From assembly GCA_028753945.1 (NCBI GenBank), contig JAPNXP010000001.1, forward strand, positions 1,178,001 to 1,242,000: a stretch of 64,000 nt of DNA. Direction: 5' to 3'. Source of the stretch: Hexactinellida sp. DTS-2022 (Eukaryota > Porifera > Hexactinellida). Both the position numbers and the translations under genes were made by a program. The notes beneath the pieces were generated by a model, which was not told where the DNA came from, made no database searches, and worked only from the letters and a program-made list of their open reading frames with translations. This document shows, one piece after another, positions 1 through 64,000 of this stretch. Position 1 is the stretch's first letter. Each line of letters starts with the position of its first letter.

Positions 1-604
1 GTAATTTGTTCAAATTTAATTAACTTAATACACTTAATTAGTTAAGTTAATTAGACTGATCAGATTACTTGTTATGCTACATTAAATATTGTAACCTTGC
101 TCAGTCATGGAAATTGGAGATACTAAGTATTTATAATATTTATAATTGTAGATACCTCTTGCATTCTTCCATATGCACTTACGCGTATTAACATTAATTA
201 AGTGATACACATTCTGTAGTATTTTAATTGTTTGGGAATAAAATTTGAAAACTTTCTGAGTAACTTATAATATCTTAATAATACGTAATTCGAACATATG
301 CCATAATCTTATCTATATGCCTTCATTGGTGTAGATAGCTAATTGAGATGTTTCTAGCCATCGATCAAAATACTTGTTTTTAATGAGTATTATAATATTT
401 TTGATTTGTTACAAATATAATGGGAATTTATTATAAATCTAGTTGATAAAAAATCTAGTTCATTGTGATTTATTTGAATATCATATTCATGTCATCAGAA
501 CAAGTGTTCAATTAATTACTATATTTGAAATTCAGAATCTAATTTAATTTGTTGTTGTCTAGTGATTTTATCAGATATACTTTACACTCATTTATTTGTT
601 CTAG
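1..604. other. AT-rich intron or upstream DNA of the GATA gene
   Basis: Very AT-rich sequence with no supported coding frame. It ends in a pyrimidine-rich stretch and a TAG acceptor just before the zinc-finger exon at 605, so it is most likely the 3' part of an intron whose upstream exons lie outside the window. Nothing else is recognised in it. Confidence 0.6.
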
Positions 605-3600
605 ACAACTCCCAGCAGAAGACAGGGCATCGCTTGCTCTAACTGTGGCACTACTGTCACGTCTCTGTGGCGAAGGAAAGAGGGCCAGGTGGTCTGCAAT
701 GCCTGTGGACTCTACTATAAGCTGCACTCGGTGAGATTCTGCATTCTGATATACTGTATTTATTTTGGTTAATATTATTTGTTTTTGACAACCTTCTGTG
801 TTCTTGTCAGTTAGGGGACTTTCAAATGTTCCGTAACGCAAAAATCCCCAAAATTAGATAACCCCTCCCTATGTCACATTTTTCGTATCTTTTTATTATG
901 AAAGAGGTGATCTGTTATACATTGTTAATCCCCTTGCAAGCGTTGCGTAACGATTGAACGGCCCTTTGCATTTACTCTGGCCCTAAACTGTATCCTCATT
1001 GAATTCCCTGAAATAGATAATGTTCTCAGTTACATTATGTATTAACCATTTTGGCGCGTACTTGGAAAGGTTTCGGACGAATCTATCGATGCCAAGCTTT
1101 ATTTTTGGGTCTCAAATGCTTGCGAGTCACTAACATAATTACGTTGCCTTAATTACATTTTAATTACTTATTTTGTCGTTGATTGCTCAAACATGAAGCA
1201 CTTCAACTTAAAATCTTATTAAATGTTTTTATATTTCTTTGATAGTGGGTACAAAGTATCTACATTGATAAGAACATAAAAAATATAATTCGTTTGCTCC
1301 AAAAGTTATTCAATTAATTAACCAATACATGGTTTATGATGAAAGGGATAATTTAATTTTATAACCATTTATTGAGCTGTCTGGGCAAAAGAATTTTTTC
1401 ACACCTTTGTAGCATACACTGTAACATACCCATAACTCTAGCAAATATTTGAGTTTCTTTGAAAAGGTTTTGAAAGTTGTAGATCGAATTTCTCTCTGTA
1501 TACTAATTAAGCATCACCTGACTATTTAGTTCATGTAGAGCGGTAATGCAGTTGCAGCGTACCTTCATCAGTTTGAATATGTATAGTTATTACTGTGTTT
1601 AATTTTGTTGTTCTCTTAATAATTAATAATTAATTAATAATAGTACGAGTCATAACGAAGTAGAGTAACAGATTAGCTGTATTTCTCATGCTGTTAAATT
1701 CAATCCATTAAATCTAACCTTATGAATATTGAAATACTCTTTATTTATCATCCATAGTTTAAAGTATAACTTGTTTTTAGAATAGTTTAATTAAGTTAAG
1801 TTATTATATACTTTGGATAACTTTCATAATTATAGAATTACACAATCCCTCTTATACTGTAGGGCCTGGATAATAGCAATCGTGTTTACACAATTATGCT
1901 TGCTTAAAAGATTACCTTACTATTAAAGGAACCTAACACAATAACTAGTATCTAACTTGCTAAATAGAGCCTGTCATTTGAACAATTGCTACTAAAGGAA
2001 TCCTAATCTACGTTTTATGTTACCGATGGCTAATCTGCTTGGGGTCTCATTGTATAATAATCTATTAAGTTATCTGCGTTTCATACACATTAAGTTTATC
2101 CAATCACTTAATTTAAATTAAATTAAATTAAATAGTTACAGCGATGATCGATGTTAGAATAAACAAGAAAACCTTTTTAGCACTTTTTTAGAAAGTAAAT
2201 AGGGAAAATATATAGAAACGTCGTCGCCGATTATTAACGATACAGATGATCGAAAGATTTTCCTAAATTGCATACATACTTTATTCGAGATGTTAAAATA
2301 TTGGAATCGTTTTAACGACTTCTCGCAATTATTTATTTATTTATTACAATTCATCATTTCTACGAATACCCATCTTCAGAGCCAAGTTGTCAACGTATTT
2401 CCTGAATTTAATTTATTCAAACTTCTATTATAAGTTTTCATCTTCTGATTAACGCACTACAATTTATCAACTTATGTTCGCTCCTTAGAGATGAACTCTC
2501 CACTTAAACTCTCATAATAATGAGCTTACTCTTAATTTATTCAAAGTCAACTACTCTCTCACGTAGCCAATAGACATTCAATAGATAAAGTTTGAATAGC
2601 TAACAATAGAAGGTGATAACTTTCGTTTCCCTTATTTACACTAATGAAAACCTCTCTTCTTGATGAAAAGTAATGTTCCCATACTGTAGATAGTTGCTAA
2701 GCGGTTTGACATTAAAATATTTAATTATACAACTACGTGTTATATTTCCTTATAAGCTAAAGGAGGGCTGCTTAAGACAATGCTAACTTTAAAACCATAG
2801 GTTTTTCTACTTGTATCATAAACATTCTGTGAAGAGTGTAATACAAATGGATTATCAAGTTGTTCATTGATGTGTTAACATTTTCATAAAGAGTTGCAAC
2901 CTAATTATCTAGTTTGCTGTGTCCTCGTTGTACGATTAATTGCACATTAATTAAATGCTAATCTGGGTGGATGTTGACACCTTATTCGGTTTCATTCAAT
3001 TTTTAACATTTAATCCAATCCAATCAAAAATGTTTCTTCGATGTTACTACATTTTGTAAGGTCTCTCACTTTTCTCCTTCTGCTAATTCTAACTACTAGT
3101 TCTCAGAACAGACGCATATTGCATTTACAAGAATTGGAACCAGCCTGTCGCACTCGAAAATATTCTCCAAAAGTCTGAATCCCGTCAGTGTAGGAATGTA
3201 CTTTCATCAACCCGTTTGTATTGCTTCACACGTTACAATTTAGGTCTTCTGTACACTCAATACTGTAGTATTGCCTGTGAATCATCACTTTTTGACATTG
3301 CTATACTTATGCCAGTTAAGCCAATACTTAATTGTGTGGCATTTTGTACTTTAAGAGCGAGAGACAGATTTCTTACTGTCTTGACTCGAGAACTTCTACA
3401 GGTGTTTTATCTTAAATATAACTGATTCGCTTGTGATTCACACAACTTAAAGTCTCGATGATTATGTGACGAAACATTGTTCGAATACTTCCTCTTCTTT
3501 ATTAACTTCTGATATTAAACCGAGAGCTTACTTATCAGAAATCCAAGGTGGAAGTTTTAAGCTTCCGAACTTTGATTGAATCAGCTGATTGATTCCTAAA

Positions 3601-4707
3601 TGATCAGAAAATTAATTTTTACATCAAAGTCATTATATATATACACTAAAATTATGAGATTATTTTAAGTCGTTTCAATATAAAAACCTGGTTTCGAAAA
3701 ACGAAATATGTAGATGACCTTGCAAGTGTCTGGAAATTGCATTATAAAGTGTGTTGGCAATATAAGTACCGTATTATTCGAATAGTAGCCTAAGCGATTA
3801 TTGTTTTGGGCCATTTTCTGACTAATAATTTTTGTGACTTTTCGAGAATATCACTTGTTGATACAATTTATTTAGTATAGTCGGTTGATAATTGTATTGC
3901 AACTAATATTAGATAAAGAAATTTACTCAGGGTACCGGTAGTAAATTTGTATTTGCTAATTTGGGGGGGCTATTATTGGAGGTAGGCGATTATTCGAATA
4001 GGGGCTACTATTAGAGTATATACGGTAGTTCCAAAATCTATCTATACGTACATCATGATACTTCAATTTGACATTTTATTTTCCTTTATTCCTGGAAATT
4101 ATAACTACATATTTCGAGTTTTTTTGTAAGCCATAATTGATTCTGATTCATTCTTGATTGATTACATAACTTCTCTGTCAACATTTTAACTTTCAAATAA
4201 CAGGAATTTTTATATTTTATTCCCGTTAGAATCCGTACTTTCGCTATACTCTATAGCTTTACGCACTTTAGTTTATGCACTTTATTTTCACAGGTTGACC
4301 GTCCGCTCTCCATGAAGAAGCCCTGCATACGGACACGTAACAGACGGCCAGGTGGCAACAAAGGGAAGAAGGGAGGCATCCTACCTACCACGCCCATATT
4401 GGGTCAGAACCAGATAATTTCACCGCTAAATGGACATGTGGCTGCATCAGCATTCGCTAACCACATGCCTCTCTTCACGTGCCCGCAAGAAGAGCAGATA
4501 ATGGACCCCAATTGTCAGGCAGTGAGCTCTCCTTACCTCAAATCAGACCTAAGCGCTCACCTAAAACTACCTTTCCACTTTCCAGGTGTAGTGCATCAGT
4601 TCCAACACGAAGTAGGTAACCTGGGCGACGGTATCACAGCAATAAATCCTGTGTCTCCTATGGACTACAAGCCTAACTTCTCTTTACAATACGACATTAA
4701 TAACTAA
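605..4707 (+). CDS. GATA-type zinc-finger transcription factor, 3' part
   Basis: DNA-binding transcription factor of the GATA family, acting in the nucleus on GATA sites. Two exons are visible: 605-730 and 4294-4707 (stop TAA), joined in phase 0 across a GT-AG intron of 3563 bases. Exon one encodes the finger, with CSNC, then LWRR, then [11 protein letters not shown]. Exon two continues with VDRPLSMKK and a basic tail ([16 protein letters not shown]), the usual C-terminal extension of animal GATA fingers. The remaining 100 or so residues are unconserved. The spacing between the cysteine pairs is 16 residues, where animal GATA fingers normally have 17; one residue is missing in the loop after LWRR. 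The 5' end of the gene, including any second finger, is outside the window. Confidence 0.9.
731..4293 (+). other. Large GATA intron (3.6 kb)
   Basis: AT-rich intron with donor GTGAGA and acceptor TTTTCACAG. It contains no convincing exon. A short-inverted-repeat element sits at 3767-4027. The 69-codon frame at 3216-3425 has no recognisable features and is judged to be chance. Confidence 0.7.
3767..4027. mobile_element. MITE in the GATA intron
   Basis: The left end (TACCGTATTATTCGAATAGT) and the right end are imperfect inverted complements, the right one reading GTATATACGGTA at its tip. Both continue into GCC/GGC next to a shared ATAGTAG core. The element is about 261 bp with no coding capacity. 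The superfamily is not assigned. Confidence 0.6.
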
Positions 4708-5123
4708 CAACTAATTCCATTTAATCCGCAATCCCGAAATTCGATCAATATCTGTTCATACAGGCATTTAGGATGATTAGCATGAGACATGCGTTCAGAG
4801 ACTTGTAGTAAATATCTGTCAACAAACAACTCAACTCTGTATTCATTTCGAGACGTCCTTCATTGACCAAGTTCTCTCATCTTTATCTCTAGCATGTATA
4901 CTTATTTCATTTTTAGTTGATTATGTTAGTACTTTTATATCATTCACAGCTGAATGTAAGATGTATATATATTCATGACTAGATTTAATACATTTATAAA
5001 TTGTGGCCATCACTGCTAATAATGTTTATTAAATTGCTCGATATGTTATGATAATTATCACTCCTAAAAAGTAAAAACTAAAGTAAACTAATAATATGTA
5101 CTAATTAAAAGAGCATCCTTATA

Positions 5124-5280
5124 TGTAGACCGTCTAGAAATAGACGGTCTATAAAAGCCCATACAAATAAGCCAAAAATTTGTAGACCGTCTATAAATTC
5201 TGTAGACCACTTGCCCTGCTTTTTATGGGTAATACTAATGCATAGGGAATAAAACCTGGTCTATTTCTAGACGGTCTACA
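5124..5280. mobile_element. 157-bp TA-flanked MITE
   Basis: The ends are near-perfect inverted repeats: TGTAGACCGTCTAGAAATAG on the left and its complement ending at 5280. TA lies immediately outside both ends, as expected for Tc1/mariner-type insertion. An internal partial copy of the end motif (GTAGACCGTCTATAAA) occurs near 5181. No coding capacity. Confidence 0.75.
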
Positions 5281-5929
5281 TATAAGATATCTCTAATTAA
5301 AATACCTTTAAATTGTAATATTTAATTAGAGATTATAAATATATATTTAGATCTTTAATTGTAATATTTAATTAGAGATTATAAATGTATATTTAGATCT
5401 TGGTTTATATTTTAATTAATTTAAATGAGAATATTTCTCATTCTCTTTGAGTTTGCATAAGAATACTTGGTAAAGATTGATTAAATTTGTTTATTGCAGA
5501 AAAGCGATGGTATATAAAGCTAACGACCCTCTATTTTACCACAAAATGCCATTGAATTCCCTAGAACATTGATCAGTTAAGAATACACTACATTTAGATT
5601 ATTTGTTATAGTTACATTTTAAAAATTTATTGATTCCACAGATAAGTTTCACGTAGTAAGATTTAATTAACTAATTAATGAGTAAAATAATATTTTAGAG
5701 CCACCAGTAAACTATTGTTTATTTATTCGACTGCGGAGAAACTTATGCCAACCAAACAAAACATTATACATCAAAGATAAATTATATCAAGCTTTTCCAA
5801 TTGCAGGACTCCATGATATGTAATCTACTAATTTGACCAACATTTTGTAACGGACCTGTTTAATATGATAGGCTGATAACTTATTGTTTTACACTCATTT
5901 TATTGAGGTGTGTGTAGAAGGAAATATGA

Positions 5930-6710
5930 CAGTTGTGTACAGAGACATTTGTGTACAAGACTAGTGCGACACTTGTGTACAGCTTAGTGCGACATTTGTG
6001 TACAACTTTGGTACGACATTTGTGTACAGATTGTATAGCTGTAAATGGGTCACATTAATTGATGAATAATGACCCATTCTTATTAATTTATAATATCAAC
6101 TTTATTCGTAATATTTCAATTTAATTATCTGATCAAACATACAAATAAACGACAATCTATCTTTATTTATGATTCATGATTCATGAATGATAATTTTAGA
6201 TATTAGGCAATCGATTAATGAGTTGAGTTGAGTAGAGACTGAATTTAAAAGAATCTAAATTAACTGTTACCAGGATGAAGGGTGAAAAAAAAAGAAACTG
6301 ACAGTCAGGATCAGGTCTACTTATTATGAACAATTTTCGTCTGCTTATGAAATTATTATTATTATAATGAACAAGTACTACGGTTCCCAATTTAAGGATG
6401 CTGAACGCGAAAATATGGTGAATTTAATGTTAACAACTTAGGTTTGTTTGAGATTTTTGCTTATTAGAATTTAGAAGCCTCTATATTATGAACACAATTT
6501 GGTTCTTGAATGTTTAGAATAAAAGAACCAGACTGTTATCTTAAAAATTGTTAATTATTTATACTTAAATACAACTTGTAATAATGTTTAATTTAGTAAA
6601 GTTCTAATGAGACAATCTCTTCACCTTACTGGGTTGACAGTCCTTGTACACAAGTGTCCCCTGCACAAAACTCTAGTCTGTACAGTGTACACAAATGTTT
6701 CTGTCACAAC
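5930..6710. repeat. GTGTAC-rich repeat with inverted ends
   Basis: Four or five copies of a motif like GACATTTGTGTACA lie at 5930-6030. At 6640-6715 the complement appears (GTACACAAATGTTTCTGTC). The arrangement suggests a decayed element of about 0.8 kb with repeated terminal inverted ends. No target duplication was found. Confidence 0.35.
6302..6534. mobile_element. Decayed CAGT-ended MITE
   Basis: Begins CAGTCAGGATCAGGTCTACT and ends AAAGAACCAGACTG. Internally it carries repeated CTTATTATGAAC-like words. The same design occurs in a better copy at 20011-20206, so this is an older member of that family. Confidence 0.55.
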
Positions 6711-6911
6711 TGTCTCCCTCCGGTGTAGAAGTGTGTCTTCGTTGAAGATAAAATTGTTTAGTGCGTAATCATATCGGAATAACATATATAATTTATTTAC
6801 TAAGGTTGCTACTGAAATTAACTGCAAATATCAAAGAATCCGTTTAATTGGGTAAAACTATCGTCAGACAGATCTTGCCCATTAAAGTGGCGTTTACTGT
6901 ACTATAATGTA

Positions 6912-8931
6912 ATGTCAGGCATGGCTAGCCCAGGCTATAGCGCTGAGCAGCCAGAGGTAATTAAGAGTTCCCGGAGAGAGGAAGTACCCACCTCTCCCAT
7001 TGACTCTTCAGATTCCTGGATCAGTGCCTTCCAGGACCCAGTTGCCGGCATCAACACCTCCTCATGTTGTATGGCATTGGAGGATTTGAATGGAGATGGG
7101 GAGAATAAGCTTATCATTGCTGATGTTGGTACCACACAGTTTGATATGCGTCTCAAGGTGTACAAAGGAACTTCTCTTCTGGCTAATATGCAGTTGATAA
7201 ATCTCCCTTCAGGGATTTGCACTTTCTTTATTGACACAAATGAACCCATGACCCCTGCAATAGCAGTTGCATCAGGCCCGTACGTATATGTGTACAAAAA
7301 CCTTAGACCCTACTTCAAGTTCACGCTCCCCTCGCTTGACATAAATCCGACAGAAGCTCAGTTCTGGAAACAGGCCAAGGAAGAGAAGCTGGAACTGCTT
7401 TCCTTTCGGGATATGTTGGAAGAGCTGCAGGTTGGAATATTATTCTTAAATACAGTTGACTCTCGTTAAGGCGAACAAGATTTATTCCCCCTAGCCTATA
7501 CAAATGTGTGCAGATGACTCCTGTTAAAACACGAACTGATTTCCACAGTCCCCTCGTATTCGTATTTACGAGAACCTACTATAATCCCTTTTATCAAACA
7601 GCTAATCCGTGTGTATTTATATATGTATTATCTAGGCTACTAACACTGGTACCCCGTTGACGCCCCGATCACTGAAACTACTCCAGTGCTTGCCGGAAGA
7701 GCTGGAAATATTCTTCAACATGCACAAACACAGTCCTCTCAAGAGACAGACTGTTATCACGTGTGTTAGTACGATGAAGAAGACGCATAGCGATAGCAAA
7801 GCGATCAGCTGTATCGTTATAGGATCAGAGCACAAAGAGCTGTTCATCCTAGACCCAGAGGCCTTCACAGCTTTGGCTCGTGTTACTCTACCAAATGTGC
7901 CGGTTCTATTGCATATTTCTGGAGTATTCGAGGTTGATTATAAAATATTTGTCTCTTGTCGAGATGGGAATATCTACCTCGTGAAGCGAGGCAGCAAAGT
8001 AGCCAGAGTCTGTATACAGACCGGATCGCATGCTCTAGGTATTGAGAAACAAGGTAAGAACATTCTGGTTGCCTCCATGGACGATTCTCTTACGTGCTAC
8101 ACTTCTCGCGGGAAGAAGCTCTGGAACTTACAGCTGCCGAGTAGCATCACTGCAATGGAAGCGTTTGAGATAAAAACGAAGGGAATAAAGGGCGTTGTGC
8201 TGGCTCTGCGGAACGGCGAGGTTCGGCTGTACAGAGACAAGACGCTGGTTAACAGGCTACTGCTGTCTGATAGCGTCAGTGGCATGAAGTTCGGGAAATT
8301 CGGGAGAGAAGATTCTACACTCGTTGTAGTGACTGGGAGTGGAAAGCTGTTGATAAAAATGTTGAAAAGAACTGCAAACTTGGATGATAGAATTGAAGAT
8401 GCGTTGAAGACGGTTGCGTCTGGGAAGTTAAACCTTCCGAAGAAAACAAAGCTCTACACTGAACAAGCGCTTCGAGAGAGAGATAATGCAGTTTCGATAT
8501 TCCAAACATTTCATAGGGACCTTGAACTGATCAAACTGTACACAACTCGGGCATATGCTAAATCAATAAGTTCCCGTCTGGCCCCTATTTCAGTAACGAA
8601 TGATAATATAAAGTTGTCTGCACAAGTGCAAGGACTCGGTCCTGGTTTCAAGTTAACTGTGAATGTACAAAATGCGTCTAGATTGGCAGTGATTGGACTT
8701 CTAATTACATTCATTTACAACCCAACTATATACAGTATGGCGATCAACTCTATTCCCATTCCATTCCTCGTCCCTTCCATTAATTACTCGCACGAAGCGA
8801 CGATTGAATGTCTCTCCGACACTGGAGTGACGGATGCTATTCGTGTCGTCATCACTAAGGATTCAGTCTCTATTCCTTTGTTGACAGCACTAATTACTAT
8901 GCCAGTCAGTCTTGGAATGCTTATCGTTTAG
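6912..8931 (+). CDS. BBS1: BBSome subunit BBS1
   Basis: Core BBSome subunit, which helps traffic membrane proteins through cilia. Two exons, 6912-7430 and 7636-8931, join in phase 0 to give 604 residues, close to the roughly 593 of the human protein. Family-typical blocks are easy to read: ALEDLNGDGENKLIIADVG near residue 57, ASGPYVYVYKNLRPYFKF near 120, SPLKRQTVIT at the start of the second exon, then a run of beta-propeller blades (KELFILDPEAF, RDGNIYLVKRGSK, LRNGEVRLYRDK) and the C-terminal VQGLGPGFKLTVNVQNASR adaptin-ear-like part. The ATG at 6912 is the first in frame, and a second in-frame ATG follows four codons later. The donor GTTGGA is non-consensus but restores alignment with the family. 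The 205-bp intron contains a CAGT-type MITE. Confidence 0.96.
7452..7579. mobile_element. pogo-like MITE in the BBS1 intron
   Basis: Starts after TA with CAGTTGACTCTCGTTAAGGC and ends near TTACGAGAACCTACTA, an imperfect inverted repeat. Internal words (CCCCCTAGCCTATACAAATG) are shared with copies near 17985 and 44247. It occupies more than half of the 205-bp intron. Confidence 0.6.
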
Positions 8932-9654
8932 CGTAACTATTGCTACTGGCAACTCAAACTAGATTTATTCTATACATGATTGCTCTCAGATTAATTATCA
9001 GTGTTTCGTATCTACTTTGTTTTGTGATGATACATCTATCCCTTATTAATAGCGGGTTTTGAGCATTACGTATATGCTTTATTTATGACAAATTTAACGT
9101 ATCCTAAGTGTTAGAATTTCCAACCATTAATAAATTCTCAGGGCTCTTAACTTATTATGAAATAGTCATTCAAAGCTTTTCACATCCACAGGTTATTTAG
9201 ATTAATTTAACCCAATCAGTACGCAACGTGCGATTGCGCGATTCCATGTATAAATAAAACACTGCACATTTAGAATTAGGGTTGAAACGAATATTCAAAT
9301 ATTCGTTCGTTTTGATCATTAAGCAATAAATCAATTTCAAGATTCTAAATACAGTGGAAAATAGTTTTTTTGTTAATATTAAAATAATTAAATGATAGTT
9401 ACAGTATTAGACACAAAAAGTTAAGAATTTATATTTACGATCTCTCCAACTATACAAAAATCATGTTGTTGTCCAAAAGTAGTAAACGAGTATTCGGTAT
9501 TCGGTTCAATCTAATGTTCGTTAAAACGAACATTGTTTAATCATTTCGAACAAATAGTATTCGGTATATTCGTTTCAGCCCTATTTATATTAGCCAATTA
9601 TTAAATTTCAATCTTCCAGGGACTTTTCCTCTAATTCGTTCAATTTTAGATGAA

Positions 9655-9865
9655 TTCCTTATATGTCTGCGAAATTTGCTTATTCGTATGTCGGCTAAAT
9701 CCTTATTTGTCGGCGAAATTTGCTTATTCCCTGTCGGCTAAATCCTTATTTGTCGGCGAAATTTGCTTATTCCCTGTCGGCTAAATCCTTATTTGTCTGC
9801 GAAATTTGCTTATTCTATGTTGGCTAAATCCTTATTGTCGGCGAAATTTGCTTATATGTCGGCTA
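9655..9865. repeat. Tandem repeat, about 44-bp unit
   Basis: Four to five units built from two alternating half-units, GGCGAAATTTGCTTATTCCC and GTCGGCTAAATCCTTATTTG. Copies differ by a few bases and the last is shortened. It is not CRISPR-like, because the whole unit is repeated with no variable spacers. Confidence 0.8.
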
Positions 9866-10742
9866 GCCGACATTGTAGGCGGCCGTTATATTAATTACAG
9901 AATTTCTATTATAAAAAACATTTTAAAAAACTTCTAACTAGCCAACCAACCAAATAATTAAAAACTCGGCCAAATTTCCAAAGCAGCGAATTGGAGAATT
10001 TCTAATATTATAATTATCCCATCATCTTACTTTAAGATTCACAATTCAGTTTAGTAAACTCGAAAATACTATGGATCCTATGTTTGGATCATAATAGTAG
10101 TATAATATCTCATAATAGTAGATTAGTAATAAATTAATTTATTAGAATTACTTATTTAGTTATTTTGAATATGGGTATTGACCAGGTTGAAACCGCTCAC
10201 ACCAAATATCTGTATTCATGAATACTTGCCCTACCGAATACGAATATACTGATAATATTCACTTACGTGAACCGAGTACGAATACTGATAATATTTGGTT
10301 ACGTCAACCGAATACTGATAATATTCTGTCTGGAGACCGAATATCAGGACCAGCAGAAGAGGGGTGTTTGGGGCGGCCTGGGCCGCCCCACTTTTTCTGT
10401 GATTTTTTGGTACTATTAAATTTCGCGGGTGTGTTTATTGACTCTGCAATCCTCACAATTTTCATCATAATACAAGGCCGCCTCACCTCTCACGAGCTTC
10501 CTCCGGCCCTGCCGAATATCGAATAGTGCCTGGCACTGCCTGCAGGGGTTTATCTAGGTGCCGGCCAGGCATCAGTTGTGGTGAAAAAGTGCAGGGATTG
10601 CGATTCGATTTAGGTGCCGGGTGTATGACCAGATTTTCTGGTCCAGAAATGCTTGGATAAACAACTGTTTGTGCACCGTAGCATTTACCTCCTTAAAATA
10701 ATGCCGCATCATTGAATTATACTGATTACGAGCCCTTCGGTC

Positions 10743-10850
10743 TCGGTCGCTTTGCGACAAGATCGGTGCTACGCACCTCAAGTTAACGGCCGCTGTGCGG
10801 CCTTACTCCTCACACTTTCTACCATGGAAATGGTAGAAAGGGACGTTATG
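10743..10850. repeat. Cluster of short perfect hairpins
   Basis: Several tiny perfect hairpins with 5-6 bp arms and 3-nt loops follow each other: GTCGC-TTT-GCGAC, GGTGC-TAC-GCACC and GGCCGC-TGT-GCGGCC. A longer stem TTTCTACCAT/ATGGTAGAAA comes last. A similar pair is found at 50341-50393. Function unknown. Confidence 0.6.
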
Positions 10851-10857
10851 ATTTTGA

Positions 10858-11085
10858 ATTTTCATTAATTTGTTTACCTATCTGTGTAAACAACAACAAA
10901 TACACAAATTAGAATTGTATAAATGCGAAATTCGTGTTCAGCATAATTGTTTACCTATTATATCATTTGTTTACCAATTATAACATTTGACAGTTAACTA
11001 CTATCTCATATATTAATGCGGTTTCTATTCCCCCATCACTTTAATACAATCCGGACAAACACACAAACAACAATCGAGATTCAAT
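10858..11085. repeat. Dispersed repeat, copy 1
   Basis: Shares an ordered series of words with 53104-53300 in the BBS4 intron: TGTAAACAACAA, AATTCGT.TTCAGCATAA, TTGTTTACCTATTATA, ATAACATTTG, CTATCTCA and later ACAAACAACAATC. This looks like an old interspersed element; no ends or coding sequence are defined. Confidence 0.5.
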
Positions 11086-12805
11086 AAGAAAGATGTATTA
11101 TGGCTAATACCTTTAGGGTGTCGGAAAATTTATACTTTCATAATAAAGTGCCAGCCACGAAAATCCTAGATAACCCCTGAAAAGTGGTATCATATATATT
11201 AGGTTGGCATTGGCAACCGAATACCGAATACTGATATCAGGTTGGCAACCAAATTTCAACTATTCGCAAATAATATTCGGTTCAACCAAATTTATCAGTA
11301 TTCATAACAAATGAGACTCAGCCCCCCCTACTATAACTTTCTGGCTACAGGCCTGCTTGGTATAGGTATTGGTAATTTAGGAACTTAATTTAAATAATAC
11401 GGACACATCATTATTATTGTTCGGATTAGTGTGTATTTTCTCCATTGAATTAAGGTATGGTATATTTTTAGCAAAATAGCTCTAGACACTAGTCTAGAGG
11501 GTTGGAATTATATTATAATCCATTTTGTCCATAATTAATGATCCAATTCCAGCCTATAATCCATAATTCAAAGTTTATTCTAAAATTATTGGGAACACTG
11601 ATTACGTTTGTTGCTGACATTTGCTACGTCTTTAAAAATGATATATTGGTATGTGCCTGACAACCAATTCTGTATTCGCATCAATTACCCATTGCGCCAA
11701 TATTTGAATCAGTCATTTGTCAGATGATACACTTCAAACTTTGGAGCAGTGACTTTCATCACTTGCTATAGATTTCCATAATTTATATTTATCTTGATTG
11801 GAATTTCAGTGTCATAGTTATTCAACACCACATATATTTACGATTTGAAATAATCTTAGTTTGTTACGTTTTTATCTTCGGATATGGAATGTTTTGCGTC
11901 TCTCAATTTTAGACTATAGCTCTCAAAGGTCTTCCTGATAACAAACACTAGGTTTGCCGTAAAAGCTTGATTTAATATAAGCCACTGGAGTTCATAGCTA
12001 TAATCTGTTTTCTTCAATAAATTATAATTATTGCCAAGTAATCCAGGTAATCTGGTGCCAAATTGTTAAAGCTTGTCATAACATAATAACTAGCTCCTTG
12101 TAGCTAACCATTGGCGCGGCGTTTAGAACACTATTAAAATATTCCCCGACATACTCTGTCGATTGATGCCTTCTGTACTTTTTAGATGTATTTCATGTGG
12201 TATTTGTAATTGAATGATGTTTGTGTCTGTTACAGGGGATTATTTAGCTGCCTCGGCATCTGTTGAGCAGCCAAGGTGCTTGCAGTGTGACTTAACCTAG
12301 ATGTAAGCCAACATGTCCTGTTTTCCATTAATATCGAACAATACAATTACTTGGCAAAGAAATGCAGGATCAGTATAATAATTTGGATATTTATAATTTC
12401 ACATGATACTCTATAACAAGATTTTATCTAGGTGCCGGATTTAGCTCTATTTAGGTGCCGGGTTAGCACTTAGTCCTGTATATTTAAATAGTTTAAAAAA
12501 ATTGAGTTTCCCGGTGTAAGCGCGCTTTGGGGACCCCAGCGTTCTAGGGATCCCCGTCCCTAAAGCCCTAGCGTTTTAGGGACCCCCGTCCCCATATCGC
12601 TAGTGTTTTAAAGCCCAGGGGGCCAAAATGCTAGCGATTTAGGAACGTGGTCCCTAAAACGCGTTTACACCGGCCCAGAAAATCCTGGATAAACCCCTGG
12701 TCTGTTATAACTTATAAGTTAACTATCCACTGATGATCAACTTTTGTTGCTGTTACATGTGTCTTACAAATAATCTATTTCCAGAGGTAGTTCTGAAAGG
12801 CAATA

Positions 12806-12955
12806 CAGTGGCAAGTCGCACTTTGAACGAAATTTGCTTGCTATTAGAGGAATAAAATTGACATCAAATGCTCGCTTGGGGACTGAAAATAACTTGATAA
12901 TAGAGCAATAATATATTTTTATTATTCGAGCAATTACTATTAGGCGAACACCACT
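12806..12955. mobile_element. CAGT-type MITE
   Basis: TA then CAGTGGCAAGTCGCAC at the left. The right end is ATTAGGCGAACACCACTA. It is a family mate of 54915-55088, with the shared internal text AATTTGCTTGCTA and ATGCTCGC.TGGGGACT. Confidence 0.6.
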
Positions 12956-13463
12956 ATTGGTACTTTGGTACCATAAGATACATGTACTATTGCTTATAAT
13001 CCGAACTAATTTGTATATTCTGTGTTTTCAGTAAACCGAACATTGCTCTATAGCTCTACGAATGAAATACGTATCCATTACTAATGAGTGAGTTTGGTCG
13101 GATTAGCTAAATAATTTATCATACAGGGATGATATAGGAATTATTTTACATGACCTTAATGTAGAGCTCTATTTTTGGTTGTTTGTCCGGAATGTATTAA
13201 AGATACGAGAAAGGGAATATATCTTCAGTTGGGTTTGATCCAGGCCTAAAACTCAATCTGCCTATAAGTTATCCTTTAGCTCCTTAAACCTTTCTTCAAT
13301 CCGAACAGATTGAATGGTTTATATTGCCAAATTTATGCGGCCTAGACGCAAACGATCCAATTTTATGAGTCTATAGGACAGGTCCTGTTGGTTGGAGCTT
13401 CAACTCAAATACTAAAGTTTTATTATTGTTTTTATGCTACAAACATATTTATGTATGAATTTA

Positions 13464-13632
13464 CTTATACAGCGATCATCGGTAGCACCGATCATCGGCG
13501 TTTGTATTAAAAAACCTCGCTACTTTCTACAGATGATGTTTTTTATATACATAAAAAAACAATCGGTAGAAAGTAGCCAGGTTTTTTAACACAAACGCCG
13601 ATGATCGGTGATACCGATGATCGCTGTATAAG
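13464..13632. mobile_element. 169-bp palindromic MITE (Tc1/mariner type)
   Basis: Almost a full palindrome. The left arm starts CTTATACAGCGATCATCGGT and the right arm is its near-exact complement, ending CGCTGTATAAG, with a loop of roughly 30 bp. TA flanks both sides (13462-13463 and 13633-13634). Each arm also contains a small internal hairpin (GATCATCGGTAGCACCGATC). No coding capacity. Confidence 0.85.
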
Positions 13633-13740
13633 TAAACTCTTTATGTATTTTCAAATGGTATAGGGCTCTAAGCCAAAATACTGAACTAGTATAGCACGGG
13701 AATAGTTCTAGGTTTGAAGCTTTGTGAATTAACTTATCAG

Positions 13741-15343
13741 GGGTCTGACTGAATGGTGGAAAATGGTGGAAAATGGTGGAAAACATCCGAGAGTGGTGGA
13801 AAATGGTGGAAAATGGTGGAAAACTACTTGACTGTATGGTGGAAAATGGTGGAAAATGGTGGAAAATGGTGGAATTTCTGAATTTTCGTCGAAATGACTG
13901 AATGGTGGAAAGTGGTGGAATTTCTAAAAATCGACTGAAAGGTGGAAAATGGTGGAAAATGGTGGAAAATGACTGAATGGTGGAAAATGGTGGAAAACGA
14001 CTGAATGGTGGAAAATGGTGGAAAACGACTGAATGGTGGAAAATGGTGGAAAACGACTGAATGGTGGAAAATGGTGGAAAACGACTGAATGGTGGAAAAT
14101 GGTGGAAAACGACTGAATGGTGGAAAATGGTGGAAAACGACTGAATGGTGGAAAATGGTGGAAAATGGTGGAAAACGACTGAATGGTGGATAATGGTGGA
14201 AAACGACTGAATGGTGGAAAATGGTGGAAAACGACTGAATGGTGGAAAATGGTGGAAAATGGTGGAAAACGACTGAATGGTGGATAATGGTGGAAAATGA
14301 CTGAATGGTGGAAAATGGTGGAAAAACGGGGGCTGACTGAATAGTGGAATCTAGTGGAATCTTTGACTGAATAGTGGAATCGAGTGGAATTTGATTAAAT
14401 TGTTAAACACTACGTATATGCTATAAGCTACGTGTGTATCATATTACGTTAATTTTCGCCCATGTAAAATTGTTTGCAATGATTGAACTAGTGTTGTGCA
14501 TGAAGTGGGACAATATGATACTATATTTGTATTCTTACTAATCATCTCTATTGAACTGCCCAATGAATACCAACTGGATTTGATAAGGAATTGTTGATAA
14601 ATAATGTAATAAGATGTGTCTAAATAACATGGTAACAAAGCCTAACTAATAAATCCTATTGTGTCACTTCAATCATTGCAAACAATTTTACATGGGCGAA
14701 AATTAACGTAATATGATACACACGTAGCTTATAGCATATACGTAGTGTTTAACAATTTAATCAAATTCCACTCGATTCCACTATTCAGTCAAAGATTCCA
14801 CTAGATTCCACTATTCAGTCAGCCCCCGTTTTTCCACCATTTTCCACCATTCAGTCATTTTCCACCATTATCCACCATTCAGTCGTTTTCCACCATTTTC
14901 CACCATTTTCCATCATTCAGTCGTTTTCCACCATTTTCCACCATTCAGTCGTTTTCCACCATTATCCACCATTCAGTCGTTTTCCACCATTTTCCACCAT
15001 TCAGTCGTTTTCCACCATTTTCCACCATTCAGTCGTTTTCCACCATTTTCCACCATTCAGTCGTTTTCCACCATTTTCCACCATTCAGTCGTTTTCCACC
15101 ATTTTCCACCATTCAGTCGTTTTCCACCATTTTCCACCATTCAGTCGTTTTCCACCATTTTCCACCATTTTCCACCTTTCAGTCGATTTTTAGAAATTCC
15201 ACCACTTTCCACCATTCAGTCATTTCGACGAAAATTCAGAAATTCCACCATTTTCCACCATTTTCCACCATTTTCCACCATTTTCCACCACTCTCGGATG
15301 TTTTCCACCATTTTCCACCATTTTCCACCATTCAGTCAGACCC
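13741..15343. mobile_element. 1.6-kb foldback transposon with 9-bp target duplication
   Basis: Giant inverted repeat: left arm about 13741-14486, right arm about 14670-15343, unique loop of about 183 bp. The ends are GGGTCTGACTGAATGG and its exact complement. The flanking bases ACTTATCAG occur at both 13732-13740 and 15344-15352, a clean 9-bp target-site duplication. Most of each arm is a satellite made of GGTGGAAAAT words grouped in units with CGACTGAAT. The innermost 90 bp of each arm is unique. Arm lengths differ because repeat counts differ. No transposase is encoded. A 9-bp duplication with G-rich ends fits a Mutator-like (MULE) non-autonomous foldback element, but the superfamily is inferred. 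Confidence 0.9.
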
Positions 15344-15807
15344 ACTTATCAGTACAGTTAAGTTAATTAAATTAACGTACGTACTGAATCTTCTGATGAT
15401 CCATTAGGATATAATTATATAAACTATTGCACAGGCGGGCACAGCAGGCAACGATGAGTTGGAATAATTGATACAGATTAACTATAGCAAATTAATTGAG
15501 AAATTTGATCGATCTCTTATACAATGAACATACCTTGAATAGTTGTAAGCACTAATTGCATTTCAAAAGTAATAACTGATAGTATAAACTATTGCATCCC
15601 CTTGGGTGGAGTTATGCAATTACATGTTCTTACATGAAATACGCCCCAATGCATTTGGAGTTGTAGGCATGGGTCTTTTAATTCCTTAAATAACCCGCTG
15701 TATATCACTAATCTCTCAGGTAGAAATATTGTATATATCGCCTATAAATTATATACTCTAGGAACAATCTTATTCCTAGCATTCCTATCTACCCTATCTA
15801 TCACCAG
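15344..15807. other. Intergenic upstream of the Pro/Gln-rich gene
   Basis: AT-rich with no coding signal. It ends in a pyrimidine-containing stretch and CACCAG directly abutting the ATG at 15808, which could be a splice acceptor for a cis- or trans-spliced leader. Confidence 0.5.
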
Positions 15808-17448
15808 ATGCAGAGTGTGGACCACTACTCACTGCCCACTGCCACGGACAGCGAGCGACTGCTCGCAGACATCACACAGGGCGACGACCCTCTTACCGAG
15901 ATCGCGTCAGCTGACGAGCTACAGCCGACTATAACGGAAGTAGATGGTCCTATTCCTCGGTTTATTCCTATCGACCAATCCATGGTGCAGGATAAGAGAG
16001 ATTCCCAAGAGATGTCCTTCCTCATCCCCGCTGAACACGCAGACACCTCCAGACAGGCGACTGGAGAAGTGAATTTCGCGAATGGTACCACCTCTCCCCT
16101 TCCCCTTCCCATCAGTGTCCCTACAAAACGCAGCGAGCATAGGAAGGCGGGACTCAAACAGCCCCCTATGAGTCCTCCCAGGAAGCAAGACCTGGGGCCC
16201 CTTTTGCTGCCCCCCCTCGCCAGGCTGCCGGGGCTCCCTTTCTACCACGAACAGACTTACCCGTCCCTGGTCCAGATGCCGCACATACCAGAGTCGCAGG
16301 CCCCCACCCACCCACATGCTATTCCACAAGCAATTCAGCAACCAATTCCACAAACAATTCAGCAACCAATTCCACAAACAATTCAGCAACCAATTCCACA
16401 ACCAAACCTGCAAGCAATTCATCAACCAATTCCACAAACAATTCAGCAAGCAAACCTGCAAGCAAATCCGCTGCTGCTGCAGTGCCACCTGCCCCCGGGA
16501 GGGTACCAGATGGCCCGCCCCCTGCTGGAAGACCCGCTCTCCTTCGGACACTGTCCCTGCTACCTGGCCCACAGCTTCGTGCCGCACTCGGCGCCCCCCT
16601 ACCAGCAGGTCTACGTGCCCCTGCAGCCCGGCGCGGGCCCCTACGTGTCCCAGGATAACCTGCTGCTGCCTGAGCTCTGCGCCCCCCGACAGACCCTCGT
16701 CCCCGCTCAGCCCTACCCCAACATGGACCACATCTTCCCCTACGACCCGGCCTACCCGCGGCACTCCCTATTCATCCCCTACGCGGTGCAGGAGGCGCTC
16801 ACCACCCTGCAGCCGCCGGCGGCTTTCGCGGAGAAGAGCAAGTCAGCTCGCGGACAGGGCAAGCGGGACCAGGCTCGCAAGCGCGAGCTGGAATGCGCGC
16901 CTAAACTAGGGGAGGAGAATCCGGCCGTGCCTCACGTTAAGAAATCTAAAATGGAGCCTGTGCCCCAGCCAGATTTGCTCCCGCAACAGGTCCCACTCAA
17001 CATGACGAGTGCCCCTCCCTACTACCGCCCTGACGGCATGTTGCCCTGTATCTCCACCAACTTTAACTCGTACTACTCCCAGTTCCTTCCCGCGGCCGGC
17101 AGCTATCCGCAGGCCCCAATGCCCTACTACCAGCCGCAGGCGGAGCCCGAGAAGCGCCAGCAGTCGCGACGAGCGCTCTTCCAGTTCCAGGGCGCCCCGC
17201 CCTCGGAGGACTCTCTGGGGGTGCAGCCCCTGGACAAGACCCCGCAGAGAAAGATGTCCCCAATCTCCACAGGCACTGTGACCTCCTCGGACGTGGAGAC
17301 CGGCTCTAAGAACTCGGACCATCCCTGCGGCGTCGTCCAACAGAGCAGCGGGAACAGCACCCTCCTGAGACAGAACAGGGCCAACATACCGCCCCCCATC
17401 TCAGTGCCTCCTCACATCAACAATTTCGTTATTAGCGACACTAATTAG
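15808..17448 (+). CDS. Pro/Gln-rich orphan protein
   Basis: Single open frame of 546 residues; family not recognised. The sequence is low in predicted order throughout: an acidic N-terminal 60 residues, a Ser/Pro-rich stretch, then at residues about 170-218 an octad-like repeat based on QQPIPQTI (24-bp DNA unit, about five copies). After that comes a Pro/Tyr-rich region and a basic patch (KSKSARGQGKRDQARKRE) around 350 that could be a nuclear localisation signal. Such composition is common in transcriptional co-regulators and scaffold proteins, but no domain supports a specific role. The second half is markedly GC-rich compared with flanks. ATG follows a CAG, so an upstream noncoding exon is possible. 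Confidence 0.7.
   Translation: MQSVDHYSLPTATDSERLLADITQGDDPLTEIASADELQPTITEVDGPIPRFIPIDQSMVQDKRDSQEMSFLIPAEHADTSRQATGEVNFANGTTSPLPLPISVPTKRSEHRKAGLKQPPMSPPRKQDLGPLLLPPLARLPGLPFYHEQTYPSLVQMPHIPESQAPTHPHAIPQAIQQPIPQTIQQPIPQTIQQPIPQPNLQAIHQPIPQTIQQANLQANPLLLQCHLPPGGYQMARPLLEDPLSFGHCPCYLAHSFVPHSAPPYQQVYVPLQPGAGPYVSQDNLLLPELCAPRQTLVPAQPYPNMDHIFPYDPAYPRHSLFIPYAVQEALTTLQPPAAFAEKSKSARGQGKRDQARKRELECAPKLGEENPAVPHVKKSKMEPVPQPDLLPQQVPLNMTSAPPYYRPDGMLPCISTNFNSYYSQFLPAAGSYPQAPMPYYQPQAEPEKRQQSRRALFQFQGAPPSEDSLGVQPLDKTPQRKMSPISTGTVTSSDVETGSKNSDHPCGVVQQSSGNSTLLRQNRANIPPPISVPPHINNFVISDTN
16318..16460. repeat. Coding 24-bp repeat
   Basis: Tandem copies of AATTCAGCAACCAATTCCAC inside the orphan gene encode the QQPIPQTI repeat. 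Later copies diverge (CCAAACCTGCAAGCA). Copy number is likely polymorphic. Confidence 0.8.
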
Positions 17449-17814
17449 CTAACTTAGAATGTAGTACTCTGCTGCCGCATCACTTACTACAACGATCCTT
17501 TTAGTTACCAGCGAAGCTTCTTATTTCCACTTTTCAAATAGTTTTTATACATTAATTAATATTATTATTTTATTATTTTAGTAGATTTGTAGTTATGTTA
17601 ATTGTCGTTGTGCTAGTAATTTTTAGCTTTATTAAGTTTACACTTTGTAATTCTTTTTTTACGAACTTTATTAATTAATATTTTTCCTATTTGCTACATT
17701 TGGGATTCTGTGAAGTTCAGTTTTCAGCATTTGTCATTTCAAACATTGACTTCATTAGCGACAACTGAGAAGAAATTCATTATTTTTTGTTATTGTACTA
17801 TTAGTGGATGTGAT

Positions 17815-17918
17815 CAGGCTTGTCAAATGTTCCCAAATTGTTAACTCAGGTCAGGTCAAGTCACGTCTTTTTTTAAATTGTTCCGGTCAGGTCATGACCT
17901 GAACTTCTGACAAGCCTG
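17815..17918. mobile_element. 104-bp hAT-type MITE with 8-bp duplication
   Basis: Ends CAGGCTTGTCA and TGACAAGCCTG are perfect inverted repeats. The 8-bp sequence GATGTGAT flanks both sides (17807-17814 and 17919-17926), the duplication length typical of hAT elements. The interior is rich in CAGGTCA/TGACCTG words. Non-coding. Confidence 0.9.
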
Positions 17919-17984
17919 GATGTGATTTGGAAATTATGTTGGGCTATTTGCGCATAAATATTACCAAACATACTTGGTATACAT

Positions 17985-18144
17985 TATATACTCGTTAATA
18001 CGAACATGGATAAGGCGAAATATCGGTAGTTTAAGGAATACAAGGTTAATTCCCATAGCTTATACAATTGCAAGTGGCCCTGGTTAATACGAATTAAGAC
18101 AAATCCGATGGCCCTCTTGTGTGCGTATTAACAAGATTCCACTG
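17985..18144. mobile_element. pogo-like MITE abutting CFAP418
   Basis: Contains TACTCGTTAATACGAACATG on the left and ends GCGTATTAACA...CCACTG before TA on the right. Members of the same family are at 7452, 19831, 22092, 24556 (inverted) and 44247. It ends roughly 22 bp upstream of the CFAP418 ATG, so it probably lies in the promoter or 5' UTR. Confidence 0.65.
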
Positions 18145-18166
18145 TAACTAGCGCTAGGGACAAGCC

Positions 18167-18736
18167 ATGAGTGTAATTAATCAGGTCGACATGGAGCTGG
18201 ACAGCCTGCTAGACGAGGTAGAGTCGAGGTACATATTTAGCTCGCCTTCCAGTTCCCCCCTCCCATTCCGGAGGAATTCTCTCCGAGACGAAGTCGACCT
18301 AGAGGTAGAAGCGTTGTTGGAGGATATTAAGAAGATAGAAAGAACTGCATCTGGTCCGATAAGATCAGTTTCAATCTCGCAGCAAGCAAAACAGCTGCGA
18401 CCTAGTATCAGGTGTGACCACCTGTACATCGCTGGTACGTATAAAGAAATGGGGAAATCTTCAAGCGCGTGCATTAGAGCCTGTGGTAATATTCGTTGCA
18501 CATCATGTGACTTTGATATACTCGCAATAGACAATCGTAAATGGACCGAACTCGCTGACTATCTTTTCTTCAGGAACCACATGCCAGATAAGCAAAAGCT
18601 ACTGAAACAAACTAGAGTGGTGATGGGTTGTAGAGCGTATGCGTGTCAGTGCACCTGGGTATCAGTTCAAGATCTGTTGAAAGTGGCTGATAACCCATCG
18701 CTCAGGTCAAAGTGGGTTTGTGGGAAACATTTTTAA
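18167..18736 (+). CDS. CFAP418: Cilia- and flagella-associated protein 418
   Basis: Homologue of CFAP418 (C8orf37), a ciliary/photoreceptor protein linked in humans to retinal dystrophy and Bardet-Biedl-like disease. The 189-residue protein (human about 207) starts with LDSLLDEVESRY, matching the family's N-terminal LDELLDEVESK. The conserved C-terminal half shows the cysteine-rich block RCTSCDFDILAID, then DYLFFRNHMPD, RAYACQCTWVSV and the terminal WVCGKHF. It is intronless. The ATG at 18167 is the first in frame and gives the family-typical start. Its promoter region carries a MITE. Confidence 0.94.
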   Translation: MSVINQVDMELDSLLDEVESRYIFSSPSSSPLPFRRNSLRDEVDLEVEALLEDIKKIERTASGPIRSVSISQQAKQLRPSIRCDHLYIAGTYKEMGKSSSACIRACGNIRCTSCDFDILAIDNRKWTELADYLFFRNHMPDKQKLLKQTRVVMGCRAYACQCTWVSVQDLLKVADNPSLRSKWVCGKHF

Positions 18737-19131
18737 CTTGCTCGCAGACGTGATCAGTTTTAACGGACTTTAATTAACACTTGGACTAAACTATCTCACT
18801 TTCTCATTTGATATGAATTTCATGAACGCACTTATTATACTTATATACTCACCTGTTATTTAACAAGAAAGCTCTACTCAAAGTTTGTGACTATTTCTCT
18901 ACTGAATAGGCCAATTTAACAAAATTTAAAGCAAATTTTCCATAAAATAAGGAATAAGTTTATTTAATAAATTAAGAACTCAATTTATTGAATTTTAATT
19001 AGACTGTTTTAGTTACTTTTCATTAAATCTAGTAGAGTTACTGCAAGTATCTAGTAATGCAAGAGTTCTCTATCGAGTATTAAGTTAACTCGCGTACCCT
19101 ATAGTAGAGTGTTATTTACGGACAAATATTT
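18737..19131. other. Intergenic, CFAP418 to IQCC
   Basis: About 395 bp of AT-rich DNA. No gene, repeat or clear regulatory signal was recognised. Confidence 0.5.
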
Positions 19132-19638
19132 ATGGACACGGATGGCTTTCTTGTTCCGCTGCAAGCAGCCATGAGAGGGTATCTCCTGAGGAGAGATCTG
19201 GTACAAAGTGTGAGGTCAGAATATCAGGAGATATTTATGCAGGTTGAAGGCGGTTTCAATAACAATTCCATTTCTTGGTCTGGCAACGAAAGCTTATGCT
19301 ACCCAACTATTTCTCTTATTCAAGAAACTGGGTTTACCCCCTTCTCGCCAATGGCTGGGGATCGGGAAAGTCCTATCGAAATTGAAAATCCATCGCGTCC
19401 CATTCATAAATCCGTTTCAGAAATCAGTTTACAAGACTCCCTTACAGATCCTCTAATAACAACCATGGATACGATGTGTGATGCAAACACCACACTTAAC
19501 CTAGTAACTAGCTACCCGAGTAGTAGAGAGGAGCTGTTGAGGCTACGGGAACAGCTGAGTCTGGAGCTGCTGTGGGTCAGACAGGCGATTCAGAGTCGGT
19601 TGCAGTATCTCCAAGCTCTCAGTCGCATGCACTCTTGA
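19132..19638 (+). CDS. IQCC: IQ motif-containing protein C
   Basis: Short IQCC-like protein of 168 residues. Residues about 10-22 (LQAAMRGYLLRR) form an IQ-type calmodulin-binding motif, followed by VRSEYQEIFMQVEGG, which parallels the family's RAEYEAIVREVEGD. The C-terminus (LREQLSLELLWVRQAIQSRLQYL) matches the most conserved IQCC block. The middle is unconserved and Ser-rich. The cellular role of IQCC is poorly known; the calmodulin binding is inferred from the motif. Intronless. An AATAAA lies at 19644-19649, a few bases after the stop, close for a poly(A) signal. Confidence 0.85.
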   Translation: MDTDGFLVPLQAAMRGYLLRRDLVQSVRSEYQEIFMQVEGGFNNNSISWSGNESLCYPTISLIQETGFTPFSPMAGDRESPIEIENPSRPIHKSVSEISLQDSLTDPLITTMDTMCDANTTLNLVTSYPSSREELLRLREQLSLELLWVRQAIQSRLQYLQALSRMHS

Positions 19639-19671
19639 ATAATAATAAATACCTGCTCTTTATAAGAAGTA

Positions 19672-19828
19672 CAGTGGATGCCGGTTATAAGAACCTCGTC
19701 GGGAACTGCATATAATGTTCTTATAACCAGCATAAATTATACAGGCTATATGGCAACCGTTTTCCAGTAGAATGTTCTCATATCCGGTATGTTATTATAA
19801 CCGGTGTTCTTATATCCGATGTCTACTG
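19672..19828. mobile_element. CAGTGGATGCCGG-family MITE
   Basis: TA-flanked (19670-19671 and 19829-19830). Left end CAGTGGATGCCGGTTATAAG; right end TTCTTATATCCGATGTCTACTG. Family mates at 30600-30748 and 58320-58492 share the internal GGCAACCGTTTTCCA word. pogo/Tc1-mariner type by its CAGT start and TA duplication. Confidence 0.8.
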
Positions 19829-19830
19829 TA

Positions 19831-19955
19831 GTAAACTCGTTAATTCATACGAACACGGATAAGGCTAATACAATATAAGGAGTACAAGGTATGACTCCAG
19901 TTAATACGATTTTTTGGATAATACGAACAAATTTCGACAGTTCTTATTAAAAAGG
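19831..19955. mobile_element. pogo-like MITE fragment
   Basis: Begins GTAAACTCGTTAATTCATAC and includes GAACACGGATAAGGC, AGGAGTACAAGG and GGATAATACGAACAAA, words shared with copies at 17985 and 44247. It immediately follows the previous MITE, so one may have landed at the TA of the other. Confidence 0.55.
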
Positions 19956-20010
19956 ATTTAACTTTCGAAATCTGGTTTTTATTCTAATATCGGCGGCCGA
20001 TATACAAGTA

Positions 20011-20206
20011 CAGTCAGGTCTGCTTATTGTGAACAAGATTTCGTCTGCTTATTATGAAGATTTTTTAATTATGAACAAGCCCTATGATCCAATCTAACAA
20101 CTTACATAGGGTTTGTATTAGGTTGAGTTCGCTTATTATGAAGTCTAGCTAGTCTTTCTATTATGAACATGGTCCCTTGAATGTTCATAATACAAGAACA
20201 TGACTG
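20011..20206. mobile_element. CAGTCAGGTCTGC-family MITE
   Basis: TA-flanked element beginning CAGTCAGGTCTGCTTATTGT and ending CAAGAACATGACTG. The interior repeats CTTATTATGAA. An older relative is at 6302-6534. Confidence 0.7.
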
Positions 20207-21239
20207 TATAAGTAAATGCTTATTAATTTGTTGCTTAAAACACTTACTCTAGCCCATTATTTAGATTGCAACTCTGTAAATTTACGAGCTTTCTATCTAA
20301 TGAGCTCAGTACACACGAGAGAGAAGTGCTATACTTGGTAGGTTACTTTGTATCTAAAATAGTACATTAGATTTGGTCGATTTTACTGCTAGAGTTTCTT
20401 TTGAATAGGCAAGTATACCATCATTGTTATGGTAATCTTTCTAACCCCACAACATTCTTTCTTATATTGAGTAATTCTCCTAATTGTTGTTGTTTGTTTT
20501 AACTTCTTTGACTGAAAATATTGATTTTGGGTATATTATTTGGTTAGTTGGTATTCATTAACTTATTTGTAGGTTTTGCTATTATTACATGGTTCTGACA
20601 CGCTGGTCTTATTTACTAGAAAGTTTATAGCATTGTTTCAAAGCGATTATTCATCGAATTATGGCTGACTTTATCAACCTACTATTATTGGAATCTGTTA
20701 GTATTTTGTTAGAATCAGCATTTGAGGAAGAAATAAGGCAATATACTCTTTTCTCATAATTATTATTCTATCTTTTAACTATCAATCTTTCCAACAAGTT
20801 TTTCTAAAGCATTTATACCCGTACGTACGTATTTGACATTATTTATTTATATCCATAGTACTATAGGCTTACTGCACTTTTACTATTGCGCCACCCTGGT
20901 CCCTCTTGTCAGCGTTCTCTCCATTCATTCTTATAGTTTGTTTATACTAGCTATTAGCACATAGCTAACGTCTGGGTGCACAGTTCGCCAGACCAATGGT
21001 ATGAAAGGAATGTTCAACAGCTAACACTACAAGCAGAAGTATATATCAGTTCTCTCTTTTACTTTTTCAGCGTATGCATAACCATGGTAAGTCACAAAAA
21101 AGCAAAGATATCTATTTGAGATATTCATAAATTTGCCCATATTGTGCCTACTCGTAACATTAATTATTAAAGAGTGGTGTTGCTATATATTCTGGTAGGC
21201 TAGAGAGACTATTCACTTCCTAGTACCAATATTGATCTA

Positions 21240-24200
21240 TTGTTCGATCTAGCTATGGCCCAGAATGTATACTACCCCGTCTACCCCGAATCTAGCAGCA
21301 GTGAGGGACAAATATATGACCCAAATCGAGCGCAACCCTTCGCGGAAATCGGCGCCAACTACTCGCGGCCGTACGTGGGGATCGCGGTTGTGTGCCGGTG
21401 CACCGGCGGACAGGTGCTCTGCATCCTTCAAAGGAAAGGACAGAATTCCTTCGGGTCTCTCAAGTGGTCCTTCCCTGGCGGCAGATTAGACCAGGCCAAC
21501 GATTTGGAGGAGAACGGCTCGACAGGAACCAAACGCAAGCTGCTGGAGACCTGTGGGGGCGGGACGCCCAACGGACTCCCACCCCTCATTCACATTATAT
21601 GGAGCCAGTCCGGCAAAGTATGTTATCTCTCTATTTATACCGTTTCTATTCTGCAGCAAACTGAGTGTATGTATGAAGGCCAGTCTCTTCGCTGTTTGTA
21701 TTCTACTCTGTTGTACATTCATAATCCTACTGGCTTGTTGGCTAATTGACAGAAAAGGGAATATCCAATTTCCTAGAATACTCTTTCTTTTCATTGAGAA
21801 TAATGAGACTGATCTTGATAAAATATTAAACACCATTCTTCTCATATTTCCCATTCTCCCTGTTTCTTGGTATCTGTCAGAAGCTATAATGGACTAGCAT
21901 AGATGGCCTCTTTGTTTGCATACCCATTTTGATTCTTCTGGATTTTCTGGCTTTCTTATCTAATTGTTTAGTTAGGTTGGAATTACAAGTATTTGGCTTT
22001 ACTACTTCTTAACCTCCATAATACAGTGCATAATTATACATGCAATGTGCGATTGTGTTAGTTGAATTCCTAATCGGATGGTGTCCAATTACAGTAGAAC
22101 CTCGTTAGTCCATCAAAATTAATTCGCCTTATCCGGATTCGTGTTAAGTTCTTAACCAATATAATTTGTATTATAAAGGCTTTGAAGGGGCTGAAATAGT
22201 GTTCGTATTAATTAACCGGAATTTCGTATTAACTGTGTTGTACTAACGAGGTTCTACTCTATATCTAACATTCAATGGAATGAGATATATAAAAAATAAT
22301 ATTTTATCAACATTCCTATATAATATTTCTATCTGCTATTTCTCTGTAGAATTACCACACTCTGTATCACGTGTTCTCTATCGACCCCGACGCGGACACC
22401 AAGTGGCTGGACTGGCACCCGGCGCCCCTCCCGGAGTTCGTGCACGAAGTGGACACCTCGGCCCAAGAGCTGCTCATCGACAGAACTAGGTTCGAGTGCA
22501 AGGCTGGCAACTGCTGGGTGGATTTGGAATGTCTGGGACGTGAATGCTATCAGCTGGTATGTTTATCCTATCTCTTCTCGTCTGTACTTAACTATAGTTA
22601 ATATTAGTTATAGTGAGGGCATCATTAGTTAGAGTGTAGTTATGAAATATTAACTAGGTCGAGAGAATACAATTTATTTATTGAATGCCTAAAATATTTC
22701 CATATCTAATAAGATATACTATTTATCGAGTGAGTGCGAATCAATAGTGACAAATAATCTTACTTTTATGTTCAAGCGTGAGGTCACGGTTCAAGGTATT
22801 CAATTCGAACTAACGACAATACTCTTAACTTGATTTGAGCTAATGCCAGTTCAACAAATTCGAACTAAGCAGTCCTATCAAAATGCATTTGTGTTTAGGA
22901 CAGCAACCCTCTCTCCCGGCCCGACCTGCACCGGGGGCTCATCAACTGGGTGCAAGTCTACGCCAAGCAGACCTTCACACACCTCAACATGAGCACCACC
23001 CTCCCGGACCCCCGCCTGCACCGCTTCCCGTATCCGCGGCGCCGACACTCGAGTCTCCCCGTCAGCCACTACGTGCAGGGAATAACCATGGACACGCCCC
23101 AACTCCCGCAGAACTTCCCTGACGCGCTCTCCCACCTGCAGGCGATGAGCACGCTCCCCTCGGAGCTGCAGTCCCAGCCCCTCTATCCCATTCCTCTGCA
23201 CATTCCGCAGTTTATAAACCCGGCCCACAGGTCCGCGGGGGGCTCCGGCTCCATGTCCCCCCAGCAGCTGCTCTTCAACCCAGTCTCCCCCGCGATTAGC
23301 CCCACGGTCCCCAACCCCACCCCCTCGGCGCCCACCTCCCCCGGGGGGTACGCCCCCACCAGTCCCAGCAACTCCATCTCCTCCGGGAGCAGCATCTGTC
23401 TGGGCGTGCCGCTGCCGCACTACAAGCCCTACGACCGCGCCACCGACTCCCCCAAGAGCTTTATATCGGAGCCGCCCTTCCCCACGGAGCGGCCCTCCAC
23501 AGCTGACTCCGCGGACAGCGCCTCGTCAGCTGACGAGCGCAAGAGCATGCCGTGTCAGTACTTCCTGGCGGGGCACTGCAACTACGGAGACAGCTGCTGG
23601 TACTACCACCCCTCGCAGCCGGCCTTCCCGCAGTACTTCGAGCGGGACTCGCGGGTGCCGCTGCTCCCGCCGCACTACCCTCAGTACTCGCGCGGCCGCT
23701 TCTACCTGCCCGCCTCCGTCCCGGGCCAGAGTCTGGCTAGCTACCCGGCCCTCATCCCGCCCCTCCCCTACATGTACCCAGGACAGTTCTCAGGCCAGGC
23801 CCCGCACCACGGCATGGTCAGTCCCTACAGTCGCTACCATCGGCACTACAAGCAGAGACCCGTCTTTCCGTACTTCAAAGTTATCCTCGAGGAGAAGCTG
23901 CGGCTCTCCCCGATAACAGGGTTCACCGGCTGCCAGAACCAAGTGTTCATCGTGTACAGCAATGACGTGCTCATATACGACTACTGCTACGTACAGAACA
24001 CCAGTCGCATCAACCTGTCATACCAGAGCGAAGAGACTTTCGCGACTTTTAACATCACTTGCATCCAGGGCTCCAACAAGCACCTCGGGATAATAGTACT
24101 GGGCTGTGCGGATGGGACTCTCATCGCTTGGAATTGGATTAGCAAGCAGTACCTAGTTGGAGACGCACTTAAGGTAATTGGAATCTTAATAATATCGTAT

Positions 24201-25785
24201 ATTTATAGGTTTAAATCAGGTGTATTTGCAATTACGTAATATTAATATTCTTCCTAGCCGGACCCAATCTCTGCGCTGTGTGTGCTATCGGAAAACTCCT
24301 TGCTGGCTGGTACCATGGACGGGAGACTCTTAATGTACCATTTCTCTCTCTCTGAGCAGCAACGCATCGAGTGTGTGTTCGAGGATTCTTCTCATCACAG
24401 CTGTATCACTGATATACACGTAAGTAATGGGATACATTTAATTATGCAATCCCCTCGGCCCTCAGTCGTACCAGAGATTAGTGTGTGGTTAATTAAGTGA
24501 GATACAGTTTATAGATTAATAAATATAATCAGTAGCCAGACAGTAGGTATCCTTTAGTTAGTACGAACACCAGGGAACTGTTGAAATTTGTTTGTATTAT
24601 CTGCATTATTTTGCTAGGGGATTTAAACCTTGTACTCCTTAACCGATAATCCGACTTATCCGTGTTCGTATTAACGAGAGTTTGCTGTATGTATGTACGT
24701 ATATACAAATGAAATGAATATCCGATTAGTAAATAGTTTGATGTTCTATTAAGGAATCGTTAGGCTATGTAATATTATCGGAAGATCCTAAATTGTATTC
24801 TAATTAATTAATTAAGTTATTGAATACAGTGGAGCCTCCCATAACGGACAACCCTCGTGGCACGGATTATTTATTTAGCATATGTCTAATAGAAAAGCAA
24901 CCTCTAAATAGCGGACAACCTCTAAATAGCGGACAACCTCTAAATAACGGACATCGGTTCCGGTCCCAAGGTGTCCGTTGTTCAGAGGCTCTACTGTAGT
25001 TACATTGTATACTATCTTACTGGGCTATATATAATTCTTCATAGTATACTAAATATTAATTACAGCCTGTTGCTAATCCTAGTATAATCGAGTATTCGTA
25101 AGGCTAAGATCTGCTGTGCGTAATGCGTGGAAGCTAAAATGTATTTGTTTAGAGCCATGACGGACACGCAGTGACTGTAGACACTTCGAGGAACATTTTT
25201 GGGTGGAAACTAGACGCCACTCAGGCAACTCTTATTTTCAAGTCGGAATCGCATGACGTCATATTCCGCTCGCACCTAATCCACAACTTCCTGCTGGCGC
25301 TCAGCTTCCCCCGCCCCAGTGGCCACGAGACCGAGGGCGAGCAATCCTGGCCCGTGTACCACATGCAGCCGACACACATACACACCTCGACCATCCACGA
25401 GGAGGTGATGAGTGCTAATCTATCGCAGCTGAGTCTGAATGCCGTCACCAGAAGCAACCTGGAGATGTGGGATCTGTTCACCGCAGAGAACAAACCCATG
25501 ATGAACAAGTACCTCGAGAACGAGTTCACCTGGAGTGCGGTGTGCCACACGCCCAATGGGATATTCCTTGCCATATCCAGTGTTCTAGGCGAAATATTAA
25601 TTATCGATTGTTACAGTTTCAACGTTTTAATGACGATCCCTGCTATCCTTCAATCTGATCCAAATGCCAAATGCCAAGGGATCTACTCTCAATGCGCCCC
25701 ACGACAGGAAAGTCAGGTGTTTAATATTAATATTTTAAGCGTTTGGTCAGATGGAACAATTAAAATACACAACTGTCGGCTCTGA
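21240..25785 (+). CDS. Nudix-like / CCCH zinc finger / WD40-like fusion protein
   Basis: Five exons join in phase 0: 21240-21617, 22350-22556, 22899-24173, 24258-24419, 25153-25785, giving about 884 residues (start could also be the ATG at 21255). Residues about 45-190 resemble a Nudix hydrolase: YVGIAVVCRCTGGQVLCIL, then SLKWSFPGGRLDQ, then RKLLETCGG where an active enzyme has RE-U-x-EE-x-GU. Both expected glutamates of the REUXEE core are changed and the spacing is enlarged, so catalysis is probably lost. A Pro/Ser-rich linker follows. At about 414-433 lies a canonical CCCH finger, C-x7-C-x5-C-x3-H (CQYFLAGHCNYGDSCWYYH), which suggests RNA binding. From about 510 to the end there are beta-propeller-like blades (LGCADGTLIAWNW, AGTMDGRLLMYHF, SHDGHAVTVD, SVWSDGTIKIHN). 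I know no family with this architecture. Introns two and three are short; introns one and four contain MITEs. Confidence 0.85.
22092..22259. mobile_element. pogo-like MITE in intron 1
   Basis: Inside the first intron of the Nudix-CCCH-WD40 gene. Left end CAGTAGAACCTCGTTAGTCC after TA; right end ACTAACGAGGTTCTACT. Classic CAGTnnAnCCTCGTTA start of pogo-derived MITEs. Confidence 0.8.
24556..24687. mobile_element. pogo-like MITE in intron 4 (inverted orientation)
   Basis: Carries the family words in complement: CCTTGTACTCCTTAACCG, CTTATCCGTGTTCGTATTAA, ending ACGAGAGTTTGCTG before TA. Related to copies at 17985 and 44247. Confidence 0.6.
24837..24996. mobile_element. CAGTGGAGCCTCCC MITE in intron 4
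   Basis: TA on both sides. Left end CAGTGGAGCCTCCCATAACG; right end GTTCAGAGGCTCTACTG. The interior has three tandem copies of ACCTCTAAATAGCGGACA. Non-coding pogo-type element. Confidence 0.8.
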
Positions 25786-27586
<1,801 letters not shown>

Positions 27587-27601
27587 GAAGGTTTAGGCTC
27601 A

Positions 27602-27782
27602 TCAATGAGGAAAGCCTATGTCCCTCTAGCACAGCATACGATCAACACTCACTCTACTCTGGAAAATAGAACTCCTTATAGAGTATTGTTTGGTCGAGAT
27701 CCAGTTAATTAAGGGACTGGAATATTTCGGGATACCAAATGAAATAGCGAATGATGTGATGACAGAAGAAATGAAGATGTAA
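27602..27782 (+). pseudogene. Decayed integrase C-terminal fragment
   Basis: The frame starting near 27602 reads VPLAQHTINTHSTLENRTPY then RVLFGRDPVN and stop. This is the pattern of the end of the catalytic core of retroviral-type integrases (HSTLxxTPYxxLFGR), as in Gypsy-like elements and host integrase-derived genes. After the stop, a shifted frame continues with GLEYFGIPNEIANDVMTEEM, matching the downstream GLxxxxLPxEI...TEE segment of that family. Only this scrap remains, with at least one frameshift. It begins about 16 bp after the kinesin stop, so insertion of the element may have truncated the kinesin copy. Confidence 0.65.
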
Positions 27783-27910
27783 GTTTACGTATAACTAATT
27801 TAACTTACCTAAATTAATTAAATCAACATTAATTCATAAAAGTAATAATTTACTACTCCAAACACTATACAATGCATACACATCCTTAGCGTGATAATTA
27901 TACAATCGCT

Positions 27911-28441
27911 ATGGAAGCAGACGGCCTTCTTAAGCTCGCTTCGCTCCTCCAGCAATCTGACCAAGAGGCTGAATCTCGCGAAGCTCCGACTAGCCTATTT
28001 ACCCCCGCGAGCATCGGTCCCCCGGACCTCCCAGACAGCCAACCCGCCGCAGAACAGTCGAAGGACATCTGGCGTAACTCAGAAGTAGACCGACTAGTGG
28101 CCTACAGCGACCCCAGACCCGCTCCGGAGTACGAGATGAAGTTCCAGCAGGCTGTGAACACAGAGGACATGTATCTAGGCATGGGGAACAAACACCCGGG
28201 CACTGCGTCTTGCGAATCCATGGTTGTTCGGGTTAAACTTAATGGCACCAAGAATAGCAGTGAAATACAATTAGACGTAAAAGAGAGTCTTCTCCTACTA
28301 ACTACTCCTAAGTATTATCTTTCACTGAACCTTCCTAATCCAGTCGACGACACACTTACTCGTGCTCAGTGGGACATCGACACAGATACTCTTATACTCA
28401 CTCTCAAGTTGAAGCGGGTTTATGACTTTTTAAACTTCTAA
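27911..28441 (+). CDS. DNAAF6: Dynein axonemal assembly factor 6 (PIH1D3)
   Basis: Cytoplasmic co-chaperone with HSP90 in preassembly of axonemal dynein arms. The 176-residue protein (human about 214) has an acidic N-terminus ending in DIWRNSEVD, then the PIH-type EYEMKFQQAVNTEDMYLGMG, which parallels human [20 protein letters not shown]. A CS-like beta-sandwich follows, with MVVRVKLNGTKNSSEIQLDV, KESLLLLTTPKYYLSLNLP and a C-terminal TLILTLKLKRVYDFLNF. Intronless; ATG at 27911 is the first in frame. Confidence 0.93.
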   Translation: MEADGLLKLASLLQQSDQEAESREAPTSLFTPASIGPPDLPDSQPAAEQSKDIWRNSEVDRLVAYSDPRPAPEYEMKFQQAVNTEDMYLGMGNKHPGTASCESMVVRVKLNGTKNSSEIQLDVKESLLLLTTPKYYLSLNLPNPVDDTLTRAQWDIDTDTLILTLKLKRVYDFLNF

Positions 28442-29022
28442 TTAATTAATATACACTTATTAACATATTATAATATCGACTATTTTACTTCACTACTGAT
28501 ATCCAGCACTTCGATCACTTGCATTAATATACAGGGTATCTTATTCAGTACAACCTGTACAATCTATATCACTTATATGTATATGCTTATTGTTGCAGCG
28601 AAATTAAAATCTCTTAACAGAATATTTACAACCTGTTCTAATGTAGAGTAAACATCTGATTTAACGACATCGGCTTTAACGACAAATCGCTAATAACGAC
28701 TTTTTCTCTTGCCCAGTGGTGGATAAGAGTATTTATAGCTACTTCGGATTTAGTGACATATCGGATATAGTGACCATTTTAGCTCCTGCCCAAACGAGTG
28801 TTGTTAAATCCAATGTTTACTGTACAATCAATATTCCCCACCATCCTCCAAATTTCGAGTTCAATGCTTTCACCTGGTTTGATTAATTATTATAGGTGAT
28901 AATACGTACATAGTTCATGAGGCTTATTATAAAGTAATAGATTACATAGACAAGAGGTAGAAACAAGTAAGTGACTATTTCAATTAATCTAGTTTAAGCT
29001 AAGGACAAACTCTATCTCTTTT
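28442..29022. other. Intergenic, convergent 3' ends
   Basis: Lies between the 3' ends of DNAAF6 (+) and the ubiquitin-like gene (-). It holds a pogo-type MITE at about 28645-28822 (ends AGTAAACATCTGATTTAACG and TCCAATGTTTACTG). No gene. Confidence 0.55.
28645..28822. mobile_element. AGTAAACATCTGA MITE
   Basis: Inverted ends as above, with TA after the right end. The interior is rich in TTTAACGACA-type words and the left terminus is slightly eroded. Confidence 0.6.
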
Positions 29023-29274
29023 CTACTCTGCCAACATGGCAATCGCAATAGCATGTCTCAGGAGCAGAGTACTCCCATTCGTTATGCCGTAGTACCACAG
29101 TATGTTGTAGTCCCATAGCACGTTCCCTTCGAAGATAAGTTTATGTTCTTGATAACGAATCCCTTCCTGCTCTTGAATCATTTTCTTCACATCGAGAACA
29201 GTATAAGTAGTTCTCACATCCAGAGTAAAGGTGTTCCCTTCTGTTGTCCTAACTTTTATTTGAATTGAACCCAT
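29023..29274 (-). CDS. Small ubiquitin-like protein
   Basis: An 83-residue protein folding like ubiquitin along its whole length: IQIKVRTTEGNTFTLDV (strands one and two), TVLDVKKMIQEQEGI (helix, with the ubiquitin-like IQ.QEGI), HKLIFEGNVL and TNGSTLLLRH. The residues after the last strand are AIAIAMLAE, with no Gly-Gly, so it cannot be conjugated like ubiquitin unless processed differently; it probably acts as a stand-alone Ubl domain. It could be a fast-evolving young duplicate. One of only two or three minus-strand genes in the window. Confidence 0.75.
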   Translation of the reverse strand: MGSIQIKVRTTEGNTFTLDVRTTYTVLDVKKMIQEQEGIRYQEHKLIFEGNVLWDYNILWYYGITNGSTLLLRHAIAIAMLAE

Positions 29275-30599
29275 TTGTAGTCAGACAAGAACGAATATTC
29301 CCAAAAATCAATCTACAATGTATCTTGAATTCCTTGAGATATAAGTCTGCTGAATATGCACAACAGTCTAGGTTCCAGTGTAAGTTTCAGTACATCAGAT
29401 TTGATAATATCACCAACAACATTTATTATACCTCGCATAATTCGAATTCGACTTTGAAAATATATACGTAGATTGTATGCTCCTAAGTATGTTCTTTAAA
29501 ATAAACAGGTCGCTTATAAAATCTAGATTTATTAAACAGTTAAATCTATTTCCTTTAGTCAACTTGTGATTTGTAGATTGATTTTACTAGAAGAAGCATC
29601 TAAAAATAGGAAATTTATTTTCAACTTTGAGTTACTATTTTACTTTACTTCAACCAGAAGAAAGAAGTACGTACATTCAGTGGAACTCGCTTGTCTGCTA
29701 TAATAGGAGTACTTAATGTTAATGCGGAATTGCTATACGCCCTGGACTGGGAGTCCATAATCAGCTGTTTTGCTGAGATGCCCCACCGTATACTATTATA
29801 GGACAGATTATTTAACTAAGTTTGTCATTAAAAATATCGATTTTGGTTTGATTGTGAATTTTTGGAATGTTTACAAATATTAGGTTTGCCCCTCCAGTGC
29901 ATTGGTTCGCCCCCCCACTGGGGGCTGTGCTGGCGCCGCCCCTGCGTACATTGTATTAATTAAGGAATAATCTGAGGCTATCGATAATGTCTATATCTAT
30001 GTAGTTAGAGATAATGGATGGAATCGTACGAACGTTACCCAGGCTGGGAAGGGGGTCAATCAATCTGTTTTGACATATCATCCTTCAGTTCTTATATTGC
30101 AAACAGGTCAAAAGAGCGTCACAAATAGAGGGGGGTCAAGCAGCTTTTATTGTTGTCCCTTATATAACGAAGTTTATATTGTAGGTATAATGTAAAGAAG
30201 AAGCATGGGAATACTGGCGTTATTAGGCCGAGTGAGAGGAATAGAACAGATAAACTGGTGCTGTGTATTGAATGTATGGATAGAGTTACCTGCTTGAGTT
30301 AATACAAATATTGTATCTTAATTAATGGTTCCTTATTCTACTGGATAATGAAGCGTGGATTCTCCGAAACTTTCAATGATTAATAAATCAAAATTAAACA
30401 ATGCCATTCTGTGTTTCTTCTATCACAGACATAGACCGATTGATTGAGTACACACAAGCTGGAGGGTCTATCTAGTTGGGTAACTTCGTTTTGAGATTTT
30501 GAGTCAGACTTCGTATCATAAGAACTTAATAAACTACATAATTACTACTTTCTACTTTTGTCAGTCACAAACACAAACTCTTCAAATAGACAGATACCA

Positions 30600-30748
30600 T
30601 AATGAGATACGTATATGTGGGATATAAGCACACCGGTTATAAGAACACTATGTTGGAAAACGGTTGCCATCTACCCTATATAATTTATGTCGGTTATAAG
30701 CACATCAAGTGCAGTTCTCGACGATGTGCTTATAACCGGCATCCACTG
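30600..30748. mobile_element. CAGTGGATGCCGG-family MITE, second copy
   Basis: Right end GGCATCCACTG before TA. The left end is eroded (GGGATATAAGCACACCGG). It shares GGAAAACGGTTGCCAT and AAGTGCAGTTC with the copy at 58320-58492. Confidence 0.65.
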
Positions 30749-31132
30749 TACCAGCTTTCCCTTACCAAAGCTCTTAATAAAGTCTCCTTCCATTGAATAG
30801 AAAAAAATAATTGTTTGTATATAAATCAGCTACAAACACTAGATCAGTTTCCTTATCAACAGCTATACCTAATGCTACATATCTCCCTAACTTCCTCCTC
30901 TCTTGCCCGTCATAACAAGAGCTCTCGTTTCCTACTGAACTCTACATAGCCACATCTCTCAAATGGATTTTATTAATGCAAGCAGACATATCGACATAAT
31001 TAGACACAAACAGGGTCTAACTTCTCTTTCTCTCTCCTAAATCCCTAATCTTATCCGTCCACAAACCCAGAGCCTGTTCCCTAATCCCGCTATTAAGTTC
31101 TCAATTATGGCATCAGTCGCAGCTTCTTATTA

Positions 31133-31437
31133 CAGTACACCCTCGCTAATCCGAACAGAGGTGTTCCGATTCACAAAAATTATTTTCCGATTATTGAATC
31201 CGTTCGGATTAGTGAAGTATTACATTTTCTATTGGCATCAATTAAATGAGACCCCGATAATCCGAATCAAACTCGTCCAAATCTTTTGAATCCAAACAAA
31301 ACATATAGTATACTACCTAAAAAAAATTCTGAGACATATTTTTGTATAACTCCAATGTAATATGCAAATATTTATGTTTTTCCCACTTTTATACGAAAAT
31401 ATTTGGATCTCCTGTTCGGACTAGCGAGGGTGTACTG
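31133..31437. mobile_element. 305-bp pogo-type MITE
   Basis: TA-flanked; left end CAGTACACCCTCGCTAATCC, right end its complement (GCGAGGGTGTACTG). The interior repeats TCCGAA/TTCGGA words. Clean ends suggest relatively recent insertion. Confidence 0.85.
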
Positions 31438-31438
31438 T

Positions 31439-31621
31439 ACTTCCATCTGCTGCATTGACTTGTGTATGTCTGTGTTTATGGTAGAGCTCCTTAATCTTCC
31501 TAGCTATGTCTACAACTGGACTTTCCTTTTTCCAACAGAGAGTGTAACTCACGGAATTTATTTCTATTTCCTGTGAGAGAGCATCGAATCTCTTAAAACC
31601 TTTCAACCCAAACCAACTCAA
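31439..31621 (-). other. Open frame of uncertain status
   Basis: About 60 codons with protein-like composition (FKRFDALSQEIEINSVS, then SPVVDIARKIKELYHKHR) adjoining the MITE. There is no ATG, no splice signals stand out, and no family is recognised. It may be a fragment of an old gene or element, or chance. Confidence 0.25.
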
Positions 31622-32315
31622 TCGTCTAAACCTAACTTAGCAAGGACTATTTGGGGATATATATATATATATATCAGGGCCGTAGCATATAGCCACTGGT
31701 CAGGTTGGTCAGATTAAGCTGACCACTTTGGTTTTGGTGCCTACTGCCCTGCCCTGTATATGATATACCCAAATAATCCTTGCTATATACGGTATATCTG
31801 CCATATGCTCTATATCCTTGCTATATTTAATTTATGATTATCTTATTATATTCTGGTTGAAAACCACTCAATATTATTCAGACACTAGGGATAATTGACA
31901 GGGCTCTAGCATGCTATTACGAGTCAATAAGCAAAGATATTCTCTAACCAAGCATACGTGTTATTAGGTCTGTAGGAACAATGTTATTATCCCGGAATAG
32001 GAAACGGTATCTGTATATTCGATCCTATTATTGAATAACTTTTTAGTACACATTTGGTGATTTTCCATGATTCCACAGCTAAAGCCCTATTAAATAGGGA
32101 ACGTATGACCCTTACATGCCTGCCAACCGTCCAGGGATCTACTCCATTTGTCCAGGGACTTAGTTGACAATACCTAAATCTTATTGTGTCCAGTCTTGGC
32201 ATATTTCCGGGATTAGTCTGGACTAAGTTGGCAGGTATGGTTGTGAAATACTATCAGAATACTCATCCGATGGAAATCGTATTAAATTAAACAATTTATC
32301 TTTCAATCGACTAGA

Positions 32316-33239
32316 ATGGACGTAAATCATAATATTCTCAAGGACTATGTAAATATTCTTTCGAAAACTAAAAAGAAGTTTGGTTTCAAGAAACCGAACC
32401 ACGAAGAGATTTCAGATGACTTGGACAAGTTGGCTAATATCCTAAAGAGCCAGGACTGCAAGCCTTACGCTGGGATGGTGCTCCAGTCTAAAGCTAAAAG
32501 TGACGGCGAGATCGGTGACACGTACGTTCAAATAAATACCCTTTTGGAAGCCGCAGAATTGTTTTTCGCGACGGAGAGAGATACAGCTGATCTCCTGTGT
32601 GTAAGCATTCAGTCCTATTTGGCTTCGGGCCTGCACTGCTTCAAGACGGCCATTAGACTCTACGTTAAACTGGAAGACTCCTACTCCGCTCTTAATCTGT
32701 GCCACCGTCTAGCCAAGACACTGCGGGGGTTCAGCCACTTCCACGACGCTCTCGTGACACTGAAGTACGCCCTCACTTTACTTCCGGAAGAGTCCGCAGA
32801 GCTGCTACCGTTTCGCCAGGATATTGTCAATATCAGCATTGTCGTAAAGGCATTCCAGCAGGCTTTGAAATACTCGAATGAGATACGAACTTTTGGTAAG
32901 AAGTTACCAGGAACGTACTCGGAGCTCATCACTGTGAATGAGCTCACCTACATGATGCTGGTGCTCATGCTGCATGTGAAAAAGGGAAAATACGAGGGTG
33001 AGCTCAATGAGCTGCTCGCTGAGTTCAACCCAAGGGATGTTCTAGCCCCGAAGAAGGTTACCTTTGTGGATGACTCTCTGTACTTTCATATGCAGGGAAT
33101 GCTAATGAGCTACTTGCTAGACGATCTCAATGGTATCAGAGAAATGGGAGACGTGTTTAACGGCTACCTGACTCCACACCAGGCTGACTTGTTCTATCTG
33201 CTCATAACAAAGAATGATAAGAGGGTAGATGTACATTGA
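32316..33239 (+). CDS. HAP40/F8A-like huntingtin-associated protein
   Basis: Resembles the F8A/HAP40 family, a TPR-like alpha-solenoid protein that binds huntingtin. The 307 residues begin with a helical segment ending KKFGFKKPN (human KKRFLRKPN). The diagnostic block near 35-90 reads DLDKLANILKSQDCKPYAGM followed by EAAELFFATERDT, matching human QLGRELRAQECLPYA and EAARLFLRQERD. The remainder is helical-repeat-like (ALNLCHRLAKTLRGFSHFHDA). It lacks the Pro-rich insert of the mammalian protein and is shorter (human about 371). Intronless; a TAG lies one base before the ATG. Confidence 0.8.
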   Translation: MDVNHNILKDYVNILSKTKKKFGFKKPNHEEISDDLDKLANILKSQDCKPYAGMVLQSKAKSDGEIGDTYVQINTLLEAAELFFATERDTADLLCVSIQSYLASGLHCFKTAIRLYVKLEDSYSALNLCHRLAKTLRGFSHFHDALVTLKYALTLLPEESAELLPFRQDIVNISIVVKAFQQALKYSNEIRTFGKKLPGTYSELITVNELTYMMLVLMLHVKKGKYEGELNELLAEFNPRDVLAPKKVTFVDDSLYFHMQGMLMSYLLDDLNGIREMGDVFNGYLTPHQADLFYLLITKNDKRVDVH

Positions 33240-33474
33240 GCTATTAATTGCTTGCTAATTATTAGAGGATGTGTGTAGAATTTGTGCTATCGGAGAGAAT
33301 TATTATTCCGTACTATTTGTCGCCTTATATTTTCGCTACATCGCTTTAATTTAATGAGATATTAATTAGTAGCGTCTATGAGTGAATTCAATGGGTCCTT
33401 CATATACGTATACTATATTTGATATAATTATCTGGGATCCTGTATAAATCGGTTAATTGGAATAGTTAGCTGGA

Positions 33475-34422
33475 ATGCCTAAGAAGAAAGGAGCAAAAGC
33501 AGCAAAGAAGAAAGAAAAGAAGTTGGATCCCACCGGCTTTACTTCCGGTCGCGAGGCGCTGCTTTCGTACAAACTCGTTAACCGCAGACAGCAGCTGGAT
33601 TCGCTGCAGCAGGAGTACGCCGAGTCCCGCCTCGCGAAAGATGGCACCTGGAAGGGGCTGGAGAAGGCGCGAGTGGACAGACAGGACGCGTTTAACAACT
33701 TCATGACAGAGTTCCAGAAGTACAAGGAGCGGTACGAGAGCGAGGAGCAGGGCGGGCGGGACAGCGTGCTGACTGCGATCCACAGCAACATCGAGTTCAT
33801 ACACAGCAGCAAGGCCGAGCTGAAGGGGCTGCAGGCGCGAATAGGGGACACGGGTCTGGAGCGGGAGCAGCTGCTGCAACAGGTGCTCGCGGGGCGACAC
33901 TTCAAGGAGGTGGTAATGGGTCAGAACGAGGAGCGAATTTCCGGACTGAAGGGGGAGTTCGTAGTTATGGACGAGGAGCATGAGTCTACGCAGACTGAGC
34001 TCGATAAGGCATTCCAGGTAATGAAGGTTACGCTGGAAGAGCAAACTAAGCGGAAGATCGGAGAGCAGAAACACGTGGTGTCTGACCAGGTGTTGGAAGC
34101 CGCAGTTGGTTCTAACGAAATGATTGTGAGAGAAACAAAGGAGAACGCTTGGTTCAAAAGGGAAATAAAGTGGTACCAGGAACTCATTGCCGAGTTAGAG
34201 AGTAGCAGTGACGAGTTGAGAAATAGGAATTCAGAGATTCTCTCTAACATCAGTAGCTGCCAAATAGCAATTGCCAAATATGAGGATACGGGGAGTTTCC
34301 AGAGAACATCACCTAAGCCTCACACCTCAATTCCCAGTGTTCCCTCTCTGCCAGAGATCGAGGATAAGGCCAGCCCGTGGCCTGTCACGCTCTCTATGCT
34401 ACAGAGCATTAAGACTCTTTAG
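33475..34422 (+). CDS. Coiled-coil protein, possibly DUF4515 type
   Basis: A 315-residue, almost wholly alpha-helical protein with a lysine-rich N-terminus (MPKKKGAKAAKKKEKK) followed by long heptad-like coiled coil from about residue 30 to 270, and a short Pro-rich tail. A basic KKKxxKxxKKK start plus a long coil resembles the BBOF1/CCDC166 group of ciliary coiled-coil proteins, but coiled coils match one another loosely and I do not see a diagnostic motif. A structural role at basal bodies or axonemes is only a guess, supported weakly by ciliary neighbours. Intronless; 236 bp after the HAP40-like gene on the same strand. Confidence 0.65.
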   Translation: MPKKKGAKAAKKKEKKLDPTGFTSGREALLSYKLVNRRQQLDSLQQEYAESRLAKDGTWKGLEKARVDRQDAFNNFMTEFQKYKERYESEEQGGRDSVLTAIHSNIEFIHSSKAELKGLQARIGDTGLEREQLLQQVLAGRHFKEVVMGQNEERISGLKGEFVVMDEEHESTQTELDKAFQVMKVTLEEQTKRKIGEQKHVVSDQVLEAAVGSNEMIVRETKENAWFKREIKWYQELIAELESSSDELRNRNSEILSNISSCQIAIAKYEDTGSFQRTSPKPHTSIPSVPSLPEIEDKASPWPVTLSMLQSIKTL

Positions 34423-35213
34423 GCGCACCAACACACCTTATGTCACTTTATGGCAACTAACCGACTATCTGCCTAATACATTATTATAGTCAGGTTTATT
34501 CGTCAAAATATCCATTTTAATATTCATTAAAAGTTAAAAGTTAAAAGTTAAAACCAATTAATATTATACCTAGAAATGTTAGATGGGTGTTAGCTAGGTC
34601 CAGAATATAACATTTAGGTCTGTTCTAATGGTTCTCAACTTCTCACCGACAGTATCATACCGAATTTGCCAAAATCAATGGAATTACACTCCAGTTATCA
34701 ACTAATGTGTTTTAATTTGATCATACCAGTGTCATTTTTATTGACCCGACGCTTATTCGGGGAAATAAGGTACTTGAGCTAAATATTAGCTGGAATCAGG
34801 CCCATGCTAGTATCTGATTTGTCAATCTAGTAAGTGTCATGCTTGTGAGGGTATTGAAATTTGTTGTCATAAATAAGTTCAGCTAGAGTCGTATCATCAG
34901 AGCATCGACTATCATAAGTAGGCCATGCATAGGGCAATATAGCTTATTAGCTATATAGGTCCGCGAGTTCCTGCTCCCATTCCTTATTCGCGGAGCAGGT
35001 CTTGAAGGAAGGCTATTAAGCTGAGTATACAGTATTTAAACTTAGCACTCCACTTAATGAGGAAATATATATTGGGTGGGTAATTTGACATCAATTCACC
35101 TTTGCAAAGCCGGGTTTTTTATATGGAAAGTGTGCTATATAATATAGTAAGCTTTTAATTTACTCCCCAATTACTTCTTCTGAACTATATCAAACCTTGT
35201 ATTATTCCGTAGG
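34423..35213. other. Intergenic, about 790 bp
   Basis: AT-rich. A short direct repeat AGTTAAAAGTTAAAAGTTAA at about 34529, and otherwise nothing recognised. It ends in TATTATTCCGTAG one base before the next ATG, a good splice-acceptor context. Confidence 0.5.
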
Positions 35214-35822
35214 ATGGCTTCTGAGCCTGTCTCCTACAAGCTGCGTCCCAGCTCGAGTCTCTTCACGGACAAGAGGGGCATCCGGCCCCGCACCGCGGCC
35301 GCTAAGCTGTTCGTAAACAAGCGAGAAGCCCCGCCCCTCGAGCCCAGGCCCCAGTCCTCCCAGCTGGCCTCTGTGAAGCACTCCATCTACAACCCGCGTC
35401 TGCCCAGCCTCAGACAGATGGACAGAGACACGGCCATACACCGTCTCTCGAACGAGCACAGCCGACACACCACACACGCCACGCCCGAAGAGTTCCACAT
35501 GTGTCGACTCTCCCCCGAGCCGCCTCTCCTGAGCATGAATCAGCTGACCGACATAAAGCCTGGCTCAGAGCTCACAGACCTGAGGGACTGGAGACAGCTG
35601 ATATTCCAGCTGGAGGACGGAGAGCCGCTTCTCGTGAGGGGGTACCTGCCCAGGAGGCTGCCGAGTGACGTCACTAGCTCCTGGAAGTTCACGCTGAGAG
35701 AGGAGCCCGAGATAGACTACGCTTCCTACAACCCTAAGCCGGTCCCTGCGAGTGTGTACAGTCGCTACAGGGGCACCTGGGCAGCCACTGCCAACAGCAA
35801 GGCCAGGCCCTGGAGACACTAG
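35214..35822 (+). CDS. Hypothetical protein, 202 residues
   Basis: Family not recognised. Basic, proline- and arginine-rich, with little predicted order and no membrane segment or signal peptide. The C-terminal third is the most structured (LRDWRQLIFQLEDGEPLLV, then FTLREEPEIDYASYNPKPVP and ASVYSRYRGTW). KPVPxxVYSRYR resembles motifs of microtubule-inner and sperm-tail proteins, so a ciliary role is possible but unproven. GC-rich coding frame with strong codon bias, so I take it as real. GGTGAGTATG directly follows the stop codon and would be a good donor for a 3'-UTR intron. Confidence 0.7.
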   Translation: MASEPVSYKLRPSSSLFTDKRGIRPRTAAAKLFVNKREAPPLEPRPQSSQLASVKHSIYNPRLPSLRQMDRDTAIHRLSNEHSRHTTHATPEEFHMCRLSPEPPLLSMNQLTDIKPGSELTDLRDWRQLIFQLEDGEPLLVRGYLPRRLPSDVTSSWKFTLREEPEIDYASYNPKPVPASVYSRYRGTWAATANSKARPWRH

Positions 35823-36056
35823 GGTGAGTATGGCATGCATGGCATCTCTCTACTCTCTTCTGTGATAAGTAATTCCACTTACTATATGTTTTGTATTTAC
35901 ATTATTTATTTATCGTATATTATTTGACTATAATTTATAATACTTATGTAAAATTTCCAAAGGGATTCATAAATATTCGCTCCCTTGCTACTGACATTGT
36001 ATGGATTAAATAAGATGTAAAGTTTATTCGATATATTCCTGCGAGCGATTAGCTGA

Positions 36057-37049
36057 ATGAGTGCAGCCAGCGACGAGCCCCCTCCGCCCGATATGAAGAG
36101 AGTACGACTGGCCGCTAAGGTAATAAAGGAGTTCGTGCACTACACCCCTGTTATGACGTCATCATCCATTGATGAGCTATACGGATTAAACTTCCACTTT
36201 AAATGTGAGAACTTCCAAAAGACGGGTTCCTTTAAGATCCGAGGCTGTCTGTTCGCGGTGGACTGCCTCAGCAGGGAGAGAAGCCGCCCGCCCATCCTGG
36301 TGACGCACAGCAGCGGGAACCACGCGCTCGCGTTGGCCAAGTGCGCCCAGATCCGTGGCCTGCAGTCCCACATTGTGATGCCACGGACCGCAAACGCGTA
36401 CAAACAGGCCACTGTTAAGACGTACGGGGGAGAGGTGCATCTCTGCGATGACTCGGAACAGGCGAGGCACGAAATGATGCTTCAGGTGATGGCGGAGAAA
36501 GGACCGGATGCGGTATTCATTTCGTCCTGTAACCACCCCGACATAATGGCGGGACAGGGGACGATCGGTCTGGAGATCCTGGAGCAGGTTCCTAACGTGG
36601 ACGCCATAGTGGTGGCGGTCTCGGGCGGGGGGCTGGCAGCAGGCATCTGCATTGCCGCTAAGCACCTGAAGCCAGGTGTGAGGATATTCGCAGCTGAGCC
36701 CGAGGCAGCTGATGACTGCGCTCAGTCGTTTGCTGCGAAGAAAAGAATTCCATTGAAAAGCAAACCTGTCACTATAGCTGATGGCTTAAAGACATCTGTT
36801 GCCACCTTAACCTGGCCTGTTCTGCTGGAGCACTTGACAGACGTGATAACGGTCTCCGAGAATGAAATACTGTCTGCTATGTACCTGAGCTGGGAGAGAC
36901 TTAAGATATTCGTAGAGCCGTCTGCAGCCGCCGCAGTAGCCGCTGCATTCAAGTTGAAACAGCTGTCTTCAGCTTCAGGCGTGGAGCATGTGTGTGTTGT
37001 GGTCTGTGGGGGGAATGTGGACCTCGCGTCCATTCCTCCCAAACCGTAA
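36057..37049 (+). CDS. Serine racemase-like PLP enzyme, copy 1
   Basis: Fold-type II PLP enzyme of the serine racemase / serine-threonine dehydratase family: interconverts L- and D-serine and can also eliminate water to pyruvate. 330 residues (human SRR 340). Key residues are present: PLP lysine K60 in NFQKTGSFKIRG, the proton-donor serine S86 in HSSGNH, the phosphate loop SGGGL (first position Ser where human SRR has Gly), and the divalent-metal acidic site in AAEPEAADD. The last 244 bp of coding sequence are nearly identical to the paralogue at 55266-56255 while the rest is diverged. Which amino acid it racemises cannot be told; related invertebrate enzymes can act on aspartate. NAAA follows 261 bp downstream. 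Confidence 0.92.
   Translation: MSAASDEPPPPDMKRVRLAAKVIKEFVHYTPVMTSSSIDELYGLNFHFKCENFQKTGSFKIRGCLFAVDCLSRERSRPPILVTHSSGNHALALAKCAQIRGLQSHIVMPRTANAYKQATVKTYGGEVHLCDDSEQARHEMMLQVMAEKGPDAVFISSCNHPDIMAGQGTIGLEILEQVPNVDAIVVAVSGGGLAAGICIAAKHLKPGVRIFAAEPEAADDCAQSFAAKKRIPLKSKPVTIADGLKTSVATLTWPVLLEHLTDVITVSENEILSAMYLSWERLKIFVEPSAAAAVAAAFKLKQLSSASGVEHVCVVVCGGNVDLASIPPKP
36803..37046. repeat. Near-identical tract shared with copy 2
   Basis: Matches 56003-56246 with about five mismatches in 244 bp and no gaps. The offset is exactly 19200. Homology drops sharply both upstream and just after the final shared codon. Confidence 0.9.
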
Positions 37050-37154
37050 TTATATTTAGTTATTTAATAGATGTTTTGTAGCAAATACCAGTTTTTGCAA
37101 TTTCAATTCATTTAGTTTTATTTGGTTATTTAATCATTTATGAATGTCTACTAC

Positions 37155-37160
37155 AATAAA
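37155..37160 (+). promoter_or_regulatory. Polyadenylation signal, serine racemase copy 1
   Basis: AATAAA about 105 bp after the stop codon, in AT-rich 3' flank; position fits a poly(A) signal. Confidence 0.5.
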
Positions 37161-37198
37161 CTGATGAAATAATTCATTAGTCCATTTTATTCCACTTT

Positions 37199-37258
37199 AA
37201 AACGAACTCTGCTTATACCGAAGTCAACCAAGGGTCCCTTTATAACAGGAGTTCGCTG
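37199..37258. mobile_element. Short pogo-like MITE before NAAA
   Basis: About 60 bp with inverted ends AACGAACTCTGCTTATACCG and TATAACAGGAGTTCGCTG then TA. It ends about 52 bp upstream of the NAAA start codon. Confidence 0.6.
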
Positions 37259-37310
37259 TACACATATGAAATACATAACTTGTCAAGACTTGTATCCTTG
37301 ATTAGCTATA

Positions 37311-38363
37311 ATGAGCTCGTATCTTCTGGCTATACTACTCTGTATGCTATGCTTTGTTGTGTGTGGGTCCGATACGACGCCTCGCTACACTATCGACTTA
37401 GATCTAGAGCCTCAGGATAGATGGAAACAGGTGGGAGGAGAGTACGCGCTTAGTCTCCAAGCAATAAAACAGGAGATATTGAAGCATTATCATATTCCTA
37501 AGGAACTGGTAAAAATCGCAGATAAGATAGGCACAAACCTCGAGAAGTACGTCCCTGCCCCCTTTAGCGGGGAGTTGCGGGGACTAGCCGTCTCCTCCGG
37601 GCTCGCTGTCTCCGAGCTGGTGCTGGTTAACTTGATGTACGAGCTCACCGCTTTCTGCACTAGCATCGTAGCGGAGAACAATACCGGGCAGATACTGCAC
37701 GGCAGGAATCTCGACTATTACATATTGAAGAACCTCAGCTCTGTGGTTATAGACGTGGACTTTAAGCGGGCGGGCAAGACGGTGTACACGGGGACCACTT
37801 TCGCGGGGTACGTGGGTCTGCTGACCTCACAGAAACCCGGGGTTCTGACCGTGACGATAAACGAGAGGAACAAAGGGAATATGTTCGAGAACTTATTGGA
37901 CCTGTTGCTTAGTAACTATTCTATGGTCAGCTTTGCTGTCAGGGAAATGATGGAGGGGCCTATCGATAGTTTCTCGAGTGCGGTTATCCACCTGGCGTAC
38001 CAGGTAAGCTTAGTCGCGCCCTGCTACCTGATAGTGGGGGGCGTGAGCACGCTGGAGGGCGTGGTCATAACTCGAGACCGGGTCTCTGCTCTGGACATCC
38101 GGAGGCTGGACCTGGTGTCCGGGAACTGGTTCGTGCTGGAGACGAACTACGACGGGTGGAGCCCCCCGCCCCCCTCCGACGATAGGAGGGACCCCGCTAT
38201 CCAAATGATGGGCAAGCTAGGCCGCGCCATTACGCTGGACACCTTGTACAGCGTGCTGAACCGAGCCCCCGTATGCAACTCCGGGACTGTCTACACCACT
38301 GTGATGTCTGCGGCAGAGCCAGCAGTCTACGCGACTCACATCAGACACAACGACTGTAGCTAG
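37311..38363 (+). CDS. NAAA: N-acylethanolamine-hydrolysing acid amidase
   Basis: Lysosomal or secreted N-terminal-nucleophile amidase related to acid ceramidase; cleaves N-acylethanolamines such as palmitoylethanolamide. 350 residues. Residues 1-19 form a signal peptide (LLAILLCMLCFVVCG). Self-cleavage should expose the nucleophile C116 in ELTAFCTSIVA, exactly as in the family's AFCTSIVAQ. Other conserved blocks: GQILHGRNLDY, TGTTFAGYVGLLT, YLIVGGVSTLEGVVITRDR, WFVLETNYDGW, DDRRDPAI and the C-terminal TVYTTVMSAAEP. NAAA is favoured over acid ceramidase (ASAH1) by these blocks. Intronless; TAG lies five bases before the ATG. Confidence 0.95.
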   Translation: MSSYLLAILLCMLCFVVCGSDTTPRYTIDLDLEPQDRWKQVGGEYALSLQAIKQEILKHYHIPKELVKIADKIGTNLEKYVPAPFSGELRGLAVSSGLAVSELVLVNLMYELTAFCTSIVAENNTGQILHGRNLDYYILKNLSSVVIDVDFKRAGKTVYTGTTFAGYVGLLTSQKPGVLTVTINERNKGNMFENLLDLLLSNYSMVSFAVREMMEGPIDSFSSAVIHLAYQVSLVAPCYLIVGGVSTLEGVVITRDRVSALDIRRLDLVSGNWFVLETNYDGWSPPPPSDDRRDPAIQMMGKLGRAITLDTLYSVLNRAPVCNSGTVYTTVMSAAEPAVYATHIRHNDCS

Positions 38364-38705
38364 AGTTGCTAGAGTTCTTTTTATTCGCTGTATATTTCAC
38401 TGTATATGTTTATTTATTGCAGGTCCCTATTTTATTAGAATATATTTTATATTTGTAAATGTAAGTTTTAGTTTTATTTATATTTCTACTTACTGTATTA
38501 CGCATTTATACTGACTGTATTACAAATTCGATTGAAATCAATAGAGTAGATGAGCCACTACATGACTACATAACTGGGATATGGCATGCTGGGTGGATTA
38601 GGGAGAAGCACTATTAGGTCTTCACTTTATTTAACTGCTTAGGTCTTCGCTTTATTTAACTGCTTAGGTCTTCGCTTTATACATAATTAATTGACTGTAG
38701 GTAGG
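38364..38705. other. Intergenic, NAAA to NCKAP1
   Basis: AT-rich 3' flank, then a threefold direct repeat (unit about 25 bp, TTAGGTCTTCGCTTTATTTA) at 38613-38680, immediately upstream of NCKAP1. Its position suggests it is in the promoter or 5' leader. Confidence 0.6.
38613..38680. repeat. 25-bp direct repeat, three copies
   Basis: Units TTAGGTCTTC(A/G)CTTTAT.. are separated by TTAACTGC; the third is incomplete. It lies 26-93 bp upstream of the NCKAP1 start codon. Confidence 0.8.
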
Positions 38706-41700
38706 ATGGACCCGCGTGGCGTAGCTCTCGGCAAACAAAAGTTTGCAGAGAAACTTCTCATTCTTAACGACCGAGCAAAAGGCATTCTCTGTCGCCTGCA
38801 TTACATAAAGCGGTGTCTCTCCGACCAGAAACTGCGTCCCACTGTGTTGAAAGAGAAATCGTACGAACCTGCGCTGAAACACATCAAGAAAACATTCCCG
38901 CAAATAGACTCAAAGAACGCCTTAGTTGTGACTATCCTCGCTATTGACCAGGACATTGTGAGTTCGCTCGGACCGCTGTACTACACGTTCGTGGATATTC
39001 TGGAATTCAAGGACGCAACCAAAGAACTGATTGTAAGCGTTACCTCAATGGGAATGAACTTCCATGTTCACCTCAACTTTGATATAACTCGCGCACTGTT
39101 TGACCTAATCGCAGACTACGTGAGTATCATGGTTATAATGGGGCGTATCGAGGAGCGGAAGATTATCTGCTCTGTCTTTAACCACGTGCACGACGCGAAC
39201 AGAGGCCAGCAGGAGGCGTACTACCCGCGCCTGGGACAGATGTTGATAGACTACGACCATCCCATCAAGAAGCTTTCAGAAGACTTCTCTCCCTGCTCGG
39301 ACAAAATAGTCATCTCCATCATGACCCTCAGCAATGTAGTTAATCAGTTGAAGACCAGCGACGCGGGCATGCTCCGGTCCCAGCACACTCTCTCCATCAG
39401 CGAGGCGCCCTCCTACATCTTGCATCCGAAGAACGTGAACTGGCCGCACAACCTCTCCACCCTATCTCTGGACCTGATCTCCAGATGGATTCTGCTCGCG
39501 TTCCTGGTCTGCAGCTCCGCTATGGCCTCGCGTCCTGACGCCATCGAGCTATGCAAGAAGTGCATTGAGTACGGGTACGCCGTCACTCTGCACAGAGACG
39601 AGATTATCGTGATAACCGGAGCGATATCGGAGCAGCTGCTCTCAACCAAAGATAAGTTCGAGAAGAAGAAGTCCGCCGAGATTCTGGACGCAGTTAACCT
39701 GTGCACGCAGGGCTCCAAGCTCCGGCGCCAGGAGATGCGGGACTACCTGCGGCTCTCGCTCCAGGAGCTGGGCCTGCTCATGGCAGACTCGCCGGGAATC
39801 CTCGGACCGAAGCTATTTATACTCCTCATGGGTCTGTCTATGCTCAGGGACGAAATCATTTGGATGGTCAAGCACGCGAAAGTTCCCGCCCCCCGGAGTA
39901 AGCACAGACTGCAGGCTGCGGATTTCCACGACTCCCACATGCCCGAGATGCTGTTTCTGCTCTGCGACCTGAAGGCGCTCATCTACAAACACATGCAGGT
40001 TATCCAGAACTACTACCTCAAGTACTTGGCCGGGTACGACTCCTCCATAATGCGGGACGTGGTACAGGGGATCCAGGTGGCCCCAGAAGAGGAATCTCTG
40101 CTAATGACGTCATTCGTGGAGACACTCGTCAGCTTGCAGGACAAAACAGCTGGGAGCGGGGAGGAGTTCGAGTTTTCACACCTCCGTTTGGACTGGATGC
40201 GTCTGCAGGTTAGCACCAGCTCCCAGCGCTCTCAGATGAACCTGTTCGAGAACGAGGCTCTCGGACTCAATATGAACGATACGGTTATGCACTCCCGGGC
40301 CGTGGACGACCTCCCAAAGCTGATCGAGGAGTGCACTGACCTCTCCTTCTTCTGCTTCAACAGAGAATACCTGGAGCAGGACTTCCGGAAGTGCCTCAGC
40401 CAGGGCCGCATGCTAAAGTACGCCATCGCCTACCCCATGGTGGCGGCCGAGTACATAAACTCGTGTCACGACATGTGTCCCGAGGAGAGACACCCGATAG
40501 GAGAGATCAGCATCAACAAGGTCAACCAGTACCTGGACATAATAGCCAGCGAGACCTGCGGACTCCTGGCTGTCAACATAGAGAACAGAATGAAGTATAA
40601 CCAGCAGATAAACTCCTCCAATGCGGCCAACAACTATCTCAGAGCGCATCTGGAGAAAAATAAGAAAACGGAGAAACTGGTCGCGCGCATGGAGACGGTG
40701 GACCCCGGATCGGAGAGCCACATCCCCAACAGGGGCGAGATGACCAATGACGACACCAAGTACTACCAGCTGGTGGACATCTGCTGGACGCTAAACAGGT
40801 TCATTCAGATCGAGGCCTGGGGACACGTTTTCGGGCCCAGGGAGTACCTGACGATCTATTTGGAGCAAAATCTGTTGAAGTATATAAACGTAGCGCTGCA
40901 GGTGGATCCGAATGGGAACAAGATCCGTCGACCCAGCGAGGTGGCTAGTCAGCTGGCCTCGCTCACCTCTGCCATTCGCAGTCTGGAGCTCTACCTCAAC
41001 ATGGACCTCTCGCGGTTCTTGTCGAAGATACTGCTAGAGCAGACGCAGCCCACGGACTCCAAGGGCGAGGCGACGATAGCGAGCTACTACTCGGATTGGT
41101 ACGTGCAGATGCTGCGCGAGCTCACCTCGCAGGACTGTGACAGCGTGTTCTACTCCGACGAGCGGAAAGCGTTCATAAGCAAATCCCAAACCTTCAAGTT
41201 CGAGACGTACGCTAGCCACAGCGAGCTGCAGTCGCTGGCCGAGATAATAGGGCCGTACGGGTTCCGGTTGATGCGACAGAAACTGCTGGAAGACGTCTCC
41301 AACCAGGTGAAGGAGCTCAAGCGACTCGTCATCGCGAACAAAGAAGTGCTCGTCACTATTCGCAACAACCTCAACCGCCCCGAGATTCTGAACACTCACT
41401 GCAAGCGGATTGTTAACATCGAGGAGACAAACAACCGATTGATTCAGATCGGCCTGATACTTTCCTTCCGTAACCTGTGTCTCACTGCTCTGCACACCGT
41501 GCTGACGACTAGAAACGGTTTCATCATTGACTGCATTAGAGATATCAAGGATCACTACAAGCAAGAAGATTCTGTCGTGTCTCTAGAGCTCGCTCTGGCT
41601 TCCGGCTTCAAACTGACACTAGACCCCATCCTGCTCAACCTTCTGAAGGTGCATGTGGAAGAGACACAGGAGGACTTCGAACTCTGGACTCTGTTCATGA

Positions 41701-42116
41701 TCCTCATAGGCGTGACGATACCGGAAATGGGACACAAGAGTGTGGTCAGCTTTAACACAGTGCTTGGGGCGCATCAGAATAATGCCCACTGTATCGCAAC
41801 CTCCATCAACACGCTAGTAGGCTGTATATTCCATCGCTTCGGGGCTTCTCACCCAGTTGATAGGATGAAGGAGTTCTTACAGCTGATCTCAAATAGACTG
41901 CTGAGATACTGCCAAGAGGGAGAGAACGTAAAGGAGCACCCCAAGTACAAAGACCATGTAGTTATTCTCCTCTCAACCATTGTGAAGAACTCTTCGTACA
42001 TCACACTGGACATGTTGGAGACTTACTTCCCTTACGCACTTATGCGGGAATCTTACAGAAATGTGGTTCTTGGGAGGAAGAAGCGGAAAGGGAAAGTTGA
42101 AGAGAGCAATTATTAG
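38706..42116 (+). CDS. NCKAP1: NCK-associated protein 1 (Hem/Nap1, WAVE complex)
   Basis: Scaffold subunit of the WAVE regulatory complex that links Rac signalling to Arp2/3 actin nucleation. 1136 residues (human 1128), collinear along its full length: KFAEKLLILNDRAKGILCRL at the N-terminus, FTFVDILEFKD-like block, RIEERKIICSVFNHVHDANR, YYPRLGQMLIDYDHPIKKL, DSPGILGPKLFILLMGLSML then RDEIIWMVKHAK, LRLDWMRLQVSTS, DMCPEERHPIGE, FGPREYLTIYLE, IIGPYGFRLMRQKLLED and C-terminal YITLDMLETYFPYALMR. No introns, remarkable for a gene this long. Start chosen at the ATG at 38706; the frame is open slightly upstream but without ATG. Confidence 0.97.
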   Translation: MDPRGVALGKQKFAEKLLILNDRAKGILCRLHYIKRCLSDQKLRPTVLKEKSYEPALKHIKKTFPQIDSKNALVVTILAIDQDIVSSLGPLYYTFVDILEFKDATKELIVSVTSMGMNFHVHLNFDITRALFDLIADYVSIMVIMGRIEERKIICSVFNHVHDANRGQQEAYYPRLGQMLIDYDHPIKKLSEDFSPCSDKIVISIMTLSNVVNQLKTSDAGMLRSQHTLSISEAPSYILHPKNVNWPHNLSTLSLDLISRWILLAFLVCSSAMASRPDAIELCKKCIEYGYAVTLHRDEIIVITGAISEQLLSTKDKFEKKKSAEILDAVNLCTQGSKLRRQEMRDYLRLSLQELGLLMADSPGILGPKLFILLMGLSMLRDEIIWMVKHAKVPAPRSKHRLQAADFHDSHMPEMLFLLCDLKALIYKHMQVIQNYYLKYLAGYDSSIMRDVVQGIQVAPEEESLLMTSFVETLVSLQDKTAGSGEEFEFSHLRLDWMRLQVSTSSQRSQMNLFENEALGLNMNDTVMHSRAVDDLPKLIEECTDLSFFCFNREYLEQDFRKCLSQGRMLKYAIAYPMVAAEYINSCHDMCPEERHPIGEISINKVNQYLDIIASETCGLLAVNIENRMKYNQQINSSNAANNYLRAHLEKNKKTEKLVARMETVDPGSESHIPNRGEMTNDDTKYYQLVDICWTLNRFIQIEAWGHVFGPREYLTIYLEQNLLKYINVALQVDPNGNKIRRPSEVASQLASLTSAIRSLELYLNMDLSRFLSKILLEQTQPTDSKGEATIASYYSDWYVQMLRELTSQDCDSVFYSDERKAFISKSQTFKFETYASHSELQSLAEIIGPYGFRLMRQKLLEDVSNQVKELKRLVIANKEVLVTIRNNLNRPEILNTHCKRIVNIEETNNRLIQIGLILSFRNLCLTALHTVLTTRNGFIIDCIRDIKDHYKQEDSVVSLELALASGFKLTLDPILLNLLKVHVEETQEDFELWTLFMILIGVTIPEMGHKSVVSFNTVLGAHQNNAHCIATSINTLVGCIFHRFGASHPVDRMKEFLQLISNRLLRYCQEGENVKEHPKYKDHVVILLSTIVKNSSYITLDMLETYFPYALMRESYRNVVLGRKKRKGKVEESNY

Positions 42117-42479
42117 TTTACTATGTAGCCGGATTATTATTCTAATTATACTTTTGTATCTAAAATCGCTTTAGAAATCTACTTTGAGAATTTTCTAGTA
42201 TTATTCTGAGTGCTTCCATTATATTATTCTGTGTATATCGTGGATTATGGAGCAAATGAGTGTATTTATTATTATTCAATGTTTCTTGATTTGTATTTAT
42301 TTGTAATTTACTATTTAAACTGTACAAGTAATATCCTCGATTGTAAATGCGTTCAATTTCAGTTTTATTTGCATTTGGCTAATTTAATTAAGGAACTAGT
42401 ATACTCAGTAATTATTATATTTTATTGTGTTTAATGCATCAAACGGTATTTACAAAGACAATAATTAATTAATGTATGA
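42117..42479. other. Intergenic, convergent 3' ends
   Basis: AT-rich region between the NCKAP1 stop and the stop of the minus-strand gene. No feature beyond possible overlapping 3' UTRs. Confidence 0.5.
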
Positions 42480-43796
42480 TTATGACGTTATATGTGGCTT
42501 GATATTATTCGCAGCTGTTGAAGCAAACCTGGACTCAACCGAAATGGACGAAGTGTCTGAGTCCCAAAAGTTGCAAGAAATGTGTTCGGGCTGGAGAGGG
42601 ATCCGACTGCCAGAGTAGCATTTCCCACATTTGATGCATGTTTTGTTTCTTCGCATTTGCTTTAGCACTTCTTCCTTGAAAGGAACGACTTGTTCCAATG
42701 GAATGTTGTAGTTTTCCGTGAACCTTTCAACTCTAATGAGGGGACACTCGTGTGAGAAGTGAGCCAGCTGTTGCGGAGTTAATCCCAGGTTGGTGAGCAC
42801 AAGTGTGAAATCAGCTGCTTGGTCCTCGTCTGGGAAGAGAGTAGATCCGACATTCTCAGGCGTCAGGTCGAATACAGCTGTTTCAGTGGGGTCAGGAATG
42901 TACTGTGTGCGCTTAGATAACAGCAGCCATCCGTGTAGACAGCGAGGGCACACTCTTCTCGCTATTTTGGGTTTTGTATCAATTTGCCTTCTCACGATGT
43001 GCTCTGATAGTATGTGGAAGTTGAAGAACTGAGAGAGGTGGATTGTCGTCTCTCTGATTAGAATCATTTTCACGTGTAGCTCTCCAACTGCCTGCGGTAT
43101 TAGCAGCTCCTTGAAATAGCTACTGAATCGCACTATGAATACCGGCCAGCTAGCCAGCGAGTGGTGTATGTTCAGCATTAGCTTAGACAGATCCGCATGC
43201 TGTGCTGAGAGGGTCTGTAGCAGGTACTCTGCTGTTACGTTATCGTCCCATCTCGATAGTGTTATGCCGCCGAGCAGGTAAGTGACGTCGGGGGGCACAC
43301 CCTTGCAGATAGATAGGACGATGAGCAGCGAGAGGATATGCACAATGTCCCTGAGACTGTGGGAAATGCTGCTCTGCACCTCGGGGCGAATAGCTGCGGA
43401 CCACACTCGGTGCTGAATAGAGTCTGAGCTGAACTGGTCTATAAACTCGTGAAAAGAATCTTGTTTCTGTCGGTCCAGCTGTTCGAAGAGAAGCTGGAGA
43501 TCCCCCGCATAAGTCGGGTCGTTTGGGAACAGAGAACACTTAGCGATTGCGGTAGAAAGCGTGCTGATACTAGAGTTTAGGTTGGCTAGCATTCTCTTTT
43601 TGATGCATCGCCATGCTTCAGTAGGGCAGCGTACATTACAGTGTGTGTTTCTATTAGCACTGATGGACGGGCGGTTGCGTGGGATTGTGTGGAAGAGACC
43701 ATTAGTTTGATCGAATACTGGTGTGGGTAGGAGTCCGTGTGTATTAATACCAGGGGTTCTCCTGTTATATTGAAGTACTTGGGGCTGTGCTGCCAT
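42480..43796 (-). CDS. Orphan protein with two CxxC zinc-ribbon-like motifs
   Basis: 438 residues, family not recognised. The N-terminal 60 residues look disordered. A helical middle (about 75-270) includes hydrophobic helices such as ILSLLIVLSICKGV, too short and mixed to call membrane segments confidently. CPRCLHGWLLLSKR lies near 285 and KTCIKCGKCYSGSR near 385; together these two CxxC pairs could bind one zinc ion. Order and spacing recall the C-terminal region of Mediator subunit MED16, but the alignment is too weak to name it. Clear codon bias over the whole frame supports a real gene. Intronless, antisense to most neighbours. Confidence 0.7.
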   Translation of the reverse strand: MAAQPQVLQYNRRTPGINTHGLLPTPVFDQTNGLFHTIPRNRPSISANRNTHCNVRCPTEAWRCIKKRMLANLNSSISTLSTAIAKCSLFPNDPTYAGDLQLLFEQLDRQKQDSFHEFIDQFSSDSIQHRVWSAAIRPEVQSSISHSLRDIVHILSLLIVLSICKGVPPDVTYLLGGITLSRWDDNVTAEYLLQTLSAQHADLSKLMLNIHHSLASWPVFIVRFSSYFKELLIPQAVGELHVKMILIRETTIHLSQFFNFHILSEHIVRRQIDTKPKIARRVCPRCLHGWLLLSKRTQYIPDPTETAVFDLTPENVGSTLFPDEDQAADFTLVLTNLGLTPQQLAHFSHECPLIRVERFTENYNIPLEQVVPFKEEVLKQMRRNKTCIKCGKCYSGSRIPLQPEHISCNFWDSDTSSISVESRFASTAANNIKPHITS

Positions 43797-44246
43797 TTGT
43801 TTGTTAGTATAATATTATTAGTTGGAATTAGTAGTCAGATTCTGGTATTTATATAAAATCATGTGTGAAGTACACTTAGACTAGATCGTGTTGTTGTTGT
43901 TAAATTATATTTACCATTTGATACCATTTAGTTCCATTATTGATGAATGGTGTGTATCGTATTTATCAACAATTGAGATGTGTTGAAACATAATTATATA
44001 CTTTGATATAGTGTTGATCAAACACTTAATTAATTTGTTTATTTTTAATATCGTATTACACACACAGGTGATTGAGTTGGAACCTCAAATTAAGTGGTTT
44101 TGCCTGGACAATATTAATCATATAATATAATCAAATTGCATTGACGGGGAATGAAACTGTTGAAATAATGCACAAAAATATATTCAGGTTTATTATTACT
44201 TGTTAGATGTATCCTCAGATTGTGTCTGACCTTTAATAGTGAAATA

Positions 44247-44455
44247 CTGTAGACTTTAGTACGAACATGGATAAGGCGAAATATCATTTAGGGGAGTACA
44301 ATGTTTAATTCCCCTAACCTATACAAATGCAGCAAGTGACTACGGTTACAAAATACTTTTATGGAGCTGAGTTACGGTTAATGCAAATTTCCGGATAATA
44401 CGAACAAATATCGACGTTCCTCTGGAGTTTGTATCAACTTACTAGAGTCTTCTGT
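44247..44455. mobile_element. pogo-like MITE
   Basis: Shares TACGAACATGGATAAGGCGA, AATTCCCCTAACCTATACAA and GGATAATACGAACAAATATC with the other members of its family; the right end reads ACTAGAGTCTTCTG. Left end slightly eroded. Confidence 0.6.
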
Positions 44456-44896
44456 GTCTTCTTTACAACGTATCTGAATAATTAATTGTCTGACTCTATA
44501 AAGATAATTAAAATACATTTTAATTGAAATTCACAAACCTTAAACATCGAAATTTGAGAAGATACAGCTAATAAACACAAGACAGTCTAGAAGGAATAAT
44601 ATAAGATTTCGCATTAGAACATTTGTATAAAGTGTTTAGAGTTTATCGGAGCAAGTTCGTGTTATTAGCACTCCTCTTGACTTAATTATATTTGATAGAA
44701 TTGTTCTAGAAAATTTACTTGGGGAACGCGAGCCTCAAATGCTGGGGAGAGAAATCAGTGAACTTTTTGTTAACAGTTTAGGTGGATATATTACAGTTTA
44801 GCTTGTCAAATAATATGTTGATTTGGTTGAAGCATTACTTGAGACACAGAATAACTACTTCAGTAGACGATACACTTGTTCTTTTCTGTTGAGATA

Positions 44897-45115
44897 TCAA
44901 ATCCCAGTGCAAAACCAAACTAATTTATTCTTCCCTTCCTTCCCAACGACTGAGATCTCTCCTTTAGTATTCACATTGACAACAGTCAGCATGTGACACA
45001 CAAATGCCAACTGCCCTTTCATATTCTCATTCAACAAGAATACAGAGGTAAGTATATCTAGTTTGTACGGATCTTCGTCACATGGACACTCCGTTACATA
45101 GACTTTCGTTAACAT
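44897..45115 (-). CDS. Small hypothetical protein, doubtful
   Basis: 72 codons from an ATG, with mixed hydrophobic and charged composition (LDILTSVFLLNENMKGQLAF, then VVNVNTKGEISVVG). No family recognised. It could be a small gene or an exon, but AT-rich context and lack of relatives leave it doubtful. Confidence 0.3.
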   Translation of the reverse strand: MLTKVYVTECPCDEDPYKLDILTSVFLLNENMKGQLAFVCHMLTVVNVNTKGEISVVGKEGKNKLVWFCTGI

Positions 45116-45597
45116 ATTTATAATCGAAGGACGATAATCTTACCACTAGCAATTAAAGTTCTGTTTATTGATAAGAACACCTCGTTTCTCCGAAAACATT
45201 ATTAATACAACAAAAAGTCAATTTAACGAAAAGTCCATGTAACGGACTGTCCGTATCCCGTTTGTACAGTTCTACCCCAAATTTGTCGATTTGTTCTCTG
45301 TCAAGAATCCCATACTACAAAGTTACAAATGAAGCCTCAAGACCTTACTCAAGTTTTGGATTTGAGATAAATCGATAAATTTAACGAGTATGCTGCTTGA
45401 AACGTACTAATAATTATTCTAACGAATACTAAAAACATTTGATTTCCCGATGAGAATTTGGATAAAACTTTTATAGGAAAATATAGAGCGATTTGTTGTT
45501 ATGATGATTATTATTATTTATTATTTATTTTGTTAAGAATAATTAATATGGTTAAAATATTTGCTATAAAATTAAGATAGTAATTAGTTGCTGAAGA

Positions 45598-48500
45598 ATG
45601 GATCTATTCACAAGGAGAACTCTCTTGTTCAATACCTATTCACTGAGAGAATCCTATTTGTTGAAGAAGTACTGTCGTGTTTGGTTACGCAAGACTTTCG
45701 GGAGAGTGAGCCCCACTCGGGCGCGTGCGTTCTATTCGTGTCGCCTAAGGGCGAAGTTGTTCTACTTTTGGAAAGAAGATATCTGTTACTCTTCCAGGTG
45801 GCTACTCACTGTAAGAGCTGACTGCAACAATAAGTACAGACTGTGGATAAAGTACCTGAATGCTTGGAAGCGGTACGTGCTTATAATGCGCTTTGAGAAG
45901 GAGCGGGAGGCAATGGCTGATCAGCTAAAATATAAATTTTATGCTAGAAACTTCTTTCCAGCGTGGAAGGATTTCATTATGATCAAAAGATTTGATCAGC
46001 AACAAGCAAATGTTGCTACAGATTTTAACCTTAGAAACAGGTTGAGACAGGCATTTCGTATTTGGAGCGAGGAGCTAGCTTGCAAGAGAGAGTATAACCA
46101 GATGCACTTCAGATCTGTATCCCAGTGTGCTATGTCTCTGCAGGGGAGAGCGTGGCGCGAGTGGCTACTAAGCGCCCAACGGAGAGCTGGTGATAAGGCC
46201 ACGTGTGCTGCTGCAAGCAAGTACTATAGCAATAAGCTAGTGGGCTGTAGCTTTGAGTGTTTGAGAGATTACGCCCTGCGACGGAGAAACTATAAGTTAG
46301 TGTATTGGAATCTGAAGCGAGATTATGAGCATAGACTCGTGGGCAGATTCCTGAAGGTATGGCGCGTCAGGCGATGGAGAGATAATAACCTGAGAGAGAA
46401 GCACCGACAGATCCAAGCGCTGGTCTACAGATGCAGGGCCAGGAGACTGTGGGTAGCCTGGCGGGACTACACTTCCATTCGCAGACTGGAGCGGGAGAGA
46501 GAAGGCTCTGCTAGGCGATTCAGAGCGTTCGCTCTTAAGTCAAATTCCTGGAAATGTATGGTCAGCGCACACAGACAGAAACGTGTCTCTCAGTGGAACA
46601 GCCAGATAGCGCTCAGTCTCTGGGTCCTGTGGAGGTACCGCCACGCGTGGAACGAGTGGGAGCTAAAGCTGGAAGAGAGAACTGAGCTGAAGCAGGAGCC
46701 CGTCACGCGACTAGCCAGGCGCCATTGGTCGCGAGTGGTAATGGCTAGGGCCTTCAGTGGATTCAAGAGCTACTGGGCCGCAAGAAGAGCTAAGAAGAAA
46801 CGGTACAGAATGATAGCGGAATATTATGAGAGAAATCTGAGGCGAAAATGCATTTCGTCTTTTAAATTGTACATTCAAAGACAACACGTTGAGAGAGAAC
46901 ATTCCAACCTCTCACACAGGTTTCTACGTGAGATTTTTCTTAATCACTACTTCTACACTTGGCTGGAGAGCCTGGAGCTACAGAGAGAGAACAATGAATT
47001 GATGGAGAGAGCTCAGTGCAGTCACAGCTGTGTTCTGCTGCACTCCTTCTTCATGCGTTGGAGAGAGAGGCATGCATTGGTTAATCAACAAAAAATGCGT
47101 TTAATCACAGCTGATATGAGTTTTCTACTATCTTTGCAGAAAAGTAAATTCCTTGCTTGGAAGCAGTTTGTGGTAATATGTCAAAAACGAAGGAAAGCAA
47201 AGAGATTTGCTATCAACACATACCAAACTAAAATACTTGGAAAATGCTTCACTCGAATGAAACAAATATATGATAGAAATGAATTTATTCGTTTGAGATG
47301 TCGTGGCTTAATCTCTATGTTGGATCTGACTAGTGTTCGCAGGACGTTCAGAGCTTGGCAGGATTACATTGTGCTGGCTAGGGAAGAGAAGAGGGTAGCT
47401 TTAATAGCAGAGAGGCACGCTAATATTAAGGTTGAACTCCGGGCACTTAGAGTTTGGTATGAAAACACTAAATTCATTAAAATACTAAAAAGGAGAAATC
47501 GATTAGCACAAGAGTTCAGAAATAAATATCTCGTTAGTAGAAGTTTCCACTTTTGGCAGTACAGCCAGACAACTCTGCTGGAGAGACGGCTCTGTGAGTC
47601 TGAGCGAGTCTCTAAAGCTACAGCTGTGATCAACAGGGGATGTTTGGCCAGGTGCTTTTGGGGCTGGCTCAATCTGAGAGATAAAACTGTGATAAAACGC
47701 TACCACAAAATGAAGTCTGATAACTACTACTCCAGGTGTCTATCCCTGCGCTCTCTAACTCACTGGAAGAATGAGTTGCTGGGCAGAAGACAGTTCATAC
47801 TGATGTACCAAAGAGCCTGTTGGTTCCACTTGTCTTCCTTGTTGGCTAGAACCTACACTCAGTGGCGGCTGCAGCTCAACTTACAGCTTTACTACAACCA
47901 CAGACGCACACTGGCCCTATGGTGTTGGAGTCGTGCCCTCGAGAAGAGAGCGTTCTACGCTCTAAGAGACAACGCGAGCGAGTGCAGGAGAAAACGGGAG
48001 AGATACGAGCGAGCCGCGGATGAATTCAAGGAGCGAGTTATTCGGAAGGGACTGCTGCAGCTCCTCCACGCCGGTGGTGTGATGCTAACCGCCGAGGAGA
48101 CCAGTGTGCTTACACACATAGAGAGGAGCACCAGGTACAGCTGGGGGTGCGCGCTTAGGTGCGCTAGAATCTGGAGACACAGGACCCTGGCCGGCAGGAG
48201 GAGCGGAGAGAGAGAGGGGAAGAGGTGCGCACTCTCTGTCCCCGGTATACAGTGTAGTGTGCAGAGACAGCACAGCTCCGGGGTGGATAAGTTCTGGTCT
48301 GAGATTACAGACCTCACTGTGAAGGGGAAGTCCCTTCCCGCTCCCCGTATCCCAGACTTTATGAAGCAGCCTGGCAACCTCATCGCTTGTAGCACAGAGC
48401 TAGGAGAGAATACTCGTGATCAGATAGCTGAGCCTAATACAACAGTCATTGATGCAGGTGCCAACACCTGCACTCAACCTGAGGAAATGGTAGATATAAC

Positions 48501-48768
48501 AAAGAGTGATTTGAAGTTGTTGCAAGACACGAAAGAACAGCTGATCCAGCTGTATGAAAGTAAGCTGTTACTGAAGAGTGTAAGAGAGAGACTGAGCGAG
48601 TCGGTATCTGATCGGGGTTCTGCTGAGGAGGAAAATGTGTCGGAGATTAATAACAGAGTGAGACAGATCGAAGAGACTGTTCACAGATTAGAATTCTCAA
48701 TCAGGCGCAACATTGATAGTTTTACGAAACATTTTAGTATTCCCTCTAATATACAGAAATCAACTTAA
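45598..48768 (+). CDS. SFI1-like centrin-binding repeat protein
   Basis: Long rod protein of 1056 residues built from more than twenty helical repeats, each carrying an AW..W or FxxW-type signature spaced about 30-36 residues apart (examples: AWKRYVLIMRFEKEREAM, FPAWKDFIMIKRFDQQQ, AFRIWSEELACKREY, RTFRAWQDYIVLAREEKR). This is the Sfi1 repeat, which binds centrin along the centriole or half-bridge and is needed for centrosome duplication and basal-body function. The last 200 residues lack repeats and end in a predicted coiled coil (EEENVSEINNRVRQIEETVH). Very rich in Arg and Trp, as expected. Intronless; AATAAA follows at 48804. Other Sfi1-repeat proteins (for example CCDC191-like) are possible alternatives. 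Confidence 0.85.
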   Translation: MDLFTRRTLLFNTYSLRESYLLKKYCRVWLRKTFGRVSPTRARAFYSCRLRAKLFYFWKEDICYSSRWLLTVRADCNNKYRLWIKYLNAWKRYVLIMRFEKEREAMADQLKYKFYARNFFPAWKDFIMIKRFDQQQANVATDFNLRNRLRQAFRIWSEELACKREYNQMHFRSVSQCAMSLQGRAWREWLLSAQRRAGDKATCAAASKYYSNKLVGCSFECLRDYALRRRNYKLVYWNLKRDYEHRLVGRFLKVWRVRRWRDNNLREKHRQIQALVYRCRARRLWVAWRDYTSIRRLEREREGSARRFRAFALKSNSWKCMVSAHRQKRVSQWNSQIALSLWVLWRYRHAWNEWELKLEERTELKQEPVTRLARRHWSRVVMARAFSGFKSYWAARRAKKKRYRMIAEYYERNLRRKCISSFKLYIQRQHVEREHSNLSHRFLREIFLNHYFYTWLESLELQRENNELMERAQCSHSCVLLHSFFMRWRERHALVNQQKMRLITADMSFLLSLQKSKFLAWKQFVVICQKRRKAKRFAINTYQTKILGKCFTRMKQIYDRNEFIRLRCRGLISMLDLTSVRRTFRAWQDYIVLAREEKRVALIAERHANIKVELRALRVWYENTKFIKILKRRNRLAQEFRNKYLVSRSFHFWQYSQTTLLERRLCESERVSKATAVINRGCLARCFWGWLNLRDKTVIKRYHKMKSDNYYSRCLSLRSLTHWKNELLGRRQFILMYQRACWFHLSSLLARTYTQWRLQLNLQLYYNHRRTLALWCWSRALEKRAFYALRDNASECRRKRERYERAADEFKERVIRKGLLQLLHAGGVMLTAEETSVLTHIERSTRYSWGCALRCARIWRHRTLAGRRSGEREGKRCALSVPGIQCSVQRQHSSGVDKFWSEITDLTVKGKSLPAPRIPDFMKQPGNLIACSTELGENTRDQIAEPNTTVIDAGANTCTQPEEMVDITKSDLKLLQDTKEQLIQLYESKLLLKSVRERLSESVSDRGSAEEENVSEINNRVRQIEETVHRLEFSIRRNIDSFTKHFSIPSNIQKST

Positions 48769-49222
48769 AATCTTGCTAAAAAGAGCTGTAATTATTAACT
48801 CTCAATAAAGTAATTGCTTGTTCAGTATTTTTACAACGGTAAATCTAGCAAAATGGATTTAATAACTGAAGAGTCTTCTTGGAACATACAACTAAAATGC
48901 AATTTTCTTGTATTGCATTGCTAGTTCTTAATTTCTAACAATAATCACACAAACCATCTGACACTCTCTCCCATAAAAACATTTACGTCAATCTGTTCTC
49001 GTACAACTTACACTCACGCATCCGAAATACGTACTTGTTAGAAACGTTTGATAGATATTTGCCCCCTTATCTGACTACATACTGACAAGGGCTTGTGATT
49101 AGCAGCTAGACTTGTTATTCCCAGTAGACACCTATGGACTGGTATATGTAGTGTATCACCCTATTTTATTACGCATCCTCCATATAGTTCTATATGTATA
49201 CTTGTGTTCTAAGGTTGGTGTC
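48769..49222. other. Intergenic, SFI1-like to BBS4
   Basis: AT-rich, about 450 bp; contains the poly(A) signal above and nothing else recognised. Confidence 0.5.
48804..48809 (+). promoter_or_regulatory. Polyadenylation signal, SFI1-like gene
   Basis: AATAAA 36 bp after the stop codon. Confidence 0.5.
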
Positions 49223-52200
49223 ATGTCTCACACGGCCCCGGACACAGCTAGTTCTAACAGAGAGCCCTCAGACGATACGGACATACCAATCCGGCAGGTG
49301 GAACGGAGAATGATTCGAGCTAGCAAAGCGCCGGAAACTGCTCCCTTCGAATCTCGCAACTGGCTGATTCACTCCCATTACCTGTCAAAGGACTTTGACA
49401 CCTGTCGCTCCCTGATCCTGCAGCAGCTGGCGGAGACGCAGGGCATGTGCGAGTACGCCCAGTACGTGCAGGGGATGGTGCTCAGACAGGAGGGCCGCAT
49501 CCAGGAGAGTCTCGAGGCGCTGCAGATAGCTGCCACCCTCAACCCGCATAATCCTGAGAACCTGAAACAGATCGCAAGGTCGCTGTTTCTAATGGGGAAA
49601 CACAAGACCGCTATTGAGGTACGAATTAACATCAAACATTCAATTTGTTATATTGTTATATTATTCAACAAATTACTAGTACACTCATGATATTACGGCT
49701 GTTGAACTACTTTACTATGTTATCCAGTATAGTATTGAGATTCGTGAAATAGATAAATTTCCCCATACAGTTATACCAATGTATTGTGTACTGAATATTT
49801 ATAGTATTGCAATACAAGTTGAGACTCTATAGTATAATGTGTATACTCAGGTGTACTCGACTGCATTGGAGCTCATCCAGAGCCGAGACGCTGACAACAG
49901 TGACTGGGAGATTCTCCACAACCAGGGCATCTGCTACGCTCGCTTGGGAGACATCTCCGCTGCCAAGAGCCACCTGCAGGAGGCCATAGAGGTGGGACAG
50001 CAGCACCGGTCCTACATGCAGCTGGGGCGCGTGCTGCTGGAGGAGGGCGGCGTGGAGCAGGCGATTGGCGTCTACAAGGAAGCTCTGGCCATCTCGGCGG
50101 AAGACGCAGAGCTAATGACAACCCTGGGACTGCTGTATCTGAAGAACAACAAGCATCAGGAGGCGTTCGAGTATCTAGGCAACTCGCTCGCTTACTCCCC
50201 CACCGAGCACAAGGCTATTCTTGCTGTGGGAAGTGTCATGCAGAAGCACCAGGTGAGAAACGTAATATCGGTAATATTACTGCTAGTATATTCTGTATAT
50301 TATAGAAGGTTTATGCTTTAATTTATACAAGCTGCTTGTCCGCGCTACGCGCGTTCTTACAACTTACACTGGGCCTGCGGCCCTCGCTTGTATTAATATA
50401 CATGCCTTTTCAAAATATATGCCGGTTGTATTTAAAAATTTTAATACATATACTCCAATAGACGTAATGCAAATTGAGTAATGTACTTGCATGATTGAGC
50501 TCAAACTGAATCTAGGCGGTGTCGGTTATGTAACGAAAACTAGCAAAAATTATATACCCCCTCCCTACATCACGCTTTTGCCATTTTGTAATAAAAAAGG
50601 AAAGGGCTGTAATTTGACAGTATGAGCGCCTGTGTGGTTGAATATATATGCTGTTGGAAATGACAATTTTCTAGATATCAAAGCATGTCCATGTAGAATA
50701 ATAAACCGACTCCAAATAGATAATTAATCAAATATCTCAAGGAACTGTACAACTCTGGGGACCCCTCAAATTGGGATGTGTTAATGTTTCATGTGAAAGA
50801 AATAATGAAAATGAATTTCTTAAAATTGAATTTCTTGTAAATTAATTTCATAAAATTGAATTTGTTGTAAATTAATTTCCTGAAATTGAATTTGTTGTAA
50901 AATGAATTTCATTAAATTGAATTTCTTGAGAATAAATTTCATCAAATTGAATTTGTTGTAAATTAAAACATGAAATTGAATTTAATGTCAAATGATTTCA
51001 TGAAAATGAATTTCTTGTGAGTAAATTTCATGAAATTTAATTTCTTGTTCTTGAATTGGATTTCTTGTTCGTGAAATTGAATTTCTTGTTCTTGAAATTG
51101 GATTTCTTGTTCTTGAATTGAATTTCTTGTTCTTGAAATTGGATTTCTTGTTCTTGAAATTGAATTTCTTGTTCTTGAAATTGAATTTCTTGTTCTTGAA
51201 TTGGATTTCTTGTTCTTGAATTGGATTTCTTGTTCTTGAATTGGATTTCTTGTTCTTCAATTGGATTTCTTGTTCTTGAATTGGATTTCTTGTTCTTGAA
51301 ATTGGATTTCTTGTTCTTGAAATTGAATTTCTTGTTCTTGAAATTGGATTTCTTGTTCTTGAAATTGAATTTCTTGTTCGTGAAATTGAATTTCTTGTTC
51401 TTGAATTGAATTTCTTGTTCTTGAATTGGATTTCTTGTTCTTGAATTGGATTTCTTGTTCTTCAATTGGATTTCTTGTTCTTGAAATTGGATTTCTTGTT
51501 CTTGAATTGGATTTCTTGTTCTTGAATTGGATTTCTTGTTCTTGAAATTGAATTTCTTGTTCTTGAAATTGGATTTCTTGTTCTTGAATTGAATTTCTTG
51601 TTCTTGAAATTGAATTTTTTGTTCTTGAATTGGATTTCTTGTTCTTCAATTGGATTTCTTGTTCTTGAAATTGGATTTCTTGTTCTTGAATTGGATTTCT
51701 TGTTCTTGAAATTGGATTTCTTGTTCTTGAAATTGAATTTCTTGTTCTTGAAATTGGATTTCTTGTTCTTGAATTGAATTTCTTGTTCTTGAAATTGAAT
51801 TTCTTGTTCTTGAATTGGTTTTCTTGTTCTTGAATTGGATTTCTTGTTCTTGAAATTGGATTTCTTGTTCTTGAAATTGGATTTCTTGTTCTTGAATTGG
51901 ATTTCTTGTTCTTGAAATTGGATTTCTTGTTCGTGAAATTGAATTTCTTGTTCTTGAAATTGGATTTCTTGTTCTTGAATTGGATTTCTTGTTCTTGAAT
52001 TGAATTTCTTGTTCTTGAATTGGATTTCTTGTTCTTGAATTGGATTTCTTGTTCTTGAATTGGATTTCTTGTTCTTGAAATTGAATTTCTTGTTCTTGAA
52101 TTGGATTTCTTGTTCTTGAATTGGATTTCTTGTTCTTGAATTGGATTTCTTGTTCTTGAATTGGATTTCTTGTTCTTGAATTGGTTTTCTTGTTCTTGAA

Positions 52201-54431
52201 TTGGATTTCTTGTTCTTGAAATTGGATTTCTTGTTCTTTGAATTGGATTTCTTGTTCTTGAATTGGATTTCTTGTTCTTGAATTGGATTTCTTGTTCTTG
52301 AAATTGGATTTCTTGTTCTTGAATTGGATTTCTTGTTCTTGAAATTGGATTTCTTGTTCGTGAAATTGAATTTCTTGTTCTTGAAATTGGATTTCTTGTT
52401 CTTGAATTGGATTTCTTGTTCTTGAATTGAATTTCTTGTTCTTGAAATTGAATTTCTTGTTCTTGAATTGGATTTCTTGTTCTTGAAATTGGATTTCTTG
52501 TTCGTGAAATTAAATTTCTTGTTCTTGAAATTGGATTTCTTGTTCTTGAAATTGGATTTCTTGTTCTTGAATTGGATTTCTTGTTCTTGAAATTGGATTT
52601 CTTGTTCTTGAATTGGATTTCTTGTTCGTGAAATTGGATTTCTTGTTCGTGAAATTAAATTTCTTGTTCTTGAAATTGGATTTCTTGTTCTTGAATTGGA
52701 TTTCTTGTTCTTGAATTGAATTTCTTGTTCTTGAATTGGATTTCTTGTTCTTGAATTGGATTTCTTGTTCTTGCATTGGATTTCTTGTTCTTGAAATTGG
52801 ATTTCTTGTTCTTGAATTGGATTTCTTGTTCTTGAATTTGAATTTCTTGTTCTTGAATTGGATTTCTTGTTCGTGAAATTGAATTTCTTGTTCTTGAATT
52901 GGATTTCTTGTTCGTGAAATAGAATTTCCTGTTCTTCAAATTGAATCGCCTGGATCGCCTGGATGAAATTGTGGTTTCACTGTATTGTATTGTGTGCACC
53001 ACAACAATTTTTATTAATTATAGGAATTTCAATATACCAGATTGGAATTAAGCATACTCGTTTCCTTCTAAATACCTGTTGGAAGCTAGCCTCTAGGTTC
53101 CTTTCGAATTTTCATTTATTTATTTTCACCTCTTTTGTAAACAACAATAAATTTTCTAATTGAAAATCTATAAATTCTAAATTCGTTTTCAGCATAAGTA
53201 CTTGTTTACCTATTATAACATTTGGATGTTAGTCTCTATCTCAATTAAAATGCGTTTACCCCATTCCCAATCTTGACGAACAAACAGCAATCAAGTTTTC
53301 ATATTTGTATTATAATTTATAATAATTTAAATTAATTACGAGCTGATATTATATTCTCAAGTTAAAGAATATAAATACTTTACATAGTGTATTAAGCTTT
53401 AAAAGTAGTGTTTTTTAATTGAAGAATTGTATCTACTTATTACCTGTTCGATTCATTTAAAGGGTCGTATGTATAGTTGGGTTAAAGCTTCAAGAATTAA
53501 GAAAATGATCCCCTAATTACCTCATCTCCACTTTGTTATTTAATTAAGCATATGATTGTATATTCAGTTTTCTGCTCCAATGTTTTCATTTTTAGGGCTT
53601 AAATTTTTGGATTTTTATTGTATCCTATTGTGTTTCGTATAAATAATGCATTCCAACAACTATTTAATACGTATTCATATCATATACTTATTTGTACTCG
53701 ATAAAGATTATCGTGTTTTCAAAAATGAAATTCAGCTGCTTCAGGAAGAACTTGGAATATATTGAATTGTGTTGAGTTATGTTTCTTTAAATAAAATAGT
53801 TAAGGAAATATACCAAGGTATTGAATCCCTGATAGTGCAGATAATTATATAATGCATCATTTAATACATTCCATTGTCCACTTAGGATCACGACGTAGCA
53901 ATCTCCAAGTATCGCGTGGCCACCCTCTCCACGCCTGAGAGTCCCCAGCTGTGGAATAACATCGGCATGTGTTTCTTTGATAAGAAGAAGTACGTCATAT
54001 CAGTCAGCTGTCTAAAGCGGTCCTGGTACCTTGCGCCCTTCGAATGGCGAATCGCGTACAACCTAGGATTAATGCACCTCGCGATAAGACAGTACGCATC
54101 AGCTGTTCTCTTCCTGCGCGCGGCAATTAGCACCAATGCCCGTGTGGGCGAGGCCTACCTTTTGCTGGGAATCGCGCTTTCGCACCTCCAGGAGAAGAAT
54201 CAGGCGAAGCAAGCTTTCGAACACTCCCTGTCTCTTCTTCCAGATAACATATCTGTTCTCCTAAACTACTCTATTTTCCTTGCTAAGCATGGCGACCTCA
54301 AAATATCTATTCAGCACTTGAGTAAGTGTGAAGCTCTAATTAGTAGTGTCAGTCTTAAAACTGTGGACCCAGATCTCGTCAAGATGTCGGGGCTGCTGAG
54401 ATCGCTTCTAGGCTCGGAGCAACAGGAGTAA
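49223..54431 (+). CDS. BBS4: BBSome subunit BBS4
   Basis: TPR protein of the BBSome, also tied to pericentriolar satellites. Exons 49223-49618, 49851-50252 and 53886-54431 join in phase 0 to 447 residues (human 519; the variable C-terminal tail is shorter). Strong blocks: RNWLIHSHYLSKDFDTCRS, ETQGMCEYAQYVQGM, LKQIARSLFLMGKHKTAIE | VYS, TTLGLLYLKNNKHQEAFEYL, ILAVGSVMQKHQ | DHDVAISKYRVA, PQLWNNIGMCFFDKKKYV, LKRSWYLAPFEWRIAYNLGL and YASAVLFLRAAI. About nine TPR units. The second intron is 3633 bp and holds a large minisatellite. Start taken at the ATG at 49223, from which the protein matches the family's disordered N-terminus. A second BBSome gene, BBS1, lies in the same window. Confidence 0.96.
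50341..50393. repeat. Short perfect hairpin pair
   Basis: CGCGC-TAC-GCGCG and GGGCC-TGC-GGCCC, each with 5-bp arms and a 3-nt loop, bounded by ACAAGC and GCTTGT. Same design as the cluster at 10743-10850. Confidence 0.6.
50810..52955. repeat. Large minisatellite, 18-19 bp unit
   Basis: From about 51040 to 52955 the DNA is an array of roughly 100 copies of TTCTTGTTCTTGAATTGGA, mixing 18- and 19-bp versions (GAATTGGA, GAAATTGGA, GAAATTGAA). Variants such as TTCGTGAAATT recur in similar order, a sign of higher-order units. Upstream, 50810-51040 holds an older form (TTGAATTTGTTGTAAATTAA). Entirely intronic. Confidence 0.95.
53104..53300. repeat. Dispersed repeat, copy 2
   Basis: Matches 10858-11085 in the ordered words TGTAAACAACAA, TTCAGCATAA, TTGTTTACCTATTATA and ATAACATTTG. 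Confidence 0.5.
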
Positions 54432-55265
54432 CACAGTTTGCCGTGGCATACCGTATATGAATCTTGTAGGAATTATATACAGTTCCACTGTCCGAGTATC
54501 TAATAAATTAATCTAACAGAGATGCTAATATCTATCACACATGCTTGAGTGAGTTATAAATACATAATTTATAGTTTAGATTAACAACAGATTTTTGCAT
54601 TTCTCGTTAGTTTCGGTATCCAATTTAAGCTATTCAGTAGTTTTGCGAAATTAATCACATATTATAAGTAGATTTGTCCGAAGTGAGACAAAATGCTATA
54701 GTGAATACTGTGTTGCAAATTAATTTTGGTTTGTAATAAGATATTACAAGCTTCAGCTCCCCAAAGTACAACATAAATTAATTGCTTTGGTTAGTAAGTG
54801 CTGCGGATAATTATAAGAACCAAATTTAACTAGTCTACTGACTTAATTGTGTCATTGGCTCATTATTTATTGATTTATACTGTTTGCAACTAACAATTAT
54901 AGAGTTAGGTAATTACAGTAGTGTTCGCGTAATAGCAAGTCGCATTTTGCACGAAATTTGCTTGCTAGTAGGCGAACTTGTTATTAGAGGAACAAAATTA
55001 ACATTAATGCTCGCATGGGGACTCCAAATAACTTGCTAATAGAGAGCAATATTTGCTATTTAGAGCAATTGCTATTAGGCTAACATTGTAGAATTTACAT
55101 GCTACAGGATATATCTAAATTTCAAATTATACCTTCCTGTATGATTAACATTCCAGCTTTTATATACTATAAGCAACATTCCAATGGATAATAATGCCGT
55201 ATCAAAAGAATACGGTATAATTGAGAGTATACTAGTTTATTTGAGTTGTTAGTTGAGTGTGTCTA
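54432..55265. other. Intergenic, BBS4 to serine racemase copy 2
   Basis: AT-rich, with AATAAA at 54502-54507 (70 bp after the BBS4 stop; plausible poly(A) signal) and a CAGT-type MITE at 54915-55088. Nothing else recognised. Confidence 0.55.
54915..55088. mobile_element. CAGTAGTGTTCGC MITE
   Basis: TA-flanked; left end CAGTAGTGTTCGCGTAATAG, right end GCTATTAGGCTAACATTG. Better preserved family mate of 12806-12955. It lies about 180 bp upstream of the racemase start codon. Confidence 0.75.
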
Positions 55266-56255
55266 ATGGCCAACTGGGATCTGCCACCTACTTTCGAAGA
55301 CATACGAAAAGCTGCTGAAACTATAAAGCCGTTCATTCACAAAACGCCCATTATGACGTCATCGTCTCTAGACGTCATGCATGGCTTGAAGTTCTACTTC
55401 AAATGTGAGAATTTCCAGAGAACGGGGTCCTTTAAGATCAGAGGCTGTATGAATGCAGTGACACGTGTTTGCGAGGAGAGAGACACGCCTCCGATCCTTG
55501 TAGCGTTCAGCAGCGGGAACCACGCACAAGCAGTGGCGAAGACGGCTCAGATAAAGGGACTGGAGGCACACATAATAATGCCCAGCTATTCGCCAGCTGT
55601 TAAGATCAGATCTGTTAAGGACTATGGAGGCCATGTCTATCCCTGCGAAACTCTGATGCCAGAAATAGTAAGCAAGGTGGAGGAAGTTAAGAAAGCACTG
55701 GGGCCAGATGCGGTTGTTATCCACCCATACGACAACCCCTATGTGATGGCGGGCCAGGGCACTGTGGGGCTGGAGGTGCTGCAGCAGGTCCCGCATCTGG
55801 ACTCCGTCGTAGTGGCCGTCTCGGGCGGGGGGCTGATATCTGGCATGTGCATCGCTATTAAGAATATAAAGCCAAGCGTCAAGATATTCGCAGCTGAGCC
55901 TGAGTCAGTCGGCGATAAGCATCGCTCTTTCCTGGCTAAAAGGAGGATTCCTATGGAGAGTCGACCCAAGACTATAGCCGATGGACTAACTGCGCCAATC
56001 GGCACCTTAACCTGGCCTGTTCTGCTGGAACACTTGACAGACGTGATAACGGTCTCAGAGGATGAAATACTGTCTGCTATGTACCTGAGCTGGGAGAGAC
56101 TTAAGATATTCGTAGAGCCGTCTGCAGCCGCCGCAGTAGCCGCCGCATTCAAGTTGAAACAGCTGTCTTCAGCTTCAGGCGTGGAGCATGTGTGTGTTGT
56201 GGTCTGTGGGGGGAATGTGGACCTCGCGTCCATTCCTCCCAAGCCGTCTACATAG
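55266..56255 (+). CDS. Serine racemase-like PLP enzyme, copy 2
   Basis: Paralogue of the gene at 36057-37049; 329 residues. Conserved catalytic features: PLP lysine K57 in NFQRTGSFKIRG, serine S83 in FSSGNH (the preceding His of copy 1 and human SRR is Phe here), the SGGGL phosphate loop, and AAEPESVGD at the metal site, where the aspartate is kept but neighbours differ. Start taken at the ATG at 55266 (MANWDLPP). The final 244 coding bp are almost identical to copy 1, then the reading frame ends two codons later with its own TAG. The two genes probably differ in substrate or activity upstream but share the same C-terminal lobe. Confidence 0.92.
   Translation: MANWDLPPTFEDIRKAAETIKPFIHKTPIMTSSSLDVMHGLKFYFKCENFQRTGSFKIRGCMNAVTRVCEERDTPPILVAFSSGNHAQAVAKTAQIKGLEAHIIMPSYSPAVKIRSVKDYGGHVYPCETLMPEIVSKVEEVKKALGPDAVVIHPYDNPYVMAGQGTVGLEVLQQVPHLDSVVVAVSGGGLISGMCIAIKNIKPSVKIFAAEPESVGDKHRSFLAKRRIPMESRPKTIADGLTAPIGTLTWPVLLEHLTDVITVSEDEILSAMYLSWERLKIFVEPSAAAAVAAAFKLKQLSSASGVEHVCVVVCGGNVDLASIPPKPST
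56003..56246. repeat. Near-identical tract shared with copy 1
   Basis: Counterpart of 36803-37046; see that entry. About five base differences, most synonymous. Confidence 0.9.
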
Positions 56256-56727
56256 GCTAGAACTCACACTGCTCACCTTACCCAATTATCTCTATCTCTT
56301 GCTCAAATTAGATTCCACTCACTGCTCAACTTATCACTGCCACTGCTCACTTTGCACTTTATATACTTGTTACTGCTGATTTGTATGCTATTTATAATTG
56401 AATTATTCAAGCTTGCTATTTCGTTAGACAATATTCCGTATTCGTTTAATATTCCCTTTGTTTTTAAAAGAGACGTCTATAGAAAAAAAAATTTTTTTAA
56501 TGAAATATGGACAAAAACATAGAAGGCATATTTATATACGGCCGCCCGTATATCGTCCAAAACAGCTTTTAATAAAAAATCCGCTTCAAATGTGTGATTT
56601 TTTATGTTGAACATCACCTTCCAATGCTTCAAAATTACAATAGAAAAGGTGTTGGCCGATATAAGTCTTAAGTAATTCCATAGGCTATGTGTATGAACAA
56701 TAAAGACAAAATTCATAATTAGTCTTA

Positions 56728-58675
56728 AGCCCACCATACACGATGCAACAAAGTTGCATGCAACTTTGTTGCACCGTGTATGTTGATTGTTGCACGCAAT
56801 ATTGTTGCATGGAAATTGGACATGTTCAATTTTCTTGCAACATCGTTGCACGAAAATATGGAAATTCAGTACATATTTTTCAGATTATTTTCGTTTGCAT
56901 TATTTCACCTACTCAAAACAATTGAAAAATTCACATGTTCTTTCTAGTGTCCTATTTAATTTACTACTTTATTAGAATTTTGAGCACAGTTTAAAAAACA
57001 CTGATCGTATTGCTGCATATTCTTTTCCTAGAAATACTACACTTCTTAAATTATCCACGACCCGTTAATTAACGACGTTTTTTTAATTTTTTAATGAATC
57101 TAGAAAATATGGATTAGACACTGGGATTGCACATGTACTAACCATTGTATTTCTAAGATGCGGGTAAATTCTAGCTATGGGCAGCTTCCGGACGACAGTG
57201 CCCGAATAAGGGAGGTTTGAATGAATATATAAATATCCAGTTCTAACCAAGAATACCAAAAATGGCTATACCTTATGATAATTATATAAATATAAATATC
57301 ACTGGACAGACGATCCATCCTTACAAAATTTCTATAACTGGATGTGTCAACTAAAAAATTTCCAGGCTTGCCGTGGAGATGAAAAATCGCATCCATATCC
57401 ATATCCAGACCATTTTTTGTGGATATCCATGGATATCCATTGAATATTGATATATTTCTAACACCTAATATCAACAAAATATCCAGAAGATTTAGGTTCT
57501 ATGATTTATGTATTTTATTATTTATCAATTGAATGTTGTACTATATGATCAAAGTTCGTCAATATCGCTATCAGCCTCAAAACATCTCTTTCTGGGTCAT
57601 TATTGATGGCTTCTGCTAGATTATTGACTTCGATAACAAATCCTAGCTTTTTGAAAGTCCATCGCGACTAATTTGAATTTAATTTTCTCCTCTATGGTTA
57701 ATTAATGAGCTAAAAGTATAGCAAGTAGGATAAACGAAAATACCAAAAATAAAAATCATAGCAAGTAAAATATTCTTGAGTGAGGTAAAAAAATTAAGTA
57801 AAATCTAAGGAAATATAACAAAGTCCACATTTCTTGTATTGACATTCCCAAATATACTTTGACATGCAAGGTTTCCAAAGTGAAAGAAAAATTCGATTCG
57901 GTTACTATTTTTACCTTTTTGACGTCACTAAAGGTCAAAATCACCTTCTTTTAGAATAATAAGGCTAGTAAATAATTTATTAGATGAAATAAATTAGGCG
58001 TGTAAACCAATTGGGGGTAGGACAAAAAAAAACTAAGGCTATATAATTTCACACTCATTTTTTTGAACCCTGGTTTGAAATATTTTTCGAAGTTAAATTT
58101 AATAGATGAAATGCATTTTGCGTCTCTCGATTTTGATCAAATCCTTAACCCATGAGATCTCAATTTGCGTTGACGGGTCAAATGCAATTCCTCCGGCGAA
58201 GTATAATAATTTGGAATGCGGAAATGACAAAGTATTTGGAATGCGGAAATGACAACGTGTTTTTTATCCACAATAGTGGATTGGGAAATAACAATTCCTT
58301 TGGGATTATACGTATAGTACAGTAGATGTCGGATATAAACACACCGGTTATGAAAACATATCGGATATAAGAACACTATTTTGGAAAACAGTTGCCATAT
58401 ACCCTGTATAATTGCTGTCGGTTATAAGAACATGCCGGTTATAAGCACATTAAGTGCAGTTCCCTACGATCTGCTTATACCGGCATCCACTGTACAGTAC
58501 TGATTTAAATTAATATTTTACCATGTATAATCGAGTAATTTCCATATGCAACAATGTTGCACGAAAATAAATGTTGCATACAACTTGTCGCACAAAAATT
58601 GTGTTGCATGCAATATTGTTGCACCGTGTATATTACCCTGTTGTGTGCACAATGTTGCATCGTGTATGGTGGGCT
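56728..58675. mobile_element. 1.95-kb PIF/Harbinger-like element
   Basis: Ends AGCCCACCATACACGATGCA and its exact complement, flanked by TTA on both sides (56725-56727 and 58676-58678), the duplication typical of PIF/Harbinger. Subterminal regions repeat GTTGCA-type words many times (for example TTGCACCGTGTAT at both ends). The roughly 1.6-kb centre has no recognisable transposase, only short frames, so the copy is non-autonomous or decayed. A younger TA-flanked MITE is nested at 58320-58492. Confidence 0.85.
58320..58492. mobile_element. CAGTGGATGCCGG-family MITE, third copy, nested
   Basis: TA-flanked (58318-58319, 58493-58494). Left end CAGTAGATGTCGGATATAAA; right end ACCGGCATCCACTG. It is inside the Harbinger-like element and so is younger than it. 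Confidence 0.85.
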
Positions 58676-59371
58676 TTAGGGGTTTACTGACCGCTTTCAA
58701 ATATTCTCTATTTTATAAGAAGAATTCCAGATTTTAGAGTTCATTTTGGTATTCATAAGACTTGGCCCTAAAACGATACTTCATACATAGTGCTAGAGAT
58801 CGCCCGGTTGGTAGTCAATACTAAAATAGTGTTTGTTGCTACGACCCAGACTCAAATTATCTCGCAGTAATAGAGTTTAGTATATGTTAAATTATTTACT
58901 ATCTTTTGTTCACATACTATTTGGTATTTCTCTTGCAATTATAGACAAGTCTCTATTACGAGCTTTTAACAGGCGTAGCACGCGTTCCGGCTGGTGCAGC
59001 CATGGCCGGACCAGTTTTCATTGTTTTGTCGGAGACATTCCAGAGCTGTGCTACGCCCCTTCAGATATACTTACTAATAAGAAAGCAAGCCAGGCACGAA
59101 TGACACAAGTATAAATCTCATTAGTGAAGTGACTAGACTAGTTACAACACTAACTTGTGGTTCTTACGAGTTTTTAAGCCGTCATCAAAACATTCAAGTA
59201 ATTACCACCTCATGAATACTATTCTCCAAAATTGCATTTGCCAAATTGTACCAAATATATTCAGCCAATGTATTTCTGTGTATAAGTTTAGCAACAAGCA
59301 CTTATTCTACATAAAGACTTCACTTCTAAGTTCTAATTTGGACAGTGAAGAAAACCAGCATAGATTTTGGC

Positions 59372-62308
59372 ATGTTTGTTCACCTTCGAGTAATTTCTAT
59401 GAAAGCACTGAGGCTACATACATTCCTATCTACCAATGCTGCAGCTAGTTCCAGGGTCGCAGAATCGACTCACTTCGCGAGGCGACACATCGGTCCCACG
59501 GAGACAGAAACCAAAGCGATGCTAGAAACCTGCGGAGTCTCGAGTCTGAACGAACTCATCGATGTAACTATTCCGCCTCAGATTCGCTACTCGGACTCTC
59601 TCTCGATCCCCAGCCCGCTGACAGAGCCGCAGCTGCTGGCGCGAGTCAAACAGATCGGACAGAGGAACAAGCTCTTCCGGTCCTACATCGGTATGGGCTA
59701 TTACGGCTGCCACATTCCGTCCCCCATCCTGCGAAACGTGCTGGAGAACCCGGCCTGGTACACGCCCTACACGCCCTACCAGGCCGAGATATCCCAGGGG
59801 CGCATGGAGGCGCTATTCAACTTCCAATCCATGGTTGCTAGCATCACCGCGCTGGACGTGGCTAACGCCAGCATGCTGGACGAAGCGACGGCCGCGGCAG
59901 AGGCGATGGGACTCTGCGCGAGACACACCAAGAGGAACCTGTTCCTCATAGACGAGCTGTGCCACCCCCAGACAATAGCCACTGTCTTGACTCGGGCCAG
60001 CAGCCTGGGGATCCGAGCTGAGATAGTGGACCTGCTCAGTCCGGACCTGCAGCTGCCGTCCGGCCTGGCCGGGCTGCTTCTGCAGTACCCGGACACGCAG
60101 GGCTCTCTCACGGACCTGAGTGCCCTCTCCGAGAGGGCGCACGGAGCGGGGGCTCTGGTGGTGGCGGCCACCGACCTGCTGGCGCTGACGCTCGTGAGGC
60201 CGGTCGGGGAGATGGGCGTGGACGTGGCGGTGGGGTCCTCTCAGAGGTTCGGCGTCCCCATGGGGTACGGGGGCCCGCACGCCGGGTTTTTCGCCGTTAA
60301 GAAATGCTTGGTTAGGAACCTGCCCGGACGCCTGATCGGCGTGAGCAGGGACGCGGAGGGGCGGCCGGTGTACCGCCTGACCCTGCAGGCGCGGGAGCAG
60401 CACATAAAGCGGGACAAGGCCACCAGCAACATATGCACCGCACAGGCGCTGCTGGCTAACGTGGCTTCCTTCTACGCGGTGTACCACGGACCGCAGGGCC
60501 TGAGGGACATTGCGGCCGAGATCAACTTCAAAACAGCTGAGCTGGCGAGTGCCATCCAGGGCGCAGGGCTGCTGGTTAGGAACGCTTGCTTCTTCGACTC
60601 TCTTCTGGTGCAGAGCTCTCCGTCCGAGCGAGAGCGCGTGCTGCAGCGGGCAGGCGAGCGGCGCATTAACCTGCGGGTGTTCCCGGGAGAGGAGCACCTG
60701 GGCGTCTCTCTCGACGAGACAGTCTCGCAGAGCGACCTGTCCGACCTCAAGTTCGTGTTCTCAGGCACTGAGAGCGTCGCACCGGTAGCCACAGGGCTAA
60801 GGAGCATCCACGACTCGCGCCTCGCCCGGAGCTCGCCCTTCCTGGAGTTCCCGGTCTTCCGCGAGCACCACTCGGAGACCAGCTTCATGCGGTACGTGCG
60901 CGGACTGGAGCTGCTCGACTACGGCCTCGCCAACAGCATGATCCCGCTCGGCTCCTGCACCATGAAGCTAAACGCAGCCACAGAGATGATTCCCATATCT
61001 TTTCCAGAATTCGCGAATATTCACCCCTTCGTCCCGGTGGATCAGGCTCTGGGGTACCAGCAGATTCTCAGCGAGCTGGAAAGCGACCTCGTCAGCATCA
61101 CGGGGTACGACAAGGTGTGCTTCCAGCCGAACAGCGGCTCTCAGGGGGAGTATACGGGCCTGCTGGCCATCCGCCGGTACCTCGAGGGGACCGGCGAGGG
61201 ACACCGGAGGGTGTGTCTGGTCCCCGCCTCCGCGCACGGGACCAACCCGGCCAGCTCGCGCATGGCCGGACTCGAGACGGTCTACATCGACAGCACGGAT
61301 GTGGGCAGCGTGGACCTGGAGGACATGAGGCGGAAGGTGGACGCGCACGCGGATCGACTGGCGGTGGCCATGTTCACGTATCCGTCTACGAACGGCGTGT
61401 TTGACGAGTCCATAACGGACATGTGCGACATGATACACCAAGCGGGCGGACAGGTGTACATCGACGGAGCAAACATGAACGCGCAGGTCGGGCTGGCGCG
61501 CCCCGGGGACTACGGGGGAGACGTGTCGCACCTGAATCTGCACAAGACCTTCTGTATACCGCACGGGGGCGGGGGGCCAGGGATGGGGCCGATCGGAGTC
61601 AAGAAGCACCTCGTGCCCTACCTGCCCACTCACCCCATGATAGACTCCAACCTGGAGAGCTCTAAGTCCCTCGGCACAGTCTCCGCGGCTCCTTTCGGCT
61701 CTTCGCTGATCCTCCTCATCACCTGGGCCTACATACGCATGATGGGACCGGAGGGCTTGAAAAAGGCGTCGCTAATCGCGGTTCTCAACTCCAACTACAT
61801 TCGCAGGCGACTGGAAGACCATTTCAAGATTCTGTTTCACGGGACGCACGGCTTCACTGCACACGAGGTGTTGATCGACACACGCGGCTTGCAACAGAAA
61901 AGTGGCATAGATGCCACCGACATCGCGAAACGTCTCCAGGACTACGGGTTCCACGCCCCCACGATGCACTGGCCGGTGCACAACAACCTCATGATAGAGC
62001 CGACCGAGAGCGAGAACAAACAGGAGTTGGACAGGTACTGCGACGCTCTTATCCAAATCAAAGCGGAAATAAATGAAATTGTTAATGAGAAGTATCCAAA
62101 GGACGATAATGTGTTGAGGAACGCTCCGCACTCGATCCCACGGCTGATGGAGGACATCTGGACACACCCTTATAGCCGCAAGAAGGCGGCCTATCCGCTC
62201 CCGTGGGTCACGGAACGGAAGTTTTGGCCAAACTGCAGTCGCGTTGATGACGTGTACGGAGACAGACATCTGGTGCTGACTCATCAAGATGTGGCCAATT
62301 CCCAGTAG
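59372..62308 (+). CDS. GLDC: Glycine decarboxylase (P-protein), mitochondrial
   Basis: P-protein of the mitochondrial glycine cleavage system: PLP-dependent decarboxylation of glycine and transfer of the aminomethyl group to H-protein lipoate. 978 residues (human 1020). The N-terminal 40 residues are basic and Ser-rich, a likely transit peptide, followed by FARRHIGPTETETKAML. Family blocks: SYIGMGYYGCHIPSPILRN, NPAWYTPYTPYQAEISQGR, YGGPHAGFFAV, LPGRLIGVSRDAEGRPVYRL, MIPLGSCTMKLNA, PNSGSQGEYTGLLAI, SAHGTNPASSRMAG and HLNLHKTFCIPHGGGGPGMG with PLP lysine K725. In-frame ATGs at 59372 and 59399 could both serve as start. Intronless. AATAAA at 62406. Confidence 0.97.
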   Translation: MFVHLRVISMKALRLHTFLSTNAAASSRVAESTHFARRHIGPTETETKAMLETCGVSSLNELIDVTIPPQIRYSDSLSIPSPLTEPQLLARVKQIGQRNKLFRSYIGMGYYGCHIPSPILRNVLENPAWYTPYTPYQAEISQGRMEALFNFQSMVASITALDVANASMLDEATAAAEAMGLCARHTKRNLFLIDELCHPQTIATVLTRASSLGIRAEIVDLLSPDLQLPSGLAGLLLQYPDTQGSLTDLSALSERAHGAGALVVAATDLLALTLVRPVGEMGVDVAVGSSQRFGVPMGYGGPHAGFFAVKKCLVRNLPGRLIGVSRDAEGRPVYRLTLQAREQHIKRDKATSNICTAQALLANVASFYAVYHGPQGLRDIAAEINFKTAELASAIQGAGLLVRNACFFDSLLVQSSPSERERVLQRAGERRINLRVFPGEEHLGVSLDETVSQSDLSDLKFVFSGTESVAPVATGLRSIHDSRLARSSPFLEFPVFREHHSETSFMRYVRGLELLDYGLANSMIPLGSCTMKLNAATEMIPISFPEFANIHPFVPVDQALGYQQILSELESDLVSITGYDKVCFQPNSGSQGEYTGLLAIRRYLEGTGEGHRRVCLVPASAHGTNPASSRMAGLETVYIDSTDVGSVDLEDMRRKVDAHADRLAVAMFTYPSTNGVFDESITDMCDMIHQAGGQVYIDGANMNAQVGLARPGDYGGDVSHLNLHKTFCIPHGGGGPGMGPIGVKKHLVPYLPTHPMIDSNLESSKSLGTVSAAPFGSSLILLITWAYIRMMGPEGLKKASLIAVLNSNYIRRRLEDHFKILFHGTHGFTAHEVLIDTRGLQQKSGIDATDIAKRLQDYGFHAPTMHWPVHNNLMIEPTESENKQELDRYCDALIQIKAEINEIVNEKYPKDDNVLRNAPHSIPRLMEDIWTHPYSRKKAAYPLPWVTERKFWPNCSRVDDVYGDRHLVLTHQDVANSQ

Positions 62309-62724
62309 TACGAGCTTACACTATAATCACACTTATTATTATACTGACTATTTCGCTTTTACACTTTCGAGTAGTTTTTCTAATTATTTATAGTTGCCGA
62401 CGTCGAATAAATTTAATTCCAATATTTATTTACTAGCTAGCGGGCCAGTATTGTTTTTCCGTTTATTCATTCCATATTATAAAATTATAATTAATCGATC
62501 TATTCAAGCTTGTCGATTGATCTTCACAAGGCAAGTACGCGATAGAAAAGAAATTGTAAATTCTTAAATTATAAGATTGTCGTGTTGGTATAGTTGAATA
62601 TTTTTGGCATAAATCTGGTTATTATTAAGGCTTGACTCACATACTTAACAGCTTTCTCCCTTATACGTATAATCCCATTCCAAATTTCCAATCTGTTTCA
62701 GAACTGAGCAGCTTTTATAGAGCT
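62309..62724. other. Intergenic, GLDC to SLC37-like gene
   Basis: AT-rich, about 416 bp. It ends with CCAATCTGTTTCAG (good acceptor context) 25 bp before the ATG and TTTATAG 4 bp before it, consistent with a spliced 5' leader. Confidence 0.5.
62406..62411 (+). promoter_or_regulatory. Polyadenylation signal, GLDC
   Basis: AATAAA 98 bp after the GLDC stop codon in AT-rich 3' flank. Confidence 0.5.
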
Positions 62725-64000
62725 ATGGCCACAGATGCAAACTGCTGTGCCGCCAGTAAAGCGAGTATATCTACATTCCTTCGGAAGATTGGGGTAAATA
62801 GAGACAGTTTTAAAGTTCCACTGCTTATCAAGTTGCTCGAGAAATCTCAAATTATCAGCGGTGTTTCTCTGAGAACAAAACGAAGATGCTACATGCTAGT
62901 CTCTTGGCTAATTCTATACTACTTCAACATCACATGGGCAATCTCTATACGAACTATAGGTGTTATAAAAGGTACCCTTAATCCACCTTGTTGCAGAGAG
63001 ATAAACTCGACTCAGACCGCTTCACCTAATTGCTCGTGTTGGGAGCCGTTTGTCGGGGACTACGGCACTTCTCTGATAGGAGCTCTAGATGGGGCGTTTC
63101 TAGTCCCATTCACACTGGGCACCCTGGTCTTGGGAAATTTCGCTGACCATTTTAACTATCGTTATGTTCTAACTGTTGGTGGAATTGGAGTAATTATTTT
63201 CTTGAACCTTTTTGGACTCGCATACTTTCTTAACATCCATTCATTCCCTTATTTTCTTGTAGTTCAAATTATGTACGGTATCAACGCGTCGGTATACTCG
63301 AGTTGTTTCGCGGTTATTGGCATCTGGTTCCATAGCTGTAGAAGGAAGAATACCATCATTTCCCTCTGGGCCACTTACAGTGGCGTGGGGAGAATCCTGG
63401 GCGGACTGTTGCCATCTATCTTCGCCGACGGACCATGGGGGTTTGCATACATAATGAACTCTAGCTTAATTTGTATCGCAGTTATTTTGGTATTTCTGAT
63501 TCTTGTACCCTATCCAGAATATATTGGGATAGACATTGATGGCAAATCCTCAGTGAATCGTGAGAAACAGCCCAGAGCTAAAGGGATTAATTTCTGCCGG
63601 GCCCTGTTGGTCCCTGGCGTGATAGAGTTCTCCATAACGTTCTTCTTCAACAAATCTGTGTACTATACATTCCTGTTCTGGCTACCCTATTTGATTAGAA
63701 ACACTGTTATTGGGGGCGTCAGCTACCAGTCCTCTCTCTCAGCTGTTTTCTCAATTCTCTTCGATGTCGGCAGCATTTTTGGAGTTGTTTTGGGTGGAAT
63801 TATAGCTGACAGAGTCCACAGCTACTCCTTAATTTGCATTGTTTACTTGTACGCCGGAGCAGTCTTGATATACGTGTATAGTTTCGTGAGCAGTATCCAC
63901 TTAGCGGCCAACTTAGTTTGCCTATTCTTCATCGGGTTTACGGTTAACGGGACGCACGCTCTGATCCTCAGCTGTGTATCGATTGACCTCGGAAGGAATA
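62725..64000 (+). CDS. SLC37-like sugar-phosphate transporter, 5' part
   Basis: Major facilitator membrane transporter of the SLC37 (glucose-6-phosphate / glycerol-3-phosphate) family; 425 residues are visible and the frame runs off the right edge. A soluble N-terminus of about 65 residues is followed by membrane helices: MLVSWLILYYFNITWAIS, a luminal loop with three glycosylation-type Asn sites and Cys residues, ALDGAFLVPFTLGTLVLGN then FADHFNYRYVLTVGGIGVII (the MFS signature GxxADxxxxR), MYGINASVYSSCFAVIGIWF, SLWATYSGVGRILGGLLPS, then a central loop, LLVPGVIEFSITFFFNKSVY then YTFLFWLPYLI, FDVGSIFGVVLGGIIADRVH and VSIDLGRN, matching the family's SADLGRQ. At least ten helices seen; likely in the endoplasmic reticulum. 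Intronless so far. Confidence 0.88.
   Translation, partial: MATDANCCAASKASISTFLRKIGVNRDSFKVPLLIKLLEKSQIISGVSLRTKRRCYMLVSWLILYYFNITWAISIRTIGVIKGTLNPPCCREINSTQTASPNCSCWEPFVGDYGTSLIGALDGAFLVPFTLGTLVLGNFADHFNYRYVLTVGGIGVIIFLNLFGLAYFLNIHSFPYFLVVQIMYGINASVYSSCFAVIGIWFHSCRRKNTIISLWATYSGVGRILGGLLPSIFADGPWGFAYIMNSSLICIAVILVFLILVPYPEYIGIDIDGKSSVNREKQPRAKGINFCRALLVPGVIEFSITFFFNKSVYYTFLFWLPYLIRNTVIGGVSYQSSLSAVFSILFDVGSIFGVVLGGIIADRVHSYSLICIVYLYAGAVLIYVYSFVSSIHLAANLVCLFFIGFTVNGTHALILSCVSIDLGRN

Follow-up and report, generated by a model that had tools for sequence, protein, structure and literature searches.

A degenerate Nudix-like domain, a CCCH finger and a propeller-like part predicted in a single protein

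Within the window (the whole 64,000-nucleotide stretch of DNA that was analysed), five exons make up one real gene, probably from an animal such as a sponge, whose predicted product combines a degenerate Nudix-like domain, one CCCH zinc finger, and a propeller-like part in one protein, a combination that holds up when examined from the sequence. The gene encodes 879 residues and has no internal stop; every junction is GT-AG, all exon lengths are multiples of three, and all introns are in phase 0 (Table 1). An earlier note on this DNA proposed that the five exons join in frame to one protein, which is borne out as a readable frame of 879 codons, and the junctions that it placed at 21617/22350, 22556/22899, 24173/24258, and 24419/25153 are each identical in the checked model. 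The start codon is the ATG at 21255; position 21240 offers only an in-frame TTG.

Table 1. Features of the five-exon gene, in coordinates of the window
Feature	Position	Strand	Content	Basis
Exon 1	21255..21617	+	121 codons; variable N-terminal tail and N-terminal half of Nudix-like domain	Own profile; eight relatives
Degenerate Nudix box core, R-K-L-L-E-T-C-G-G	21534..21560	+	Residues 94-102	Nine-sequence alignment
Exon 2	22350..22556	+	69 codons; presumed C-terminal half of Nudix-like domain	Single-copy; GC3
Exon 3	22899..24173	+	425 codons; presumed end of Nudix-like domain, linker, CCCH finger, first propeller blades	One open frame
Ser-Pro-rich linker	23238..23396	+	Residues 304-356	Conservation relative to P0002
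CCCH zinc finger, C-x7-C-x5-C-x3-H	23553..23609	+	Residues 409-427	Pfam zf-CCCH; spacing
Start of putative WD-type propeller	23856..24173	+	From about residue 510	Pfam propeller families
Exon 4	24258..24419	+	54 codons; predicted propeller blades	Within Pfam propeller stretch; single-copy
Exon 5	25153..25785	+	210 codons and stop; presumed remaining blades	Single-copy

An open frame alone cannot single out this model, because among 648 splice combinations examined 30 are open; the model rests on the GC contrast, on the valine with which relatives continue past exon 1 and past exon 3, and on a coding bias that begins at the exon 3 acceptor. GC3 is 0.77 in exon 2 and 0.84 in exon 3, and it falls to 0.33 in the 15 codons past donor 2. 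The bias sets in 30 codons upstream of the first ATG of exon 3 (22989), and GC3 in these 30 codons is 0.90, compared with a maximum of 0.67 among 4123 overlapping non-exonic windows nearby. Because the bias starts at the acceptor, before that ATG, another exon must precede exon 3, which encodes the finger and the first of the propeller blades. All eight relatives have valine directly after the end of exon 1, the residue that a GT donor of equal phase would give if translated, and relatives also read on with valine at the end of exon 3, again as a GT donor would. The gene is single-copy: a genome search gave no second copy, and exons 2, 4, and 5 are each found at one place in the genome. Rfam at gathering scores identified no RNA in the window, and NCBIfam gave no match over cut-off for five pieces.

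The N-terminal half of the predicted Nudix domain is solid. With our own Nudix profile residues 36-101 score 25.4 bits, a value reached by none of 3000 shuffles. The C-terminal half is invisible in the sequence; residues 102-222 score -0.8 bits, and exon 2 has no significant Nudix score. The Nudix-like fold claimed in the earlier note thus has sequence support in the N-terminal half and goes undetected in the C-terminal half, which was dropped as profile support for the join, with shuffles scoring as high in 253 of 3000 cases for residues 102-222, 168 of 3000 for 102-190, and 442 of 3000 for 166-222. Pfam NUDIX (PF00293) gives 13.7 bits for the whole protein and 16.9 for the excised domain, both below the cut-off of 21.1; among the relatives P0009 (31.8 bits) and P0010 (23.6) exceed it, P0003 to P0007 fall below it, and P0008 is unlisted. 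Structure prediction of exon 1 from an alignment of nine sequences is of low confidence (pLDDT 44), and the model has a strand pair (43-61) and a helix (93-100) in the succession that the beginning of a Nudix domain should show, none of them confident. The nearest PDB sequence matches of the exon 1 profile are MutT-type Nudix hydrolases, all weak, the best being NUDT15 (E 0.014); these enzymes, NUDT15 and MutT among them, are free-standing and have an intact box, in contrast to the altered box here.

Compared with the consensus R-E-U-x-E-E-x-G, the core of the window protein reads R-K-L-L-E-T-C-G, and the longer pattern Gx5Ex7REUxEExGU is not matched. The glutamates described earlier as lost are replaced at two of the three positions; the third, E98, is still present. 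A search with exon 1 finds eight other database proteins that carry the Nudix exon. R-K-L-[LM]-E-T-C-G occurs in seven of the nine aligned exon 1 sequences, the window included, with the K and T common to all seven and E98 kept in every one; these seven form one clade (support 97/96). The two most distant relatives have a full box (P0009, RELEEECGG) and a nearly full one (P0010, RELMKECGG). KWSFPGGRLD, CGGG, GLP, and LIHI, which surround the box, are invariant or nearly so in all nine sequences. When P0009 is searched against this genome, one candidate passes the first screen and only this locus matches at E<=1. The K and T of the altered clade (7/7) presumably stand where the catalytic base and one metal ligand would be (MutT E53 and E57). 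The domain is likely to be catalytically dead, as the earlier note held, and only likely because one box glutamate remains. Seven loci from viral and prokaryote collections (L009-L015; two from 33 pattern matches and five from 95), which align with only parts of the exon at 29-39% identity, were considered as kin and are taken as ordinary Nudix proteins because each has a regular Nudix box.

The finger has been confirmed as canonical, with exact ligand spacing (C409-x7-C417-x5-C423-x3-H427) and a Pfam match. zf-CCCH (PF00642, cut-off 20.5) scores 25.6 bits on the excised piece and 19.4 on the whole protein, and spacing together with the match on the excised piece places it in this family. A search with exon 3 finds two relatives, P0001 (92%) and P0002 (68%), which score 20.2 and 19.8 bits, and all four ligands are identical in the three proteins.

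Central propeller blades are moderately supported as a prediction. Among Pfam propeller families compared with residues 510-879, the best is Beta-prop_EML_2 (29 bits, E 9e-7, family cut-off 90), with residues 574-693 as the best stretch, for which all propeller matches lie under the family cut-offs. The propeller-like repeats claimed for the end of the protein are therefore supported in the middle (574-693), and exon 5 alone has no match to PDB sequences at E<=10; its single-sequence structure model is unreliable (pLDDT 39). A match to Ika8, a designed propeller, has E 6.6e-12 but was downgraded from strong to weak evidence, as it sums one query stretch (587-648) over four blades that are nearly identical and reach independent E values of only 0.6-2.6; the Pfam propeller matches hold without it. 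No propeller family is listed for P0001 or P0002, both of which hold only about the first hundred propeller residues.

No relative with the Nudix part and the finger in one protein was found in searches with exon 1, exon 3, and the full-length protein (4228 candidates for the last, none at E<=0.001), so this join is seen only in the present genome. The fusion is firmer than first claimed, because the Nudix exon is present in eight other proteins, the altered box in seven of nine, and the valine after exon 1 in eight of eight. The description 'unprecedented' is too strong for pairs of these domains, since the available text reports Nudix with CCCH in fungi (PMC12210691) and CCCH with WD40 in plants (PMC8124945); for the triple of Nudix, CCCH, and WD40 no description was found in the literature searched. 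Most members of fungal NUDIX subfamily A carry W2 and zf-CCCH, with 51% of residues disordered on average and a listed distribution of 100% fungi, and the same excerpts state that all 13 new NUDIX subfamilies keep a well-preserved Nudix motif (PMC12210691). By that description, subfamily A shares Nudix and zf-CCCH with the window protein but mostly has W2, with no propeller listed. Plant ZFWD proteins are described as having one or more CCCH fingers followed by seven WD40 repeats, with animal homologues stated to be absent (PMC8124945); the order of finger and propeller agrees with the window protein, and those passages mention no Nudix domain. Pfam finds no W2 in the window protein, which consequently lacks the set of Nudix, W2, and zf-CCCH.

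The explanation we favour, with a confidence a little short of even, is a non-catalytic adaptor in which a pseudo-Nudix domain that no longer hydrolyses would act with finger and propeller to bring a partner complex to chosen RNAs. The predicted layout is a pseudo-Nudix domain, a conserved Ser-Pro linker, one CCCH finger, and a WD-type propeller. The altered Nudix domain would have given up phosphohydrolysis and would hold RNA or a nucleotide ligand, like CFIm25/NUDT21 and Syndesmos/TIRR; the finger would add a second RNA contact, the propeller would bind a protein partner, and the linker may be a regulated (phospho-Ser-Pro) docking segment. The RNA-regulatory scaffold suggested in the earlier note, including RNA binding and adaptor function, is inferred from the types of domain. 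CCCH fingers mostly bind RNA, a lone finger is a weak RNA binder by itself, and a single finger can bind protein too. We know of no finger or propeller in CFIm25/NUDT21 or in Syndesmos/NUDT16L1/TIRR. PF13869, which we take to be the Pfam family of CFIm25/NUDT21, is unlisted for the whole protein (E<=1) and for the Nudix domain (E<=10), so the window protein does not match that family. The likeness to CFIm25 would be a Nudix domain without hydrolase activity that functions in RNA binding; CFIm25 binds UGUA RNA without hydrolysing it, according to the available text (PMC3287031). Syndesmos is described in the excerpts available as a NUDT16 paralogue in which the Nudix glutamates have been lost and which binds RNA in cells (PMC6294507), and by this description it resembles the window protein, where two of the three box glutamates are replaced.

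Two genes might be present instead, one for a Nudix-like protein (exons 1-2) and one for a CCCH-propeller protein that begins at ATG 22989. This ATG corresponds to where P0001 and P0002 are predicted to start, although that start is a gene caller's choice and says little; with intron 2 retained, the frame of exon 2 would close with a stop at 22601, and the two parts together are seen in no other genome found here. The high GC3 before ATG 22989 and its drop after donor 2 speak against such a division, as does the absence of AATAAA and ATTAAA from intron 2, and we consider it very improbable.

Within one gene, a somewhat unlikely alternative to the adaptor is that the Nudix domain senses nucleotides and does not read RNA, so that a small ligand (ADP-ribose or a dinucleotide) would switch partner binding by the propeller and the finger would serve protein contact. 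The weakness of a lone finger as an RNA binder fits this alternative, and the RNA binding of most CCCH fingers does not. A precedent is the Nudix-homology domain of TRPM2, which the available text presents as activated by ADP-ribose, reportedly without hydrolysing it (PMC4974056). It is harder to believe that the domain is still an enzyme, using the remaining glutamate and other acidic residues in a shifted active site: the constancy of E98 in the altered clade and of the motifs around the box would suit a working enzyme, and Nudix box loss is documented in other Nudix representatives, as far as the source text goes (PMC12210691). Lysine and threonine at the presumed catalytic positions throughout that clade argue against it.

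A more far-reaching version of the adaptor explanation, for which the chances seem low, is an undescribed lineage of RNA-guiding adaptors: in one clade of an old Nudix subfamily (KWSFPGGRLD...CGGG-P-GLP-LIHI) the enzyme would have become a pseudoenzyme, which would now read RNA or caps and pass a complex bound by the propeller on to its target, while the Ser-Pro linker and its YAPTSPS would link it with transcription or 3'-end processing. The available text names Nudix (NUDT21), CCCH fingers, and WD40 (CSTF1) as parts of the 3'-end processing machinery (PMC3287031), and one chain here would unite module types placed in separate subunits there. The gene may offer a before and after of how a Nudix enzyme became a binding module: some relatives have the box in full or nearly so, whereas one clade has replaced the same two glutamates and conserved the rest of the exon. 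If the protein binds RNA, it would be a one-polypeptide test case for RNA reading by pseudo-Nudix domains.

Identity to P0002 is 92% over residues 294-356, which span the linker, versus 63% over the start of the propeller (511-612), the regions having been chosen after looking. The linker shares a run of 27 identical residues with P0002, and 98 of 10000 shuffles have a run as long. RHSSLP (residues 239-244; RHSSMP in P0002) is presumably a 14-3-3-type motif and only a lead. A single heptad, YAPTSPS, lies in the linker at 23349-23369; possible mimicry of the RNA polymerase II CTD is likewise only a lead, drawn from one heptad picked after looking.

The predicted gene consists of five exons (table), which, as the earlier note held, can be joined in frame; the join gives 879 codons followed by a stop, with the reading frame open throughout. 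The lengths of all five exons are divisible by three, introns 1-4 are all GT-AG and phase 0, and GC content is 0.49-0.63 in the exons versus 0.24-0.36 in the introns. Openness is no proof of the gene model, since 30 of the 648 splice combinations tried keep an open frame. With the protein as query, the genome (112.4 Mb, 18 contigs) yielded the five exons at the locus and, beyond them, a single weak hit (C17, 14.3 bits, E 0.2); the gene is thus single-copy at the sensitivity of this search.

Exons of the predicted gene, with third-position GC (GC3)
Feature	Position	GC3	Remarks
Exon 1	21255-21617	0.70	
Exon 2	22350-22556	0.77	GTATGT donor at end
Exon 3	22899-24173	0.84	finger and first propeller blades in one frame
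Exon 4	24258-24419	0.59	
Exon 5	25153-25785	0.61	

Codon bias is a better argument for one protein than frame openness. GC3 is 0.90 in the 30 codons from the exon-3 acceptor to the first ATG of exon 3 and third-position GC is 0.33 in the 90 bases preceding the acceptor; the maximum among 4123 overlapping 90-base windows outside exons (starts 19701-26900) is 0.67. The 30 pre-ATG codons are therefore very likely translated, which requires an upstream exon; exon 2, whose donor is in the right phase, is the nearest candidate. GC3 settles the matter at the beginning of exon 3 alone, because exons 4 and 5 (0.59 and 0.61), like the final 30 codons of exons 2 (0.67) and 3 (0.53), stay within the non-exonic maximum. 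Neither AATAAA nor ATTAAA occurs in intron 2 or intron 3; intron 1 contains an ATTAAA (21825) and intron 4 an AATAAA (24518). The one-protein reading draws on DNA sequence and predicted splicing.

Database searches returned eight proteins related to exon 1 (P0003-P0010; 45-93% identity, E 1e-72 to 1e-18) and two related to exon 3 (P0001, 92% identity; P0002, 68%). P0001-P0005 and P0007 have a longest contig of 0.5-3.5 Mb, P0006 and P0008-P0010 one of 1.4-4.2 kb; we read the long contigs as host chromosomes in metagenome assemblies. At the protein level, V directly follows G-[KR] at the window's exon-1 end in all eight exon-1 relatives, as a same-phase GT donor would read, and in both exon-3 relatives V falls on or next to the end of the window's exon 3. 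The Nudix part and the finger were found together in none of P0001-P0010.

The protein stays below the Pfam NUDIX cut-off of 21.1 bits, both in full (13.7 bits) and as the excised domain (16.9 bits). On residues 36-222, a profile of ten canonical Nudix pieces, six of them from this genome and four from other loci, scores 24.1 bits; the best score among the 1090 shuffles reported, out of 2000, is 5.6. Residues 36-101 alone reach 25.4 bits (0 of 3000 shuffles as high), whereas residues 102-222 alone score -0.8 bits, equalled or exceeded by 253 of 3000 shuffles. The Nudix-like domain proposed earlier thus holds for its N-terminal half, but the second half, without a significant profile score, is assumed from length and position. 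A family search of the genome listed 17 Nudix matches, none at this locus.

The Nudix box formula is taken from PMC12210691. Seven of nine aligned sequences (the window and P0003-P0008) carry the core R-K-L-[LM]-E-T-C-G, so the proposed loss of the glutamates applies to two of them, while one E is kept. We take the box positions to be E53, E56, and E57 of MutT. P0009 (core RELEEECG) and P0010 (RELMKECG) pass Pfam NUDIX (31.8 and 23.6 bits); P0003-P0007 fall short of the cut-off, and P0008 does not appear among the matches. With an outgroup of three of the canonical Nudix pieces used for the profile, the altered-box seven form a supported clade (97/96) with P0009 and P0010 outside, in a topology with long outgroup branches and 6 of 9 inner branches poorly supported. 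The simplest reading of these sequences is that two glutamates of an enzyme-type ancestor were lost on the branch leading to the seven and that the exon was conserved afterwards. P0009 matches only this locus in the genome (E<=1; one candidate passed the first look), and hence no intact subfamily copy was found there.

The finger is canonical, as first described: the C-x7-C-x5-C-x3-H spacing is exact, the ligands are kept in all three sequences, and the zf-CCCH profile scores 25.6 bits when the piece is excised and 19.4-20.2 bits in whole proteins. Pfam support for the propeller-like repeats covers residues 574-693, with a best score of 29 bits (E 9e-7 for the excised piece), under family cut-offs; exon 5 alone has no match in PDB. 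The match to Ika8, a designed propeller in the PDB, reaches E 6.6e-12 by summing four alignments of one query stretch that are individually weak (independent E 0.6-2.6). No propeller family is listed for P0001 or P0002, both of which hold only the propeller start.

Across the three sequences, the disordered-looking Ser-Pro linker (23238-23396) is more conserved than the propeller start: between the window and P0002, linker residues 294-356 are 92% identical, the finger region 84%, and the propeller start 63%, in regions picked after looking and in a small set of sequences. A stretch of 27 residues in a row is identical between the two, a length reached by 98 of 10000 shuffles. The Ser-Pro-rich linker also holds a single YAPTSPS heptad, which we take to resemble the RNA polymerase II CTD repeat.

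CFIm25 binds UGUA RNA through a Nudix domain that lacks hydrolase activity (PMC3287031), and Syndesmos, which has lost the glutamates, binds RNA in cells (PMC6294507). Analogy with these would point to an altered Nudix domain that holds RNA or a nucleotide, a CCCH finger that adds an RNA contact, and a propeller that brings in a partner; we infer every functional step. The domain order, earlier called unprecedented, has known pairs. Most proteins of fungal NUDIX subfamily A carry W2 and zf-CCCH, sharing Nudix plus CCCH with the gene here (PMC12210691); plant ZFWD proteins combine CCCH with seven WD40 repeats (PMC8124945). The triple of Nudix, CCCH, and propeller was not found among the open-licence papers listed, nor in passages of PMC4630921.

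Cilia-linked genes flank the locus: Pfam matched two of the seven neighbouring frames tested, one as RMP/retinal maintenance (18167-18736), the other as a PIH1 CS domain (27911-28441). Other such frames in the window are presumably BBS1-, BBS4-, SFI1-, and BBOF1-like. Together with the introns, the two Pfam-matched genes mark the organism as a ciliated eukaryote, presumably an animal and a sponge. Inverted repeats in intron 1 (22090-22261; 37 nt, 84%) and downstream of the gene (26098-26235; 25 nt, 88%) are possibly small transposon-like elements. A further inverted repeat, at 27176-27267 (44 nt, 95% complementary, 4 nt between arms), encodes nearly the same peptide in overlapping frames on both strands and lies near a frame with the peptide TVCVRKRPL, presumably kinesin-like. 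Two genes that we take to be serine-racemase-like (36057-37049 and 55257-56255) are 67% identical over 321 residues; over the last 81 residues (TLTWPVLL to PPKP) there is a single difference, a pattern suggestive of recent gene conversion in the 3' part.
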